Positions 1-64,000 of a DNA stretch of 64,000 nucleotides are shown here, piece after piece. The DNA comes from Rhodothermales bacterium (GTDB lineage: Bacteria; Bacteroidota; Rhodothermia; Rhodothermales; Bin80). The stretch covers positions 2,816,852 to 2,880,851 of the forward strand of contig CATQHT010000003.1 of the NCBI GenBank assembly GCA_958296045.1, read 5' to 3'. The number at the start of each line of letters is the position of its first letter. Position 1 is the stretch's first letter. Below the pieces are notes generated by a model. The model was not told the DNA's origin, did not search any database, and worked only from the letters and a program-made list of their open reading frames with translations. The position numbers and the translations under genes were made by a program.

Positions 1-1716
1 GGTGGACTTTGCGGCGGTGAATGACTTTACCATCACGCTGGGGGTGAGCGGTTCGTCTGCACAAGGCACGTTCACGCTGACGCCCACCGATGACACGGAA
101 GATGAGGCGGATGAGACGATCGCCATTTCCAGTACGCACGCGGCGGTTTTGGGAAGCGTGACACTTGTATTGACTGATGACGATGATGCGCCTGGCATCG
201 AGCTCAGTGTGAGTCCGGCGACGGTGAGCGAGGATGCGGGGGCCACGACGGTGACGGTGACGGCGACGAAGATCGGAAGTACTTCCTTCCCTTCGGATCA
301 GTTGGTGCCGATTTCCGTGAGTGGCTCAGGCGCTACCGATGTGGTGGACTTTGCGGCGGTGAATGACTTTACCATCACGCTGGGGGCGAGCAGTTCGTCT
401 GCGCAAGGCACGTTTACGCTGACGCCCACCGATGACACGGAAGATGAGGCGGATGAGACGATCGCCATTTCCAGTACGCACGCGGCGGTTTTGGGAAGCG
501 TGACACTTGTATTGACTGATGACGATGATGCGCCTGGCATCGCGCTCAGTGTAAGTCCGACGACGGTGAGCGAGGATGCGGGGGCCACGACGGTGACGGT
601 GACGGCGACAAAGACAGGCAGTGGCGCCTTTGTTTCGGACCAGTTGGTGCCGATTTCCGTGAGTGGCTCGGGCACTACTGATGTGGTGGACTTTGCGGCG
701 GTGAATGACTTTACCATCACGCTGGAGGTGAGCAGCTCATTCGCCGACGGCACGTTTACGCTGACGCCGACGAACGATAGCGTAGACGAGATGAACGAAA
801 CCATAACGATCTCGAGTACACACTCCGAGGTATTGGGAAGCACGACACTCGCGCTGACAGATGACGACGATACGCCAAGCATTGCGCTTAGCATCAGTCC
901 GACGATGGTAAGCGAGGGCGCGGGAGCTACCACGGTCACGGTGACAACGACGAAGATCGGCAGCACTTCGTTTTCTTCGGATCAGTCGGTTCCGATCTCT
1001 GTGACTGGATCGGGCACTGCAGGAGTGGTGGACTTTGCCGCGGTGAGCGATTTCACCATTGCGTTGGCGGCCAGCAGCACTTCTGCCGAAGGGGCGTTTA
1101 CGCTCACGCCGGAAGATGATGCGGAGGTTGAAGAAACCGAAGTTATCACGGTCTCTAGCACCAGCGCCCTGGTGACCGGGTCGGTCCTCCTCTTATTGAC
1201 CGACAACGACGCGATTCCAGACGGACTGGTGTTGAGTGTGCACCCGTCCGCTGTGAACGAAGGGGCGGGTGCCGCGACGGTGATCGTAACTGCGACCGTG
1301 TCTGGGAGTGGCACGTACGATGCCGCGCAGGTGTTGACGCTGTCGGTCACCGGCTCCGGCCTGCTGCCAGCAGTTGACTTTGCAGACGTGGCGGACTTTG
1401 ACCTTACCGTGGATGCAGCGGCGTCCAGCGGCGCGACAGCGTTCTTACTGAATCCGGTGGACGATCATACGGACGAAACGGACGAACTCATCAGGGTGAG
1501 TAGCACGCATGCCAGTGTACTTGATACCGCATGGGTCACGCTCAGCGACGACGATGCGCCCCCAGCAGGGGTTGTGTTATCTGCATTGCCTGCCACCGTG
1601 GATGAGGGCGACGGACCCACGCCAATAGTCGTCACGGCCGCGACAAGCGGTGCCACCGTTTATGCCGTGCGCCAGGAACTGATGATTGCCGTGACCGCAT
1701 CCGGCGCGGCCGGTGC
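1..1716 (+). repeat. Tandem 342-345 bp coding repeats (Calx-beta units)
   Basis: The motif GGTGGACTTTGC recurs at 1, 343, 685 and 1027 (period exactly 342 bp); diverged equivalents follow at 1372 and 1717 (period 345). The first two units are nearly identical at the nucleotide level over about 200 bp, while later units are diverged. This suggests recent duplication or gene conversion at the 5' side of the array. Confidence 0.9.
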
Positions 1717-2197
1717 CGTGGACTTTGTGCCCGTCAGCGACTTCACACTCACGCTTGTCGCTGAAGCCGCCGAAGGCACCGCATCCTTCACGCTTACGCC
1801 AATTGACGACCAGGATAGTGAATCCGACGAAACGCTCACGCTCAGCAGCGACAGCCCGATTGTGCTGGCATCCACAACCGTCACTCTCACCGACAACGAC
1901 AGTCCCACCAGCACGGAGCAGCCGGAAGTCACCACAGGAATTCGTATAGCGCCACCGTATCCCAACCCCAGCACAGGGATCATCACGTTCACCGTCACGG
2001 TACAGGAAGACGTCGGAACCATCAGCCTCAACCTCCTCAACCTCCTTGGACAACTGGTCGCCACACCCATGGAAGGGATGCCGCAGCCAGGCGAATACAC
2101 CATCCGGTTTGACGGGCAACACCTTCCGGCCGGTGTGTATGCCTACGTGCTGGATACAGCAATGACCCGCCAAAGCGGAAGCCTCATACTTCAGTAG
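2..2197 (+). CDS. Calx-beta repeat surface protein with Por/T9SS C-terminal sorting tail (5' partial)
   Basis: The frame is open from the window edge, so the N-terminus lies outside. About 650 residues consist of tandem ~114-115-residue units, each ending in an acidic turn such as LTDDDD followed by a strand starting LSVSP and a TVTVTAT strand. This matches the Calx-beta fold, a calcium-binding beta-sandwich common in secreted adhesins. The last ~80 residues start with PPYPNPSTG and continue with LLNLLGQ and LPAGVY, the hallmark of the type A sorting domain of the type IX secretion system of Bacteroidota and relatives. I infer a large exported, surface-anchored, possibly calcium-binding adhesin. 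The first codon in the window is GTG inside a repeat and is not a real start. An R1 repeat copy begins about 40 bp after the stop and could form a 3' hairpin. Confidence 0.85.
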   Translation: MDFAAVNDFTITLGVSGSSAQGTFTLTPTDDTEDEADETIAISSTHAAVLGSVTLVLTDDDDAPGIELSVSPATVSEDAGATTVTVTATKIGSTSFPSDQLVPISVSGSGATDVVDFAAVNDFTITLGASSSSAQGTFTLTPTDDTEDEADETIAISSTHAAVLGSVTLVLTDDDDAPGIALSVSPTTVSEDAGATTVTVTATKTGSGAFVSDQLVPISVSGSGTTDVVDFAAVNDFTITLEVSSSFADGTFTLTPTNDSVDEMNETITISSTHSEVLGSTTLALTDDDDTPSIALSISPTMVSEGAGATTVTVTTTKIGSTSFSSDQSVPISVTGSGTAGVVDFAAVSDFTIALAASSTSAEGAFTLTPEDDAEVEETEVITVSSTSALVTGSVLLLLTDNDAIPDGLVLSVHPSAVNEGAGAATVIVTATVSGSGTYDAAQVLTLSVTGSGLLPAVDFADVADFDLTVDAAASSGATAFLLNPVDDHTDETDELIRVSSTHASVLDTAWVTLSDDDAPPAGVVLSALPATVDEGDGPTPIVVTAATSGATVYAVRQELMIAVTASGAAGAVDFVPVSDFTLTLVAEAAEGTASFTLTPIDDQDSESDETLTLSSDSPIVLASTTVTLTDNDSPTSTEQPEVTTGIRIAPPYPNPSTGIITFTVTVQEDVGTISLNLLNLLGQLVATPMEGMPQPGEYTIRFDGQHLPAGVYAYVLDTAMTRQSGSLILQ

Positions 2198-2238
2198 ATG
2201 CGCCAGGCCATCTGCGGATGCCACATACTCAGATAACG

Positions 2239-2462
2239 CGCCAGTTTAACTCCGAAGTGCACCACATGCAAACGGAGCAGTGTGGGAGCAGTTCCATCGA
2301 AGGGAGGGCGTAGCCCGACCGGAGATGGAACTGCTCGTTGTAGAATGAAAAAGCGTTTTAGGTCCCAAGATCTTCCGCACCAGCGGGGCAGGCGTACCCT
2401 CCCCCCTGCGCGCAGGCGCGCATGATGCCGCTCGCAGACGGCATCGTGGCCTACAGGTCCGT
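2239..2462 (-). repeat. Dispersed repeat R1, copy A (hairpin element)
   Basis: Starts with CGCCAGTTTAACTCCG and matches three other places in the window (28361-28614, 31385-31502, 58408-58610). It contains perfect 13-bp inverted arms at 2286-2298 and 2324-2336, enclosing a smaller GGGC/GCCC stem. Homology to copy B runs to about 2462. The outer end resembles the IS30 terminus at 27153, with shared blocks TTTAAC, GAAGTGCA and CAC. It may be a MITE-like or IS-derived terminal fragment. The strand is set so that it is opposite to copies B and C. Confidence 0.75.
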
Positions 2463-2837
2463 CCGGTGACAGGTCCGAAACAGTTCATCTACGTATGCTG
2501 ATCCGACGTAATCATATTAGTCAGCCTCCTTACCATAGGGCGGTATGACTTGCGTCCCGCAGGGCTGGGATGGGGGGAATTCAGCGGTGTTGTGAAAAGG
2601 TTTATGAATTTATAACGAATACAATGCAGCAATGCATAAGAAGTGCCTACAATGTCGTATATAGTAACGAACATGGGGTAGTTGTACTCTGATCACAATC
2701 CGATGAGACGCATCTTGCTGACCGATGTATATCCGGGCCATCACATCGCACATCAGGAAGGGGTAGGTACGCTGGGGTTATCGCCTCGTATGTTCAGATA
2801 GCATTGGCGGCAAGATTCGGCAGACCCTGCTGTTGAA
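2463..2837. other. Non-coding stretch, locally AT-rich
   Basis: I see no supported gene here. About 2590-2690 is clearly more AT-rich than the surroundings. The stretch joins repeat R1 copy A to the distal end of IS30 copy 1. Confidence 0.5.
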
Positions 2838-3946
2838 ACTCGGCTGGGCTGCTGCGAATAGCTGATCCGGGCGCAGCGGCTTCTGCTGACCGTCTGGCTC
2901 AGACCCTGGAAACACCATCTACAGCGACTGCACCCGCATTACCGCTGCCGGTTCAACCGTGCGGAAGTTGGTCGCCTTCGGAAAGTACTGCCGTACCAGA
3001 CCATTGGTATGCTCGTTCAGGCCACGCTCCCAGGAGTGGTACGGCTGCGCAAAGTAAAACGAGGCCGAAAGGGCCTGCGCGATCCGCCGGTGATGGGCAA
3101 ATTCCTTTCCATTGTCCGCCGTGATGGTTAGCACCTTATCCTTCACCGGCTTCAGACACGCTACGATCGCACGGCGGACTCCGATCGCAGCCTTCGAAGA
3201 TACCTGCGCCAGAAACGTGAACTTCGAAGCACGGTCGACCATCGATACCAACGCACCCTGGTGCTGACTTCCAATGATCGTATCCACCTCCCAGTCCCCT
3301 ATACGTGTCTTCTCCTCCACTATGGGGTCCCGTTCGCTGATATCTACACGACCGGGTATCAGGCCGCGCCCAGCACCGCTCTTGCTACGCCTGTTGTAAC
3401 GCTTACCGCTGCGGCGAAGCAGCTTGTACAACGATCCCCCAGCCGCCCTGTTGCTCCAAATGTACCGGTAGATCCATGTGGTGCTTACCGCAACGACCCT
3501 CTCATGACCAAGCCGTCCCGCGATCTGCTCCAGACTCCAGTGCAAAGCAAGCTTCTCGGTTACACAAGCCCACAGAGCCGCGGTTATCTTGCGAGGTTGC
3601 AACGACGCTTTCCGGCGCCGCTCACGTGCCAATCGGTCCGCCTGCTTATACCGGTAGCCTCTGCCTCCACTGTTGCGTCGCACCTCCCGGCTGATCGTCG
3701 ATGGCGAACGACCCAGCTGCCGCGCTATTGCGCGTGTCGAATCCCCTCGCTTCCTCAACGCATGAATCTGGCACCTCTCCTCATGCGAAAGATGACGGTA
3801 GCCCTTTGCCATCTGATAACCTCCAAGGATGTATGCACCCAGCAGGCCCGCGACCCACCGCTCTTATGCAATCATCGCGATAAAGATGCGCTGGTCAGCC
3901 CGCTGTCGCACCAAATCACGTGTTGCACTTCCTTGTTAAATGGGCC
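2838..3946 (-). mobile_element. IS30-family insertion sequence, copy 1 (3'-deleted)
   Basis: The transposase-proximal end lies at about 3946, where the minus strand reads GGCCCATTTAACAAGG, identical to the end of copy 2 at 27153. Homology to copy 2 continues past the transposase stop to about 2838. An internal stretch of about 85 bp present in copy 2, which encodes the C-terminal ~25 residues, is missing here. I could not find a matching inverted repeat at the distal end of either copy, so that boundary is approximate. Confidence 0.7.
2919..3812 (-). CDS. IS30-family transposase, C-terminally truncated
   Basis: 297 residues. The N-terminus has the IS30 helix-turn-helix (YRHLSHEERCQIHAL, then IARQLGRSPSTISREVRRN). 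The DDE catalytic core follows: first Asp in DWEVDTIIG, second Asp in ITADNGKEFA, Glu in RGLNEHTNG. All three catalytic residues are present. The second copy in this window continues with a conserved tail (KDRPRKCLGYRTPAEVF) after the AAVMR segment. Here the frame passes instead into unrelated sequence and ends, so the enzyme lacks its last ~25 residues because of a local deletion. It may be inactive. Confidence 0.85.
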   Translation of the reverse strand: MAKGYRHLSHEERCQIHALRKRGDSTRAIARQLGRSPSTISREVRRNSGGRGYRYKQADRLARERRRKASLQPRKITAALWACVTEKLALHWSLEQIAGRLGHERVVAVSTTWIYRYIWSNRAAGGSLYKLLRRSGKRYNRRSKSGAGRGLIPGRVDISERDPIVEEKTRIGDWEVDTIIGSQHQGALVSMVDRASKFTFLAQVSSKAAIGVRRAIVACLKPVKDKVLTITADNGKEFAHHRRIAQALSASFYFAQPYHSWERGLNEHTNGLVRQYFPKATNFRTVEPAAVMRVQSL

Positions 3947-3992
3947 CGCTCTTCCTATACAGTGCTACCCACCACACCGGCGACGCCCGTCC

Positions 3993-4295
3993 ATGTACCA
4001 CGCCGACATCATAAGCACGGAGCGTCCGCGGCTTGCGGCCTTGGTGGCCGCCTTGAATCGGTTGCGCGACACGCCCCAGGCAGCGCACTGACCAGCGGGC
4101 TGTTTTGATGTCGTCGCCACCCGGCGGGACGACCCCTCGTACGCACGGCTGATCTACGTGTCCGACGAGCCGCTGCCAGCATATGTGCTGGACGCGTTAC
4201 GCTGGTATGCCCGCGCACAGCAGGTCGAGCGCCGCCGCACCGTCCCCGACCACGCTTTTGGGCGTCGGGACTCCACGGCACGCCCGCCGACATGA
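3993..4295 (+). pseudogene. Small protein of the AAA-ATPase module, broken by a nonsense codon
   Basis: An ATG at 3993 opens a frame of about 100 codons interrupted by TGA at 4089-4091. Past the stop, the same frame continues as PAGCFDVVA, DPSYARLIYVSDEPLP and DALRWYARAQ. This matches the intact homologue at 9307-9552 on the minus strand, which reads HWPTGCFGVV, SYTRLLYVSPEPLS and DALTWFARAQ. The aligned residue in the intact copy is Trp, so this is a one-base TGG to TGA change. The gene lies about 100 bp upstream of the ATPase, as in the second module. The family is unknown to me. Confidence 0.6.
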
Positions 4296-4393
4296 GCATC
4301 TGTCCCGGTACGGGGATACCGCAGCGGGAGCAGATCGCCGCGTTGACGCGTATGCACGGTCCGTAACGGCATGGGGTCATGGCACCTCGTTCC

Positions 4394-5716
4394 ATGAAGC
4401 ACTCCTCTGACATGCTCTCCCCTCGGAGAGGCCACCCGCAGGTGGTTCCGCCAAAACAGCTGGTCCCCATCACCACCCGGGACCGGGGGCCGGCAACTTT
4501 CTTTCACGGCCGCGAGCGGGAGATTCAGGCCTTTCAGAAGGCGCAGACGGACGCGCGCGCGTCCAGCGGCGGCACCATCTTTCTCATTCAGGATGCGCCC
4601 GGCGCCGGTAAGTCTGCCTTGCTTCACGAATGCGCTCAGCGCGCGGCAGAGGATGGGTGGCGTGTGGCAGAGATAACGAATGACGCGTTGTATGACCCTG
4701 CAGCGCTGGCGGACGCGGTGGACGTGCCCTACGCAACGAAGAGCACGGTTCACCGCGAGACCCGATGGAGGGCTGGACTGTCGTCGTCGGTTGCGCTATT
4801 CAGGCGGGGGGCGGAGGGGATGTCCTCGGAATACGCCGGCAGAGCACTGCGCAGAGTCTTGGAGGCGGCCGCCACGCCCAACGGTCTTGTGCTGGTGCTG
4901 GATGAGGCGCAGACTCTGCGCACGCTTCATGGCAGGCAGTGCCAACCTGCGCTAGAGACAACCTTGGCCCTCATACACAACGGTAAGATAGGCGCGCCTG
5001 TAATCCTGCTGGCGGGCGGGCTCGGAATGTCCAGGTCTGTGCTTGGCCAATTCAGCATCTCCCGGTTTGAGCGGGGGCGTGTTATGGGGTTAGGGCGGTT
5101 ATCTGTGATGGCGGAGCGGGCGGTTATCCGTGACTGGCTTGTCAGGGCCGGCGGGGCGCGTGGCGAGTCGGAATACCTAGCGCGGTGGATCGATACGATT
5201 GCGGCCGAGTGCTACGGCTGGCCGCAGCACATACAGAATTATGCGGTAGCAGCGGCGCAACGGCTGCTCGACACAGGTGGTGTTCTCACCGCGCAGGTGT
5301 CCACTGAAGCCCTAGCGGAGGGACGTGACGCCCGGGTGGAGTACTACGACGCCCGGGTGGAGGACCTCGACCGCGCAGACAGAGTGGCACTGGCGCGGCT
5401 GCTTAGGCAGGCTGGGGATGGCTGCGCCCTAGACACATCGGAGCTGATCGCGGCCTTCTCTAGCAGCGGGACACCGGGCGGCGGTCTGGACGTCTTGCGG
5501 AGCGCCCTGCACAAGGGGGTTGTGGTCAAGAGGCGGGACGGCCGCTTTGAGATTCCGATCCCGTCTATGCACACCTGGCTGGTGCAGGAATACGCCGACT
5601 CCGCGCGGACTCTTCCGCCAATGCCTCGTGCCGCGGAGGGGCCGGCTCCGGCACGGCAGCGTACCACCCCCAGACGGAGCGATAACCGCGATCGCGATCC
5701 GGGACTGGGACGGTAA
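4394..5716 (+). CDS. AAA-family ATPase (AAA_16/ORC-like), module copy 1
   Basis: 440 residues. Walker A is DAPGAGKS at residues 67-74 and Walker B is LVLVLDEAQ with Asp170-Glu171. A FFHGRERE segment just before Walker A is typical of AAA_16/ORC-like ATPases. The C-terminal third looks like a winged-helix region (SELIAAFSSSGTPGGGLDVLRSALHKGVVV) followed by FEIPIPSMHTWLVQEYA. The ATG at 4394 (MKHSSD) is chosen over an upstream in-frame ATG because the second copy starts with the same residues. Compared with that copy (7990-9228, minus strand) this one has ~28 extra C-terminal residues. The target is unknown. Similar ATPases act in replication initiation, transposition targeting and defence; nothing here decides between these. 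Confidence 0.8.
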   Translation: MKHSSDMLSPRRGHPQVVPPKQLVPITTRDRGPATFFHGREREIQAFQKAQTDARASSGGTIFLIQDAPGAGKSALLHECAQRAAEDGWRVAEITNDALYDPAALADAVDVPYATKSTVHRETRWRAGLSSSVALFRRGAEGMSSEYAGRALRRVLEAAATPNGLVLVLDEAQTLRTLHGRQCQPALETTLALIHNGKIGAPVILLAGGLGMSRSVLGQFSISRFERGRVMGLGRLSVMAERAVIRDWLVRAGGARGESEYLARWIDTIAAECYGWPQHIQNYAVAAAQRLLDTGGVLTAQVSTEALAEGRDARVEYYDARVEDLDRADRVALARLLRQAGDGCALDTSELIAAFSSSGTPGGGLDVLRSALHKGVVVKRRDGRFEIPIPSMHTWLVQEYADSARTLPPMPRAAEGPAPARQRTTPRRSDNRDRDPGLGR

Positions 5717-5988
5717 CCCTTGATGATGCGGGGGTTCGGAGTTGCCGCGACGCCGAAGCTGCGCCCTGGTCTTACGCTAGCTCCGTTTCACGGGGCGCGT
5801 ATATTTGTTTCGCGGATTACCGGCTTCGTTTCTTGGCTGGTCGTGGTCGTTCCACGCCGGCCTCGTTTCGTATTACCGGGGCGGCGTCACGCACCGTGGC
5901 CTAGGCTCGCGTGTTGCGCCGCACGTTTCGCTCCGGTTATGACACCTTTCAGGCACAAGAGTTAGCTTTTGATGATTGTACTTATTAG
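5717..5988. other. Intergenic stretch after ATPase copy 1
   Basis: No supported gene. CGTTTC-containing segments recur irregularly (for example around 5808, 5828 and 5866), and GATTACCGGC and TATTACCGGGG resemble each other. They are too diverged to call a repeat array. Confidence 0.4.
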
Positions 5989-6835
5989 CCACAAACCAAG
6001 ACGTTCTGGAAGCTCTTGAAATACCCGGCTACGTCCGTCGCAGAGGACAAAGCTGTACGAGGTTATCCGCGATATCAAGGAGTCCGACCTTCCCGAGGAT
6101 CTGTACGATTTTGGACTGGCCGTTCGCGACTGGGTCGTGCTACTCCGATCATTGGCTTCACGCATTCTTCCCGAGGATGCAGTCAAACGTTTGAACGCGA
6201 TCGATGTGGACTTTGATGACCCTTCTGGCATCGACTTCACATTCGTGTCCAAAGCTAAGACAGAGCTTTCTGCCCTTGTTCCCGTAGTTGAGGACGCTCT
6301 TGCCTCCATCGACAGGCGTCTTGTGCCACCTCCTAATACAGATCTGCCAGGCGACATAAAAGGAGATTACGAAGAGACTGGGGCTATCGTGGAACTCTCC
6401 CCACGCGGCGCCACAGCATTGCTACGCCTGTGTATTCAGAAGCTCTGCATACACCTTGGCGGATCAGGGGAAAATCTGTCTGAAGATATAGGCGCGCTGG
6501 TTAAGAAGGGCTTGAGCGCGAGAGTACAGAAAGCACTGGACACGGTCCGGGTTACAGGCAACAATGCCGTTCATCCAAGCACACGTGATCTAAGTGACGA
6601 CATTACAACTGCTAAGGCGCTATTCGATCTCGTGAATCTGATCGCCGATGCTATGATAACCCTGCCAAGGCAGATAGACGAGATGTATAACGCGTTTCCA
6701 GAAAGCAAACGCGAAGCCATTGACAGGCGTGATCTCTACGGGACGGTTACTCTTAGCGAGACCCTCGCCAGAGTGAGGGAAGGCCCTTTCACCGAGAGCC
6801 GTGCCGTCAGATGCGAGAATACAGGCCTGATGTGA
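5989..6835 (+). pseudogene. DUF4145-domain gene, frameshifted at the 5' end and with a chimeric 3' end
   Basis: The core reads LSPRGATALLRLCIQKL, then NNAVHPSTRDLSDDI, which matches the DUF4145 family, often found beside restriction or defence genes. The longest ATG/GTG frame starts only at 6137. However, sense sequence continues upstream (KLYEVIRDIKESDLPEDLY from about 6053), and before that in another frame (FWKLLKYPATSVAEDK, 6004-6051). This indicates a one-base frameshift near 6050 and a lost start. From 6733 the reading frame runs into an IS66-type terminus and then antisense through an IS110 fragment, so the last ~34 residues are not native. Broken at both ends. Confidence 0.7.
6733..6749 (+). 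repeat. 17-bp IS66-type terminal scar
   Basis: CTCTACGGGACGGTTAC is identical to the outer end of repeat R2 at the right edge of the IS66 element (about 54673-54689). It stands alone here, exactly at the junction between DUF4145 and IS110 sequence. Confidence 0.6.
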
Positions 6836-6889
6836 CTTCGAGCCCCAGTCAATACTAGCGAAAGAGGTGGGTTGAGATTCAGTTAACAT
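6750..6889 (-). pseudogene. IS110-family transposase, N-terminal fragment
   Basis: From the ATG at 6889 the minus strand encodes MLTESQPTSFASIDWGSKSH, then QACILASDGTALGERAFPHS and GEGLA. This is the N-terminal DEDD/RuvC-like start of IS110-family transposases (the Asp of IDWGSK is the first acidic residue). The fragment ends after about 46 codons at the IS66-type scar; nothing downstream continues it. Confidence 0.7.
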
Positions 6890-7989
6890 CGGCGATTGCC
6901 TCCTTAACTTGCGTGAACGCATTGGTGCGAGTCGCTGTGACGTTCCATCAGTCCCTGTATCGGTACTCGAAGGCACGAACTCCCTACGGGGGGGTTGTCA
7001 CAGTACTCATCCTGGGCACGGATCCCTCCAGGCGCTCAAGGCAGCAGGAGGCTATTGGTGACTCCCGGCGAGTTGACTCGTCGTTACGAGACGCAAGATG
7101 GAATTCGCGCTTCTGGTAATCGCAAGTCCGGGCCAGCCAAGCCCGTAGGCTGTCATGCAAAGCCAAAGCTGTCGCAGTCTCCACCCCATGGATCACACTT
7201 CCGTCGATGCTCATCAAGCGTAATGTACAAGATACAGGGGTACCAGAATCGCACTCGCGCTGGGCCGCCCAGTCACCAGATCATGTGGCGCGGGCTGGAG
7301 CGGTTGCCGCTGGCCACAATGGGATACGATGTCCGCGACGCCGAGTAGGGGCGGCCGTGCGCGGCAGCAACCGGCGCACTGTAATCTAGTCTCATGGCGA
7401 GAACTCAACACCCTGCCTGGGCTTTATGTCCACAGCAGGCAAGGGCTCTACCCGCACAGCAGGCGTACCCGAACGAAGCGTCCCTGCACAACAGAGCGAT
7501 GAGCCCACAGCCAAAACACCCGTACCACATGGACACAACTCATGTCGCTCGGCAATGACTGGAGAAGCTTCTTACGCCCTCAAATGCGTAAGTCTACCAG
7601 CTAACTTGGTTAGATGGCAGACCTTGACCGACTGGTTCACTATGCGCACCACATCTCACTCAAGAGTAAAGCGATGCCCAAAAACGCACGCCCTGCGGAG
7701 CAGGAAACCTTACGAGCATCCATGACACATACACATGTGTACAGAAGCCGACTTTGTGTCCCTGACGCAAGACTCAAGGTGGCGCGCTTGAAACCGGAAT
7801 TGGTGGCGTAGTTGATCGGAGTAGGCAGCTCGACACGTCAAAGAGCAGATTACGTATACGCAGCTTGAGGCGAACCTCCGCAGCGACGCCGCGCGTCATA
7901 GAGGAGCTACCGTCCTCCTGGTCCCTGATCGCGGTTATCACTGCGCTCTGGAACAGCAGCCTGCCGGTTGCTGCGGTTTAGGTTCTCAT
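6890..7989. other. 1.1-kb stretch without a supportable gene
   Basis: Only short, low-quality frames occur. A minus-strand segment near 7100-7215 (SIDGSVIHGVETATALALHD and following) looks protein-like, but I do not recognise it. About 70 bp just downstream of ATPase copy 2 (roughly 7890-7950) still resembles the C-terminal coding end of copy 1, so the duplicated module once extended further. The rest looks like decayed mobile DNA. Confidence 0.4.
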
Positions 7990-9228
7990 CTACAGGGGTG
8001 TAGGTGGAGGGGTCCGTGCACGGTCTGCATATTCCTGTATAAGCCAGGTGTGCATGGACGGGATCGGAACCTCAAAGAGGCCGGAAGGGCTCTCGGTCAC
8101 AACTCCCTTGTATAAGACATGCTGAAATACCGCATGCGCGGCCTCCCGCGTCCTGTTGCCTGAAAAGGCTGCAACTAAGTCAGACTTCTCCAATGTGTTG
8201 TCCTTCCCCACTTGCCCCAGTAGGTTCGCCACTGCCCTTCTGTCACTGCGCTCAAGGCCCACAAGTCTGCTTTCGTAGTACTTAACCTTCCTCCTGAGTC
8301 CTTGCGCCAGTACTTCAATTGGCACATCCGCAGTCAACCCGCTACCGCACTCATACAGCCATCTCGCAGCCTGCGGTGCATAGACTTGTATGTGCTGCGG
8401 CCAACCGTGACATTGCGCCGCAATCGTGTCAAGCCAGTGAGTCAGGTATTCCAGATTGCCATGCGCCCCTCCAGCCTTAATCAGCCAGTCCCGGATTACT
8501 GCCCGCTCTGCCGCCGACGAGAGTCTACCTAGCTGGCATACGCAGTCTTGCATAAGGCGAGTGATCCCAAATGAGCCTAACACGCCCTCGGAGGTACCCA
8601 GACCGCCAGCCAACAGGATTACAGGTGCACCGACCTGACCGTTGTGAATCTGTGTCAGATTTTGTGTCATTGGCAGATCGTATGGCGTTCCAACGGCTTT
8701 GCTAATCGTCTGCACCTCATCTAATACCAGCACCAGCCCGTTGGGCGTGGCGGCCTCCTTCAAGACTCTGTCCAGCGTAAGCCCCGCGAACTCTGAAGAC
8801 TGACGTTTGGCCCGGTGGCGCACTAGCGCAGTCACTGAATACAGTCCAGCCCTCCATCCGGTCTCCCGGTGCACCGTGGTCTTCGTTGCATAAGACATGC
8901 CCACCGCCCTCGCCAGCGCATCAGGGTCATACAGCGCGTCGCTCCTTATCTCCACCACGCGCCATCCATCAGCCTTAGCCCGCAGCCCGCATTCGTGAAG
9001 CAAGGCAGTCTTGCCAGCACCGGGTGCGCCTTGGATGAGAAAGATAGTCCCGCCATTGGATTGGCGCGCGCTACCCAGCCTCTTTTTGAAGGTGCAGAGC
9101 TCCCGTTCGCGCCCATGAAAAAACGTCGCGGGACCCCGATCATCGCCCAGTATGGGAACCAGCGTGGACGGCGGGACCACCTGCTGCTTGCTGCTCTGGA
9201 TGGAATGCGTGTCGGAGGAGTGCTTCAT
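7990..9228 (-). CDS. AAA-family ATPase (AAA_16/ORC-like), module copy 2
   Basis: 412 residues, clearly homologous over its whole length to the ATPase at 4394-5716. Walker A is GAPGAGKT at residues 67-74 and Walker B is LVLVLDEVQ. The shared FFHGRERE segment and PIPSMHTWLIQEYADRART tail are present. It reads on the opposite strand to copy 1, so the two modules are inverted around the DUF4145/IS110 debris. The C-terminus stops ~28 residues earlier than copy 1. The small partner gene lies 78 bp upstream. Conservation of both Walker motifs in two diverged copies suggests both were under selection. The function is unknown. Confidence 0.8.
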   Translation of the reverse strand: MKHSSDTHSIQSSKQQVVPPSTLVPILGDDRGPATFFHGRERELCTFKKRLGSARQSNGGTIFLIQGAPGAGKTALLHECGLRAKADGWRVVEIRSDALYDPDALARAVGMSYATKTTVHRETGWRAGLYSVTALVRHRAKRQSSEFAGLTLDRVLKEAATPNGLVLVLDEVQTISKAVGTPYDLPMTQNLTQIHNGQVGAPVILLAGGLGTSEGVLGSFGITRLMQDCVCQLGRLSSAAERAVIRDWLIKAGGAHGNLEYLTHWLDTIAAQCHGWPQHIQVYAPQAARWLYECGSGLTADVPIEVLAQGLRRKVKYYESRLVGLERSDRRAVANLLGQVGKDNTLEKSDLVAAFSGNRTREAAHAVFQHVLYKGVVTESPSGLFEVPIPSMHTWLIQEYADRARTPPPTPL

Positions 9229-9306
9229 GGGACGAAATGCTGCACTTGCCAGACGTCCATTGTACCGTGCATACCATGCAAGGTACTACGCTTGCAAGCG
9301 GTGTGC

Positions 9307-9552
9307 TTACAGGCCCGAGAAGTGTGTGTAGTAGACATCCTGAGCACGGGCGAACCAAGTCAATGCATCGGCCGCCTGCGCTGACAGCGGCTCTGGAGAT
9401 ACATAGAGTAAGCGGGTATACGAGGGGGTGGGCAGCAGCGCGCCTGATAAAGGCACGACACCAAAACATCCCGTCGGCCAATGCTCTAGGTGGTACATGG
9501 CCGCGCTTCGCCAATGTGGTTGGGTAGCGCAGTATAGGGAAAAGCGGAGCAA
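9307..9552 (-). CDS. Small protein of the AAA-ATPase module, intact copy
   Basis: 81 residues. It contains HWPTGCFGVV, SYTRLLYVSPEPLS and DALTWFARAQ, all matched in the broken homologue at 3993-4295. It lies directly upstream of ATPase copy 2 in the same direction. The N-terminus is uncertain: an internal ATG (MYHLEHW) gives a shorter form, and the copy 1 homologue starts with a different sequence. No signal peptide, membrane segment or known domain is visible. The conserved pairing suggests it works with the ATPase. Confidence 0.5.
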   Translation of the reverse strand: MLRFSLYCATQPHWRSAAMYHLEHWPTGCFGVVPLSGALLPTPSYTRLLYVSPEPLSAQAADALTWFARAQDVYYTHFSGL

Positions 9553-9660
9553 GAGAGGCTGGCGGAGGAGAGTCTATGATAGAGGCACCTGCCTGCGGGC
9601 AGCGTCCTTCTCGAGGCGGAGCATACCTACGGTATATGGGTGACATGAGCGCAGTGATCG

Positions 9661-9862
9661 CGCCACCGCCGGAGATCACCACTACACGTGTCGAGCAATC
9701 CTATACATACCTGCTCGGTATCGCAAATCCAAGCCATCCCATCACGGCTCAGGATACTCCCAACCTGACCGCAGCTCAGACTACCGCATAACCACGTAGA
9801 ACCCATCAAAACATAAGATGGTCACGTAGCCTGCATTTAATGCATTCTGCGGGACGGTTACG
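9661..9862 (+). repeat. Dispersed repeat R2, copy a (IS66-type terminus, solo)
   Basis: About 200 bp homologous to the left end of the IS66 element (51658-51850, reverse complement), and more weakly to its right end. It ends in GCGGGACGGTTACG. A block around ACCCATCAAAACATAAGATG is almost identical in copies a, b and c. No transposase is attached. Confidence 0.7.
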
Positions 9863-9933
9863 TTGCACCTTCCCACGCGCATCCGCTGCCTCTGCCTGCA
9901 ACACCCACCTATAGATGCTTCGTTTTCCTCGCT

Positions 9934-10347
9934 CTAACCGGCGATATTTCCCCTCTTTTTGCTTGCATTAGTGGTCGGGAGTCTCTCCCTGCCTCCGCGA
10001 CGGCGGCGCAGCAGCGTGATGCTGGTCCAGGCGCATGCCGTTACCACGCCGGCCAAGCCTCCGATGGGCTTCCCAAGATATAGCAAAACCAAGCCCCCAA
10101 CAAGGCCCACCACGCTAAGAAGGAAGGCAAGAATTTGCCCTCGAGAATTGAGTCTCCCCTCGTTTCGGATCGCCAGGGATTCCATCGTCCGTCGATGATT
10201 TGCTTCTTTCTCGACTTGCGAAAAAAACCATTTGGCCGCTCCCGGGAGGATGTTGTTATACTTCTCAAGCTGCTCGGGAGGAGGCAGCGGACCTTGGTGA
10301 AATTTCGTGGTGCGGCTAACCGTAAGGTTGACCACATCGCCAGTCAC
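9934..10347 (-). CDS. DUF2335 membrane protein, probable toxin partner (likely frameshifted start)
   Basis: 137 residues. GPLPPPEQLEKYNNILPGA is the DUF2335 signature. About 35 residues of charged linker follow, then two hydrophobic segments (ILAFLLSVVGLVGGLVLLYL and PIGGLAGVVTACAW) and a basic tail (LLRRRRGG), predicting an inner-membrane protein. The listed GTG start is the longest open form. However, an ATG at 10426 overlaps the stop of the upstream gene as TGATG. Its frame would join this one if a run of five C near 10412 were one base shorter, giving a plausible acidic N-terminus (MSDGSPPNRIPEDDGADS). Either a real frameshift or an assembly error is possible. See the upstream gene for context. 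Confidence 0.7.
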   Translation of the reverse strand: MTGDVVNLTVSRTTKFHQGPLPPPEQLEKYNNILPGAAKWFFSQVEKEANHRRTMESLAIRNEGRLNSRGQILAFLLSVVGLVGGLVLLYLGKPIGGLAGVVTACAWTSITLLRRRRGGRERLPTTNASKKRGNIAG

Positions 10348-10425
10348 CTGTTGCGACCCTGCGTCGGTCGCGCTGTCGGCTCCGTCATCCTCGGGAATGC
10401 GATTCGGCGGGGGATCCGTCTGACA

Positions 10426-11085
10426 TCAGCGTTCGTTAGACCTGCTGATCCCCTTGATTGCGCTGCGCAGATCATTTCCCACAGTCCACCAATCCGTTGC
10501 CATGGCCATCGCATCTCGCTCATCTGGAGATAATTCGGGCCTCACGTCATCCTCTGGTGGCCATATATCGAATGGCCTTGTCATGCCTGACAGGAATGCC
10601 TGGCGGGAATTCAAAGACCTCCGCTCGGCCCTGAGTGCCGCCTGTGGAATCCGGGTATTTACTGCCATCTCCGGGTACTGCCTGTAGATCGCCTCGACCA
10701 ATTCCCAGAATGACAGCGATAGTACCCAACGTGAAATCCTACGTATGGATCTAGCAGTTCTCCTTTTAAGTCGTCTGAGCACCGCCTGGCCACGCGTGCG
10801 GCCTGCCTTTGACAAAGTGAATGTCCTGTACGGACCACTCCGATCAATTTCCGCATCGTCTGCTTTGACCAGGTCGGCGAGGACTTCATAGACTGCCGCA
10901 TCGAAGGGGCCGTAGTTGTAGGCACGGAATGCGAAATGAGGCCCACCCGCGCCTGGAACCCTGTCGTCAATGAGGAACAGGAGCTTTTGGATCTGTACAG
11001 GGTCAAAATGGGCCGCTGGGCCGCCTGCTGCCATGGCAGCCAGCACAATGTCCGATTGCTGCACGACCTTAGTAGTCAAGTCCAT
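10426..11085 (-). CDS. Panacea-like (DUF4065/SocA-type) protein, probable antitoxin
   Basis: 219 residues from the ATG at 11085 (MDLTTKVVQQSD). An ATG-rich upstream extension would overlap the peptidase gene and looks non-native. The segment FDPVQIQKLLFLIDDRV, then FRAYNYGPFDAAVYEVLADL, matches the Panacea/DUF4065 fold (Q-KLLFLID and Y-YGPFD motifs). This fold is known as a promiscuous antitoxin domain that neutralises many toxin types, including membrane-acting ones. The stop overlaps the ATG of the DUF2335 gene as TGATG, indicating translational coupling. I infer a toxin-antitoxin-like pair; the assignment of roles rests on family knowledge. Confidence 0.65.
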   Translation of the reverse strand: MDLTTKVVQQSDIVLAAMAAGGPAAHFDPVQIQKLLFLIDDRVPGAGGPHFAFRAYNYGPFDAAVYEVLADLVKADDAEIDRSGPYRTFTLSKAGRTRGQAVLRRLKRRTARSIRRISRWVLSLSFWELVEAIYRQYPEMAVNTRIPQAALRAERRSLNSRQAFLSGMTRPFDIWPPEDDVRPELSPDERDAMAMATDWWTVGNDLRSAIKGISRSNER

Positions 11086-11233
11086 GTGTGAGGGAATTAT
11101 GCAGAATGGAGAGACGCCTCCACACCATTTTATCTCTTGCCTGTGCGCTTGACCTTTGTTGCCTGTGTTAGGCCGCTTCACGCTCTTGGTTTCCATGCCC
11201 ATCCTAGGTGGCCAGCGCCAACGGCCGGTTGGA

Positions 11234-14044
11234 CTACCGCTGGTCCCCGACAAGCTCCAGCCCTAAGGTCTTGCCTTTCATGAGCGCCGGCACGCCATGC
11301 TCCATCCACACAGGGGCAGGCGCACCCTTAAGGTAGTGGTCAAAGAACTGCTGCATCCGGATAGTCCAGTCCTTCCGGTTCGCAAACGTTCTCAGTCCGT
11401 GTCCAGCGCCGTTGTAGTTGAGCATCCAAACCGGCTTGCCAAGCCGCCGCAAGGCCACAAAGAACTCAATACCCTGGTACCACGGCACAGCACCATCATC
11501 ATCGTTGTGCATCATCAGAACCGGTGTCTCGACCTTGTCCGCCTGAAACAGCGGCGAATTGTCGATGTAGCGGAGCGGAACCTCCCACAACGAGCCGCCG
11601 ATGCGGCTCTGCGTGCGCTCATATTGAAACATGCGGCTCATGCCGCTGCCCCAGCGGATACCGCCGTAGGCGCTGGTCATGTTGGACACCGGCGCGCCTG
11701 CCTCCGCAGCCTTGAAAAGGTTCGTCTCTGTAACCATGTAGGCGATCTGGTAGCCGCCCCAGCTATGACCCTGCACGCCAACATTGTCGGCCTGCACAAA
11801 GCCCTGGTTGATGAGCATCGTGACACCAGACATGACCGCATTGAGGGCGCTTTCGCCTGGATATCCCACCTTATACGGGATGTCGGGGATAAACACTAGG
11901 TAGCCCCGACTGACGTAGAATGAGACGCTGATGCTGGAGCCGCCAGCCGCCGGCGGGCGGTGCCAGTACAGTCCGCTGGACATCTTCTCGTAGAAATACA
12001 CCATCATCGGATACTGCGCTGATGGATCAAATCCCTCTGGCTTGAACAGCATGCCGTCTAATGGAACCCCATCGAGAGAGGTCCAGGAAACCAGCTCCGC
12101 GGTACCCCAAAGGTATTCTGACTGCTGTGGGTTGAGGTCGCTGATCCGCTCCATATCGCTAAAGTCGTCCTCGGCCACCCACAGATCGCCAAACTCCTCA
12201 AAACGTTCTCTTGTAACAAGTAGCTTTCCGGCATCTTCCGCCTGGCGAGGAAAGCCATACGAGTACGCACCCATAACCAGCTCTTTGGGTGCGGCGCCGT
12301 CCTCGGCGAGGTCGCCCGCATAGAAGCCGTTCTCCTTGGTTCCATAGTCAAAAGCAGACAACAGGAGTGGGTCGGCTACAAAGTCCTCGTCCGGGTCTAG
12401 GCGCCGGTAGCGGAATCGCAAGTTGTTTTGCCGCCCGTATCCGTTGGTGACGGAGTAGGGCTCGCGCTTAGCAGACGGATCCAGCGCCCAGATGTCATGC
12501 TTATCATACACAAGAAAGGCCTCGTCATCTGCGGTCCAGCCCGCATAGCCGTAGCTGCTAGGCCTATATGGCCAGTCGTGATTCTCGTTGTCTACGCGGT
12601 AGGGCAATGCTGCGCTGACATTAACCACCTCGCCGCCGGTCGCAGGGACCACCATCCACGCCAGCGCGTTGCGGTCCCACCAGGAAACGAACTTAGCGTC
12701 TGGCGAAAAGTCTGCCGTGTCCTGAATGCGCTCTGCCAGCAGCTCCCGGCTGCCGTCGGTCACGTCGACGCGGTATACATCCATGAAACGGGGTGAATCC
12801 CACGAAATCTCCTGCCGGTAAGGCATATTGGTGTTAGCAAGCGCGAAGTCCGCGTCGCCTTTGTCGCCCACCTCAACGGTCGGCATATCCTCTCGCGCAA
12901 GTTGCACCACGCGGCCCTGCGCCAGATGCACCACAGCCCGGTAAGAACGATTCCGCTCCTGCTCAAGCTGCTCCAGCTGCATGGGCTGCAAAAGCGGATC
13001 CTTCCAGTGCCAGATATCCAGCTTTACTTCGTCTTCGTCCTCATCTTCATCATCCGAGTCCTCATCCTCGGGCCTGGGCTGCGTGCCGAAAAAAAGCCGC
13101 CTACCCGACTCCGAAAAAGCCAAGCTCGCCCCACTGCCAACCCACCATCCTTCCGCAATACCCGGCGTGTCTGGCGTTACCAAGGTGTCGAGCGTACCGC
13201 CGTGCCATCGGTAGATGCGCCCTGCTGGATCGTCCGCCGCCTGGTCGTCCCTGTCAGAAATGAATGCGAGCTGCGCTTCTCCCTTGTCAAAGGTCAACTG
13301 CTCGTAGTCTCCCTTACCTGCCATCAACGTATCCACCTGCCAGGCGTCTGTGTCAATAAGCAGTACGCCATGTCTCATGCTGTCGGGCGGAGCAGCAGCC
13401 ACCGCCAAGTAGCGTCCCTCTTCAGAGAAGTGGTATGCTCTGGCATGCGGCAGCTCAAGGGCGCGGCCCGTAACAAAGCTGTGCAAGACCAACGTGCCGT
13501 GCCCCTTATCGGAGGCGGAGTCCTTCTCATCGCCTCCCTCATCGCTAACTGTCGTGTCCGCCTCGACGGGCTCTAACTCCAAGTGCCATGCCAACAGGCC
13601 ACCGGCCTCCTCGGGCATCTGAAAGGACTGCACGCGCGGGATGCGCGTCACCTCTCCTGTGGCAAGGTCCAGAATGGCCAGCGTGTCCTGGGGCATCTCA
13701 TGGTCCTTCTTCTTGGCCTTGCGAGCGGCTTTGAGCGAGTCCTCGGCAGGCTTGATCAAAAAAGCCACATGCGATGCATCGCGCGCAAAGCGTGCGCCCG
13801 CTCCGCGGTCAAAGGTATAGACGGGCCCACCAGCCGTGCCCTGAACGCGCAACGTGCCATCTCCCTGATCTGGACCATACTCGTATAAAACCCAGCGGCC
13901 GTCGCTGGCTATCGCACGGCTACCTAGACGGTTCCACACGTCATAGGCATCGTGATCCAGCGGCACCTTGGCCTCCTGAGCCAGCGCCGAGTGGGCAAAA
14001 AGAAGCGCTACAAGGGCAAAGGTCCAGCGAACGTACATCGACAT
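11234..14044 (-). CDS. S9 (prolyl oligopeptidase) family secreted peptidase
   Basis: 936 residues with an N-terminal signal peptide (hydrophobic WTFALVALLFAHSALA, then cleavage near AQ). The N-terminal ~650 residues form a beta-propeller-like region. The C-terminal ~250 residues are an alpha/beta hydrolase with nucleophile Ser761 in GHSWGG, Asp near 848-850 (HNDDDG) and His882 (GAGHG). This is the dipeptidyl-peptidase IV/acylaminoacyl-peptidase group, common and multicopy in Rhodothermota and Bacteroidota. A strongly acidic insert of ~12 Asp/Glu residues lies in the propeller (around residue 330). It starts 11 bp after pheA and is probably the last gene of the mrdA-to-pheA run. Likely a periplasmic peptide-scavenging enzyme. 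Confidence 0.9.
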   Translation of the reverse strand: MSMYVRWTFALVALLFAHSALAQEAKVPLDHDAYDVWNRLGSRAIASDGRWVLYEYGPDQGDGTLRVQGTAGGPVYTFDRGAGARFARDASHVAFLIKPAEDSLKAARKAKKKDHEMPQDTLAILDLATGEVTRIPRVQSFQMPEEAGGLLAWHLELEPVEADTTVSDEGGDEKDSASDKGHGTLVLHSFVTGRALELPHARAYHFSEEGRYLAVAAAPPDSMRHGVLLIDTDAWQVDTLMAGKGDYEQLTFDKGEAQLAFISDRDDQAADDPAGRIYRWHGGTLDTLVTPDTPGIAEGWWVGSGASLAFSESGRRLFFGTQPRPEDEDSDDEDEDEDEVKLDIWHWKDPLLQPMQLEQLEQERNRSYRAVVHLAQGRVVQLAREDMPTVEVGDKGDADFALANTNMPYRQEISWDSPRFMDVYRVDVTDGSRELLAERIQDTADFSPDAKFVSWWDRNALAWMVVPATGGEVVNVSAALPYRVDNENHDWPYRPSSYGYAGWTADDEAFLVYDKHDIWALDPSAKREPYSVTNGYGRQNNLRFRYRRLDPDEDFVADPLLLSAFDYGTKENGFYAGDLAEDGAAPKELVMGAYSYGFPRQAEDAGKLLVTRERFEEFGDLWVAEDDFSDMERISDLNPQQSEYLWGTAELVSWTSLDGVPLDGMLFKPEGFDPSAQYPMMVYFYEKMSSGLYWHRPPAAGGSSISVSFYVSRGYLVFIPDIPYKVGYPGESALNAVMSGVTMLINQGFVQADNVGVQGHSWGGYQIAYMVTETNLFKAAEAGAPVSNMTSAYGGIRWGSGMSRMFQYERTQSRIGGSLWEVPLRYIDNSPLFQADKVETPVLMMHNDDDGAVPWYQGIEFFVALRRLGKPVWMLNYNGAGHGLRTFANRKDWTIRMQQFFDHYLKGAPAPVWMEHGVPALMKGKTLGLELVGDQR

Positions 14045-14055
14045 CAGTTTGGCAT

Positions 14056-14916
14056 TTATTTCGTTGCAGGATAACGGTCCCAGACAGCGCCCACAGGATA
14101 CGATCCCAAGACACGCAGCTTACCGGTGATCTCCTGCAAATGGTCCAGAGCGCGCTGCAACAGCGGGGTGGTCACCCGGCCCGCGACATCCAGATAGAAC
14201 AGGTAATGGCCGGGGCTGCCCACCAGCGGGCGACTTTCAATCTTGTGCAGGTCCAGGTCGCGCAGCGCAAACACGGCCAGACTCTTGAACAAGGCGCCCG
14301 GCACGTTGCGCTTGAGATCAAAAGCCAGAGAGGTCTTAAATGGCCGGTCCCCGATCTGCTGCAGGTTGGCGGCGGTCGGCCGAGCCAGGGCCAGAAAGCG
14401 TGTGAAGTTCTGGTCGTGACTCTCGATGTTCTCTGCCAGCACCGCCAGGCCATACTCGGCCGCGGCGTGGCGCGCCGCAATGGCGGCTGCGCCCGGAACA
14501 GACGCTGACGCCACGAGCTTGGCTGCTCCAGCGGTGTCATACGATGGCACCGTCTGCGCATGCGGCAGGGTACGCCGCAAGAAGTCCTCGCACTGGCCCA
14601 ATGCCTGCGGGTGCGAAAGCACGCGCGTGACATCCGCCAAAGAGGTGCCGGGCGCCGCCAGAAGGCAGTGGCGCACACGCAACATCAGCTCCCCGGTGAT
14701 CCGAACGCGGTGCTTGAGCAGAAGGTCGTAGTTGATATGGACGCTGCCAAAGAGAGAGTTCTCTATCGGGATAACACCGCGCGCGGCGCGCCCGGTTGTG
14801 ACATGCCTAAACACCGACTGCATGGTCGGGCAGGCCACCGGCTCGGAGTTGGCATACATCACACGGGCAGCCATCTCACTGAAGGCGCCGGTGGCTCCCT
14901 GATACGATACCTTCAT
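14056..14916 (-). CDS. pheA: Prephenate dehydratase
   Basis: 286 residues. It converts prephenate to phenylpyruvate in phenylalanine synthesis. The catalytic domain starts with VSYQGATGAFSE and has GVIPIENSLFGSV and VLSHPQALGQC. The Thr-containing signature is seen as HDQNFTRFLAL. A C-terminal ACT domain (FKTSLAFDL, then LHKIESRPL) provides phenylalanine feedback regulation; the ESRP element is the usual effector site. There is no chorismate mutase domain, so it is the monofunctional form. The start overlaps the argS stop as ATGA. Confidence 0.95.
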   Translation of the reverse strand: MKVSYQGATGAFSEMAARVMYANSEPVACPTMQSVFRHVTTGRAARGVIPIENSLFGSVHINYDLLLKHRVRITGELMLRVRHCLLAAPGTSLADVTRVLSHPQALGQCEDFLRRTLPHAQTVPSYDTAGAAKLVASASVPGAAAIAARHAAAEYGLAVLAENIESHDQNFTRFLALARPTAANLQQIGDRPFKTSLAFDLKRNVPGALFKSLAVFALRDLDLHKIESRPLVGSPGHYLFYLDVAGRVTTPLLQRALDHLQEITGKLRVLGSYPVGAVWDRYPATK

Positions 14917-16655
14917 GGGGTCTCGTCGCGCCGGTCCATACGCTCTGGTGCGCTAATGCCCAACACCGAAAGGCCGTTGGCAAGCACCGTACGCGTCGCG
15001 ATCGCCAAAGCCATACGGGCGCCTGCGATTGGGGATGGCTCTTTGATGATGCGGCACTCGTGGTAAAAGCGCGAAAACGCCTCGGCCACCGAACGTAGAT
15101 ACACCGTCAGCCGGTGCGGCTCACGGGCCTGCGCAGCCTTCAAAAGCACCTTCGGGAAGCGCACCAGCGAACGAATCAGCGCCAGCTCCGCCGGATGACT
15201 CAACAAGGCTAGGCTGCTAGGCCTGGACCCTGTCACCAGACCCACCCCGCGAGCCTTTGCTACGATAGAACAGATGCGCGCGTGCGCATACTGAAGATAG
15301 AATACTGGATTCTTATCGCTGGCCTCTTTGGCCAGATCTAGGTCAAACTCAAGGTGCCGGCCCGCCGACCGCATCACAAAAAAGAAGCGCGTAACGTCCG
15401 GCCCGACCTCCTGGATGAGCGCGTCTAGTGTAACAAAGGTGGCTCTGCGTGTGCTCATCTTGATTTCCTGGCCCGCACGCGTCAGTGTCACAAACTGGTA
15501 TATGATGACCTCGATGCGGTCCGCATCCACGTTGAGCACACGCAAGGCACGCAGGATGTCTGGATACGTGGCGATGTGGTCGGCACCAAATATGTCGATG
15601 CAGGCATCATAACCGCGCGCGACTTTGTCGCGATGATACGCGATGTCGGGCAGCCGATAGGTGGGCTCACCGGAGCTCTTGACCAGTACCGTGTCCTGAT
15701 CTTTGTCCAAAGCAGACGTCCTGAGCCATGTAGCACCCTCTTTACGGTAAAGGTAGCCGGACTCCTCGAGCAAGCCCAGCACCTCTTCGAGCGCACCATT
15801 GTCGTAGAGCGACCGCTCATTGAAGAAGGTATCCATGCGGATGCCAAGCCGCTTCAGGGTGCGCCGGATACTGGCAAAGATCAATGTTTCGGCTTCATCG
15901 ATGAATGGGCGCAGATCAGGTGTCCTCAAAAGACGCGCGCCCCACTTATCTACCAGCCTAAGAGCTACCTCAGCGATATAGGCACCCAGGTAACCATCAT
16001 CGGGAAACGATGCCGGCACCAACCTGGGCTCTTCGCCACTACCTCGGTCCAAGAGCTTCGTGGCATACTGCATCCCGGGCGGGAGCAGCCCCTTCTGAAA
16101 AAGCATCTGCTCATACCGCGCGCGAACCGAAGCGCCGAGGACGCGCATCTGGCGTCCAGCATCGTTGTAGTAGTATTCGCGTGCAACGGTATAGCCGGTC
16201 CACTCGAGCATGTTGGCTATAGTGTCGCCCAGAACAGCGTTGCGCCCGTGACCTACCGTGAGCGGCCCGGTGGGGTTGGCGCTGACAAACTCTACCAGCA
16301 CCGTGCGGTCCCTCCCTTCTGTGCTGCGCCCGTAGCAAGGCCCGGCATCGAGGCAGTCGGCCAAAGCCTGGTACAGGTGCCCGCGCGCAAAACGAAAGTT
16401 GATAAAGCCGGGACGTACCACTTCGCAGGAATCCACCAGCAACGGATCCAGCACTAGCTCCGCCACTAAGGCTTGGGCGATCGCCAACGGCGGACGACGC
16501 AGGTGGCGCGCCAGCTTCAGGGCACAGTTCGAAGAAAGATCTCCAAAGCGCGCAGCACGCGGCTTTTCGAGCTCGGGCACGAAGCCCGCTGGTACCCCGT
16601 CAAACGTTTTCAGAGCGGCTTCCAAAGCCTCTTGGACCGCGACTTCCACCGTCAT
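14913..16655 (-). CDS. argS: Arginyl-tRNA synthetase
   Basis: 580 residues from the ATG at 16655. A class I enzyme charging tRNA-Arg. The HIGH-type motif is in FVSANPTGPLTVGHGRNA, where the last His of the motif is kept, and the KMSKS-equivalent reads IKMSTR. The N-terminal additional domain (VQEALEAALKTFDG) and the C-terminal DALR anticodon-binding domain (YLQYAHARICSI onward) are both present. The chosen start overlaps the stop of the upstream oxidase gene as ATGA with GGAG just upstream; an ATG two codons earlier (16661) is also possible. A longer open frame upstream runs antisense-like through the oxidase and is not native. Confidence 0.95.
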   Translation of the reverse strand: MTVEVAVQEALEAALKTFDGVPAGFVPELEKPRAARFGDLSSNCALKLARHLRRPPLAIAQALVAELVLDPLLVDSCEVVRPGFINFRFARGHLYQALADCLDAGPCYGRSTEGRDRTVLVEFVSANPTGPLTVGHGRNAVLGDTIANMLEWTGYTVAREYYYNDAGRQMRVLGASVRARYEQMLFQKGLLPPGMQYATKLLDRGSGEEPRLVPASFPDDGYLGAYIAEVALRLVDKWGARLLRTPDLRPFIDEAETLIFASIRRTLKRLGIRMDTFFNERSLYDNGALEEVLGLLEESGYLYRKEGATWLRTSALDKDQDTVLVKSSGEPTYRLPDIAYHRDKVARGYDACIDIFGADHIATYPDILRALRVLNVDADRIEVIIYQFVTLTRAGQEIKMSTRRATFVTLDALIQEVGPDVTRFFFVMRSAGRHLEFDLDLAKEASDKNPVFYLQYAHARICSIVAKARGVGLVTGSRPSSLALLSHPAELALIRSLVRFPKVLLKAAQAREPHRLTVYLRSVAEAFSRFYHECRIIKEPSPIAGARMALAIATRTVLANGLSVLGISAPERMDRRDETP

Positions 16656-17782
16656 GACCATCTCCACCGAAAAGGATCCACATTGATACGGGGCTCTCGC
16701 CCCAGCACCAAATCTGCTACCACCTCGCCTACGGCGGCAGAAGCCTTGAATCCATGCCCAGAGCACGCGCTCTGGACAACGACCCGGCGCCCGGTGCCAG
16801 GCAGGTGGTCGATCAGGTAGTGCAGATCGGGCGTGTTCGTGTACATGCATGTGGAAGCGTCCCGGCTAACGGCAAGTCCCTCTGGAAAAAGCCCGAGAAG
16901 CTTTTCATACAACACTCCTATGTCGGCTGCGCCTATTTTGCGGTCCAGCTGGGATGGATGCTCCACCAGCGTGCCCTCGTGGTGAAGACCAGCCTTAAGG
17001 CCATGCCCGAAGTCGGGAAAGCCATACAAGTTTGTGCCATCATCATCCCAGATAAAGGTCGGGCACCTTGTGGGGCTGAACGATGATCCGCTGGTAGGAA
17101 ACCAGGCATTCACTACGCGCTCGATGCGGACCGGCGGGCGCATCGCCCCCAGCGCATCGCCCACCCAGGCGCCCGCGGCCAGCACCATCCGGTCCGCCTC
17201 AATACGGCATGTCTCGCCGCGGACCGTGACGCTGTGCGGGCCCGCATGCCAGGAAAGCATGCGTTCGTGCATAAGCAGGCGTGCGCCCAGCGCCCGCGCT
17301 TGCGCTAGGTGCGCAGCAACGGCACGCTCCGGGTCAATGGCACCAGCATCGTGCTCGAATACGCCTATCTCATGGCTCTTGAGGCGATAGGCGGGAAAAG
17401 AGGCATGGACCTCTCGAGGCGTCATCACCGCGGTTTCAATGCCTGCGGCGCGGGCAGACTCGATCGTGCCCGCTACGCGGGCGCTGTCTGCGCGTCCTAT
17501 CACCAGACAGCCGCAGCGGGTGATGAGCTGCTGCCCGGTCTCTTTCTCCAGCGATTCCCAGAGCCAGTACGCGCGTGCCAGAAGGGGTACGTACTGCTTA
17601 CCCTCCGCATAGGCCTTGCGAATGATGCGGCTTTCGCTGTGCGTAGAGCCGCGACCATGGGGCGGTGCGAACTGGTCTATCCCTACTATAGGGATGCCGC
17701 GGCGCGCAAGGTGGCAGGCGGTGGCGCTACCCGCTGCTCCCAGCCCCACCACTACCACATCGGCGCGGATATCGGCCATCAT
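16652..17782 (-). CDS. FAD-dependent amine oxidase, monomeric sarcosine oxidase / N-methyltryptophan oxidase family
   Basis: 376 residues. The dinucleotide-binding fold is at the N-terminus (VVVVGLGAAGSATACHLA). It has GRGSTHSESRIIRKAY, the family signature near the flavin. Cys312 in CMYTNTPD sits where monomeric sarcosine oxidase attaches FAD covalently (Cys315 in the Bacillus enzyme). The C-terminal CSGHGFK motif is also typical. It oxidises a secondary or N-methylated amino acid, releasing hydrogen peroxide; the exact substrate cannot be read from sequence. It is squeezed between rodA (8 bp) and argS (4-bp overlap), so it is co-transcribed with cell-wall and housekeeping genes. Confidence 0.88.
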   Translation of the reverse strand: MMADIRADVVVVGLGAAGSATACHLARRGIPIVGIDQFAPPHGRGSTHSESRIIRKAYAEGKQYVPLLARAYWLWESLEKETGQQLITRCGCLVIGRADSARVAGTIESARAAGIETAVMTPREVHASFPAYRLKSHEIGVFEHDAGAIDPERAVAAHLAQARALGARLLMHERMLSWHAGPHSVTVRGETCRIEADRMVLAAGAWVGDALGAMRPPVRIERVVNAWFPTSGSSFSPTRCPTFIWDDDGTNLYGFPDFGHGLKAGLHHEGTLVEHPSQLDRKIGAADIGVLYEKLLGLFPEGLAVSRDASTCMYTNTPDLHYLIDHLPGTGRRVVVQSACSGHGFKASAAVGEVVADLVLGREPRINVDPFRWRWS

Positions 17783-17790
17783 AACGTCCG

Positions 17791-19080
17791 CTAAAATGAG
17801 AACTCCCTGCGGCGCATATGCAGGTTGAACACGATGGCCAACATCAACGTGTTGGCCAATAAGGCCGAACCCCCATAGGATACCAATGGAAGCGGGATGC
17901 CGATAACCGGAAGCAGCCCGAGTACCATGCCGATATTGATGTACACCTGGATAAGCAACAAGCCCGCAGCACTGGCGGCCAAAACGCTGCCGAAGGGGTG
18001 GTACACCTGATCCGCCATCATGACCATGCGCATGAGCAATATCCCAAACAGCGCTACGACCAGGATGGCTCCAGCGAATCCGAGCTCCTCACCGATCACA
18101 GAGAAGATAAAGTCTGTCGACTGCTCTGGGATGAATGCGCCCTGCGTCTGCGTTCCATGCATCAGCCCTTGACCGAAGAGTCCGCCGGATCCAATCGCCG
18201 CCTTGGACTGCATCAGATGAAATCCCACGCCGCTCTGAAATTCGGGTGCTTCTGGATTGGCAAAAGCATTCAGACGGGCCACATGGTGAGGCTGCAGAAC
18301 GTTGGCGAGTGCAAAATACACAGTCGCTACCGTGCCCCCGCTTAACAGCCCCCCCGCAGCCGCCACATGCCCCCGCGGCATTCGCTCAAAGATGCTGGCT
18401 GATGCCGAGCGGCTGGTCTGGTGTAGACCGAAAAGTACAAGCGTCAACAGCGCCGAGAAACCGATCGCAAACGGGATAGAAATCACCGCCAGATAGCAGG
18501 CAATAGCGGGTGTAATTAGCAGGATAACCAGTATCGGCGCCGAGCCAGCCCAGAACAGCACCACGGGAATGAGCCCAACAAACACCAAGGCCGTTCCGGT
18601 GTCATTCTGCATCACCACCAGGATCGCAGGCAACAGCAGCAGGCCGACCGCAATCAGCTTGAAGGTGCCTGCCCGCTTCCTGCGGGAGGTGGCCAAGAGG
18701 CGGGCCACCGCCAATATCGTTCCCACCTTGGCGAGCTCAGACGACTGGAACCCGTATGAACCGATATACACCCAGGAGCGGGCTCCCCCCACCTCGCGCC
18801 CGAACACCAGGGCCGCGATAAGCAGCAGGATGCACGCACCGTAGGCGATAAAAGCCAGATCCATATAGATATCCACGCGAATCAGGAGCGCGACGACCAT
18901 GCAGACGAGCGCGATGACCATCCAGACTAGCTGCCGGTCAAAGTTGTTCTTGACGCTCCCCTCTAGATACTGGTGGGCGCTGCCCTGCGTAGCGCTGTAG
19001 ATGGCCAGTAGCCCCAGCGAAACCAGCGCTAGCCAGATGAGCAGCGACCAGAAGTCGAGGTTTTCTAATTGGGAGCGCAT
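17791..19080 (-). CDS. rodA: Rod-shape SEDS glycosyltransferase RodA
   Basis: 429 residues, polytopic inner-membrane protein of the FtsW/RodA/SpoVE family, which polymerises lipid II for the elongasome. Family motifs are seen: GGARSWVYIGSYGFQSSELA, QNDTGTALVF, QSTDFIFSVIGEELGF and the C-terminal LPLVSYGGSA. The start lies 2 bp after the mrdA stop, the classical mrdA-rodA pair. It contains a longer-than-usual central segment (residues ~210-260) with an alternating hydrophobic/charged pattern. Confidence 0.95.
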   Translation of the reverse strand: MRSQLENLDFWSLLIWLALVSLGLLAIYSATQGSAHQYLEGSVKNNFDRQLVWMVIALVCMVVALLIRVDIYMDLAFIAYGACILLLIAALVFGREVGGARSWVYIGSYGFQSSELAKVGTILAVARLLATSRRKRAGTFKLIAVGLLLLPAILVVMQNDTGTALVFVGLIPVVLFWAGSAPILVILLITPAIACYLAVISIPFAIGFSALLTLVLFGLHQTSRSASASIFERMPRGHVAAAGGLLSGGTVATVYFALANVLQPHHVARLNAFANPEAPEFQSGVGFHLMQSKAAIGSGGLFGQGLMHGTQTQGAFIPEQSTDFIFSVIGEELGFAGAILVVALFGILLMRMVMMADQVYHPFGSVLAASAAGLLLIQVYINIGMVLGLLPVIGIPLPLVSYGGSALLANTLMLAIVFNLHMRRREFSF

Positions 19081-19082
19081 GC

Positions 19083-20909
19083 TCAGCGGGGCGGCAACGG
19101 CTCACTCTTAGCCGTCAATGCACGATTCAACCTTAAGCGCACCTGCGGCGAGTCCGGCAGGTGACCCTTGAGATAGCGTTCAGCCATAAGGCTGGCGATA
19201 GGCGCGGCGCACAGACTGCCCCCGCCTGCATTTTCGCACTGAACGGCTACGGCAATACGCGGGTTATCGTACGGTGCAAACATGACAAACACCGAGTGGT
19301 CTTCCATGCCGCCTGGAGCCTGCGCCGTACCGGTCTTACCGCCGGTGGGAATGCCCGGAATCTGGGCCATGCGTCCTGAGCCGTTCTCCATCACGCGACG
19401 GAATCCGTAGCGAACAATATTGAAAAAGGCTGTGTCAATAGGGATGCGTGTCGGTTCGGGCGCGATGTGCACGGTGTCGCCTGTCGCCGGATGAGCCAAG
19501 TAGTCTACTAGACGCGGTTCAGGCAGGTATCCGCCATTACCAATGGCTGCGATATAGCGGGCCAGCTGCAAGGGCGTTACGCCCATATCGCCCTGGCCGA
19601 TGCCAAGGTTCATGACGGTGCCGACGCCCCAGTGCACATAGGCGCGGTTGAAGTAGGAAGAGTCCGGTATAAGTCCCGGCGTCTGTTCGCGGATGTCGGT
19701 CGGTGCGTGCATGCCGAAGCCGAACATGTTGGCATACCGCCTAAACGTGCCGATCTCCATCCGGCGGCCCATTTCAAAGAAGAAGGAGTTGCAGCTGTTT
19801 TGAATGGCGTGGACGACATCCTGTTGTCCGTGCTGGCCTAGGCACCGGAAGATGCGGCCGCCACCTAGGGGATGGTAGCCGGCGCAGTAGACGGTGCTGT
19901 TCGGGCCTACCGAATCGATCAGGCCGGTATCCAACGACATCAGCGCCACAAGTCCTTTCCAGGTGGAGCCCGGCGGCATCTGATTCATCGAAGCCCGGTT
20001 ATACAGCGGCTTGTCCGGGTGGGTGTTAACTGCGACCCAGTCCTTCTGCACGATCCCTCCGCTAAATATGTTTAGGTCGTAGTCGGGGGCACTAAACAGC
20101 GCTATGATTCCGCCCGTCTGGGCGTCGATGGCTACAGCTGCGCCCCGCTTGTTCACAAAGAGTGACTCCGCCAGCGCCTGGACCCCTGCATCCATCGCCA
20201 GGTGGATGTCGTAGCCGCTCACTGCGGGTTCATCTCCCTGGCCGTCGGCATATGGCTTGACCTCAAGGCCGTACACGTTGACTACGCGCTGGGCCTTGCC
20301 CGGGATGCCGCGCAGGCGAGCCTCGTAGGCCCGTTCCACCCCTGTACGGCCGACGATGTCACCCTGACGGTAACGGCCGCTGTACAAGGAGTCTTCGAGC
20401 TCGTCGCGGCGGATCTCGTCGATATATCCCAACGCGTGCGACGCGCGAGCTTCCGACGGATAGCGGCGCTTCTGGCTGACGATCTCCGCCACGCCAGGCA
20501 GCCTGAATAGATCTTCCTGTATGTGGCTGTACTGGTCATACGAGACGTTTCTGAAGGACAGGCTCGGACGGTACGAGGCCCATGCACGAGCCTCAGCCAG
20601 CCTCGCTAGGACCACGGAGTCCGTGACGCCCAGGTGCTCAGCCAATAACGTTACTTTGCCGTTGTCAAAGTAACGTGGCGTCAGCGTCACCGAAAATGAG
20701 GGTTCATTGTGCACCATGAGCACCCCGTGGCGGTCATAGATGGCGCCACGGGCTGGCATCACCGTCAGCGTCCGAAGCGCATTGCCGCGCGATACCTCCT
20801 GGGCATCCCCCCTCCCGATGACCTGCAGCTCGAAGAGGCGTCCTGCTAGAAGCCCCAAAGACACGAAGATGACCACCAGCATGATTTTGGCTCGGTCGTC
20901 TTGGATCAC
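19083..20909 (-). CDS. mrdA: Penicillin-binding protein 2 (elongation transpeptidase)
   Basis: 608 residues. N-terminal membrane anchor (IMLVVIFVSLGLLAGRLFEL), then the PBP dimerisation domain, then the transpeptidase domain with all three active-site motifs: Ser315-Thr-Trp-Lys318 (SxxK), Ser372-Cys-Asn374 (SxN) and Lys525-Thr-Gly (KTG). It crosslinks peptidoglycan during side-wall growth together with RodA. The start is GTG; no in-frame ATG exists just upstream. The usual mreBCD genes are not adjacent: the next gene upstream is divergent, so mrdA here begins the minus-strand run. Confidence 0.95.
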   Translation of the reverse strand: MIQDDRAKIMLVVIFVSLGLLAGRLFELQVIGRGDAQEVSRGNALRTLTVMPARGAIYDRHGVLMVHNEPSFSVTLTPRYFDNGKVTLLAEHLGVTDSVVLARLAEARAWASYRPSLSFRNVSYDQYSHIQEDLFRLPGVAEIVSQKRRYPSEARASHALGYIDEIRRDELEDSLYSGRYRQGDIVGRTGVERAYEARLRGIPGKAQRVVNVYGLEVKPYADGQGDEPAVSGYDIHLAMDAGVQALAESLFVNKRGAAVAIDAQTGGIIALFSAPDYDLNIFSGGIVQKDWVAVNTHPDKPLYNRASMNQMPPGSTWKGLVALMSLDTGLIDSVGPNSTVYCAGYHPLGGGRIFRCLGQHGQQDVVHAIQNSCNSFFFEMGRRMEIGTFRRYANMFGFGMHAPTDIREQTPGLIPDSSYFNRAYVHWGVGTVMNLGIGQGDMGVTPLQLARYIAAIGNGGYLPEPRLVDYLAHPATGDTVHIAPEPTRIPIDTAFFNIVRYGFRRVMENGSGRMAQIPGIPTGGKTGTAQAPGGMEDHSVFVMFAPYDNPRIAVAVQCENAGGGSLCAAPIASLMAERYLKGHLPDSPQVRLRLNRALTAKSEPLPPR

Positions 20910-21066
20910 ATCAGAGGGTTTAGCTGGTATGGAAAGTTAAGCTGTGGCACAGTTTTTGCGCCGTGGGGTCGGTACTGCTCCGGGAGCAGCTGCCCGGCGG
21001 AACACAGCCTGCAACCGCCGCCGCGGGTAGTTGTTACAATAATTCGCGCCACCTCTCCGAAGCGCC

Positions 21067-24000
21067 ATGAGAAAACATATGTTGCTGGCACTCCTGTTGC
21101 TGGCCATCTTCACTCTCAGCGCAACCGAGGCGCTGGCCCAAGGATTCGGCCGCAACAAAGTACAATACGACAACTTCCAGTTCCGCAGCTTCAGGACACA
21201 GCATTTCGAGTGGTACTACTATCCAGAGGAGAAGGAGGCGGTCACGGACGCCGCGCGCATGGGAGAGCGCTGGTACCGACGGCACGCACGCACGTTCTTG
21301 CGGGAATTCTACAAGCGCAAGCCGGTCATCTTTTACGCCAATGACGCGGACTTTCAGCAGACCAACGTTATCGGCGGGTTCATAGGGCAGGGCACAGGCG
21401 GCGTCACCGAGAGCCTCAAAGAGCGGGTCGTGATGCCGCTGACCGGAATCTATGCGGAAACGGACCACGTGCTCGGGCACGAGCTGGTGCATTCGTTTCA
21501 ATATGATATAGGGTTGGTCCGCGATGACAGCTCCCGCTTTTCGCTGCAGCAACTCCCTCCTTGGCTGGTGGAGGGCATGGCGGAGTACCTGTCGGTTGGC
21601 CGCCAGGATGCGCACACGGCGATGTGGCTGCGCGACTCAGCGCTGCGCGACGACTTGCCAACCATCGATGACCTGACGCGTAGCCCTCGTAAGTACTTTC
21701 CGTATCGTTTCGGTCAGGCTTACCTGGCATATATCGGCGGAAAGTACGGGGATGCGGCGGTAACGAACCTTTTTAAGCTGGGCGGACGCACCGGTGTGGA
21801 TTCCGCGTTCGTATACACTATTGGGATCCGTGCCGACTCGCTTTCTAGCGAGTGGGCGGAAGTGATTCGCGAGACGTACCTGCCTCTGATGGAGGGGCGC
21901 ACGCACCCTGATAGCGCGGGGCGTCCTGTGCTGACCCGCGAAATCACCGGCGGCAACCTGCATTTATCGCCTGCGGTGAGTCCAGACGGCCAATACGTGG
22001 CTTACCTTTCGGAGCGTGACGTATTCAACATCAACCTGTTTATTGCTGACGCGAATACGGGGCAGACGATACGGAAGCTGCGTGCGACCAACACCAATCC
22101 ACATTTTGACAACATCCGCTTCATCAACTCGTCAGGTGCATGGTCGCCAGACGGCCGGAATTTCGTATTTGTCACCTTTGCGCAGGGCGACAATGAGTTG
22201 GCCGTATGGAACCTAGATACAGGCAGTCTGGAGCGCAGGATCAAGGTCGATGGGGTAGGTGCACTAAGCAATCCTGCGTGGTCGCCTGATGGCCGCTTTA
22301 TCGCATTCAGCGGCATTGATGGCGGCCTCAGCGACCTGTACGTTCTGGAACTTACCACAGGTGATGTTCGGCAGCTGAATAACGACCGCTATGCAGACTT
22401 AGCGCCAGCGTGGTCACCTGACGGGCGGACGATTGTTGTAGTCAGTGACCGGGGACCGGGAGGCACGAACTTCGAGACGCTTGAGTTTGCCGAGACGCGC
22501 CTCACGCTGGTGGATGTCGCAAGCGGCGAGATGGAGACTATTCGCCCATTTCCTCGGGGCAAGCACATCAATCCCCAGTTTTCGCCTGACGGTCGCAGCG
22601 TATACTTCGTCAGTGATCAGGATGGCTTCGCGGATCTGTACCGTTACACGCTGGCTGACGGCGGCCTGTACCGTGTGACGCGTCTAAAGACCGGAGTGAG
22701 CGGCATCACCAAGCTCTCTCCGACGATGTCGGTGGCAGCGCAGAACGGGCGCTTGATGTACTCGGTCTTTTTTGACGGCCAGTACCAGGTATTTGTGCTG
22801 GAGGCGTCCGAGGCGCAGGGCGTGCCCGTGAAGCCAGCTTCTGAGGAGGTGGCATTAGCGAGCATCCTTCCGCCTGCGGGAGCGCTCAATGAGGGGTTGG
22901 TGGCCGGATACTTGGACGATCCGCACACGGGACTGCCGGATCCTGCGTCGGTCGATGAGAAGTCGTACAGCTCAAAGCTCAAGCTTGACTACGTGGCGCC
23001 ACCTACATTGGGGGCCTCTGTCGGTTCTGGGTATTACGGTTACGGCAGTGGCGTCTATGGAGGGATTGGCTTCTTTTTCAGCGATATGTTGGGCAACAAG
23101 GAGCTGGTGGCGGTGGCGCAGGCCAACGGGGGTCTCAAGGATATCGGCGGGCAGGTGCAGTACATGAACCGGGGCAGCAGGTTCAACTACGGAGGTATGG
23201 TCGGGCACACGCCGATCGTGTTCGGGTATCCACAGGGAGGGTATGACCGATACGGCAATCTGGTGTATGTCGATCTGAGGCAGCGGATCTTTGTGGATCA
23301 GCTTATCGGCATTGGTTCGTATCCATTCTCCACTACGCGCCGCTTGGAGGTTTTTGGCGGCTTTTCGCGGTATTCGTTTGACTACGAACTCATTCAGATT
23401 GTCAGCTCGCCGTTCGGACAGAGCCGGCAGCGGATCCGGTTTGATCGTTGCAGCCGGTTAACGCCGGAGGAGCGCGCGGAGGCCCTAACGTGTGAGCCGG
23501 ACCCCATCAACTTGGCACAGGTGGGGGCCGCCTATGTGGGAGACTTTTCCAACTTTGGCTATACCTCTCCTTTGCAGGGTGGTCGTTACCGTCTTCAGGT
23601 GGCTCCCAGGTTCGGATCGAACAATTTCATTTCTGTGCTTCTGGATTACCGGCGTTACCTTTTCGTCAATCCCGTCACGTTTGCCGTGCGGGGATTGCAT
23701 TCGGGGAGCTACGGTCCGAAGCTAGATGAGGGCGGCGTATTCGCGCGGGAGTACTTGGATGTCCCTTACTATGCGGGATTCCTTCGCGGCTACAGCCGTT
23801 ACACCTTTGACGCGACCGAGTGCCGTGATGCGGCTTGCAGCGTCTTTTCGCGCCTGGAGGGAACGCGCGTGGCCATGGCCAGTGCTGAGCTGCGGATACC
23901 GCTGTTTGGCGCCGAGACGCTGGGGTTGATCACTTTCCCGTACCTCCCTCTTGAGCTTGTTGGCTTTGCGGATGCAGGTCTGGCTTGGTCGAAGGGGCAG

Positions 24001-24183
24001 AATCCATTTGACTTTTTCCGATGGGAGACGGACGGGGTGGGTCGTGTACCGGTGGCCAGCGTGGGCACGGCCGCGCGCGTGAACATTCTGGGGTATATTG
24101 TGGCCGAGTTTTACTACGCCTATCCGTTTCAGCGTCCCGATCGGGGTGCGCACTTCGGGTTTCTCTTCAGTCCGGGCTGGTAG
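21067..24183 (+). CDS. TolB-like outer-membrane protein with gluzincin-type peptidase domain and C-terminal beta-barrel
   Basis: 1038 residues. Signal peptide (LLALLLLAIFTLSATEALA). Residues ~35-240 resemble a peptidase MA-like zinc domain: His138-Glu139-His142 in GHELVHSFQ and a possible third ligand Glu173 in EGMAEYLS. Residues ~290-560 carry five PD40 beta-propeller blades marked SPDGQYVAYLS, SPDGRNFVFV, SPDGRFIAFS, SPDGRTIVVV and SPDGRSVYFV. From ~640 to the end the pattern is amphipathic and aromatic, ending in Trp, as in BamA/Omp85-like barrels. I infer an outer-membrane protein with a periplasmic or surface peptidase-propeller part. It diverges from mrdA. Confidence 0.8.
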   Translation: MRKHMLLALLLLAIFTLSATEALAQGFGRNKVQYDNFQFRSFRTQHFEWYYYPEEKEAVTDAARMGERWYRRHARTFLREFYKRKPVIFYANDADFQQTNVIGGFIGQGTGGVTESLKERVVMPLTGIYAETDHVLGHELVHSFQYDIGLVRDDSSRFSLQQLPPWLVEGMAEYLSVGRQDAHTAMWLRDSALRDDLPTIDDLTRSPRKYFPYRFGQAYLAYIGGKYGDAAVTNLFKLGGRTGVDSAFVYTIGIRADSLSSEWAEVIRETYLPLMEGRTHPDSAGRPVLTREITGGNLHLSPAVSPDGQYVAYLSERDVFNINLFIADANTGQTIRKLRATNTNPHFDNIRFINSSGAWSPDGRNFVFVTFAQGDNELAVWNLDTGSLERRIKVDGVGALSNPAWSPDGRFIAFSGIDGGLSDLYVLELTTGDVRQLNNDRYADLAPAWSPDGRTIVVVSDRGPGGTNFETLEFAETRLTLVDVASGEMETIRPFPRGKHINPQFSPDGRSVYFVSDQDGFADLYRYTLADGGLYRVTRLKTGVSGITKLSPTMSVAAQNGRLMYSVFFDGQYQVFVLEASEAQGVPVKPASEEVALASILPPAGALNEGLVAGYLDDPHTGLPDPASVDEKSYSSKLKLDYVAPPTLGASVGSGYYGYGSGVYGGIGFFFSDMLGNKELVAVAQANGGLKDIGGQVQYMNRGSRFNYGGMVGHTPIVFGYPQGGYDRYGNLVYVDLRQRIFVDQLIGIGSYPFSTTRRLEVFGGFSRYSFDYELIQIVSSPFGQSRQRIRFDRCSRLTPEERAEALTCEPDPINLAQVGAAYVGDFSNFGYTSPLQGGRYRLQVAPRFGSNNFISVLLDYRRYLFVNPVTFAVRGLHSGSYGPKLDEGGVFAREYLDVPYYAGFLRGYSRYTFDATECRDAACSVFSRLEGTRVAMASAELRIPLFGAETLGLITFPYLPLELVGFADAGLAWSKGQNPFDFFRWETDGVGRVPVASVGTAARVNILGYIVAEFYYAYPFQRPDRGAHFGFLFSPGW

Positions 24184-24257
24184 CAGGGAGCTCGGTGCGG
24201 GTATGAAGGGGCCTGTTGCTTCATCCTGAAGGCGTTGTCGGTTACCAGGAATCGACT

Positions 24258-25358
24258 TTGTACGACAGGTTTCGTCAGTGGCTATTTCGGCTTGGTCCCG
24301 AGCGGGCGCATGCCGCAAGTATCGCGGTGGGGCAGGTAGCTCAGTTTGCCGCGTTCAACGCGATTCGGCAGCGGTTCGCGTATTTGGATGCGTCGTTGGG
24401 CCAGCGGGTGGCAGGCATGGAGTTTCGCAACCCGGTGGGGTTGGCGGCCGGTGCGGACAAGGATGGTAAGCTGCTGCCGTTGTGGGATGCGTTGGGATTC
24501 GGGTTTGCCGAGGTGGGTTCTGTCACGGTGCGCCCTTCCAGGGGCAATCCGCGTCCGCGGGCATTTCGGTTACCTGAGGAGGCCGCCCTCATCAACAGGA
24601 TGGGGTTACCCAATCAGGGCGCGATTCGTATAGGTCGCCGCTTGGCGCGCTTGCGCGCCCGCTGCAGGATCCCTGTTGGTATCAGTTTGGCCAGGACGCA
24701 CGGGGCTGGCAAGGGGGGCATGGATCCTGTGGAAGATTACCGCCGGAGTTTCATGCTTTTGGCCCCTTTAGCTGACTACGTAGCGCTCAACATTTCGTGC
24801 CCCAATACGGACGATGGTCGCACCTTTGAGGATCCTGCCAGCTTAGACACGCTGTTGGGGGAGATCTACCGGCAGCGTAATGTGTTGATTCGCCTGCCGC
24901 CCGTCTTTCTCAAGCTTTCGCCGCCAACCTCGGTTCGGGTGGTGTTTGACAGCCAGGTGGATGAGATACTGGCTGTAGGGCGCGCGCACGGCGTGGCTGG
25001 CTATATCGCGTGCAACACGGCTCCAGATCGCGATGGCTTGCGCACGTCGCCCGAGACGCTGGCTGCTATGGGTGCGGGCGGTCTGAGCGGCGTCCCGCTC
25101 AGGCCCCGAATGCTGCGGCAGGTGCGCTACCTTTATTCGCGGTTGGGGCCAGGCACCCCCATCATTGGCGTGGGCGGCATTGACTCTGCGGAGTCCGCCT
25201 ATCAGGCGCTCCGCGCTGGCGCGTCGGTGGTACAGCTTTACACGGCACTAGTCTATAAGGGTCCGGGCTTGCTGCTGCGCATCCTTGAGGGGCTCTCGGC
25301 GATCTGCGAGCGGGAAAGGCTGGGGACGATTAGCGATGCGATCGGGCTGGATGCCTAG
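24258..25358 (+). CDS. pyrD: Dihydroorotate dehydrogenase, class 2-like
   Basis: 366 residues from a TTG start at 24258: AGGA lies 7 nt upstream and the product begins YDRFRQWLFRLGPERAH, matching the canonical start of class 2 PyrD. A longer frame from 24216 adds 14 non-conserved residues. Oxidises dihydroorotate to orotate with FMN, passing electrons to quinone, in pyrimidine synthesis. FMN-site motifs: GLAAGADKDGKLLP, LKLSPP and PIIGVGG. The catalytic base position is unusual: residue 181 is Cys (NISCPNT), whereas classical class 2 enzymes have Ser (NxSSPNT) and Cys is typical of class 1. The N-terminal membrane-association helices of class 2 are present. Confidence 0.88.
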   Translation: MYDRFRQWLFRLGPERAHAASIAVGQVAQFAAFNAIRQRFAYLDASLGQRVAGMEFRNPVGLAAGADKDGKLLPLWDALGFGFAEVGSVTVRPSRGNPRPRAFRLPEEAALINRMGLPNQGAIRIGRRLARLRARCRIPVGISLARTHGAGKGGMDPVEDYRRSFMLLAPLADYVALNISCPNTDDGRTFEDPASLDTLLGEIYRQRNVLIRLPPVFLKLSPPTSVRVVFDSQVDEILAVGRAHGVAGYIACNTAPDRDGLRTSPETLAAMGAGGLSGVPLRPRMLRQVRYLYSRLGPGTPIIGVGGIDSAESAYQALRAGASVVQLYTALVYKGPGLLLRILEGLSAICERERLGTISDAIGLDA

Positions 25359-25996
25359 GGCACAGGTCTGCTGACCATGCTCGATGGCCACGCTGCTGGA
25401 CGTTGGACGCATGGTGTCATGGGTCGTACGGTGCTACGATGGTGGTGTGGCAGGTGCAGCGATGGTCGATTTGTCTGGCGGGTACAATCCCGTGGTGAGA
25501 GTTCGTGCGCCCAATCCAATCCAAAGTGGACACCGATGCATAGCCACCAGCATTCACCGCGACCCTGCAAACAGGCTCCCCTCCTGCGTGCAACTGGCTG
25601 TTGGAGGTAAGGCTGGGGAGTGAGAAAGAATGCGGCAGTGGTTGGTATCAGGTACTCTTTCGCCAGTGGAGGCTCTGATGTCCAGCAAAGCATCTCTGAT
25701 GCGCAAATAGGGGATGTACTTCGGCCGTGTAGCTTACCCAACTTCGTCATTCGTAATGAAATGAGAGGCCAGACCTCCCCTGTTCCCGGTTTGGGGCGCA
25801 TGTTTTCGGGGGCTATGGGGCCTTACGGTTTACGGGAGTGGTTGGGGGTGGCTCTGGTTGGGGGTCGCCCCTGATTTGCATGCCCTCGATCGCATTGAGG
25901 TACCGTCATCGGGCCTCATCTGTGCGAATCGGACACAGCTCACCCTGCTCCTTCCAGAGTTCGTACGGGTGCCAGGCATGAGGAGCGTCACGGGAT
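25359..25996. other. Intergenic stretch without supported genes
   Basis: About 640 bp between pyrD and the IS1634 remnant. Short frames on both strands have no recognisable motifs and no clear ribosome binding sites. A GC-skewed G-rich tract occurs at about 25795-25870. Confidence 0.4.
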
Positions 25997-27152
25997 TCAT
26001 GGATGAGGAGGTTTCTCGGGATCGCGTGGCTTATCGGAGACTTCTTCCTTGGTTCTTATCGCCGCGGGATCATAGCGCATGCCCAGACTCTGGACGATGC
26101 GCTCCATAAATGACCTCAGATTCTGATCCACTTTCAGGACGAGATATCGGTGCTTACTCTTCGGCATCACCGTGGTAATCCTGTGGATCTGGTTAAGGCC
26201 GAAGCGGAGCGAATCCCAGCTGTCATGAATGTTGCTGGCCTTGAGCTTTGTGCGCATCAAATGGGCGGCAGGGTAGGTCAGCACGTTAATGAACAGATGC
26301 CCTTCAATGCGTTCACCTTTGCTGTGAACGACGGGCCGTGATCCGAGGTCGGACTTCATGACTCGGAACGTGGCCTCAATTTCCGTGAGTCGCCAGTAGG
26401 TGCGCGCAATCTTTTTGACAGGCCAGGCGGTATGGCTGGTGCTGAGCACCTACCCTCCGGTGGCTTGGGTTCTTGTCTGATGGGAAGCACGCGCGCTAAA
26501 CGTGACCGATTCGGCAAGGTGTGTCCCCTTTTTCTGCTTCACTTCAACCTCGTACAGGTGCGCCACCGCCCTGTATTTCTCCTGCAGGCGACCGACCTTA
26601 CGCGCCACTTTGCTGATATTCTTCACACGTCTGGGCAGGGGCAGTCCCTCATTCAGGTATTCCAATGCCGCTTCAAACCGCTTGCATTTCGTCTGCAAGA
26701 TCTGCTCTTGGGTGGCCTGCTGGGCTTCACTGTGGACATAGACGCGCAACGCTCCCTCCTCCTTGGACAACTTCCACGCCTGGACCTGCACCTCATTGGC
26801 GGTTTCAAACCGCTGATCGGGTGGCTCAGTGGGCACCGGAGGCGCTTTTATGCGCTCCACACAGATCCAATCGAGGTTGTTTTCCTTCAAGTACGCCAGA
26901 TTCGCCTTAGTGGCAATACCGGCATCCATGATAACGGTCGGCGTCGCTCCGTTAAGGTTCTCAATGGCCTGCTGGAGCGTAGCCGGCTCACTAGCATTGC
27001 CGCGTAGAATCTGCGCACTGCGCGGGAATCCCGAGGCATTGAGCGTCAGAGCGAGCGTGACCAGTGGACAGTCGGTCCGCTTTTCTCTGCTGCGCCCACA
27101 ACGAAGGAGCTCTCCTTTCTGCCGACCGTGAAAGAAGGTATTGGTCAGGTCA
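25997..27152 (-). pseudogene. IS1634-family (IS4-like) transposase, 5'-truncated with an internal stop
   Basis: The minus strand encodes FFHGRQKGELLRCGRSREKR, LTLNASGFPRSAQI and VIMDAGIATKANLAYLKEN, then, in the same frame after a TAG at 26450-26452, ARTYWRLTEIEATFRVMKSD and HLFINVLTYPAAHLM. These are the DDE Asp (MDAG) and Glu (EIEATFR) regions of IS1634 transposases. The stop replaces a codon in the middle of the gene. The 5' end is cut at 27153 by IS30 copy 2, so it is dead twice over. Confidence 0.8.
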
Positions 27153-28326
27153 GGCCCATTTAACAAGGAAGTGCAACACTTGATTTGGCAGAGCAATGGG
27201 TTGGCGAGCGCGTTGGCATCCCGATGGAGCCGCAAGGTCCAGAGGCTGTTGATATGTATTGTGGCTTCATCATTGGAGGGTATCAGATGGCAAAGGGCTA
27301 CCGTCACCTTTCGTACGAGGAAAGGTGTCAGATTCATGCGTTGAAGAAGCGGGGGGATTCAATACGCGCCATAGCGCGGCAGTTGGGTCGTTCGCCATCG
27401 ACGATCAGTCGAGAGGTGCGGCGCAACAGTGGAGGTAGAGGCTATCGGTATAAGCAGGCGGACCGACTGGCTCGTGTGCGGCGCCAGAAAGCATCGTAGC
27501 ATCCTCGTAAGGTGACCGCAGCGCTGTGGGCCATGGTGCGTGAGAAGCTTGCCTTGCACTGGAGTCTGGAGCCAATCGCGGGTCGGCTTCGTCATGATGG
27601 GGTCGTTGCGTTGAGCACCACATGGATCTACCGGTACATTTGGAGCAACAGGGTAGCTGGCGGATCGTTGTACAAGCTACTTCTCCGTAGCGGTAAGCGT
27701 TACAACAGGCATAGTCAGCGCGGTGCTGGGCGCGGCCTGATACCGAACCGTGTATACATCAGCGAACGGGATCCCATAGCGGAGAGGAAGACGCGTGTAG
27801 GCGACCAGGAGGTGGATACGATCATTGGGGGCAAGCACCAGGGTGCGTTGGTATCGATGGTCGACCGTGCGTCGAGATGCACGTTTCTTGCGCTGGTATC
27901 TTCGAAGGCAGCGATCGTAGCGTGTCTGAAACCGGTGAAGGATCGGGTGCTTACCATCACGGCGGACAACGGGAAGGAATTCGCCCATCGCGAGCAAATC
28001 GCCCGGGCCCTTTCAGCGTCGTTTTACTTTGCGCAGCCGTACCATTCCTTAGAGCGTGGCTTGAACGAGCACACCAATGGCCTGGTACGGCAATACTTTC
28101 CGAAGGCGACCAACTTCCGCGCTGTTGAGCCAGCAGCGGTAATGCGGGGACAGACGATTCTGAAGGATCGTCCACGTAAGTGCTTGGGTTACCGCACACC
28201 GGCGGAGGTCTTCATTGGCGCGCGGTAGGCTGTAGCGGCCGCGGTGGATGGTGCACCAGGGTCTGAGCCAGACCCGACAGCAGAAGCCGGTGCGCCTGGA
28301 TCAGCGATTCGCGGCAGTCCAGCCGG
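27153..28326 (+). mobile_element. IS30-family insertion sequence, copy 2 (inserted into IS1634 remnant)
   Basis: The left end at 27153 starts GGCCCATTTAACAAGG, identical to the end of copy 1. Homology to copy 1 extends past the transposase stop to about 28326. The right boundary is approximate because no matching inverted repeat is seen. Confidence 0.7.
27287..28228 (+). pseudogene. IS30-family transposase, nonsense mutation
   Basis: ATG at 27287, helix-turn-helix and DDE regions as in copy 1 (EVDTIIGG, ITADNGKEFA, RGLNEHTNG). A TAG at 27497-27499 replaces the TTG (Leu) codon of copy 1; the frame then continues unchanged to 28228. An in-frame 6-residue deletion also removes GVRRAI present in copy 1 (after SSKAAI). 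The C-terminal tail missing from copy 1 is intact here. Confidence 0.85.
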
Positions 28327-28360
28327 TGGTGATGGATTGATTCGGTCGTATCACCAGAAC

Positions 28361-28614
28361 GACCGGTAGGGCACGATACCGTCTACATGCAGCATCATGC
28401 ATGGTTACGCGCATGGGAAAGGCGTTTGTCCCGCCGGCGCCGAAGCTCTTGGGGCCCAAAGCGCTGTTTCCGTCTGCCCGACGCCGTTCCATCTCCGGTC
28501 GGGCTTCGCCCTCTCTTCGGTGGAACGGCCCCTTCCTGCTCTCTTCGCTAACCTCTGTCTCTATTTGCGAGCACACTGACCTGATTGTATATGTTGCGCC
28601 TCTGAGTTAAATTG
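28361..28614 (+). repeat. Dispersed repeat R1, copy B
   Basis: Reverse complement of the copy A sequence. Perfect arms GCCGTTCCA (28483-28491) and TGGAACGGC (28521-28529) replace the AGCAGTTCC/GGAACTGCT arms of copy A: both sides of the stem changed together. It lies 77 bp upstream of the TonB receptor gene. Confidence 0.75.
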
Positions 28615-28723
28615 GGGGACTTCCAATCACGAGAACGCTGACACATCTGCAAGATGTTGCAGCACCCCAGCCTTCAGTTAGCGAGTTCTGGTGAATATCG
28701 GGAGTTGGCAAAACGAGCTGACC

Positions 28724-31228
28724 ATGAACGCAGCGGTATTTTCCCATCTGTTCTTCCGCCCGGCTTTATTTGTCGCCCCGGCGGTTCTCGCAACTCTTGC
28801 TACAGTCGGCTCGACTGTGGCCCAGGAATCGCCAGACACAGTCTTCGTGCTCGAGGAAGTCCATGTGGTGGGTTCGCGGGCGGGTGTTGCTGATCCCGCA
28901 ATACTCCCCGTCCCCGTGGACATCTACGGAGCCGAGGAGATCGCCCGCTTGGGGGAGGTCGACTTGGCCGAGGTGCTCGGAAGCATCGCACCGTCATTCA
29001 ACTCCACTCGCTTGTCCGCCGGTGATGGCGCGGCATTACACGTAGCCACGCTGCGCGGCATGAACGGCGACCAGGTGCTCGTCTTAGTCAACGGTAAGCG
29101 GCGCCACGGGGTCGCGTTTGCGAAGGTGCTGGCGGTGTCTGGACAAGGGACAACCGGTACGGACCTTCGCGCGATTCCCGTACACGCGATCAAACGTATC
29201 GAGGTCCTGCGCGCGGGTGCGGCTTCCCAATACGGCTCAGACGCCATCGCCGGCGTCATCAACATTGTGCTCAAGGACGACCCGAGCGGTATCAGCGCGT
29301 CCACTTTTCTCGGCCGCACGTCGCGCGGTGACGGGACGAGACTGATCACTTCGGCCAACGCTGGGGTTCCGCTCGGAGACGGCTTTCTTAACATCACGAT
29401 GGAGGTCGCCAGGCAGGAGGTGACGAACCGGGCGGGTATGGCACCGACCTGTTTCGGCCCCGATCCGTCATACGGCCCCTGCGCGGACGGAGGGAAGGTG
29501 ATCCAACTGCTACGGAACGGTGAGCCCGACTACCGGAGTGCGGGCTTTATGGCGAATGCCGCGATTCCAGTGGGTGAATCAGTCGAGTTCTATGCCTTCG
29601 GAGGCTACTCTGGACGCGAAGCGGTGTCCGACGGGCTGTACCGCAAGGCGGACTGGGTACCGCGTTCGGTGAGCTATGTCTATCCAGACGGTTTCTTCCC
29701 GATTGAGGAATCGGACCTTACGGACAAGTCAGCTGTGGCGGGGGTGCGTGGCGATATGGGTGATTGGTCGGGTGACCTCAGTCTCGGATTCGGGCACGGC
29801 CGATTCGCCTTCAGCGCCGCGAATTCGATCAACGCGTCCTACGCGGCCGAGTTTCTGGCGAACAATCCGGCGGCCGACGGAGCCTCCATTGCTGCGAACG
29901 CCGGACCCCAAGACGTGTTCAGCGGAGGGCTGAATGTCCGCCAGTGGACGCTGAATACCGGTGCCACGCGGGTAGTGGAGATAGGTTCGACCCCGGCGTT
30001 TCTGGCCATCGGTGGCGCTTTCCGGCGGGATTCGTACTGGATGGAAGCCGGTGACCGGGCTTCTTGGGCGTGTGGACCGAGCGATACGTCTGGCAGCTTT
30101 CCGGCTGCCCATCACCAGAACGACGGGACCGTCTACGCCAGCTGCGGGATGCAGGGCTACCCGGGCTACAGTCCAACCTCGGCTTCGCTGAGCGAACAGG
30201 ATCGCAATAGCTTCGGTGCCTACGCTGACATGGAGCTGCGGAAGCCGGCGGGGCATACGCTGAACGGTGCCCTCCGGTTCGAGCATTATACGGACGCCGG
30301 AAGTTCGTTGACCGGCAAGGTGGCGGGTCGTATCGGGTTGGGAAGATCGGGCGCAGCACTGCGCGCTGCCGTCTCCACGGGTTTCCGCGCACCGCGCCTT
30401 CCCCAGCGGGGTTTCAACACCATTGCCTTTGTGGGAGGTAACGACGGTTTGGTGAGCGCCGGCTTCCTGCCCGAAGGCGATCCCATAGCGTGCGCCGACT
30501 TCGGGGCGTGCTCGCTGAGCCATGAGACATCGCTGAGCCTTACAGGAGGGTTTGTCTATTCCAACGATGCTGGCTTGCTGGTGACCGCGGACTATTATCG
30601 GATTGCCGTTGCCGACGCCATCGCCCTGACCCAGAGCCTTAATCCAAGTCATGGGCTTCGTCCCGGTGCCCAGTTCCAGGGCCGCCCGGTGGACGCCGTT
30701 GCGTTCTGGACCAATGCGATCGACACGCGCACGCAGGGATTCGATCTAGTTGCGAACTGGCGCTTCCGCGGCATGGACTGGGGAGCTGTGGATCTCTCGG
30801 CCACTTTTCACCAGAACAGCACCGAGATCACTGCCAACCGGAACGAAAACTTCATCGGCGCCACGCAGCAGACTCTCATCGAGAAGGCGCAGCCGAGGCG
30901 GCGAATCGGCGTCAGCGCGGATGTCCGATCCGCGCGAGGCTTCGGTGCGAGGTTCAGCTTGAATCATATTGGTTCGGTCACCACCCCGTTCATCTTCGAG
31001 CAGAACGTCACGATCGACGCAGCATCGATCGTCGACTTGGAAGTCACGTTTCAGGTGGCTGGCCGCATCCAGGTAGGTTTCGGGGCCAGCAACCTGCTGG
31101 ACCGCCTGCCGAACGGGCTCCCGGACGACTCTGCGGCCCAGATCTGGGCGATGGAGTACCCATCCGAATCTCCCTACGGAGTCGCGGGACGGATCTGGCA
31201 CATGCGGATAAACGTCGTCGGGAAATGA
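28724..31228 (+). CDS. TonB-dependent outer-membrane receptor
   Basis: 834 residues from the ATG at 28724, which gives a compact signal peptide (FVAPAVLATLATVGSTVAQ); a GTG at 28691 would add 11 residues. The plug domain includes VLEEVHVVGSRAG (TonB-box-like start), VATLRGMNGDQVLVLVNGKR and RIEVLRAGAASQYGSDAIAG, all strong plug signatures. The rest is a 22-strand barrel-type sequence. It imports a siderophore, vitamin or oligosaccharide using TonB energy; the substrate is unknown. The gene stands alone between two same-orientation copies of repeat R1 (28361-28614 and 31385-31502). This suggests it sits within a repeat-flanked, possibly mobilised, segment. Confidence 0.92.
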   Translation: MNAAVFSHLFFRPALFVAPAVLATLATVGSTVAQESPDTVFVLEEVHVVGSRAGVADPAILPVPVDIYGAEEIARLGEVDLAEVLGSIAPSFNSTRLSAGDGAALHVATLRGMNGDQVLVLVNGKRRHGVAFAKVLAVSGQGTTGTDLRAIPVHAIKRIEVLRAGAASQYGSDAIAGVINIVLKDDPSGISASTFLGRTSRGDGTRLITSANAGVPLGDGFLNITMEVARQEVTNRAGMAPTCFGPDPSYGPCADGGKVIQLLRNGEPDYRSAGFMANAAIPVGESVEFYAFGGYSGREAVSDGLYRKADWVPRSVSYVYPDGFFPIEESDLTDKSAVAGVRGDMGDWSGDLSLGFGHGRFAFSAANSINASYAAEFLANNPAADGASIAANAGPQDVFSGGLNVRQWTLNTGATRVVEIGSTPAFLAIGGAFRRDSYWMEAGDRASWACGPSDTSGSFPAAHHQNDGTVYASCGMQGYPGYSPTSASLSEQDRNSFGAYADMELRKPAGHTLNGALRFEHYTDAGSSLTGKVAGRIGLGRSGAALRAAVSTGFRAPRLPQRGFNTIAFVGGNDGLVSAGFLPEGDPIACADFGACSLSHETSLSLTGGFVYSNDAGLLVTADYYRIAVADAIALTQSLNPSHGLRPGAQFQGRPVDAVAFWTNAIDTRTQGFDLVANWRFRGMDWGAVDLSATFHQNSTEITANRNENFIGATQQTLIEKAQPRRRIGVSADVRSARGFGARFSLNHIGSVTTPFIFEQNVTIDAASIVDLEVTFQVAGRIQVGFGASNLLDRLPNGLPDDSAAQIWAMEYPSESPYGVAGRIWHMRINVVGK

Positions 31229-31384
31229 TTGCGTCCCCAGTATGGGGCGCACGACTCCGTGTACGGCTAGGGAGATTCCGCCCAAGGTCGCCGGCGGCTA
31301 TGCTGGCTCTTGTGCGTAAGGCGTATGAGGTCTCGGTCCCGTGCCGAGGATTCCTCGGCGACCAGGGGCGCTTCCCAGCCGCTC

Positions 31385-31502
31385 CAGGCTTCGCCCACCC
31401 TTCGATGGAACTGCTCCTTCCTGCTTTCCTCACTATTTTCTGCCCCCGCTAACGAGCACACGGCTCCGTCTGCATGTGGTGCACTTCGGAGTTAAACTGG
31501 CG
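31385..31502 (+). repeat. Dispersed repeat R1, copy C (partial)
   Basis: Same orientation as copy B and closest in sequence to copy A at its outer end (GCACTTCGGAGTTAAACTGG). Homology fades after ~120 bp; the inner arm of the hairpin is lost. Confidence 0.65.
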
Positions 31503-31545
31503 CTTTCTGGAATACGCTCCGAGCTCAATCAGTTGCATCTGTTCA

Positions 31546-32325
31546 ATGGCCATCATTCCTGACGAGCTGCAAAAGCGGCTTTGCGATCAGCTCTGCGCAA
31601 CAGTCCAAGTAGAGCGACGCGCAGACGACGTGTTGATGCTCGACGCCGAATTCAAGTTCCCCGACGGAGACCGCTATCCAATCTACTTGTCGGAGTCTCC
31701 CGGCGGTGTAAGGCTTTCCGACAGGGGTGACACGCTAATGCGGATCAGCTACGATCACGATTTAGACGCTTTCCTTACTGGAAGTCGCGGCCTTCTGGTA
31801 GAGCGAATCCTTGCCGAGGAAAGCGTGGCTAAGGACGGGGGCGTGTTCTACCTGGATACGCCTATCGACGATCTTGCTGCCGCACTTTTTCGTTATGGCC
31901 GTGCTCTGATCCGCATCTACGATCTCACGCTCCGCTCGCGATCCCGTTCCATCTCTACCTTCTATGAAGATTTCGCGAACCTGGTTCTCCAGATAATTGG
32001 GGAGGAACGGGTCAAGCGCGACCACCTCTTGACCGACATTCCCAATTCGGATGCTTATCCGATTGACTATTGGTTGGAAGGAAAGGGAGGTGGTCAGGTC
32101 TTCCTTTTTGGAGTGCCGAATCGGGATAAGGCTCGCTTGACCACGATTTTTCTGTCCTATTTCCACCGATATAAGCTTGACTTCGAGTCGATCCTGGTGT
32201 TCAGTGATCAGGCCGAAATCCCTCGGCAGGATTTGGCAAGGCTCTCAGATGTGGGAGGAGAAATGGTGTCGTCGCTCGCGTCGGGCAATGAGTTGCAGCG
32301 CAAGCTCATGCGCCGTGCTGCGTAG
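31546..32325 (+). CDS. DUF1828/DUF1829 domain protein
   Basis: 259 residues from the ATG at 31546 (MAIIPDELQK); the upstream 24 codons lie in repeat R1 and are not native. The N-terminal half has FPDGDRYPIYLSESPGGVRL and SDRGDTLMRISYD, the DUF1828 pattern. The C-terminal half (RSISTFYEDFANLVL, then GVPNRDKARLTTIFLSYF) fits DUF1829. These two domains usually occur together in single genes on mobile elements and prophages; no biochemical role is established that I know of. It is an orphan here, between repeat R1 and the intron locus. Confidence 0.7.
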   Translation: MAIIPDELQKRLCDQLCATVQVERRADDVLMLDAEFKFPDGDRYPIYLSESPGGVRLSDRGDTLMRISYDHDLDAFLTGSRGLLVERILAEESVAKDGGVFYLDTPIDDLAAALFRYGRALIRIYDLTLRSRSRSISTFYEDFANLVLQIIGEERVKRDHLLTDIPNSDAYPIDYWLEGKGGGQVFLFGVPNRDKARLTTIFLSYFHRYKLDFESILVFSDQAEIPRQDLARLSDVGGEMVSSLASGNELQRKLMRRAA

Positions 32326-32550
32326 TGTGGCAAAAGAATCCGCGGCGGCACGACTGGATAGGTCGCATTGGCGAATGATGTCGTTTGGGGCGGCATCAGC
32401 GTTACCTTCAGCGAATTGCTCCAGGTTATCAGCATGGCGTATCCGTCCGAAAGTCTGCAAATTGGACAGGTAGTATTGTTGCCTAACCTTTTGGGATATC
32501 CTCGTAGATAACAGCATCCGCTTAACGCTGAGGCGCAAGGACCACCTGCA

Positions 32551-32715
32551 TGCCGAGGTACACAAAGCAGCCCAGCGCGCTGCCGTCATCTACTCGCTGC
32601 TGGAAACCTACAGACTGCAGGGCATTGATCCGCAAACCTAGCTCGAAAATGTGCTAGAGCGCATGCCTACGCACACCACAGCCATCGGCGACCAGCTGCC
32701 CCATCGGGGTGCTAA
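32551..32715 (+). pseudogene. IS66-family TnpC transposase, C-terminal fragment
   Basis: Encodes AEVHKAAQRAAVIYSLLETY, RLQGIDPQT, stop, LENVLERMPTHTT and DQLPHRG. This is the conserved end of IS66 TnpC; compare the intact gene at 52650-54284 (AAKQMATFYTLLATCRLHG and WLEDVLPRI). It is an in-frame stop-bearing remnant of a different IS66 element. Confidence 0.7.
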
Positions 32716-32959
32716 CCTGAAAATCGCCGCCACCCCACAGACACAGGTCCTACCCGTGCGCGCCCGCGCATAAGCTCCACTGTGCCGCTCTTGAGCGCAA
32801 GACGCGCACAGCAGTTCACAACCAGCCAAGCGCCCAGCGTGCGCCCACCACCGGCATTGTGGTGGATGCGAACAGCGATCCGAGTAGCCGGTGGCAAAAA
32901 GTATCAGACAAGCTACGGGCGTTGGGCATCCAACCTCCAGATCAGATGGAAAGAGAGGC
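32716..32959. other. Upstream flank of the intron locus
   Basis: No gene recognised. The last bases before intron A are GAAAGAGAGGC, which would be the 5' exon of the outermost intron. Confidence 0.4.
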
Positions 32960-33084
32960 GTGCGCCAGGCTAACTGGCGTTAGTACAGGGGGTGCAAGTC
33001 CCCCGTTGTGAAAGATTAACCAACTGCACATCTCCTCGAGCCGTGCGTCTGTACTCGCGAGGGTGCGGGCGAAGCGTCGGTAGA
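32960..33084 (+). mobile_element. Group II intron A, 5' fragment (nt 1-125)
   Basis: Starts GTGCGCCAGG like introns B, C and D and is collinear with them for 125 nt, ending GCGTCGGTAGA. The next position is the first base of intron B. The continuation of A (nt 126 on, GGCGCGTGTGGG) is found at 39540, directly after the 3' end of B. A was therefore split by insertion of B. Confidence 0.85.
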
Positions 33085-33471
33085 GTGCGCCAGGCTAACT
33101 GGCGATAGTACAGGGGGTGCAAGTCCCCCGTTGTGAAAGACTAACCATCTGCACATCTCCTCGAGCCGTGCGTCTGTACTCGCGAGGGTACAGGCGAAGC
33201 GTCGGTAGAGGCGCGTGTGGGCAGGGCTAATGAGCACCGAAAACGCTATCGTCCGGGATGCCGAGGCTTTTCTATCGGTCGAAGGCAACACCTTCTTTGC
33301 CGCTAATGGTGAGGCGGAGGAGGGTCCCGCGGTGTCCAAGAACCCAGGCACGCACGTACGTACTACGCCGGGACCTGGGAGGTCTCTCCATTACCCGTCC
33401 CTTCGGGGAGGGTCGCCAAAGCGTAGGCTAAATGCTGATCGGAGGATGTACGGTGGAGAGAAGTCAGATGC
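33085..33471 (+). mobile_element. Group II intron B, 5' part (ORF-less intron)
   Basis: Starts GTGCGCCAGG. The first ~300 nt closely match C and D; the next ~90 nt are diverged but keep the helix pattern (CCCGTCCC paired with GGGAGGG, where C/D have different paired bases). It ends GTCAGATGC, where intron C begins. Its 3' part is at 39223-39539. Confidence 0.85.
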
Positions 33472-33832
33472 GTGCGCCAGGCTAACTGGCGTTAGTACAG
33501 GGGGTGCAAGTCCCCCGTTGTGAAAGACTAACCATCTGCACATCTCCTCGAGCCGTGCGTCGGTACTCGCGAGGGTACAGGCGAAGCGTCGGTAGAGGCG
33601 CGTGTGGGCAGGGCTAATGAGCACCGAAAACTTCATCGTCCGGGATGCCGAGACTTTGCATTTGGTCGAAGGCAACACCTTCTTTGCCGCTAATGGTGAG
33701 GCGGAGGAGGGTCCCGCGGTGTCCAAGAACCCAGGCACGCACGTACGTACTACGCCGGGACCTGGGAGGTCTCCGTGTCACCCTGGAGTCGTTCAGGGTC
33801 GCGAAAGAGAGGGTTAATCCCCGTAACTGGAG

Positions 33833-36800
33833 ATGAACGGCATGGAGAAGTCCGATACAGGAATAGTAGCTAAGAAAGCAGCGAACAAGGGGCGTAGCCG
33901 CCCGGCGGAGCTGCCGGAGCCAAGTCCTGTACCTGAGGGGAAACTGGAAAACTCTAACACTGTCCGGGCGCGGGATCGGGTAGCGGTGCAACAAGGAGCG
34001 GACCGGTTGCGACAATTCGTGAAGCGGAAACCCAAGGAGAAGCTCACGACGCTTCTGCACCATATCACGGTGAAATCGCTGCGGCATGCCTTCTATCGTT
34101 TAAAGAGGAAGGCAGCGCCAGGCGTGGACGGCGTGACATGGGCGGAGTACGAGGTTGGATTGACAGCGCGTTTGGCTGACTTACATGACCGCGTGCACAG
34201 CGGAGCGTACCGGGCGATGCCGTCCAGGCGGGTTGAGATACCCAAGCCAGATGGCAGTACACGACCGCTCGGCATTGCGGCACTGGAGGACAAGATTGTC
34301 CAGGCTGCGGTGGCGATCTGTATCCTGCTCCCGATCTATGAGGAGGAGTTTCTTGACTTCAGCTATGGGTTTAGGTACAAGCGGAAGGCGCATGATGCGT
34401 TGGACGCGTTGGCCTATGCGATCGAGCGTACGAAGGTCAACTGGATTGTTGATGCGGACATACGTTCTTTCTTTGACATGGTGGACCAGGGCTGGTTGAT
34501 TCGGTTTCTGGAGCACCGCATAGCGGACAAACGGGTCATTCGGCTGATCATCAAATGGCTCAAGGCAGGCGTAATGGAGGCCGGTGTTTTGCGGGACAGT
34601 CCGATGGGCACCCCGCAAGGCGCGGTAATTTCGCCGATACTGGCGAATGTGTACCTGCATTATGTTCTGGACCTGTGGTACGATAAGCGATGGCGCGTGC
34701 GGGTGGCGTGGGGGGAAACCTGCCTTGTCCGTTATGCGGACGACTTTGTGGTAGGCTTCCAGCGGAAGCACGACGCGCAGCGTTTTCTAAGGGATCTGTG
34801 TGTCACGTACAGGCATGGAGGTGAAAGTATGAGGTAGGAAAAAGAGCCTGATAACTGCGTGAGGGATGGAGGTAGGCCCTCCGCAGCCGCCAGTCAGGTG
34901 GAGGCTGCAAACCGCCCACTGCTGCTGCGCTTAAGAGGCGTGGTGGTTAGCGAGCTGGGAAAAGGCGGGGAAGTACCCCGTCAGGTGCGAGTCGTCGAAG
35001 TCGAACGAAAGTGAACCGTCGAAGACGTGTCGAAAAAGATAGACGATGTCAAAACCAGGGTAGAGATCCGTCCCTGGGACGAGGTCGGAGGGGTCCTGAA
35101 GCTTGTCCGATCGGCATCCGGCATATAGGCGGCGAGAGCGCGACTCAGGCCCTTGCGTGGAACGTGAGAACCTGTCGGAGTGATGCTAAGGGAGCCTGGC
35201 AAGTGGGCAATACCCACAAGTCATTGAGTACCAATGCACTCCACAGGGGCGGACTGTCTCGTAGTAGTGATGATGATCCTGTAATGGGATCGGAGCGAAG
35301 GGGACAGCTCGTGCGGCTAACATCATCAGAGCAACTCAAAAGGGAAGGACTCAGATGAAGAAAGCAAAGCCGTTTCCAGTCTCCCAGGCTCAGGTCTGGG
35401 AGGCATGGCGACGAGTGAAGAGGAACCACGGTGGAGCGGGAGTGGATGGCATGACCCTTGCCGACTTTGAAGCTAATCTAGAGGACAACCTCTATAAGCT
35501 TTGGAATCGTATGGCATCGGGTAGCTACCACCCCAAGCCGGTACGACGGGTGGACATACCCAAGGCGGATGGGAGTACTCGTCCGTTAGGGATTCCCACG
35601 GTGACGGATCGGATTGCCCAGATGGTAGCGAAGATGGCGTTGGAGGAGGATATGGAACGCGAGTTTCATGAAGACTCGTACGGTTATCGGCCGGGAAAGT
35701 CAGCGCATGATGCCCTGAAGAAGACACGTAAGCGCTGCTGGGACAGAGCGTGGGTGTTGGACCTGGATATCAAGGCGTTCTTTGACACGATTGACCATAC
35801 GCTGTTGATGCGTGCTGTACGGAAACATACGAGCGAGAAGTGGCTGCTGCTATATATTCAGCGGTGGTTGACGGCTCCGGTCGTGATGCCCGATGGAGAG
35901 GAGGCAGAGCGGACCATAGGCACCCCGCAAGGGGGCGTAATCAGTCCGATTCTGGCGAATCTGTTTCTACACTACGCCTTTGACAAGTGGATGACGATCT
36001 ATTTTCCGACGATACCCTTTGAGCGGTACGCGGACGACATAGTCTGTCACTGCCAGACGGAGCGCCAAGCACGCAATCTATGGGCAGCACTGGAGCGCCG
36101 CTTAGCGAAGTGTGCGCTGTCGCTGCATCCTGAGAAGACCCGGATAGTGTACTGCAAGCAGTCCAACCGGAAGGGTAACTATCCTGACGTCTCGTTCACC
36201 TTTTTAGGCTTTACGTTTAGGCCACGAAGAGTGAAATCCCGAGGCGGAAGGCTATTCACAGGGTATACGCCTGCCATCAGCCGAAAAGCCGCAAAGGCCA
36301 TTCGGCAAGATGTGCGTAGCTGGCGCTTGTGTCGGCAGACCTCAAGCAGAATGGAGGATCTCGCACGGCACTACAATGCTAAGATACGCGGATGGCTGAA
36401 CTACTACGGGGCCTACAACAAGTGGATCCTGTACCATGTGCTGCAATCCATAGATGGCCATCTGGTGGCATGGGCCCGACGCAAATACAAGCGGTTGCGG
36501 CGCAGCAAGCGCCGCGGATACCGCTGGCTAAGGTCTATGGCCTACCGAAACCCGCACCTGTTTGCTCACTGGCCGGAGCTCCACGGACCCTCTTTATTCA
36601 AATCCAGGCGGCTGCACGAGAAGAGCCGTGTGAGGTGAGAGTCTCACGCACGGTTCTGTGAGAGCCTGGGGGTGAGATTCCCCCAGGCTACTTGACAGGG
36701 CAGCGGATGGCCAAATTTGGCTTATCCCTGCATCCGAAGAAGACTCGCTTGTTGGAATTTGGGCGGTTTGCGGCGGTGAATCGCCGCAGCCGAGGTGAGG

Positions 36801-37240
36801 ATCGTCCCGAGACGTTTGACTTTCTGGGTTTTACGCATTATTGCCGTAGGGACCGCCGCGGTCGTTTCGGATTGGGACGGAAACCGGTGGGGAAGCGAAT
36901 GGCACGAAAGCTGAAAAGCCTGCGTCAGGAGCTTCGCCGTAGGATGCATGCACCGTTACACGCTACAGCCCAGTGGCTGGGGCGCGTACTTCGGGGATGG
37001 CTGAACTACTATGCTGTTCCCACCAGCTTTGTGTTCCTACGAAGGTTCTTTACCCGCCTGAAGCGTGAATGGATGAAAATAATCCGCAGACGTTCGCAGA
37101 AGGATCGCATGACATGGAGTAAGCTGGAGACCATGATTACATGGTGCTGGCCTGCGCTCAAGATCAAACACCCCTGGCCTAATCAACGATATGTCGCCAT
37201 GCACGCCGGTGCGACCCAAGGGAGGAGCCGGATGCGTTAA
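33833..37240 (+). CDS. ltrA: Group II intron reverse transcriptase/maturase of intron C, split by intron E
   Basis: Part 1 is 33833-34797 and part 2 is 36697-37240. Joined, they give 965 + 544 = 1509 nt, a 502-residue frame of the same length as the intact RT at 37658-39166 and almost identical to it. Part 1 has the RT palm with RYADDFVVGF (YADD catalytic pair); part 2 carries the thumb/maturase X region (RGWLNYYAVPTSFVFL). Read without splicing, the protein terminates shortly after GGESMR inside intron E. A functional maturase therefore depends on removal of E. No HNH endonuclease domain is visible. Confidence 0.85.
34798..36696 (+). mobile_element. Group II intron E (1899 nt), nested in the RT gene of intron C
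   Basis: Boundaries come from comparison with the uninterrupted copy: AAGGGATCT / AGGGCAGCGG flank it here and are contiguous in intron D near 38623. 5' end GTGTGTCACG (GUGYG rule) and 3' end CTACTTGAC (AY rule). Domain V at 36623-36656 folds as a 34-nt hairpin (GAGCCGTGTGAGG...ACGGTTC); the domain VI stem CCTGGGGG/CCCCCAGG follows. It is unrelated in sequence to A-D. It encodes its own RT in domain IV. Confidence 0.92.
35355..36638 (+). CDS. ltrA: Group II intron reverse transcriptase/maturase of intron E
   Basis: 427 residues. The start is supported by AAGGGAAGGA about 8 nt upstream. RT fingers-palm motifs: RVDIPKADGSTRPLGIPT, DSYGYRPGKSAHDAL, LDLDIKAFFDTIDH, GTPQGGVISPILANLFLH and RYADDIVCH (YADD catalytic pair). 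Maturase domain: LARHYNAKIRGWLNYYGAYN. There is no C-terminal HNH endonuclease, as in intron lineages that use other priming. It promotes splicing of intron E and probably its spread. Its final codons (SRVR, stop) overlap the first strand of domain V. Confidence 0.93.
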   Translation: MKKAKPFPVSQAQVWEAWRRVKRNHGGAGVDGMTLADFEANLEDNLYKLWNRMASGSYHPKPVRRVDIPKADGSTRPLGIPTVTDRIAQMVAKMALEEDMEREFHEDSYGYRPGKSAHDALKKTRKRCWDRAWVLDLDIKAFFDTIDHTLLMRAVRKHTSEKWLLLYIQRWLTAPVVMPDGEEAERTIGTPQGGVISPILANLFLHYAFDKWMTIYFPTIPFERYADDIVCHCQTERQARNLWAALERRLAKCALSLHPEKTRIVYCKQSNRKGNYPDVSFTFLGFTFRPRRVKSRGGRLFTGYTPAISRKAAKAIRQDVRSWRLCRQTSSRMEDLARHYNAKIRGWLNYYGAYNKWILYHVLQSIDGHLVAWARRKYKRLRRSKRRGYRWLRSMAYRNPHLFAHWPELHGPSLFKSRRLHEKSRVR

Positions 37241-37296
37241 CGCGCCCGTCCGGATCTGTGCGGGGGGCCCGGGGAAACCCGGGTCCCTACCGCGAG

Positions 37297-39222
37297 GTGC
37301 GCCAGGCTAACTGGCGTTAGTACAGGGGGTGCAAGTCCCCCGTTGTGAAAGACTAACCATCTACACATCTCCTCGAGCCGTGCGTCTGTACTCGCGAGGG
37401 TACAGGCGAAGCGTCGGTAGAGGCGCGTGTGGGCAGGGCTAATGAGCACCGAAAACTTCATCGTCCGGGATGCCGAGACTATGCATTTGGTCGAAGGCAA
37501 CACCTTCTTTGCCGCTAATGGTGAGGCGGAGGAGGGTCCCGCGGTGTCCAAGAACCCAGGCACGCACGTACGTACTACGCCGGGACCTGGGAGGTCTCCG
37601 TGTCACCCTGGAGTCGTTCAGGGTCGCGAAAGAGAGGGTTAATCCCCGTAACTGGAGATGAACGACATGGAGAAGTCCGATACAGGAATAGTAGCTAAGA
37701 AAGCAGCGAACAAGGGGCGTAGCCGCCCGGCGGAGCTGCCGGAGCCAAGTCCTGTACCTGAGGGGAAACTGGAAAACTCTAACACTGTCTGGGCGCGGGA
37801 TCGGGTCGCGGTGCAACAAGGAGCGGACCGGTTGCGACAATTCGTGAAGCGGAAACCCAAGGAGAAGCTCACGACGCTTCTGCACCATATCACGGTGAAA
37901 TCGCTGCGGCATGCCTTCTATCGTTTAAAGAGGAAGGCAGCGCCCGGCGTGGACGGCGTGACATGGGCGGAGTACGAGGTTGGATTGACAGCGCGTTTGG
38001 CTGACTTACACGACCGCGTACACAGCGGAGCGTACCGGGCGATGCCGTCCAGGCGGGTTGAGATACCCAAGCCAGATGGCAGTACACGACCGCTCGGCAT
38101 TGCGGCACTGGAGGACAAGATTGTCCAGGCTGCGGTGGCGATCTGTATCCTGCTCCCGATCTATGAGGAGGAGTTTCTTGACTTCAGCTATGGGTTTAGG
38201 TACAAGCGGAAGGCGCATGATGCGTTGGACGCGTTGGCCTATGCGATCGAGCGTACGAAGGTCAACTGGATTGTTGATGCGGACATACGTTCTTTCTTTG
38301 ACATGGTGGACCAGGGCTGGCTGATTCGGTTTCTGGAGCACCGCATAGCGGACAAACGGGTCATTTGGCTGATCATCAAATGGCTCAAGGCAGGCGTAAT
38401 GGAGGCCGGTGTTTTGCGGGACAGTCCGATGGGCACCCCGCAAGGCGCGGTTATTTCGCCGATACTGGCGAATGTGTACCTGCATTATGCCCTGGACCTG
38501 TGGTATGATAAGCGATGGCGCGTGCGGGTGGCGTGGGGAGAAACCTGCCTTGTCCGTTATGCGGACGACTTTGTGGTAGGCTTCCAGCGGAAGCACGACG
38601 CGCAGCGTTTTCTAAGGGATCTAGGGCAGCGGATGGCCAAATTTGGCTTATCCCTGCATCCGAAGAAGACTCGCTTGTTGGAATTTGGGCGGTTTGCGGC
38701 GGTGAATCGCCGCAGCCGAGGTGAGGATCGTCCCGAGACGTTTGACTTTCTGGGTTTTACGCATTATTGCCGAAGGGACCGTCGCGGTCGTTTCGGATTG
38801 GGACGGAAACCGGTGGGGAAGCGAATGGCACGAAAGCTGAAAAGCCTGCGTCAGGAGCTTCGCCGTAGGATGCATGCACCGTTACACGCTACAGCCCAGT
38901 GGCTGGGGCGCGTACTTCGGGGATGGCTGAACTACTATGCTGTTCCCACCAGCTTTGTGTTTCTACGAAGGTTCTTTACCCGCCTGAAGCGTGAATGGAT
39001 GAAAATAATCCGCAGACGTTCGCAGAAGGATCGCATGACATGGAGTAAGCTGGAGACCATGATTACATGGTGCTGGCCTGCGCTCAAGATCAAACACCCC
39101 TGGCCTAATCAACGAAATGTCGCCATGCACGCCGGTGCGACCCAAGGGAGGAGCCGGATGCGTTAACGCGCCCGTCCGGATCTGTGCGGGGGGCCCGGGG
39201 AAACCCGGGTCCCTACCGCGAG
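37297..39222 (+). mobile_element. Group II intron D (1926 nt, uninterrupted)
   Basis: 5' end GTGCGCCAGG directly after intron C. Nearly identical to C minus E. Domain V at 39151-39184. Domain VI has a GAAA-capped CCCGGG/CCCGGG stem with a candidate branch-point A in CCCTACC. The 3' end is set at 39222 (GCGAG) because intron B resumes right after it with a length-conserving alignment. Confidence 0.9.
37658..39166 (+). CDS. ltrA: Group II intron reverse transcriptase/maturase of intron D (intact)
   Basis: 502 residues. RT motifs: KRKAAPGVDGVTWAEYE, RRVEIPKPDGSTRPLGIAAL, DFSYGFRYKRKAHDALD, VDADIRSFFDMVDQ, GTPQGAVISPILANVYLH and RYADDFVVGF. Maturase region: LGRVLRGWLNYYAVPTSFVF. An N-terminal extension of ~70 residues precedes the RT0-like region. 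No HNH endonuclease is visible. The stop (39164-39166) lies inside domain V. This intact copy could provide maturase to introns A, B and C in trans. Confidence 0.93.
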   Translation: MNDMEKSDTGIVAKKAANKGRSRPAELPEPSPVPEGKLENSNTVWARDRVAVQQGADRLRQFVKRKPKEKLTTLLHHITVKSLRHAFYRLKRKAAPGVDGVTWAEYEVGLTARLADLHDRVHSGAYRAMPSRRVEIPKPDGSTRPLGIAALEDKIVQAAVAICILLPIYEEEFLDFSYGFRYKRKAHDALDALAYAIERTKVNWIVDADIRSFFDMVDQGWLIRFLEHRIADKRVIWLIIKWLKAGVMEAGVLRDSPMGTPQGAVISPILANVYLHYALDLWYDKRWRVRVAWGETCLVRYADDFVVGFQRKHDAQRFLRDLGQRMAKFGLSLHPKKTRLLEFGRFAAVNRRSRGEDRPETFDFLGFTHYCRRDRRGRFGLGRKPVGKRMARKLKSLRQELRRRMHAPLHATAQWLGRVLRGWLNYYAVPTSFVFLRRFFTRLKREWMKIIRRRSQKDRMTWSKLETMITWCWPALKIKHPWPNQRNVAMHAGATQGRSRMR

Positions 39223-39539
39223 GACCATAGTAGCTACGAAGCCAGCGAACAACGCGTGGATGACCACGGGGCGGAGCCGGTGGAGCCAAGGGTCGCACCC
39301 AAGGGGAAAGCGGAAAGCTGGATTCATGCCGGACTCTGGGCCGGATTTCGTGAATCTGTCCATGGCTGTGGACTCAGAGCCACAGTCGGGGCGCAGGTGT
39401 ACCGCTTACGGCTGGAGGTGGGTATTCCCACTTCCTAACGTCATGCACGCCGGTGCGACCTGCGGGAGGAGCCGTGTGCGTTAACGCGCACGCACGGATC
39501 TGTGCGGGGCCCCAGGGGAAACCCTGGGGCTACCGCGAT
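39223..39539 (+). mobile_element. Group II intron B, 3' part
   Basis: Begins GACCATAGTAGCTACGAAGC, which continues the interrupted B sequence exactly as the RT start of C/D does. After ~110 nt it jumps to the domain IV end. Domain V is at 39469-39502 and domain VI ends CTACCGCGAT (AY rule satisfied). Compared with C/D, paired changes in domain V (GCCGTG/CACGG for GCCGGA/TCCGG) and domain VI (CCCAGG/CCTGGG for CCCGGG/CCCGGG) keep the helices. B totals 387 + 317 = 704 nt and carries no RT gene. Confidence 0.85.
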
Positions 39540-39725
39540 GGCGCGTGTGGGCAGGGCTAATGAGCACCGAAAATTCCATTGTCTGGGATGCCGAGGCTTT
39601 GCTTCTGGTCGAAGGCAACATCTTCTTTGCCGCTAATGGTGAGGCGGAGGAGAGTCCCACGGTGTCTAAGAACCCAGGCACGCACGTACGTACTACGCCG
39701 GGACCTGGGAGGTCTCTGTGTCACC
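39540..39725 (+). mobile_element. Group II intron A, continuation (nt 126 onward, truncated)
   Basis: Starts GGCGCGTGTGGGCAGG, which is nt 126 of introns C and D, right after the 3' end of B. It remains collinear for ~186 nt to GGTCTCTGTGTCACC and is then cut off by repeat R2 copy b. Intron A has therefore lost its 3' domains and cannot splice by itself. Confidence 0.85.
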
Positions 39726-39788
39726 ATCAAAACATAAGATGGCCACATGGCCTACATTTGATGCTCTCTACGGGACGCTTACGCCGCA
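39726..39788 (+). repeat. Dispersed repeat R2, copy b (partial IS66-type terminus)
   Basis: ATCAAAACATAAGATGGCCA and the terminal CTCTACGGGACGCTTACG match R2 copies at 9661-9862 and at the IS66 ends. It truncates intron A. Confidence 0.7.
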
Positions 39789-39914
39789 CTTATATCTGAA
39801 TGAACGGTGAATCCTATGCATCCATCAGGGCTATGGGGCCCGCGTAGTCGCCAGCAGGCCCAGCCGAAGGCTGAGCACGGTATCTTCTGGCATGAACCGC
39901 GTACGGCCTGAATC

Positions 39915-40976
39915 ATGATTCGTCTTGTATGGTGCCTGGTAGTGCTAGGCATGCTGTCCTTTGGTTGCAAGTCGTCAGCGCCGACCGAGCCCCCTGCGGT
40001 GGAACAGCCTGCACCGCTTAGGGAAGTGGCATCGTTTCCCGTCGGTGTGGCCTTACAGGCGCGCCGGCTGAGCTCAGCGCCCCATACACGTGCGGCGGCC
40101 CGCACATTTAGCAGCTTGACTGCCGAGTACGAGATGAAGATGCGGCCGCTGTCCAGCGGGCAGGGCGTATATAACTGGGAGGCGGCAGATGACCTGGTAT
40201 CTTGGGCCCGGGCCCAAGGGATGCAGATTCACGGGCATGCCCTCTTATGGCACGAATCGGTGCCCGCCTGGGTAGAGAACTTCGGCGGCAGCGACCATGA
40301 ATTCGAGGAGGCGATCAAAGAGTATATCACCACGGTCGTGGAGCGCTATAAAGACGATGTCGTGAGCTGGGACGTAGTTAACGAAGCGTTTGATAACAAC
40401 TCTGGTGCGCTCCGCAACTCCGTATTCCAGAAGAGGATGGGCGATGACTATCTGGCGCGAGTGTTTCAGTATGCGCGCGACGCAGATCCAGATGTGCTGC
40501 TGTTCTACAACGACTACGGAGCGACCTATGATGCCAATAAGCGTAGGTCCATCCTGCGCATGGTGGATGACTTTCAGAGTCGTGGCATTCCGATCGATGG
40601 CGTCGGTTTGCAGGCACATGTCACGTACACCTTTCCGCCTTTGACCTCTATCCAGGCTATGATGGACTCAATCGTTGTGCGAGGTCTGAAGGTGCACTTA
40701 TCAGAGCTGGACGTGCGCGTGAACCCGAATGGAGACCTGACCACGTTGACGCCGGCGCGGAGCCAGGCGCAGAAAGAGCGTGTCAGGAACATCGTGACGG
40801 CCTTTATGGCGCTGCCCCAGGAGCACCGCTTTGGTATTACCATGTGGGGCCTGATCGACCCAGAGAGCTGGCTGATAGAGTTCTGGGGCAACCCGGAATG
40901 GCCGTTGCTATTCGATGCCAACGTTCAGGAAAAGCCAGCCTACGATGGCTTCCTGGAGGCGCTGCAAGGCCGATGA
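39915..40976 (+). CDS. GH10 endo-beta-1,4-xylanase, lipoprotein
   Basis: 353 residues. Lipobox LSFGC with Cys18 as lipid anchor. GH10 barrel: SLTAEYEMKMRPL and HGHALLWHESVPAW, acid/base Glu157 in WDVVNEAFD, nucleophile Glu264 in VHLSELDVRV and a WGLIDPESWL loop. It cleaves internal beta-1,4 bonds in xylan or a related glycan. It is the first gene of a degradation locus with sulfatases, pointing to an algal or marine sulfated xylan or mixed glycan as target (inference). Convergent with the sulfatase downstream. Confidence 0.92.
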   Translation: MIRLVWCLVVLGMLSFGCKSSAPTEPPAVEQPAPLREVASFPVGVALQARRLSSAPHTRAAARTFSSLTAEYEMKMRPLSSGQGVYNWEAADDLVSWARAQGMQIHGHALLWHESVPAWVENFGGSDHEFEEAIKEYITTVVERYKDDVVSWDVVNEAFDNNSGALRNSVFQKRMGDDYLARVFQYARDADPDVLLFYNDYGATYDANKRRSILRMVDDFQSRGIPIDGVGLQAHVTYTFPPLTSIQAMMDSIVVRGLKVHLSELDVRVNPNGDLTTLTPARSQAQKERVRNIVTAFMALPQEHRFGITMWGLIDPESWLIEFWGNPEWPLLFDANVQEKPAYDGFLEALQGR

Positions 40977-41000
40977 AGCAGCCGCGCCACTGCTACTCTT

Positions 41001-42725
41001 CTACCTGCGCTCAACCGTCACGAAGTAGGCGCCGCGCTTTGAGCCGTCCGCCAGCGTGAGCGTGGCTTGCACCTCTGTAGGCCCGGCATCGAGCTCTTGC
41101 GTGAAGCGCGCTACCGTGGCGTCCGAATCTACCTCCTGCGTCCAGGTGAGATCGCCGATACGGAGCTCCGCCGCGGTGGCTTCCAGGGTGGAATCCAGGT
41201 GCGCGGGCCAGCGCCGCAGTTCAAAGATGTACGTGCCGCTGCGGGTGACATCGACGGCCCAGTGCCCGTTGCCCATCATTCCGCGGGTCACCTGCCGTTG
41301 ATTCCACACGGACTGGCGTTGATGTTCCACATGCCAGTCGTGCGGGTTCAGCTGGAGAGGTTTCTCGGCTTCAGATCCGATGCCGATACGTACGAATCCG
41401 TCAAAGGAGGGTGCCAAGCTGCCCCACCAGGCTCCATATGCGCGGCGCAAGCTGTCAGCTAGCGCCGGAAATGCTTCGGACACATCGGTCTCTTGTGCGG
41501 GATCATCTTCCAAGTGGTACAGCTCATGCTGATTTACTAGGCGCCAAGGGCCAGACAACACCGCGGATTTGCGCCATTTTTCGGGGTACGGGATGCGCTG
41601 AGAGTGCACAAACAGTGTACGATCCGGGACGGGCGCCCCCGCCATGAATGGTGCCAGATTGATGCCGTCCAGCGCGCCGCTGTCCAGAAGTGGCACATCA
41701 GCTAGGTGCGCGAGCGTCGGTAGTACATCAATGTGGGCAGTCAGGCCGCCGATGTCCTGCCCGCCGTGTAAACCGCCCGCGGGCCAGCAGATAAAGAACG
41801 GGACACGGTGACCCCCGTCATACTCGGAGCCTTTGCCCGCCCGCATGCCAGCATTGTACCCCTCAAAGGAGCCTTCCTCGCCACGCCAGTTGCTCCATCC
41901 CTCGGCAGACCCGTTGTCGGTCATAAACACCAGGATTGTGTTGTCTTGCAACCCCAGCGTATCAAGCTGCTCCAGCAGCCGACCCATGTTGTCGTCGATG
42001 TTGGTGATCATCCCGTAGAATCGGGCCATGGTGTCGCTCAGGCCAGCAGCGCGGTAGGGCTGTGCATAGCGCTCTTCAACAAAGTATGGTCCGTGCGGTG
42101 CGTTCGTAGCCAAGTACAGAAAGAATGGATCGTTCTGGTGACGATCGATGTACCCGATCGCATCGTTAAACCATACGTCAGTGACGTACCCGTTGACAGA
42201 TTCAAAGACGCCGTTGCGCACATACGTGTCGTCGAAGTAGTCGTTACCGAAATAGTCCGGTCCCTGGCCCACGCCGCCTGCCAGGTGGTAGAAGGCTTCC
42301 TCAAAGCCTTGGTCCTGAGGTCGCAGCGGGTAGTTGTCTCCTAAGTGCCATTTGCCGACCATGCCGGTCCGGTACCCGGCCTCGCGAAACGTTTCTGCGA
42401 TAGTAACCTCCTCAGTGCGCATCAGCGAACGCCCCATAATGGTGTGCCAAACACCGGTGCGCGTGGAGTAGCGCCCGGTAAGGAGGGCGCTTCGCGTTGG
42501 TGAGCAGGTCGGATCCACATGGAAGTCCGTCAGCCGCACGCTTTCTGCGTGAAGGCGGTCTAGCACCGGCGTACGAATCATGGCATTGCCATGGGCTCCG
42601 ATGTCGCCGTATCCCTGGTCATCGGTGATGATAAGGATCACGTTGGGAGGAGGCGCTGGGGTGTGGCGGCATCCGGTTGCCCCTAAGGCGAGAAGGCACA
42701 GACCTACTATGGACAAGCGAAGCAT
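41001..42725 (-). CDS. Sulfatase (FGly type), lipoprotein
   Basis: 574 residues from the ATG at 42725, which places a lipobox (LGATGC, Cys19) correctly; an upstream in-frame ATG adds 30 unlikely residues. Formylglycine motif CSPTRSALLTGR at Cys74, metal site IIITDDQGYGD-type (DDQGYGDIG), and VFMTDNGSAEGWSNW further on. Arylsulfatase A-like exo- or endo-sulfatase acting on sulfated sugars; it needs a formylglycine-generating or anaerobic maturase encoded elsewhere. The C-terminal ~130 residues form a small beta domain (HWAVDVTRSGTYIFELRRWP). Confidence 0.92.
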   Translation of the reverse strand: MLRLSIVGLCLLALGATGCRHTPAPPPNVILIITDDQGYGDIGAHGNAMIRTPVLDRLHAESVRLTDFHVDPTCSPTRSALLTGRYSTRTGVWHTIMGRSLMRTEEVTIAETFREAGYRTGMVGKWHLGDNYPLRPQDQGFEEAFYHLAGGVGQGPDYFGNDYFDDTYVRNGVFESVNGYVTDVWFNDAIGYIDRHQNDPFFLYLATNAPHGPYFVEERYAQPYRAAGLSDTMARFYGMITNIDDNMGRLLEQLDTLGLQDNTILVFMTDNGSAEGWSNWRGEEGSFEGYNAGMRAGKGSEYDGGHRVPFFICWPAGGLHGGQDIGGLTAHIDVLPTLAHLADVPLLDSGALDGINLAPFMAGAPVPDRTLFVHSQRIPYPEKWRKSAVLSGPWRLVNQHELYHLEDDPAQETDVSEAFPALADSLRRAYGAWWGSLAPSFDGFVRIGIGSEAEKPLQLNPHDWHVEHQRQSVWNQRQVTRGMMGNGHWAVDVTRSGTYIFELRRWPAHLDSTLEATAAELRIGDLTWTQEVDSDATVARFTQELDAGPTEVQATLTLADGSKRGAYFVTVERR

Positions 42726-42867
42726 GATGGCGTTATGTGTCGTGGCGAGCAGCAAGTGCATTGAGGCAGTGCCAAGGATCTGCGCAAGTGGCCCGCGGAT
42801 TATGGGTGATGCCAAGGCTGCGTGATGGCGGGCCGGTGGCCAGTCTTGGTCTGACGGCTGTGTGACT

Positions 42868-45800
42868 CTATTGCTGGCCCAGCGTGCCTGCAGTGTAGAA
42901 TCCCTGCTGATTAGCAGTCATGGCCCGTATGCGCGCCACTTCGTCTGGCGTCACGGTGCTAGCATTGTTACCGAATGCCATACGGATGTAGGTCAGCACG
43001 GAGGCCGCCTCCTCGTCTGTGAGTAGACCCTTGAACGGCGTCATCGGTACCTGGCCGGGATAGGTCTGGCCGCCGACCTCGATAGGGCCCGCTAACCCGT
43101 GCAGCGTCACCTTGATCAGAACCTCTGGATCTCCGGTCACCCATTCGCTGCCCGCCAGCGGAGGAAAGCCAGCCGCAGGCAGGCCGCGCCCGTCTGGCCG
43201 GTGGCAGGTACCGCAGTATCCGTCTCTGCCGTATAGCTCCTTGCCTGCCTGGTAACGCGCCAACGTGGCGCCCGTGAGGTCTTCTCGGTCTTCGGTGTCT
43301 GACCAGCGCGGTATGGACTGACCCTTGAGGTGTGCGACAGCAGCCACATGCGTATGACTCATCCACCGGTCCAGCGGCTGCTCTAATGCGGTGGTAAGCA
43401 CCGGCATGCCCTGATCCTCATCGAGCCAGGAGGCGGCCACGATAGCTTCGAGGCGGACGCGGCCGTGCTCGTCGTCAGCGGCTGTTGTGAGCAGTGACGC
43501 CTGATCCGGTACCTGATGTCCGCTGTAGCGCAGCACTTTGACCGCTGCCGCCCGTACGCGTGGGTCCTGGGCAGCCATAAGCCGGCGCAGCAGGTGAGCA
43601 TCCACACGGTTGAGGCCCCAGGTGACCCAGAGTCCTTCCAGAAGGTGATGCTCATAGCGGGCCTCGTCGGGATCCAGACCGGCAACCCAGTCAGCTACCG
43701 CTTCGAGTACTTCGTCCGCATCGCGGCCGCGCAGCTCCCGCCGTATTCGGTAGCGCGTACGATACTCAGGCAGCGTCAGGTTGTTTAAGAGCTCGGCTAT
43801 TGGTGCCCCTGCTACCGGTGGTGGCGTGACCAGGGGGCGATCTGGATAGGTGATGCGGTATATGCGGCCGTGAGCGTGGTCGCGGAGCGGGTCCCTCGCG
43901 TTATGCTGCATATGACCGATCAGGACGTTATGCCAGTCTACTATGTAGAGGGATCCGTCTGGAGCAAACTCCAAATCCACCGGCCGAAAGTTGCCATCAG
44001 AACTGGTGAGCAGGTCCTGCCGGTGCCTGCTGTCGTAGCCTGTACCGTCGTCTAGCATTACGTGCTGCTTGATGCCGAGAAAGCCGATAGTGTTGCCGAT
44101 GAGCAGGTCTCCTTGTACCTCGTCAGGAAAGTGCCGGCTGGATACGAACTCCAGACCAGCGGTGGGTCGGACCCGATGCGCGTCTTCGATGAGGTTGTAG
44201 GACTTGTGGGTGGCGCTGCCGTAGCGGGGCCGGACGGTGCCTGGTGTCATCCAGCGCACGTCGGGCCCAGAGGTTTCTGCAAAAAAGACCTGTCCCCATG
44301 CGTCAAAGGCGATGCCCCATGGGTTGGGGATGGACAGCTGCGCGGTGCGCTCAAGGTGGCGTCGTTGCGGCGCATAGCGAAAAAAACCGCCGTTGGTGCC
44401 CCGCACCGTGCCGTAGGGTGTCTCTACGTTCGAGTGCAGAAAGACGCCCTCGCCCATGTAGATAGCACCGGAGGGATCCGCAGTGAATGCGCTGATGACG
44501 TGGTGCGTGTCATGATCGTCAAACCCGCTGAGCACGATCTGCGTGGCGTCGGCCCGGTCGTCGCCGTCGGTGTCCGAAAGCAGGACGAGATTCGTGCCCT
44601 GGCTGACGTAAACACCTTCAGGCGCAAATTCAAAGCCCATTGGTAGGTGCAGCCCGTCTGCCCATGTGATCTGTTTATCAGCCTTACCGTTGCCATCGGT
44701 GTCTTCCAGGATGAGGAGCTTATCGTTGGGGCGCGCATCGCCCGGGCGGTAGTGCGGATAGCTGGGTACGACCGCGACCCACAGACGGCCCTGGTTGTCA
44801 AACGATAGCTGCACAGGATTGGCGAGGTCCTCAAATTCACGTTCGGATGCGAAAAGCTCCACCTGGTACCCTGGCGCGGTTGTCAGGTGAGCGAGCGCAT
44901 CCTGGCCATAGCGATATGCGATAGCTTGGCCGGATTCCTGGGTGTAGTTGGTCGTCACTGGCGGCAGCTCGGTCGTGCCTGCATCAGCACGAGCCAGATC
45001 CAGTGTAGTGCCGCGCGCAGCTGCCCATATCGCGGAGTCCCGCACTGCGGTCATCTGCCGGACCTTCGCGAATTCTGCAGGATAGTTGTCTGGCCCGAAC
45101 GGCTTGTATCGGCGCCCGAAGGCATGTACGCCGTTGGGCATCTTGAAGTCATTTTGCCAGAACCAGTTTTTCTCCATCACGGCCTGATGGACCTGATCCC
45201 GGTACGCACCGTCGCCGTATCCTAGGCCGAATACCGCGTCGGCGAGGTAGCTGCAGAGGCGGGCATAGCCCTCACTGTTCAGCTGTGACCCATCGATGGT
45301 GAGAGGCGCGTCCGCATCCCTATACCACGATTGGGAGGGTGCAAAGACGTCGACAAAGGGCACGCTGTGGCGTTCAGCCACCTGCCGCATTGTAGCGGTC
45401 ACCCCTGCCAGGCGTTCGTTGGCCGCCCGCCCGTCAGGCACATCCATAAGGTGCGACAGATCCTCAAACGCTGTCGGTGACACGAGCACCAGACGGGGCG
45501 GGCTGTGCCCGTTGTAGGACTGTACCTGGGTATGTGTTACAAAGGCGTCAAGCTCCTCTTCAAAGCGGGGTGCGTCCCCGAAGGCTGCGCTAAAGCCGAA
45601 GAAGGCCAGCACTACGTCGGCCTTTAAGCGTGTAAGCCATTCGTCTGGCGTTTCAAAGTGGCCCTGGCTGCCGGTGGGCGCGGCCAACGCCGTGTGCAAC
45701 GTGTCTGCATGCGGGAAGGCCCAGGGCGTTGCGCGGCCTGGATGCGGCCTGAACCCCGGAGTGTTGCCGCCATCGCCCATGTTGCGGATCAGCAGTAAGC

Positions 45801-45996
45801 TGTCGGGAAACCGCACATGCAGCTCGGTTTCAAGGTGTCCGAAGTGCAGCATGCGCGAGGCAAGGTTGCCTCCGATCAGCACGATGTGATCACCCTGGCG
45901 AAGGGAAGTCGTGCCCTGTGGCGCCTGAGTGCACTGCGCGAAGATGAGCAACCCCAGTACGATGACGGGTGAAGTGGTGGTCTTGGCGTGATTCAT
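42868..45996 (-). CDS. Fused SGNH-hydrolase-like / PVC-type dehydrogenase / cytochrome c lipoprotein
   Basis: 1042 residues. Lipoprotein signal (LIFAQC). Residues ~30-270 resemble an SGNH/GDSL hydrolase domain (DHIVLIGGNLASRM; GDGGNTPGFRPHPGR; a late SQLNSEGYARLCSYLADAVF). Residues ~370-720 form the PVC-type membrane-bound dehydrogenase propeller (GYQVELFASEREFEDLANPV, FDNQGRLWV, ILEDTDGNGKADK, DGSLYIVDWHNVLIGHM). Residues ~740-890 are HEAT-like. The C-terminus is a cytochrome c with heme site Cys928-Cys931-His932 (CGTCH) and a likely Met985 axial ligand (VPMTPF). It probably oxidises sugars or deacetylates them and passes electrons to a respiratory chain. Typical of Planctomycetes/Verrucomicrobia-like polysaccharide loci. 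Confidence 0.85.
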   Translation of the reverse strand: MNHAKTTTSPVIVLGLLIFAQCTQAPQGTTSLRQGDHIVLIGGNLASRMLHFGHLETELHVRFPDSLLLIRNMGDGGNTPGFRPHPGRATPWAFPHADTLHTALAAPTGSQGHFETPDEWLTRLKADVVLAFFGFSAAFGDAPRFEEELDAFVTHTQVQSYNGHSPPRLVLVSPTAFEDLSHLMDVPDGRAANERLAGVTATMRQVAERHSVPFVDVFAPSQSWYRDADAPLTIDGSQLNSEGYARLCSYLADAVFGLGYGDGAYRDQVHQAVMEKNWFWQNDFKMPNGVHAFGRRYKPFGPDNYPAEFAKVRQMTAVRDSAIWAAARGTTLDLARADAGTTELPPVTTNYTQESGQAIAYRYGQDALAHLTTAPGYQVELFASEREFEDLANPVQLSFDNQGRLWVAVVPSYPHYRPGDARPNDKLLILEDTDGNGKADKQITWADGLHLPMGFEFAPEGVYVSQGTNLVLLSDTDGDDRADATQIVLSGFDDHDTHHVISAFTADPSGAIYMGEGVFLHSNVETPYGTVRGTNGGFFRYAPQRRHLERTAQLSIPNPWGIAFDAWGQVFFAETSGPDVRWMTPGTVRPRYGSATHKSYNLIEDAHRVRPTAGLEFVSSRHFPDEVQGDLLIGNTIGFLGIKQHVMLDDGTGYDSRHRQDLLTSSDGNFRPVDLEFAPDGSLYIVDWHNVLIGHMQHNARDPLRDHAHGRIYRITYPDRPLVTPPPVAGAPIAELLNNLTLPEYRTRYRIRRELRGRDADEVLEAVADWVAGLDPDEARYEHHLLEGLWVTWGLNRVDAHLLRRLMAAQDPRVRAAAVKVLRYSGHQVPDQASLLTTAADDEHGRVRLEAIVAASWLDEDQGMPVLTTALEQPLDRWMSHTHVAAVAHLKGQSIPRWSDTEDREDLTGATLARYQAGKELYGRDGYCGTCHRPDGRGLPAAGFPPLAGSEWVTGDPEVLIKVTLHGLAGPIEVGGQTYPGQVPMTPFKGLLTDEEAASVLTYIRMAFGNNASTVTPDEVARIRAMTANQQGFYTAGTLGQQ

Positions 45997-46140
45997 AGTG
46001 GTGCGCAGTACTTTTGGTGACCGAACCTAAGGGATATGCCAACAATATACCTGCGCTGTCCTGATTGCCTGGGAACCGTCCGATAGGTTCGGGATCAGAG
46101 GCTGGGGCAGTCAGGTACGCAACATCATCAGATAGTAGCT

Positions 46141-47637
46141 ATGAACACTGCATCTGTACCAATGGGATCGTGGCTTCTGGCCATGGCGTGTGTGGTGTCC
46201 GCTTGTGACACCGGCGGCGACGAGGCGGCGCAACCCGCTTACGAGCGCCCCAACATCTTGTGGATCGTAGGGGAGAATTTCAAGCTTGACTTTGGCGCCT
46301 ACGGGGCGGCCAACGTGTATACGCCCCATCTTGACTCGCTGGCGCTGCATGGGATGCGCTACACGCGTGTGTTTGCGACGTCGCCGGTCTGTGCGCCGAG
46401 CCGTTCGGCGTTCTTTACGGGCATGTACCAGACGACGACAGACACGCACAACATGCGGTCGCACCGCGACGACGATTTCCGTCTTCCAGATGGGGTACGT
46501 CCGCTGACCCACCGGCTCGCTGACGCCGGCTATTTCACGGCCAACATAAGCACCATACGGGACAGCACGGTGGGTACCGGCAAGCTCGACCTGAATTTTG
46601 TCAATGAGGGTCCGCTGTATGACACCTCGGACTGGGAACAGCTAAAGGACAACCAGCCGTTTTTTGCACAAATCAACACGCCGGAAGCCGAATATGACAT
46701 CTATGACCGGCGGTCGGCTGAGAAGGCCCGCGTGCCGTGGGTGGGTGAGCAGTGGCATCCTCAGATCGCTACGGCAGAAAATGTGTCGCCACCACCGTAT
46801 TACCCGGATCACGACATAACGCGCGAAGAATGGGCCCGCTACCTGAACAGCGTAAGCGGGATGGATGTGCGCATCGGCTGGATTCTGGAACAGCTGCGTG
46901 CGGACGGGCTGGCAGACAACACCATCATCGTCTTTTTTGCCGACAATGGGCGGCTCGAAGCCCGGGGTATCCACTGGGTATGGGACACTGGCATCCATGT
47001 GCCGATGATCATCTACTATCCAGAATCGTTGCCCGCGCCGCCACAACATGCGCGTGGGGGCGTGGGTGAAGATGTGATCAGCCTATTGGACCTCACGGCT
47101 ACGACGCTCTGGATGGCGGGCGTGGAGAAGCCGCAGGGGATGCAGAGTCGGCGGTTTCTGGGGCCGGAGGCGGACCCGCCGCGGGACTTTGCGTTCAGCG
47201 CTCGGGACCGCATCGATGAGACGGTGCTAAGGTTGCGTTCCGTGCGGGGGTCGCGCTACCACTATATCCGCAACATTGTACCGGGCGAGGGTTTTCCGAC
47301 GCTGAACCGTTACAAAGAGAAGTGCTTCTTGGTTAAGCCGCTGATGCGGGAGATGCATGCACTGGGCACGTTGGAGGGTGCTGCGGCAACCCTCTGGGCG
47401 CCGTTTCCCGAGGAGCAGCTGTATGACACGGAGTCGGACCCACACGAGGTGAACGATTTGGCGGGCAATTCGGAGTTTGCACCTGTCCTTGAGGAGATGC
47501 GGGCCGCGTTGGACCTCTGGATGACCGAGACCGGAGATTTGGGACAGAACCTGGAGCCGGATTCGGTGGTAGCGCCCTTTGTGAAGGAGATGCACGACTG
47601 GTTCGGGACGCCGGACTGGGTGGATGTTGGACAGTAG
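46141..47637 (+). CDS. Sulfatase (FGly type, heparan N-sulfatase-like), lipoprotein
   Basis: 498 residues. Lipobox VVSAC with Cys22. FGly motif CAPSRSAFFTG at Cys84. The first metal-binding segment reads ILWIVGENFKLDFGAYG, so the usual Asp-Asp pair is Glu45-Asn46, a variation seen in some sulfatase subfamilies. FFADNGRLEARGIHW and TGIHVPMIIYYP follow later. It is transcribed divergently from the PVC-type protein (144-bp shared upstream region) and is the first gene of a run with the CBM9-like and DUF1080 genes. Confidence 0.9.
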   Translation: MNTASVPMGSWLLAMACVVSACDTGGDEAAQPAYERPNILWIVGENFKLDFGAYGAANVYTPHLDSLALHGMRYTRVFATSPVCAPSRSAFFTGMYQTTTDTHNMRSHRDDDFRLPDGVRPLTHRLADAGYFTANISTIRDSTVGTGKLDLNFVNEGPLYDTSDWEQLKDNQPFFAQINTPEAEYDIYDRRSAEKARVPWVGEQWHPQIATAENVSPPPYYPDHDITREEWARYLNSVSGMDVRIGWILEQLRADGLADNTIIVFFADNGRLEARGIHWVWDTGIHVPMIIYYPESLPAPPQHARGGVGEDVISLLDLTATTLWMAGVEKPQGMQSRRFLGPEADPPRDFAFSARDRIDETVLRLRSVRGSRYHYIRNIVPGEGFPTLNRYKEKCFLVKPLMREMHALGTLEGAAATLWAPFPEEQLYDTESDPHEVNDLAGNSEFAPVLEEMRAALDLWMTETGDLGQNLEPDSVVAPFVKEMHDWFGTPDWVDVGQ

Positions 47638-47711
47638 CGTTTCCGCCGGGACCGGGAAAGGTGGCTAGATTGTATATTGGGTGCGCACTCTAATGCTGCC
47701 GCGCTCGATTC

Positions 47712-48545
47712 ATGTCATATCGCACGCTGCTTGCTGGCTTTTTCGTATCGGTCGTCCTTTGGCCAGCTGCTGGGCAGGACGCGCCGCGTCCGACGCAGAC
47801 GGTCAAGCTGTTGGTTCCGTTGCTCGAGGAGGCTCCTGTGATTGATGGTACTTTGGACGAGTGGCAGGATTATGCTTTTAGCGACGGTGTTTGGGACATG
47901 AATCGGCTGCGCCACACCTTCTGGTATGACGAAGGACGGCGCAACCGCCTGACAGATCATGGCGAAGAAGGTCACATCGATGACGACCTAAGCGCCAGGT
48001 ATTACGTGGCATGGGACCGGACCAATTTGTATTTCGGTGCAAAGGTTAAAGACAACGTGAACGATGTAGATGCGCCCGGTGATGTGCCGCGCGCGTGGTA
48101 TTCGCGTGACAGCGTGTGTTATTTCCTGGAGGCTCCCAGGGATGATGCGCCGGAATTCTTCGGCCAGGGCGACAGCGCTTTCTGCTTTACGGCGGATCGC
48201 ACGCGGCCGCCTCATGCTGCGTGGTGGCGGCACGGCACCGCTGATGAGGCTTATGTAGAGGAGCCCATCCCGAACGATGCGGTCGAATACGCTTTTGTCT
48301 TTGATGGAGCGGACTTTGTGTTGGAGGCTCGTGTAGCGATGGCACCGACGCTGGGGGTCAGTGATCCGCGGTGGCTGCCGCCGCAAATCGGCGATGTATA
48401 TGGGCTGGAGATTGTCCATTGCGACCCTGATGGCGGGCCGTACGGCGGCCACTTCATGATTTATGGCACCGGTGATGACGATGCCACATGGGCCAGGATG
48501 GTACTGACAGGTCCCCAGCGTCCCCTGGAACGACGTCTGGAATGA
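47712..48545 (+). CDS. Secreted CBM9-like carbohydrate-binding protein
   Basis: 277 residues with a signal peptide (LLAGFFVSVVLWPAAGQ). VIDGTLDEWQDY, then ARYYVAWDRTNLYFGAKVKD and WYSRDSVCYFLEAP, is the classic layout of a CBM9/DOMON-like domain that binds sugar ends. GDVYGLEIVHCDPDGG follows. There is no catalytic domain. It sits 74 bp after the sulfatase and 91 bp before the DUF1080 gene, in the same direction. Likely a periplasmic or surface binding partner of the degradation locus. Confidence 0.8.
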   Translation: MSYRTLLAGFFVSVVLWPAAGQDAPRPTQTVKLLVPLLEEAPVIDGTLDEWQDYAFSDGVWDMNRLRHTFWYDEGRRNRLTDHGEEGHIDDDLSARYYVAWDRTNLYFGAKVKDNVNDVDAPGDVPRAWYSRDSVCYFLEAPRDDAPEFFGQGDSAFCFTADRTRPPHAAWWRHGTADEAYVEEPIPNDAVEYAFVFDGADFVLEARVAMAPTLGVSDPRWLPPQIGDVYGLEIVHCDPDGGPYGGHFMIYGTGDDDATWARMVLTGPQRPLERRLE

Positions 48546-48636
48546 CTTTGGCGGACGCCGACCATTGGCGGGTGCCGGGTGCGACGCTGAAATGCGCATT
48601 GACACAAACCCCTTGCTCACACAAGATCTTGCTAGG

Positions 48637-49644
48637 ATGAAAGCTCACAGCCTTGTTGTATGTATGGTGGCAGCCCTCATAGCTGTTCCGTTGGCTTCAG
48701 CTCAGGATGACGGCATCGACTTTATGGGTCGTTGGGCCTTGGATCTGCCTGGAGGTGCCGGGTGGCTTGAGGTGCATGACCGTCCTGGCTTTATGGATGC
48801 GTCGGTCCTTTGGTACGGAGGCAGTGTGGTGCCGGTGTCAAGCATCAACGTTTCTGACGGTAAGCTGAGGGTAACTCGCGTTAACCGGTACGTGCGTGAT
48901 GCCAAGGACGGTTCTCAGCGTCGGTTTTTGATTACCATCACCCTGGAGATATCTCAGGAGGATGGTGCGCTGGCGGGTACAGCGTTCGTCCCTAACCGCA
49001 GCGGCATGGGGCGGAACATCATCAGGTTTACCGGGGAGCGTATCCCTGATCTGCCGCCGGCTCCAGACCTTTCTGCCATACAGTATGGGGAGTCGCAGAT
49101 GCTGTTTAACGGAGAGGATTTATCGGGCTGGTCACTGACCATTGCCGACCAGGAAAACGGCTGGATGGTAGAGGAGGCCGTGCTGATCAACAATCCTGTC
49201 CAGCCGGAGGGGGGTGATCACGTCAGCTACGGCAATCTTCGGACCGACGGGGAGTTTGAGGATTTCAAATTGACGCTGGAGGTCAACGTCCCTGAGGGCA
49301 GCAACAGCGGCATCTATTTGCGTGGCATCTACGAGATTCAGGTGGCGGACACTTATGGTAAGTCGTTGGATTCGCACAACATGGGTGGGCTGTACAGCCG
49401 CATCACTCCTAGCGTTGCTGCGGAGCGTCCCGCTGGCGAGTGGCAGAGTTTCGATATCACGTTGTACCGGCGGCACCTGACGGTGGTGCTCAACGGCACG
49501 ACGATTATTGACAACCAGCCTGTGCTTGGCGTTACGGGCGGTGCCTTAACTGCGGACGAATTCAAGCCGGGTCCCATCTATTTGCAGGGGGACCATGGGC
49601 GCGTGCTCTATCGCAACATTGTGCTGCGTCCCATCATCGAATGA
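48637..49644 (+). CDS. DUF1080 (3-keto-disaccharide hydrolase-like) secreted protein
   Basis: 335 residues from the ATG at 48637 (MKAHSLVVCMVAALIAVPLA signal peptide); a longer upstream frame is unlikely. Residues ~25-140 form an N-terminal beta domain (MGRWALDLPGGAGWLEV). The C-terminal ~190 residues are the DUF1080/3-keto-disaccharide hydrolase concanavalin-like fold (LFNGEDLSGWSL, SNSGIYLRGIYEIQVAD, GPIYLQGDHGRVLYRNI). Family members are found with sugar dehydrogenases and cleave 3-keto-glycosides. This fits the adjacent PVC-type dehydrogenase, which could make the keto sugar (inference). Confidence 0.88.
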   Translation: MKAHSLVVCMVAALIAVPLASAQDDGIDFMGRWALDLPGGAGWLEVHDRPGFMDASVLWYGGSVVPVSSINVSDGKLRVTRVNRYVRDAKDGSQRRFLITITLEISQEDGALAGTAFVPNRSGMGRNIIRFTGERIPDLPPAPDLSAIQYGESQMLFNGEDLSGWSLTIADQENGWMVEEAVLINNPVQPEGGDHVSYGNLRTDGEFEDFKLTLEVNVPEGSNSGIYLRGIYEIQVADTYGKSLDSHNMGGLYSRITPSVAAERPAGEWQSFDITLYRRHLTVVLNGTTIIDNQPVLGVTGGALTADEFKPGPIYLQGDHGRVLYRNIVLRPIIE

Positions 49645-49937
49645 GCTTATCTACGCGGCACACTCTAGCGCGTGTGCGGCAGCAGATGGTGCGCTGCGCG
49701 CGGGGGCGAGGGAGTGTTGGCGTGTCTGGGTGCTCCGTATAGGGGGGCAGGCCAGCTCCCGTGCCTTCTGGTGGGTGGACTGCAATACCGTGCATTCGAG
49801 CGTGGGTGCCGGATCGCGACGGAATTGGCTTCGCGAAATGAGCTTTCGTAGACCGGGAAGGGTGGGGCTTGTCGATTAGCCCTGCGCGACTCTCCAGGTG
49901 TTCACTTCTCTAGGCAGCAGGCATCCGTATGTCGTGT

Positions 49938-50411
49938 CTACTCTGCACAGGATTCCAGTAGGTTTCGCATCGGCTCCTTAATACCGTCAAGTGAAAAGCG
50001 AAGAGTCCTGTCTGGAAGCTCCAGGGTGTATGATCTGAAGGACCCAAGCCGTCGCATGTTGAACAGGCTCGTTCCTTTGGTGTCGACAAGGACCGCCGAT
50101 CTGCGTTCCTGGCTGAATGTTACTTTGACCCGAAACCGGCTCACCTTGACTCTGGCGTGATGCAGAAAGTAGCCCGCTTTCTCTTCCGCTTTGGGGAGAT
50201 CGGGCACGGAATCGAAGCGAAACTCTGAAGCTCCCCGTCTATTCTGACAGGTGAATGTGATCTGCACGCCATCCACGTTAGGGCCTTCTAGGGTGCCGTC
50301 GTCTGTGAGTGTCCATTGGGCCTCGGCTGGCGCCGCGAGCCCGAGCAAGATTGCGGACAGAAGTCCAGCAAGGATCGGTTGCACCAGGATGTTAGGAGAA
50401 GCATCTAGCAT
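49938..50411 (-). CDS. Secreted protein of unknown function
   Basis: 157 residues. Hydrophobic signal segment (PILAGLLSAILLGLAAPAEA, cleavage before QW). The mature part is beta-rich (WTLTDDGTLEGPNVDGVQIT, then FTCQNRRGASEFRF and RSYTLELPDRTLRFSLDG) with two cysteines that could form a disulfide. I do not recognise the family. It stands alone and convergent to the DUF1080 gene. Confidence 0.65.
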   Translation of the reverse strand: MLDASPNILVQPILAGLLSAILLGLAAPAEAQWTLTDDGTLEGPNVDGVQITFTCQNRRGASEFRFDSVPDLPKAEEKAGYFLHHARVKVSRFRVKVTFSQERRSAVLVDTKGTSLFNMRRLGSFRSYTLELPDRTLRFSLDGIKEPMRNLLESCAE

Positions 50412-50936
50412 GGCGAATCAGCGCATCTTACTCTCATTCAAAACGAGGTATAAGCGGAATTGTGCCGCTCCGACGGTGTGCCCGTACGCCGGCGTGGTCA
50501 GATAGCCACCTATTCCCACGCATGAGGTGCTTGGGGGTCATCCAGGTGGATGTCGGCTGCTGCTGGCTATGCCGTATCGGAGCTTCACCCATTCTACGTT
50601 CTTGCGTGTCTGAGCTGTCTGCAGCCGAGGTGCGTTCTCTAGGTGCCCATGGTACGTTCGTATGCATGGATGGGACCAATGTACTTTGATCCCACCGTAT
50701 TCACCAGCGGGAGGTCGTGGGCGGCCGTTGAGGGGGAATGCCTGGGAGGCAGGGGTATGACCCGTTGATGAGGCCTAGTCGTGGAGCGAGTTAGCGAGTT
50801 TGCGGCGCGCTCAGGGTGTCTTTTTGCCGCTCAGCGGGGCGAATTAATGTCGCGCGGGCGTAGCTTGGCGCTGGGCTCTGGTTGGTCGCCCTTGGCGAGG
50901 TGCGTTAACGTGGTCAGGAAGTCGGGCGGTGGCCTC
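50412..50936. other. Intergenic stretch without supported genes
   Basis: Short frames only, none with a recognisable motif. It separates the secreted protein from the IS1380 remnant and is probably decayed mobile DNA. Confidence 0.4.
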
Positions 50937-50949
50937 TTAGCACCGTCTA

Positions 50950-51657
50950 GGCAGACTCGGCCAGCACAGGGTCTGCCAGCGCAGCTTCCAGGTGTTTTCC
51001 CAGAAGGTCTCCCACAGCTTCTTTGCGGACTCGGCGAGATAGAAGGTCAGGTACCGTGCATGTCTGGTCATGCGTCCCCCTACCTTGAGCATGTTCTTCC
51101 TGAATCTGCGCACATGCATGAGCGGCGCGTGTACGGGCTCAGGCTTCATCTGCTTGCCGTGCTGCTCGGTGTTTGCTTCGGCTGTGCCGTTGCCACTTGG
51201 CTCTGGCAGCGGACCAACGTCTGTTGGTGGGGGTGACGGCCGCCCTAAACAGGCTCCAGCAGCACTACCACAGCGGATGACTGGAAGCCTCCAACCAACG
51301 CCAATCAAACAAGGAAATACCTGAATCATATGTCTCCCATGCAGCAGTATCTTTACCCCGAACGAACGAGGTACGGACCCCTGAACGCCTACGAAATCGG
51401 ACAGACTCCCCGGCTTCGCAGCTCGCAGCTCCACCGGGGAGTCTCCTCCTCCCGAAACGCAATTCTAATTGTCGCTGGTCTCAATTCTAGTTGTCGTTGG
51501 ACATTCTTGTTCCTTTTCAGGTGCATGACGTAGTCGATGCCATCGTTTTCGAGGCGCTCGTACGTGATGGGGCTGTTGAAGCCCGCGTCGGCACGCACGA
51601 TAATCCGTTCGGCGACGTGCTTTTGCGCTGCTATCGCAATCCGGTGGATGAATTTAT
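50950..51657 (-). pseudogene. IS1380-family transposase remnant
   Basis: Two islands on the minus strand: IAIAAQKHVAERIIVRADAG, then FNSPITYERLENDGIDYVMH (51440-51650), and LKVGGRMTRHARYLTFYLAE, then SAKKLWETFWENTWKL (50960-51090). Both match IS1380 transposases: the RADxGF catalytic Asp region and the C-terminal VRHGRY-LAE region. The middle is lost or scrambled. The upstream end stops abruptly at the left terminus of the IS66 element. Confidence 0.75.
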
Positions 51658-51850
51658 GTAACCGTCCCGTAGACTACATTGAATGCAGGCCGTGTGGCCA
51701 TCTTATGTTTTGATGGGGTTCTATGTGGTTATGCCGTAGCCTCTGCTCCAGGCAGGTTGGGAGCATCCTCAGTCGTGACCTGACGGCTTGGATTTGCGAT
51801 ACCGAGCAGGTCTCTATGGGATTGCTTCAGGCATGTAGTGGTCGTCACCG
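51658..51850 (-). repeat. Dispersed repeat R2, copy c (left IS66 end)
   Basis: Reverse complement of copy a (9661-9862), with long near-identical blocks such as CTGCTCGGTATCGCAAATCC and CATCAAAACATAAGATGG. Confidence 0.75.
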
Positions 51851-51948
51851 GCGGGGAATAAGTGTCCCGTAGTGTACATATTACGCTGAGGGGCTTGAGT
51901 TGCCGATATTGTTACATCGGTCAGTGAGCAGCTTAACTGGGGGATGCA

Positions 51949-52262
51949 ATGGCATCGTTACGTCGTAGTTCGGAGGACATGTTTCCGCTGGTGGCGCGTT
52001 TTTTGGTGGTGCGCAGAGTCTGAAGGCGTTGTGCCTTGGGCACGGCTTGTCGGAGCGTGGTTTTTACTACTGGCGCAAGAAGTACGCGGCATCTGTGTCT
52101 CGGGCTTCGGGCGCCTTGGTGGAGGTATCGTTACTGGAGGTACATGAGCCGGCGTTGATAAAGGTCGAGTTTCCAGGCGGCGCGCGTCTGCGCGGGTACA
52201 CGCCCGTATTGGCGGACTTTCTCGGATCGGCGTTACAGCGTGAGCGGAGCCAGTCATGTTAG
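51949..52262 (+). pseudogene. tnpA: IS66 TnpA-like accessory protein, -1 frameshift
   Basis: The ATG at 51949 is preceded by GGGGGA. It encodes MASLRRSSEDMFPLVARFL in one frame, then GGAQSLKALCLGHGLSERG and FYYWRKKYAA in the -1 frame, matching the GLS-FYYWRKK motif of IS66 OrfA. The shift occurs at a run of six T (51999-52004), read in zero frame as CGT TTT TTG, which is a formal X XXY YYZ slippery heptamer. So it is either a programmed -1 frameshift or a one-base deletion. The stop overlaps the tnpB start. Confidence 0.65.
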
Positions 52263-52594
52263 CATTGGGGCCGTCGCACGTGTTTCATTTTTACCGGGAG
52301 CCTACGGACATGCGCAAGGGCTTTGACGGGTTGTGCGGTCTGGTGCGCTCGGGCATGAAGCGTGATCCTTTCTTGGGCGATGTGTTCGTTTTCATCAACC
52401 GCCGTCGGACATATATCACATTTCTGGTTTGGGACCGCAGCGGCTGGGTTTTGTACTACAAGCGCCTCGAGTCGCGGACGTTTGAGCTTCTAGAGACCGC
52501 GACGCCTTTATGGACGGAGCTCATGATGCCCTTGGACGGGGTGCAGCTTTCGACGGTACGCTATCGACGCCGGTTTCGGGGTTCCGATTCATAA
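52256..52594 (+). CDS. tnpB: IS66 TnpB (Orf2)
   Basis: 112 residues. It contains the IS66 Orf2 signature: HVFHFYREPTDMRKGFDGLC, DVFVFINRRRTYITFLVWDR, WVLYYKRLESRTF. Required for IS66 transposition together with TnpA and TnpC; the biochemical role is unclear. The start overlaps the tnpA end by 7 nt; tnpC follows after 55 bp. Confidence 0.92.
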   Translation: MLALGPSHVFHFYREPTDMRKGFDGLCGLVRSGMKRDPFLGDVFVFINRRRTYITFLVWDRSGWVLYYKRLESRTFELLETATPLWTELMMPLDGVQLSTVRYRRRFRGSDS

Positions 52595-52649
52595 GTATCT
52601 TCACATAAAATTCTCGAAACTACTTGCAAATGCCGTGAGTTAATAGGGC

Positions 52650-54284
52650 GTGCCAAGTATCCCTGCCCAGGAGCACCCCTGTCCGCGTTGCGCGAGGCTC
52701 GAGCCGGACCATTGCGCGGTGGTCGAGCGACTTCGTTCGGAGCGTGACCATTGGCGGCGCCTGCATAGCGAGGAGCGTACGCAACGGCGGCGGTTGGAGG
52801 CAACGCGCGCAGGTCTGGCCGAGGATATGGCCAAGCTCAATGACCAGCTCAGTGAGCTCTCCCAAAAGCTCTTCGGCAGCACAAGCGAGCGCTTAAAGGC
52901 GCCTGTGAGCGACGACATCCGCGTGACAGCGGATCAGAAGCCGCCACCGTCAGCGACCGCAGATACGTCGGCCTCGCGTCCGGGTGTACAGGGCACACCG
53001 ACTAAGGACCATCGCGCGAACGCCAAACCCAAGACGCGGCGCCAAGGGCAGCGTAGCAAACTGCCAGACGACCTGCCAAGTGAAGAGATCTTTCTTAACC
53101 CCGAAGGGGACCTGGAAGGCTGGAAACTGATTCGAATTGAGAGTACCAAGGTGGTAGCGTGGGTGCCAGGGTACCTGAAGGAGATCCACTATAGGCGCCG
53201 CGTATTTGCGCATAGCACCGATCCTTCGAAGGGGCTGCGTATCGCTCCACTCCCTGCGCGCACTATTCCCAGCGGGCGAGTACATGAATCGTTGCTGGCG
53301 CACCTTGTTACGTCCAAAGTCGAGGATGGTCTACCGCTTTACCGCCTAGCCAAGATAATAGAGCGCGGCTCGGGCTATAAGATCCCATCGTCCACCATGG
53401 GAAACTGGATGGATAAGGTAGGCTTTGACCTGGAACAGCTCGCGCTTGCCGTGGCCGATCAGGTACGCAAGAGCGGATACCTGCAGGTGGACGAGACCAC
53501 GATCCGCGTGCAGGATCGCAAGAAGAAAGGGTCCACTCATCGCGGATACTTCTGGGTCTACCATTGCCCTAAACAGAAGCTGCTGGTCTACCAATACGCA
53601 CCCGGACGCGGAAGCAAGGTGCCACGAGGATTCCTGCATGGGTTCCAGGGCGTGCTGCATACCGACGGATATGTCGCCTACGAGACCTTCATTCGGGATG
53701 TCGGCATCATACTGGCCAACTGCTGGGCCCATACGCGACGCAAATTTTACCAAGCCCTCCGTACCGATCCCGACAGAGCTGCCTTCGTGCTGAAGCAAAT
53801 AGGAAAGCTCTACCGGATAGAAGCGCAGCTGCGCGAGAACCATGCCTCTGCAGAACAACGACGCATCGCGCGGCAGCAAAAGGCCAAACCCGTATTGCGC
53901 CACCTTAAATCGTGGCTCCAGCAGCAGAATACGCTCCCAAAGGGATTACTGGGCAAGGCCAAGCACTACACGCTGGCGCGGTGGGACCGGCTGTGCCGAT
54001 ACATCGACGACGGACGCCTGGAAATTGATACCAACGCCGTCGAAAGGGCCATGCGCACGGTTGCGATCGGCCGCAAAAACTACCTCTTCTGCGGATCCCA
54101 CCACGCAGCCAAGCAGATGGCCACCTTCTACACGCTCCTGGCAACGTGCCGGTTGCATGGCGTTAATCCCGTAAAATGGCTCGAAGATGTGCTGCCACGC
54201 ATTGCAGCGGGACATCCAGCCAAAAAGATCCACCTGCTACTACCTCACCAGTGGCAGCCACTCCATCCCCCGGCACCTCCATAG
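52650..54284 (+). CDS. tnpC: IS66 TnpC transposase
   Basis: 544 residues, GTG start. An N-terminal coiled-coil region (LRSERDHWRRLHSEERTQRR), then a zinc-finger-like/IS66 N domain and the DDE core: YLQVDETTIRV (Asp), VLHTDGYVAYE (Asp) and DTNAVERAMRTVAIGRKNYL (Glu). The C-terminal AAKQMATFYTLLATCRLHG and WLEDVLPRI are complete. Full length, so it may be active if TnpA is made by frameshifting. Confidence 0.95.
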   Translation: MPSIPAQEHPCPRCARLEPDHCAVVERLRSERDHWRRLHSEERTQRRRLEATRAGLAEDMAKLNDQLSELSQKLFGSTSERLKAPVSDDIRVTADQKPPPSATADTSASRPGVQGTPTKDHRANAKPKTRRQGQRSKLPDDLPSEEIFLNPEGDLEGWKLIRIESTKVVAWVPGYLKEIHYRRRVFAHSTDPSKGLRIAPLPARTIPSGRVHESLLAHLVTSKVEDGLPLYRLAKIIERGSGYKIPSSTMGNWMDKVGFDLEQLALAVADQVRKSGYLQVDETTIRVQDRKKKGSTHRGYFWVYHCPKQKLLVYQYAPGRGSKVPRGFLHGFQGVLHTDGYVAYETFIRDVGIILANCWAHTRRKFYQALRTDPDRAAFVLKQIGKLYRIEAQLRENHASAEQRRIARQQKAKPVLRHLKSWLQQQNTLPKGLLGKAKHYTLARWDRLCRYIDDGRLEIDTNAVERAMRTVAIGRKNYLFCGSHHAAKQMATFYTLLATCRLHGVNPVKWLEDVLPRIAAGHPAKKIHLLLPHQWQPLHPPAPP

Positions 54285-54489
54285 AAGGATGCGCGGAGCA
54301 AGACCATGAACCATACTCTGCTACCTCCATCCGTACGTAATACTGCACCTACGATCCGCCCTTGCATACGCGGCTATACCTGCGTGACTACGCCGCCTAC
54401 ATGCCAAAACAGCACTTCAATCCCAGTCCGCACTGCAGCCACATAGCCGCTCGATCATTGACTAGGTGCGCCCTCAATAGAAGATCACC

Positions 54490-54690
54490 CGCACCCGCAA
54501 CCAGACTCCCAAAGAACATCGGCGAATAGCGATACCTGTCAGAGCTACCAATCATGGCTGCTCTGCCGAGTTGAGGATACCTCAACCTGCCCGAAGCCGA
54601 GGCTACCGCATAGCCATAGAAGACCGCACCAAAATATAAGCAGGGCAAACCTCCCGGCTTAAATGCTCTCTACGGGACGGTTACGCAGAA
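54490..54690 (+). repeat. Dispersed repeat R2, copy d (right IS66 end)
   Basis: More diverged than copies a and c but keeps a TGAGGATAC...CAACCTGCC block, GCTACCGCATA and the terminal CTCTACGGGACGGTTACG. It ends ~135 bp upstream of hslV. Confidence 0.65.
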
Positions 54691-54825
54691 ACTTCGGGGA
54701 CTCTTATAGCGTTCAAGCTTTAATAGTACACTAGCTCGTTTCCCGGAAGCGCTGCGGCCCTGCTGCAATAATCGGCTGCGCCCGAGCTGCGATCCGATAA
54801 GAATTCCGGTTACTGCGCCCTCAGG

Positions 54826-55410
54826 ATGGAGGCATCCCGATCCTTTGCTATGCACGCCACCACGGTCGTAGGTATGCGGCTGGGCGGATCGGTGGTGCTG
54901 GGATCGGACGGCCAAGCCACGATTGGCAGCACAATTATGAAGCATCGGGCAAAAAAGGTCCGAGCCCTGTACGGTGGCAAAATTCTTGTCGGGTTTGCTG
55001 GGTCGACGGCAGATGCGTTTACGCTATTTGAGCGATTCGAGGGGAAGCTGGATCAGTACTCCGGCAACGTACTCCGGGCGGCGGTGGAGCTGGCCAAAGA
55101 TTGGCGCACAGATCGATATCTGCGCCGCCTTGAGGCGCTCCTGGCCGTGGGTGCACCGGACCGGATGCTGGTGCTTAGCGGAAGCGGAGACGTCATTGAG
55201 CCCGATGACGACATTGTTGCGATCGGCTCCGGCGGACCCTATGGGCTGGCGGCGGCCCGCGTATTGGCAGAGCATGCGCCGCACCTGGGTGCGCGGACAA
55301 TAGTGACTCGTGCGCTGGCTGCCGCTGCCGAGATCTGCATCTACACGAATACGCATTCTACCATTCTGGAAATCAGTGCCGCCGCCACAGAGGCGGACGG
55401 TCTTAAATAA
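54826..55410 (+). CDS. hslV: ATP-dependent protease subunit HslV
   Basis: 194 residues. Proteasome-like peptidase with [20 protein letters not shown] and [20 protein letters not shown], full family length. The catalytic Thr lies in [10 protein letters not shown], so either the first ATG ([13 protein letters not shown]) is used and an N-terminal stretch is removed, or translation starts at the internal ATG eight codons later. Bacillus CodW has a similar SFHATT start. It forms the HslUV protease with HslU, encoded 1.5 kb downstream. The upstream IS66 end at 54690 may affect its promoter. Confidence 0.95.
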
Positions 55411-55422
55411 GAAATCTTTGCT

Positions 55423-56700
55423 ATGCAATACAACCCAGGAGCATCCCAACGTGCATCACGCCGTGAGCGTGCCGTGATTTTTGTGGATTACGACAATCTA
55501 TTCAGCTGCCTGCACGGGCGTACCGGTTCACGATCGCACCCGGTAGACGTCATTTCCGAGCTTTTGCACGGTGTACGGCAGCACATTAGCCGCAAGGTTC
55601 GGGCCACGGCCTCAATGATGGCGGCCTATGCCGACTTTGAGGAGATTCCGGGCGGTGCCCAGGACATCAAGAACAGCCTGTATATGCAGGGGGTGGAGCC
55701 GCGTTTCGTGCCTGGTACCATGCAGGAGAACGCAGCGGAGCTGCAGCTCACCGTCGACGTGGTCGAATCCTTGTATACGCATCCAGATGTGCGGGTGGTG
55801 GTGATTGTTACGGGGGATCGGCCATACCTGCCGCTGATCCAGCATTCATTGCGTTCGCAGCGGCGACCGATGATTTTCATGCTCAGGCCGCCGGATACCG
55901 ACCGTCGTTCCGGGAGTGACCATGTTATTCTTGACGCTTCCCGGCTTTTACGCGACTCAGTTTCAAGGGAGTTTGGCGGCCACAGTCCGGTCCTGGGTGC
56001 CCAGCCCCCTCAAAGCGCGCGACCGGTCCACGACACGCGTCCGGCCTACCAGCGACCGCAGGAGCACCGGCCATCGGGGCGAATGGATCCGTCCAAACAC
56101 CGCGAGGTCACACATCCAGGGGCACTGGCAGCTCTAGAGGTGATCGAGGAGCACTTCGGCCAATACGACGAGATATATCTGACGCCCTTGTTGCGCAAGC
56201 TTTCTGAGGTGGTGGGTGACCAGGAGTACGATCCGAAGGCGCTTATCAGCGTGATTGAGCAGTCGGGCGCGGCTTGGCTTGAGAAGCGCAAAGGGTTTCC
56301 ATACGATTACACGGTGCTTTTGACGGACTCGGCACATCCCACCGTGGCCGCCATCCAGTTACGCGTGCATGGACCCGGATTTGCCGAATCGCCCGAAGGC
56401 GTGGAAATGGCGGACACATCTGCGAATTTGCCACCCCGGTATGTAGACGTAGGGCGTCCAGACGAGGAGGAGGTATTGCCACCTCAGCATGAGGACATGG
56501 GGCATCCAGATGACGAGGTGGACCTGCCGCCCCGGTATGAAGAGGAGGACACGACGAGAGGTTACGGGCGTCTTAACCAGACGTCTGGCGCGGCTGAGGA
56601 ACCCTATCCAGGCGAGGAGACGCTCGTGCAGGAGGACACCTATTTCCGGGATGTGGACTCTTATGAAGGGACCGAGGACACGGCCCGCCCGTTGCGGTAA
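55423..56700 (+). CDS. NYN-domain (PIN-like) putative ribonuclease with acidic repeat tail
   Basis: 425 residues. The N-terminal ~170 residues fit the NYN/LabA fold of the PIN-like nuclease superfamily: AVIFVDYDNLFS (Asp22, Asp24, Asn25), Asp112 in LQLTVDVVE and VVVIVTGDRPYLPLI (Asp132). Residues ~225-310 resemble an OST-HTH/LOTUS-like winged helix (ALEVIEEHFGQYDEIYLTPL). The C-terminal ~90 residues are acidic and repetitive (LPPRYVDVGRPDEEE, LPPQHEDMGHPDDEV, LPPRYEEEDTT). Likely an RNA-processing nuclease. It begins 12 bp after hslV and is followed by hslU after 194 bp, so it is embedded in the hslVU transcription unit. Confidence 0.8.
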   Translation: MQYNPGASQRASRRERAVIFVDYDNLFSCLHGRTGSRSHPVDVISELLHGVRQHISRKVRATASMMAAYADFEEIPGGAQDIKNSLYMQGVEPRFVPGTMQENAAELQLTVDVVESLYTHPDVRVVVIVTGDRPYLPLIQHSLRSQRRPMIFMLRPPDTDRRSGSDHVILDASRLLRDSVSREFGGHSPVLGAQPPQSARPVHDTRPAYQRPQEHRPSGRMDPSKHREVTHPGALAALEVIEEHFGQYDEIYLTPLLRKLSEVVGDQEYDPKALISVIEQSGAAWLEKRKGFPYDYTVLLTDSAHPTVAAIQLRVHGPGFAESPEGVEMADTSANLPPRYVDVGRPDEEEVLPPQHEDMGHPDDEVDLPPRYEEEDTTRGYGRLNQTSGAAEEPYPGEETLVQEDTYFRDVDSYEGTEDTARPLR

Positions 56701-56894
56701 CGTCGACCCATATGCTGGCGTAGCGGGTTCGGGCCCTCCGTACGGGAGCGTCGCTCAGTCGCCTGAATATGGAGATGGCGCAGAAGGAGACTAGTATCGG
56801 CTCAGGAACAGAATCGTACAGCCGCCCGCTCCGATGCGGGCTGAGGGCACCTCGCTGACGACCCCTGAGCCTTCGCCCCACCTAGGTCGCAGGT

Positions 56895-58247
56895 ATGCAA
56901 AAGGAGCTGACACCGCGTCAGATTGTCTCGGAGCTTGACCGGTACATCATCGGACAGGCGGCCGCCAAACGGACCGTTGCCATCGCGTTACGCAATCGGT
57001 GGCGGCGCCGCAATGCCACGCCGGAGATGCGGGATGAAATCATGCCCAGCAACATCATTCTTATCGGTCCTACCGGCGTGGGTAAGACGGAGATCGCACG
57101 GCGACTGGCCCGCTTGGCTGACGCCCCGTTCATGAAGGTCGAGGCCACCAAGTTCACGGAAGTCGGTTACGTCGGGCGCGATGTGGACAGCATGATCCGT
57201 GATCTGGCCGACATCGCAGTCAGCATGGTGCGCGAAGAGCACGAGGCGCTCGTCAAGGAGCGTGCGCGCACACTGGCTGACGAGCGGGTACTGGATGCGC
57301 TTCTGCCGCGCCACGACACGGCAACCAAGACGCAGTCCGCCGACGCCGACACCGACCCTGCCCAGCGCACACGCGAGCGCATGCGGACCATGCTACATGC
57401 GGGGTATTTCGATGAGCGGGAGATTGAGGTGGAGGTTCGCGCGGATCAGCCTTCAATGCTGCAGGTGTTCGGACCCATGGGCATGGAAGAGATGGGGATG
57501 AACCTGAAGGAGCTGTTCGGAAGCCTAGGACCGCAGCGGCGCAAGCGGCGACGGATGACGGTCAAAGAGGCGTACGAGGTCCTCACGCCACAGGAGGCAC
57601 AGAAGCTCATCGACATGGACAAGGTGACGCGCGAGGCGCTCGAGAGGGTCCAGGAATCAGGCATCGTGTTTATCGATGAGATTGACAAGGTGGCTGGCGG
57701 CGCCGGCTCGGCCAAGAGCGGCCCCAATGTATCGCGTGAAGGGGTGCAGCGCGACCTGCTGCCTATCGTAGAGGGATCCAACGTCACTACGAAGTACGGA
57801 ATGGTCCGCACAGACCACATCCTTTTCGTAGCCAGCGGGGCCTTTCATGTGGCCAAACCCAGCGACCTTATACCCGAGTTGCAGGGTCGTTTCCCTATCC
57901 GCGTGGAGCTGCGAAGCCTGACCGAAGACGACTTTTACAAGATCCTGACGCAGCCCAGGAATGCGCTGCTGAAACAGTATCGGGCCCTAATGCAGTCGGA
58001 CGCCATAGATCTGAAGTTTACCGACGGTGCGGTGCGCGAAATCGCGCGTACAGCGGCCGAGGTCAACAGCGATGTGGAGAATATCGGCGCCCGCCGGCTG
58101 CATACGGTCATGACCACGCTGCTCGAGGACATCCTTTTCGAAGCCGACGGCACCACTCCGGCCACGGTAGAGATGGATGCTTCGCAGGTACGCGACAAGC
58201 TCACATCTATCGTCAGAAACCGCAACCTGAGCCAATACATCCTGTAG
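56895..58247 (+). CDS. hslU: HslU ATPase, unfoldase of HslUV
   Basis: 450 residues. AAA+ ATPase: Walker [10 protein letters not shown] (residues 58-66), Walker [12 protein letters not shown], sensor region [15 protein letters not shown]-terminal [17 protein letters not shown] and C-terminal [18 protein letters not shown], where the C-terminal Leu inserts into HslV, are canonical. The central I domain is present and Gln/Asp-rich. Unfolds substrates and feeds them into HslV. Confidence 0.97.
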
Positions 58248-58248
58248 G

Positions 58249-58272
58249 GCCCCCGCAGCGACCTTTGGGGGC
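58249..58272 (+). terminator. Hairpin after hslU
   Basis: GCCCCC (58249-58254) pairs with GGGGGC (58267-58272) with a 12-nt loop, two bases after the hslU stop. No T-run follows, so intrinsic termination is uncertain. Confidence 0.35.
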
Positions 58273-58407
58273 GCAGAACTGTTAGTGCAAAGCAACGAGT
58301 CAATCCGTCAAGGAGCCAGACGGATGTTCGCGGGCCCAGTCTTTGACATCCTGAGAGAGGCAGCGGCCACTTTTTCGTATCCGTCTGGAAATCCGTTTAT
58401 TTCAACC

Positions 58408-58610
58408 CGCCAGTTTAACTCCGAAGCGCAACATATGCAAGCAGGTCAGTGTGCTCGCAAGTAGAAACAGAGGTTAGCGAAGAGAGCAGGATGGAACGGC
58501 GTCAAGCAGACTGAAACAGCGCCTTGGGCCCCAAGAGCTTCGGCGGCGGGGCAAACGTACCCCTCCCCTGCAGACAGCCACATCGCAATGCAATCGTGCG
58601 CGGCGCGTTC
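58408..58610 (-). repeat. Dispersed repeat R1, copy D
   Basis: Same orientation as copy A. Shares the outer CGCCAGTTTAACTCCGAAG and the later GGGCCCCAAGAGCTTCGG block with copy B, but lacks the left hairpin arm. Confidence 0.7.
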
Positions 58611-59078
58611 TTCTGTCTGACACGATGCCTGAGCGCCCTCGTGCGCGAAAACCCGACTGACGTCGCTGATAAATTAGCAACGTGGCGCGCGAAGCCTAAC
58701 ATGCTTGTCACTACCCGCCAGTGTGTAGCTTACATCGTGGCGTGAGCCGCACCTTGCTGGGCCCAGGCACCGCCTCGGTGATCTAAGACCTTGCAAAATC
58801 GGCAGCTTCGTGCTGGTAGAGCCTCGGAGCACCACACGGCAGTGCAGAATCTACAGCGTTCTGCCTGACGGTCCGGGCAAAACAGATGGCATACGCGTAT
58901 CACACAAAAGGTGTCGATCGTGCCATGAAAGCTGCCAACACAAGTCTCCTTAAGGATGCTGAAATCAAGGCGATCGCAATTAGGCTCACACTCGGGATGA
59001 TCCAGCCTGATACCAAGTCCGGTGTGGAGCTGGTGCCGCGCCGTCAGAGCACAAGACGCAGCTACAGCATAGAATCGA
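58611..59078. other. Intergenic stretch without supported genes
   Basis: Short frames only. A 66-codon frame at 58886-59086 has no recognisable motif and overlaps the next gene's start. It probably includes the promoter of the envelope polysaccharide run. Confidence 0.4.
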
Positions 59079-60026
59079 ATGGGTAAGTCGCAGCATAAGC
59101 GTCTACGTCCCACTCTTGTGTTCGAAAGCCTTGCCGCGGGCGATCCTGCAGCAGAGGCCAGATGGAAGGCTCTCTGGGAAAACTCACCCCAACGCTCTGC
59201 CTTCTCTTCCATAGCATATGCCCAAGGCGCAGCAGCCGCCTTTGGGCTGCGCCTGAATATGCACCTGGTCAGCCGCGACGGCATCGACGAAGCCGGGGCC
59301 TTCATATGGTGGCGGCAGCGCCTGGGCACCCGCCAGGCAACGCTCCCTCCGTTTACGCAGTATTCCGCCGTAGTAACACGCAAGACCCCAACACCGGCCG
59401 CCATAAACCGGCGCCAGGCACCACTTGAAGCACTGCTACAAGGGCTTAAGGCACGGTACAAGGGCCTGCTCTTGCTTCTTGACGTCGCAGATCCTCGTCC
59501 AGCCCAGTGGCGCCACTGGCGCGTATCGCCGCTCTTCACCTACCGCCTAGACCCAGCGCTTAGACAGACGCCCTGGTCCACCACCACGCGGCGCACCTGG
59601 CGCAAATACGGACGGGTCTTTAAGACCACCGAATCCCAGGACAGAGCACAGACCATAATCCGACTCTGCGAAGCCAGCTACCAGCGCCATGGCCGCAAGC
59701 TCCCGGCCAGCGAAGGTACCCTGCTCCGGCTGATTGAACACCTTGGGCCCAGTGTGCGGTGCTTTGTCACCGCGCGCCCAGACGCCGCGCATCCCGAAGC
59801 TGGGCTAGCCGTGCTACACGATGGACGTACCGCTCACTACTGGGTCGCGGGCAGCACCAAGGGACCCTCCATGACCGTGCTGATCGGCCATGTGCTTGAA
59901 CTCCTGCATGACGCCGGCATCACCACGTTCGACATGGTAGGCGCCAATACCGCGTCGATTGCAGAATTCAAGCGGCAGTTTGGCGGCGAACTTACTCAGT
60001 ACTTTGCTATAAAGACTCCCCGATGA
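59079..60026 (+). CDS. GNAT/FemAB-like acyltransferase
   Basis: 315 residues. The layout fits a tandem GNAT/FemAB (BioF2-like) protein: an N-terminal half with RSAFSSIAYAQGAAAAFGL and GAFIWWRQRLGT, and a C-terminal half with LCEASYQRHGRKLPASEG, HYWVAGSTKGPSMTVLIGH and ITTFDMVGANTASIAEFKRQ. Such proteins attach acyl or aminoacyl groups to cell-wall or capsule precursors. The start is ATG at 59079. The stop overlaps the next gene as ATGA, so they are co-translated; with the membrane protein and flippase that follow it forms an envelope-glycan set. Confidence 0.7.
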   Translation: MGKSQHKRLRPTLVFESLAAGDPAAEARWKALWENSPQRSAFSSIAYAQGAAAAFGLRLNMHLVSRDGIDEAGAFIWWRQRLGTRQATLPPFTQYSAVVTRKTPTPAAINRRQAPLEALLQGLKARYKGLLLLLDVADPRPAQWRHWRVSPLFTYRLDPALRQTPWSTTTRRTWRKYGRVFKTTESQDRAQTIIRLCEASYQRHGRKLPASEGTLLRLIEHLGPSVRCFVTARPDAAHPEAGLAVLHDGRTAHYWVAGSTKGPSMTVLIGHVLELLHDAGITTFDMVGANTASIAEFKRQFGGELTQYFAIKTPR

Positions 60027-61627
60027 CGCCCAAGTCCAACCTCTTATCGTTGCTAAAACCCCAAGGGCGCACGGCACGCCCCGCATCCGATGCGAGCCAT
60101 ATCCCATGGTTTTTAGTGCTCCTCACCCTTGCCGGCTACCTCCTCCTTAAGGACTACGGCTTTGGTGACGGCGATCATGACGACTTCGTGCCGCACCTGC
60201 TCCACCTTCTAGATCCGGGAACCCTGGCGACGGACTGGTATGTGGCATCGCAGGCGGAGCAATTCGGACCGCGTACTGTGTTTCTATATGTAATGCTCCT
60301 ACCGTCGAAGTTGCTGGGCCCGTCCACCGCCTTCGCCGTAGGCTTCTTGGCCTGCTTCGGCGCCATCGCAGCCGCGATCTACGCGCTCACCTTCGAAATC
60401 ACCCGGGACCGCCTTACAGCAGCAGGCGCAGTCGTCGCCGTACTCCTGGCCACACCCAAATTCACGCTCGGGGGCAACGATATTGTCGGCCCGCAGCTGT
60501 CACCCAGCCTAGCAGCCTGGACGCTGTCTATTTGGGGAATGGTGATGCATTTACGACAGCGAACAGCGATAACTGCACTGCTGTTTGGCTTGGCCGCCTC
60601 TCTGCAAGCCCTTGTCGGATTGCATGTCGCGCTCCTTGGAGGCGTACTGATGCTCTGGGAGCACCGCCCGTGGCGCGCCATATTCACCTATGCTGGTATC
60701 TTCGTGGGATGTGCAATACTTGCGCTTGGTCCCATGGTGCTGCAGCAGTGGCACGCCAGCACCACAGAGCCCTCCCTGTTCTATATCCTGTTTGAATTCA
60801 GAGCGCCGCACCACTATATCCCGACCCGATTCTACAGACCAAGCGCGCTCGCCTTCTTTGGGCTGCTCGTGATGGGGCTCGTCAGTCTGCGGCTGATTCC
60901 CTCTGACCAGCGCGTATTTCCGCTGCGGGCGCTCGGAATTATTGGGGGCATGTGCCTGATCGGCCTCGTCGGCATAGAGCTCTTCAGAAGCGAGTTTGTC
61001 GGTAAGCTGCAGCTATTCAGGATGACCGTGTTTGCCAAAGTCGTACTTGCACTGTTGGTGTCGGCTGCGATCGGCCGCCATCTGCCGCAAACTGTGCGCC
61101 GGTTGGCAGATTGGGTTTTTGACCATTCCCGCTTGGCCACGCTCGGCGCAGTGCTGGTGCTGGGCATGCTTACGGCATTAAGCCCTGACGCATTGGGTTT
61201 TCGGCCACCGCCAGTCACCACTGAAAGCCCAGCCCCGCTGCAGGTCGCCGAATGGGCACGCACCTCCACGCCGCCAGAGGCCATCTTCGCGATACCCCCC
61301 TCCTGGCACACGTTTCGCAGCAAGGCAGAGCGCGGGGTTGTCGTGACCTTCAAGGCCGTGCCCTTTACCAATGAGTACAACCTCGAGTGGTTTCACCGGA
61401 TCTTAGCAATAGCGCCCGTGGACACTTCGCAACAGCAACGCATGCTTCGGCTCATCCCTGACCTGGATGCGGCGTTTTTTGCGCAGCCAGAAGAGAAAGC
61501 TATGGAGGTGAGTCGCACCTACGACGCCGACTACCTAGTGCGCCGGCGAACTTTGGGGTCCCCGTCGGAACCTGATCCTGTCTTTGTTGCCAGCGACGTG
61601 GTCGTGTTGCGTGTTGAGAAGCACTGA
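60023..61627 (+). CDS. Polytopic membrane protein, possible GT-C-type glycosyltransferase (DUF6798-like)
   Basis: 534 residues with about 10-11 hydrophobic segments (for example FLVLLTLAGYLLL, GFLACFGAIAAAIYAL, ALLGGVLMLW, LVSAAIGRHL). DYGFGDGDHDDFVPHLL, an acidic loop after the first membrane helix, is typical of GT-C enzymes that use polyprenyl-linked donors. A C-terminal soluble part (VAEWARTSTPPEAIFAIPPS, then THTFRSKAERGVVV-like) resembles the DUF6798 family. I infer a role in surface-glycan assembly. It is coupled to the acyltransferase upstream and lies 2 bp before the flippase gene. Confidence 0.65.
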   Translation: MTPKSNLLSLLKPQGRTARPASDASHIPWFLVLLTLAGYLLLKDYGFGDGDHDDFVPHLLHLLDPGTLATDWYVASQAEQFGPRTVFLYVMLLPSKLLGPSTAFAVGFLACFGAIAAAIYALTFEITRDRLTAAGAVVAVLLATPKFTLGGNDIVGPQLSPSLAAWTLSIWGMVMHLRQRTAITALLFGLAASLQALVGLHVALLGGVLMLWEHRPWRAIFTYAGIFVGCAILALGPMVLQQWHASTTEPSLFYILFEFRAPHHYIPTRFYRPSALAFFGLLVMGLVSLRLIPSDQRVFPLRALGIIGGMCLIGLVGIELFRSEFVGKLQLFRMTVFAKVVLALLVSAAIGRHLPQTVRRLADWVFDHSRLATLGAVLVLGMLTALSPDALGFRPPPVTTESPAPLQVAEWARTSTPPEAIFAIPPSWHTFRSKAERGVVVTFKAVPFTNEYNLEWFHRILAIAPVDTSQQQRMLRLIPDLDAAFFAQPEEKAMEVSRTYDADYLVRRRTLGSPSEPDPVFVASDVVVLRVEKH

Positions 61628-61629
61628 TA

Positions 61630-63096
61630 ATGAGGCATCTCGCCAAGAGGTTGTTTTCAGGCCAGGGGCTGCTGGGTCCGGTCGTCACCCTCATGTCTGG
61701 CAACTCGGTCGTGCTGGCCATCGCATTCCTGTCGCAACCGATCCTGACGCGCCTGTACTCTGAAGCGGAGTTCGGCGTTTACGGCTACTTCGCGTTTCTG
61801 ATGGCCATCCTGATCACGTTTTCCTCGCTCCGTTACGAGGATGCGCTGATGCTGCAGGACAAAGACCGCGAGGCTGGCGTGGTGGCGTGGCTCGGACTGA
61901 TGGTGCTGGCCTTTTTCGTCTGCCTTACGGCCATCCTGTCCATATGGCGCATGGAACTGGCCGAGCTGGCCAAGGCTCCTAGAGTGGCGCCCTACCTGCT
62001 TCTGGTGCCGATAGCACTACTGGCTATGCGCGGCACAAAACTGGCTGAGCTCTGGCTGGCTCGTAAGCGTTCCTTTCGCGTCATCAGCGCTAGTCAGGTG
62101 GCCAACGCCAGCACCATGAATGCCTCACGCATCACAGCAGGCCTGCCTCAGATTGATGCTGGCGCCGCAGGCCTGGTGGGAGGCCACGTGGCAGGCAACG
62201 TGTTGTCGCTGGTGATTCTAACTACGATCATACTTCGCAGAAGCGGCCGCCTTTTGCGCCAGGCCTTCTCGTGGCGCGCCGTGCGGGCCGCTGCCGTACG
62301 TTACCGGCGTTTTCCGCTCTTTTCTACGCCTTCGACATTGACCGCGGCACTGGTGCTGCGCGCCCCGATCTTTGCGATCCCATTCTTCTTTCCGACGGAC
62401 GGGGAGGTCATCATGGGCCTGTTCTTTGTTGCATACAACAACGTGACTATCCCGCTGGGATCCTTTTCGCGCGCGGTGGCCCAGGTATTCTTTGTGAGCG
62501 CCGCCGAGGCACATCGCGAACAGCGCCTGGCAGTCATTGCCGAGGGCGTCCACCGGCGCCTCGTGATGGTGATGCTGTTTCCAGCGCTGGTCATCCTGGT
62601 GTGCGGACCGGACATCTTCGCAGTGGTGTTCGGCGAGCCGTGGCGCGATGCGGGCAGCTATGCGCAAATCCTGGTGCCCTGGCTACTTATGAGCATGATT
62701 TGCGCGCCCCTTACGCGTATCTTTGATGTAACTGAGCAGCAGCGGCAGGACCTCGCTGTAGGACTGGTATCGATGGCTGTCATGGTGGCTGCGCTCTTTA
62801 TTGGAGGGCGCTCTGGCGATATTACGGTATTTCTTGTGTGTCTGTGCTCGGGTGGTTGCCTAGCGCGCATATTTCAGCTTGGCGTCTTAGCATCACTGGC
62901 AAAAGTTCGCATCAGTCGCCTTCTGATGCCCTACGTGAGATATCTTGCTTTTTCAGTCCCGGGCCTCGCGCTGATGACAGGCGTGCTACAGCTCGGCAAG
63001 CCGGTGCTGACGCTGGTAGGTAGCATCCTGGCGACAGGCATCTATGGCGCGCTGCTGCTGCGCAAAGAGAAGCTGTTCGGTACTACCTCCGCATAG
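61630..63096 (+). CDS. Oligosaccharide flippase, Wzx/MATE-like
   Basis: 488 residues, 12-14 predicted membrane helices. It starts with PVVTLMSGNSVVLAIAFLSQ, PILTRLYSEAEFGVYGYF and SSLRYEDALML, the signature of the polysaccharide-transport (Wzx) family. It moves lipid-linked glycan units across the inner membrane for O-antigen or capsule. It starts 2 bp after the upstream gene, so it is the third gene of the run; the acyltransferase and GT-C-like protein would act before it. Confidence 0.92.
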   Translation: MRHLAKRLFSGQGLLGPVVTLMSGNSVVLAIAFLSQPILTRLYSEAEFGVYGYFAFLMAILITFSSLRYEDALMLQDKDREAGVVAWLGLMVLAFFVCLTAILSIWRMELAELAKAPRVAPYLLLVPIALLAMRGTKLAELWLARKRSFRVISASQVANASTMNASRITAGLPQIDAGAAGLVGGHVAGNVLSLVILTTIILRRSGRLLRQAFSWRAVRAAAVRYRRFPLFSTPSTLTAALVLRAPIFAIPFFFPTDGEVIMGLFFVAYNNVTIPLGSFSRAVAQVFFVSAAEAHREQRLAVIAEGVHRRLVMVMLFPALVILVCGPDIFAVVFGEPWRDAGSYAQILVPWLLMSMICAPLTRIFDVTEQQRQDLAVGLVSMAVMVAALFIGGRSGDITVFLVCLCSGGCLARIFQLGVLASLAKVRISRLLMPYVRYLAFSVPGLALMTGVLQLGKPVLTLVGSILATGIYGALLLRKEKLFGTTSA

Positions 63097-63291
63097 TTGC
63101 TGCGTCTTCCTGCCATCTTAGGCCCCAATCTGCCTGCACGATTTTCGCAAGCAGGTGCCATATTCGCCGCGCCATGCGGATCTGGAGCTGCGCATAATTG
63201 CCGCATTCCGGTCGTATCCAAGTCACTCTCTTGAATTCAAGCATCGGCTACTTTTTGTTAACATGTGTCGAATACTCTTTTGCCAGCCCTC

Positions 63292-64000
63292 ATGCGGGAT
63301 TACATGAGCAAGACTGATGCGTCGAACAATAGCCATGGCGCCCATAACGGAGCCCCTGCGCTAGATCTGGTACAGATTCATCCGGCTCTTCCCAAGCTCT
63401 TGCGGAACACGCGGCGCGCCTTGCACGCGCAGCCAGAGCTGGGGTACAAGGAAGTGAAGACCTCACACATGCTGCAGTCACTACTCGCGTCCCGCGGACT
63501 CGATGTCAAGGGACCGGTTGCGCACACGGGCTTCTATGTCGACATCGTCGGTGCACATGACGGTCCCTCAGTAGGGTACCGTGCGGACATGGATGGCCTG
63601 CCGGTGAAGGATGCCAAACAGGTGCCCTATGCTTCCCGCAATGAAGGTATCTCGCATGCATGTGGCCACGATGCGCACATGGCCATCGGCGCCGGCGTCG
63701 CTCTAACGCTGCATCGGCTGCGCCTGAATATGCACGGGAAAGTGCGCGTCTTTTTTCAGCCGAATGAGGAGGGCGCGCCAAGCGGCTCCCTCCCAATGAT
63801 CAAGTACGGGATTCTCAAAGACCTAGAGGCCCTCTACTGCATCCATGTGGATCCCACGCTGGATGTAGGAACGTACGGCCTGATTGATGGCACTGTCACC
63901 GCGGCCTCAGACCGGTTTCGGGTACGTCTGGACGCCCGTGCAACAGGCCACTCGGCTCGGCCCCACAAGGCCAAGGATACCATCTGGATCGCGTCGCAGC
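63292..64000 (+). CDS. M20-family amidohydrolase (hippuricase-like), 3' partial
   Basis: Open from ATG 63292 (or 63304) to the window edge, at least 236 residues. N-terminal LHAQPELGYKEVKTSHML, then GYRADMDGLPV, HACGHDAHMA (metal site Cys/His), FFQPNEEGAPSG and HVDPTLDVGTYG are typical of M20D N-acyl-amino-acid amidohydrolases. The usual FQPAEE is FQPNEE here. The dimerisation domain begins at VTAASDRFRV and the gene continues beyond the window. Confidence 0.92.
   Translation, partial: MRDYMSKTDASNNSHGAHNGAPALDLVQIHPALPKLLRNTRRALHAQPELGYKEVKTSHMLQSLLASRGLDVKGPVAHTGFYVDIVGAHDGPSVGYRADMDGLPVKDAKQVPYASRNEGISHACGHDAHMAIGAGVALTLHRLRLNMHGKVRVFFQPNEEGAPSGSLPMIKYGILKDLEALYCIHVDPTLDVGTYGLIDGTVTAASDRFRVRLDARATGHSARPHKAKDTIWIASQ

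Follow-up and report, generated by a model that had tools for sequence, protein, structure and literature searches.

Group II introns nested in other group II introns have already been described in Methanosarcina acetivorans and Thermosynechococcus elongatus. In M. acetivorans, up to five introns are nested by repeated site-specific homing into introns (PMC4424553), and the flanks of these nests (Dai and Zimmerly; PMC4424553, PMC2882425) are described as lacking coding ORFs (PMC4424553). The TeI3/TeI4 introns of T. elongatus, as presented in PMC2882425, comprise ORF-less introns beside RT-bearing ones, and their EBS families differ in target; an inner family occupies one conserved domain IV site of an outer family, IS elements serve as targets, the twintrons have an ORF-less guest, and the word "tandem" does not occur in the main text of that paper. 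For the Trichodesmium twintron Tr.e.I7/I8, a single two-level case, sequential splicing of the inner and then the outer intron was demonstrated in vivo (PMC4649490). The locus analyzed here and its genome share nesting of introns in introns with M. acetivorans, all of the listed features except the guest type with T. elongatus, and the inner-then-outer order with Trichodesmium, although here that order is predicted from sequence. Unlike M. acetivorans as described in PMC4424553 and PMC2882425, they hold five families, several reciprocal pairs, sites in ribozyme sequence and in RT genes, and spacer-free tandems; unlike T. elongatus, they hold four-level nests and five families, and an RT-bearing intron (M) also sits in an ORF-less one (O). 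Circularly permuted group II introns were considered and set aside, as the arrangement described in PMC8637638 does not match. Compared with these descriptions, the reciprocal network and the hand-off tandems appear to be new.

The intron nest lies at positions 32960-39725 of the window (the whole 64,000-nt stretch of DNA that was analyzed) and parses as A'(B(C(E) D)) with coordinates exact to the base (Table 1). A preliminary description had read it as A(B(C(E) D)), and these boundaries hold to the base: A is cut after nt 125 and continues with nt 126 at 39540, where B ends, and B is cut at 33471 and resumes at 39223. Rejoined B (704 nt) reads GTCAGATGC followed directly by GACCATAG, as do 23 uninterrupted O copies of the genome within the tolerance of the search pattern. 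C and D (1926 nt each) lie head to tail as proposed, the last base of C abutting the first base of D. E (1899 nt) was likewise correctly placed inside the RT gene of C, in which a 502-codon ORF is restored once E is removed in silico; the RT ORF of D is intact (502 aa). Taking nesting to mean a complete guest whose removal restores its host, we found it for B (sequence of the empty copies) and C (intact ORF) and not for A as an outer intron, since A is a fragment. Blast segments align A with the M-type intron over nt 1-130 (95.4%) and nt 126-311 (93.0%).

Table 1. Introns of the nest and their putative EBS1/IBS1 elements, in window coordinates.
Feature	Position	Strand	Description	Evidence or pairing
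IBS1 of A	32954..32959	+	AGAGGC	6/6 with EBS1 of A at 39601-39606 (GCTTCT)
A, first part	32960..33084	+	nt 1-125; M-type group II intron, 5' fragment	sequence match
IBS1 of B	33079..33084	+	GGTAGA, inside A	6/6 with EBS1 of B at 33271-33276 (TCTATC)
B, first part	33085..33471	+	O-type intron without ORF; domains I to IV	
IBS1 in domain IV of B	33466..33471	+	AGATGC	6/6 with EBS1 of C and D
C, first part	33472..34797	+	M-type; RT/maturase ORF from 33833	
EBS1 of C	33658-33663	+	GCATTT	
IBS1 of E	34792..34797	+	GGATCT, in RT gene of C	6/6 with EBS1 of E at 35064-35069 (AGATCC)
E	34798..36696	+	second intron type, inside RT gene of C; RT ORF 35355-36638; domains V/VI 36621-36696	RF01999 match 34868-34986
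C, second part	36697..37296	+	remaining ORF; domains V/VI 37223-37296	RF00029, folding
D	37297..39222	+	M-type, head to tail with C	RT ORF 37658-39166; domains V/VI 39149-39222
EBS1 of D	37483-37488	+	GCATTT	
B, second part	39223..39539	+	remaining domain IV; domains V/VI 39467-39539	RF00029, folding
A, second part	39540..39725	+	nt 126-311	domain V/VI match absent downstream

Domains V/VI had been expected at all proposed intron ends, and this was borne out for B, C, D and E and not for A. The RF00029 match of E ends exactly at 36696 (61.7 bits, above the 40-bit cut-off), and those of B, C and D end exactly at 39539 (39 bits, E-value 6.7e-6), 37296 and 39222 (32.2 bits and E-value 3.3e-4 each), all three below the curated 40-bit cut-off and with E-values that apply to one genome, of whose 357 candidates the best 150 were scored. 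At all four 3' ends the predicted fold comprises two hairpins, one D5-like and one D6-like, the latter leaving an A unpaired close to its 3' end, and in each case 0/200 shuffles folded as well as the D5/D6-like stretch. The domain I core was matched by RF02005 in B, C and D (170.7-174.2 bits) and by RF01999 in E (106 bits), and an RF02005 match at 39468-39674 spans the B/A joint. RT/maturase matches to TIGR04416 above cut-off were obtained for D and E; the ORF of C is split by E, and B has none. Because no RF00029 domain V/VI match was found downstream of 39540, after its second part, A is classed as a 5' fragment. These features identify B, C, D and E as predicted complete group II introns and A as a 311-nt 5' fragment, so that three levels could be able to work at this locus. 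The earlier view of an exceptional four-level stack was not upheld, as A is a fragment and four-level nests of complete or near-complete introns occur at two other loci of this genome, L028 and L030. Group II introns usually start with GUGYG and end with AY. The starts of B, C, D and E are GTGCG or GTGTG, and the 3' ends are AT in B and AC in E but AG in C and D. The AG ends of M introns depart from the usual AY and were counted against the explanation of the nest favored below.

The EBS1 elements of A, B, C and E pair 6/6 with the adjacent 5' flank. Across the genome, M/O types form a mean of 4.84 of 6 pairs over 37 distinct EBS1/IBS1 pairs, compared with 3.29 when IBS1s are swapped, and the mean was reached by 0/10,000 shuffles; this set comprised the 46 copies with a readable loop among 55 detected 5' ends, nine being dropped. 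The best-pairing windows of E and F lie at the corresponding loop and give 51/54 pairs over 9 copies and 37/42 pairs over 7 copies, respectively, absolute scores that are inflated as the windows are the best of several hundred columns. EBS1 of G pairs 7/7, the best of 594 windows in two near-identical copies only. Besides D, an incomplete fit to the flank is seen in L043 (1/6), in L015 and L029:11562 (3/6) and in eight copies with 4/6. Some EBS1 types are shared between settings: TCTGTT, carried by O inside G, also occurs in an O outside any intron (L034), and GCATTT-type M copies in L029 and L036 lie outside the five families. The predicted EBS1 sequences fit a site in the host intron, with some copies misfitting and EBS1 types not being host-exclusive, two points that count against the proposed origin.

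The possibility that the locus is unique in its genome was rejected, as many further copies and nests are present. At least 58 group II intron model matches were found in the 4.78-Mb genome (150 of 170 candidates scored), and the families inserted in each other, in both directions for M and E, M and F, and O and G, number at least five (O, M, E, F and G). Landing sites lie in ribozyme sequence as well as in RT genes, and for G the site is the 3' strand of domain V in two other families. Nine landing-site types were tallied both occupied and empty. The loci examined contain 30 domain IV sites of O, of which 7 hold an M at the same joint and 23 are empty. Using patterns with ≤3 mismatches, occupied and empty sites numbered 2 and 12 for E in M, 3 and 12 for F in M, 4 and 8 for M in E, 5 and 3 for M/O in F, 2 and 6 for O in F, and 1 and 8 for F in E. 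The E set covers the best 40 of 76 candidates, a weak match at C3:1909086 being left out. The two types for G were tallied with loose patterns (the two O hits reappear in the row for E D5/6, and M and other copies are among the "empty" sites listed for O D5/6), and G counts are lower bounds as this family was seen in passing, outside the genome-wide search. Composite units may have moved whole, for instance B already with M or C already with E, and the E of the window indeed matches both E copies of L031, which occupy the same base of M, at 100% and 99.9%. We regard this as doubtful, though conceivable in single cases, given that M hosts span several EBS1 subfamilies of O, that most O sites are empty (23/30), that window C is not clearly nearest to the M of L031 (12 differences, as to several others) and that independent homing is simpler.

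Judged from pairing, the most unusual part of the locus is the C-D tandem, in which the putative EBS1 of D misfits its own flank (1/6) and fits the exon upstream of C (6/6). The same pattern holds for all three tandems of the genome, where the downstream copy is always the misfit and the upstream exon always pairs 6/6: the second E of the E-E tandem (L031) pairs 0/6 with its adjacent flank, and the second O of the O-O tandem (L026) pairs 2/6. The E-E tandem replaces A with G at the first position of the 3' exon, where an EBS3/IBS3 match would thereby be lost. The polarity of the O-O tandem is not clean, as the downstream O is nearer the O of L016 (97.7%) and the upstream O is near that of L009 (99.15%), and each of these two loci has just one O, at its copy of the same repeat. 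From these arrangements we infer that a further copy inserted in front of the resident at the already occupied home site, and the resulting stack should be spliced in 5' to 3' order; the second intron of an end-to-end pair is likely to be removable only after the first leaves.

Several other origins of the tandem were weighed. C and D differ at 20 positions, compared with 11-15 between C and seven other M copies, and D is placed nearer L028/L029/L031 than C in a tree with weak support. Because of these 20 differences and the lack of a sister relation in this weakly supported tree, the tandem is unlike a local duplication of one copy, which was rejected. Near-identical copies abound in the genome, as a repeat-driven assembly artefact behind the tandem or the nest would require, yet we consider this highly improbable and rejected an assembly-only explanation: the joints coincide exactly with the ends of introns, 20 differences separate C from D, the 4.78 Mb are contained in 4 contigs, and similar joints are seen in three families and also in a second genome. 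It is conceivable but unlikely that the resident recombined by homology with a circularized intron after its excision, either a DNA circle or an RNA circle copied into DNA. The resulting joint would run exactly from last base to first base, as observed, PMC4649490 reports a true circle of the inner Trichodesmium intron, and scattered C/D differences could arise if the circle derived from another copy; however, an extra cDNA-circle step is required for which nothing was seen, the idea by itself predicts nothing beyond reverse splicing at an occupied site, and three families, M, O and E (M and O being related), show such a joint, the first copy being preceded each time by an IBS1 that pairs 6/6. 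Still less probable is that D is the newcomer, placed at the 3' end of C by EBS1-independent retrotransposition. Group II introns can enter poorly matched sites according to PMC2882425, and D has more private differences within its subfamily than C, but the site offers D 1/6 pairs and the consistent position of the misfit copies, downstream of an exon that fits, speaks against this order.

Flanks of 29 outer elements were joined, and 10/29 gave an open frame longer on each side than 130 codons, the 95th percentile of controls with mismatched flanks. These frames run in sense in L011, L012, L033, L034, L038, L042 and L054 and antisense in L027, L031 and L050; an intron in antisense orientation cannot be spliced out of the RNA of that gene. 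Pfam analysis covered three of the joined-frame proteins and located M1 peptidase domains that stop short of the joint and HEAT repeats beyond it in L012, a Mu-type transposase C-terminal domain after the joint in L034, and no domain in L033. By eye, several joined-frame proteins look transposase-like. For A of the window, no long ORF resulted from joining the flanks, the shorter side contributing 28 codons. Any relevance of the outermost introns to host genes would rest on these open frames.

Among 99 genomes, with the best 20 (RF02005) and 3 (D intron) candidates per genome scored, RF02005 matched at least 14 and the D intron at least 13, the window's own genome included. Of four relative stretches, three were compared by blast only and L095 (G015, another genus) was parsed by sequence. 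In L095, an M-like intron lies in domain I of an O-like one and pairs 6/6 there, and this O-like host in turn starts directly at the 3' end of another. The RT of D has 6 distant relatives at 39-52% in planctomycete and other records, a set that may leave out the window's own genome.

Overall, we consider it probable that A'(B(C(E) D)) was built by successive retrohoming, with EBS1 pairing to the six bases upstream of each landing point. Directly seen in the sequence are the boundaries, landing sites that also occur empty, matching EBS1/IBS1 pairs and the C-D joint. B would have landed in A, followed by an M copy, D, in domain IV of B at AGATGC^GACC. A different M copy, C, would then have landed at the same AGATGC, the next base now being the G of D rather than GACC, and insertion at this occupied site would be the reason why C and D abut. 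Finally, E would have landed in the RT gene of C at GGATCT^AGGG. During splicing, E would leave C first and restore its maturase ORF, and the departure of C would bring AGATGC beside D, which only then would gain an IBS1 and could leave. With its domain IV whole, B could leave in turn, and fragment A would stay. The RT protein of intact M copies such as D could act in trans on B and C. The same grammar may apply genome-wide, O, M, E, F and G carrying EBS1 variants that fit sites within one another. We lean, with some reserve, towards a closed food web in which at least five families are tuned to each other's ribozyme and RT sequences and stack on their own occupied sites, the downstream intron lacking a 5' splice partner until the upstream one leaves.

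The genome-wide mutual insertion, the EBS1/IBS1 fits and the misfit flank of D are beyond the reach of a single-window reading. If this account is true, mobile introns would avoid burdening the host by using other introns as a habitat, with guide sequences retuned to them, and splicing order would be writable into DNA by stacking copies on one target site, both of which are testable. The occupied and empty site types of the genome would serve as natural controls for homing, trans-maturase use and forced splicing order, and the genome would be a natural test bed for intron spread via other introns as landing places.

The preliminary description of this locus proposed a nest in which intron A encloses B, B encloses C and D, and C encloses E, and its coordinates proved exact to the single base. 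C and D indeed lie head to tail without a spacer, D beginning at the base right after the end of C, and E interrupts the RT gene of C, whose ORF amounts to 502 codons once E is taken out. Of the four levels claimed, those formed by B, C, D and E were confirmed in position, but A is only a 5' fragment, as its resemblance to M introns extends to nt 311 and no domain V/VI match was found beyond its second part with the group II 3' model. The nest therefore comprises three potentially functional levels enclosed in fragment A.

Coordinates of the window introns and of nested introns elsewhere in the same genome (L025, L028, L030, L041)
Feature	Stretch	Coordinates	Strand	Description
A, part 1	window	32960-33084	+	M-type 5' fragment
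A, part 2	window	39540-39725	+	M-type 5' fragment
B, part 1	window	33085-33471	+	O-type, ORF-less
B, part 2	window	39223-39539	+	O-type, ORF-less
C, part 1	window	33472-34797	+	M-type, ORF split by E
C, part 2	window	36697-37296	+	M-type
E	window	34798-36696	+	occupies gap within C
D	window	37297-39222	+	M-type, first base directly follows last of C
G copy in O	L025	5657-7624	-	
G copy in O	L041	5654-7621	-	
Four-level nest	L028	3769-8978		E(F(O(M)))
Four-level nest	L030	6731-14165		E(M(F(M,O)))

Rfam searches gave group-II-D1D4-6 matches of 170.7-174.2 bits in B, C and D, a weaker match of 102.8 bits spanning the B/A joint, and a D1D4-2 match of 106 bits in E, where the general group II 3' model also matched at 36621-36696. 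Domains V/VI were placed at the proposed ends of B to E by covariance matches ending at 36696, 37296, 39222 and 39539; the last three, from a single-genome search, scored 32.2, 32.2 and 39 bits (E-values 3.3e-4, 3.3e-4 and 6.7e-6), below the 40-bit cut-off. Upon folding, the 3' stretches of B, C, D and E each formed a D5-like hairpin and then a D6-like one, in which an A near the end stays unpaired, and none of 200 shuffles folded equally well for any of the four. Group II introns usually end in AY; M introns end in AG in 13 of 14 extracted copies, including those at window 37296 and 39222 (the 14th was trimmed one base short). B has no RT, while the RT/maturase ORFs of D (502 aa) and E (427 aa) are intact and exceed the NCBIfam group II RT/maturase cut-off. 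Among solved structures, the RTs come closest to group II RT/maturase chains, e.g., 7uim and the GsI-IIC RT 6ar1.

The stack, which had been called unusual, is precise but not isolated, being part of a larger pattern across the genome (4.78 Mb, 4 contigs). The domain-I model that matched B, C and D found at least 58 matches, at least 57 of them above cut-off, and at least 61 stretches of the genome matched E. Nearly all of these matches were covered by 59 stretches, whose parsing with four, then five, reference introns gave families O (706 nt, ORF-less; includes B, though its domain I is nearer to M), M (1926 nt, RT; C, D and fragment A), E (1899 nt, RT), F (680 nt, ORF-less, E-like) and G (1968 nt, RT-encoding judging by the look of the frame). 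Of the 14 M copies that are complete or almost so, 12 sit inside other introns of the five families, and 13 retain an ORF reaching 502 codons or more.

Filled and empty sites numbered, respectively, 7 and 23 for M in O's domain IV, 2 and 12 for E in M's RT gene, 3 and 12 for F in M's RT gene, 4 and 8 for M in E at nt 163, 1 and 8 for F in E at nt 858, 5 and 3 for M or O in F near nt 160, and 2 and 6 for O in F at nt 503. In introns of families O and E, G occupies the 3' strand of the domain V foot (CGCACGG[AT]T^CTGTG), complete in O at L025 and L041 (partial at L061) and in E at L010 (partial at L034 and L053), and itself hosts O at its nt 62 (L010). M/E, M/F and O/G thus host each other. The four-level nests of L028 and L030 are cleaner than that of the window; L030 carries an extra insertion of ~296 nt at the 3' end of its outer M. 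At L025 10150-11720, an M copy within O appeared by eye to be replaced after 43 nt by an opposite-strand transposase-like gene. Outer introns or nests lie sense-oriented in long open frames at L033 (5109-8420), L034 (5657-8287; transposase), L012 (M1 peptidase) and L038, the frames of L033 and L038 being without a confirmed family, and splicing may therefore matter to these host genes. At L027 7384-8090, an antisense O intron lies in a long ORF that by eye resembles an aspartokinase/diaminopimelate decarboxylase fusion.

In M and O introns, the loop flanked by GATGCCGAG and GGTCGAAG ends in six bases that show the behaviour of an EBS1. Among 55 detected 5' ends, 9 without a readable loop were left out and the remaining 46 gave 37 distinct EBS1/IBS1 pairs, which formed a mean of 4.84 of 6 pairs versus 3.29 with partners swapped (0 of 10,000 shuffles as high). 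Less well paired copies include L043 (1 of 6), L015 and one L029 copy (3 of 6) and eight copies with 4 of 6. The loop varies with the landing site, reading GCATTT in M copies within O's domain IV, TCCCAT in those within E, TTCTTT or TTCTTG in copies at F's nt-160 site, TCTGTT in O within G and TCTATC in B within A. This tie is not strict, since two M copies lying outside the five families (L029, L036) share GCATTT and the O of L034 carries TCTGTT. M copies group by EBS1: GCATTT copies are 0-21 differences apart, and copies across the three groups mostly 47-60 (minimum 35). The E loop follows GGGTAG and reads AGATCC in copies within M and GAATCC, GGAAGC or GGATTT elsewhere, pairing with IBS1 at 51 of 54 positions over 9 copies; the corresponding F loop forms 37 of 42 pairs over 7 copies. 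For G, the segment ATCCGTG forms 7 of 7 pairs with O sequence, as the best of 594 windows over two near-identical copies in O (L025, L041). The counterpart within M of the landing site in O, CGATAC^AGG (window 33850-33869 and 37675-37694), makes 4 of 6 pairs with M's EBS1 when counted by hand, and this weaker pairing may protect M from itself.

Spacer-free tandems occur in three families, and in each the second copy matches the exon ahead of the first. The EBS1 of D forms 1 of 6 pairs with the end of C versus 6 of 6 with the exon ahead of C; with its adjacent flank, the downstream E of L031 forms 0 of 6 and the downstream O of L026 2 of 6, versus 6 of 6 for both with the exon ahead of the first copy. 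On the simplest reading, tandems would arise by reverse splicing upstream of a resident: a newcomer would enter the intact IBS1 immediately upstream of the resident copy, whose initial G would take the place of the base that opens the 3' exon (a G in the tandems of M and O, an A in that of E). With 20 differing positions between them and no sister relation in a weakly supported tree, C and D seem to be two distinct M copies brought together. In L009, L016, L013 and L026, O introns interrupt a repeated IS-like element at one and the same base, with flanks 91-97% alike; L026 and its relatives L016 and L009, all in copies of one repeat, are compatible with upstream reinsertion as one possible order of arrival. 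In L095, a stretch from another genus of the same family, an O-like intron starts right after another's 3' end and carries in its domain I an M-like intron with 6 of 6 pairs. As long as C remains, D would lack a 5' partner, and removal of C would bring AGATGC, the IBS1 in B's domain IV, to its front; the arrangement hence predicts splicing in 5'-to-3' order or removal of C and D in one step.

Nested mobile introns as such are already known. A review describes up to five nested introns in Methanosarcina acetivorans, built by repeated homing (PMC4424553), and a T. elongatus study reports introns that lack an ORF, EBS families, and twintrons that have a single conserved landing site and are regarded by its authors as a source of new target sites (PMC2882425). 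Work on a Trichodesmium twintron describes sequential splicing and an intron circle (PMC4649490), and PMC8919778 states that its survey program overlooks the outer twintron member. Among the matches listed in the open-licence literature, which lacks the original Methanosarcina study, none described spacer-free bacterial group II tandems in its title or abstract opening. Overall, the window locus is real, exact and within a larger pattern, and what appears to be a new variant is the reciprocal network of five families and its retuned EBS1s, together with occupied-site tandems in three families, both of which deserve experimental work.
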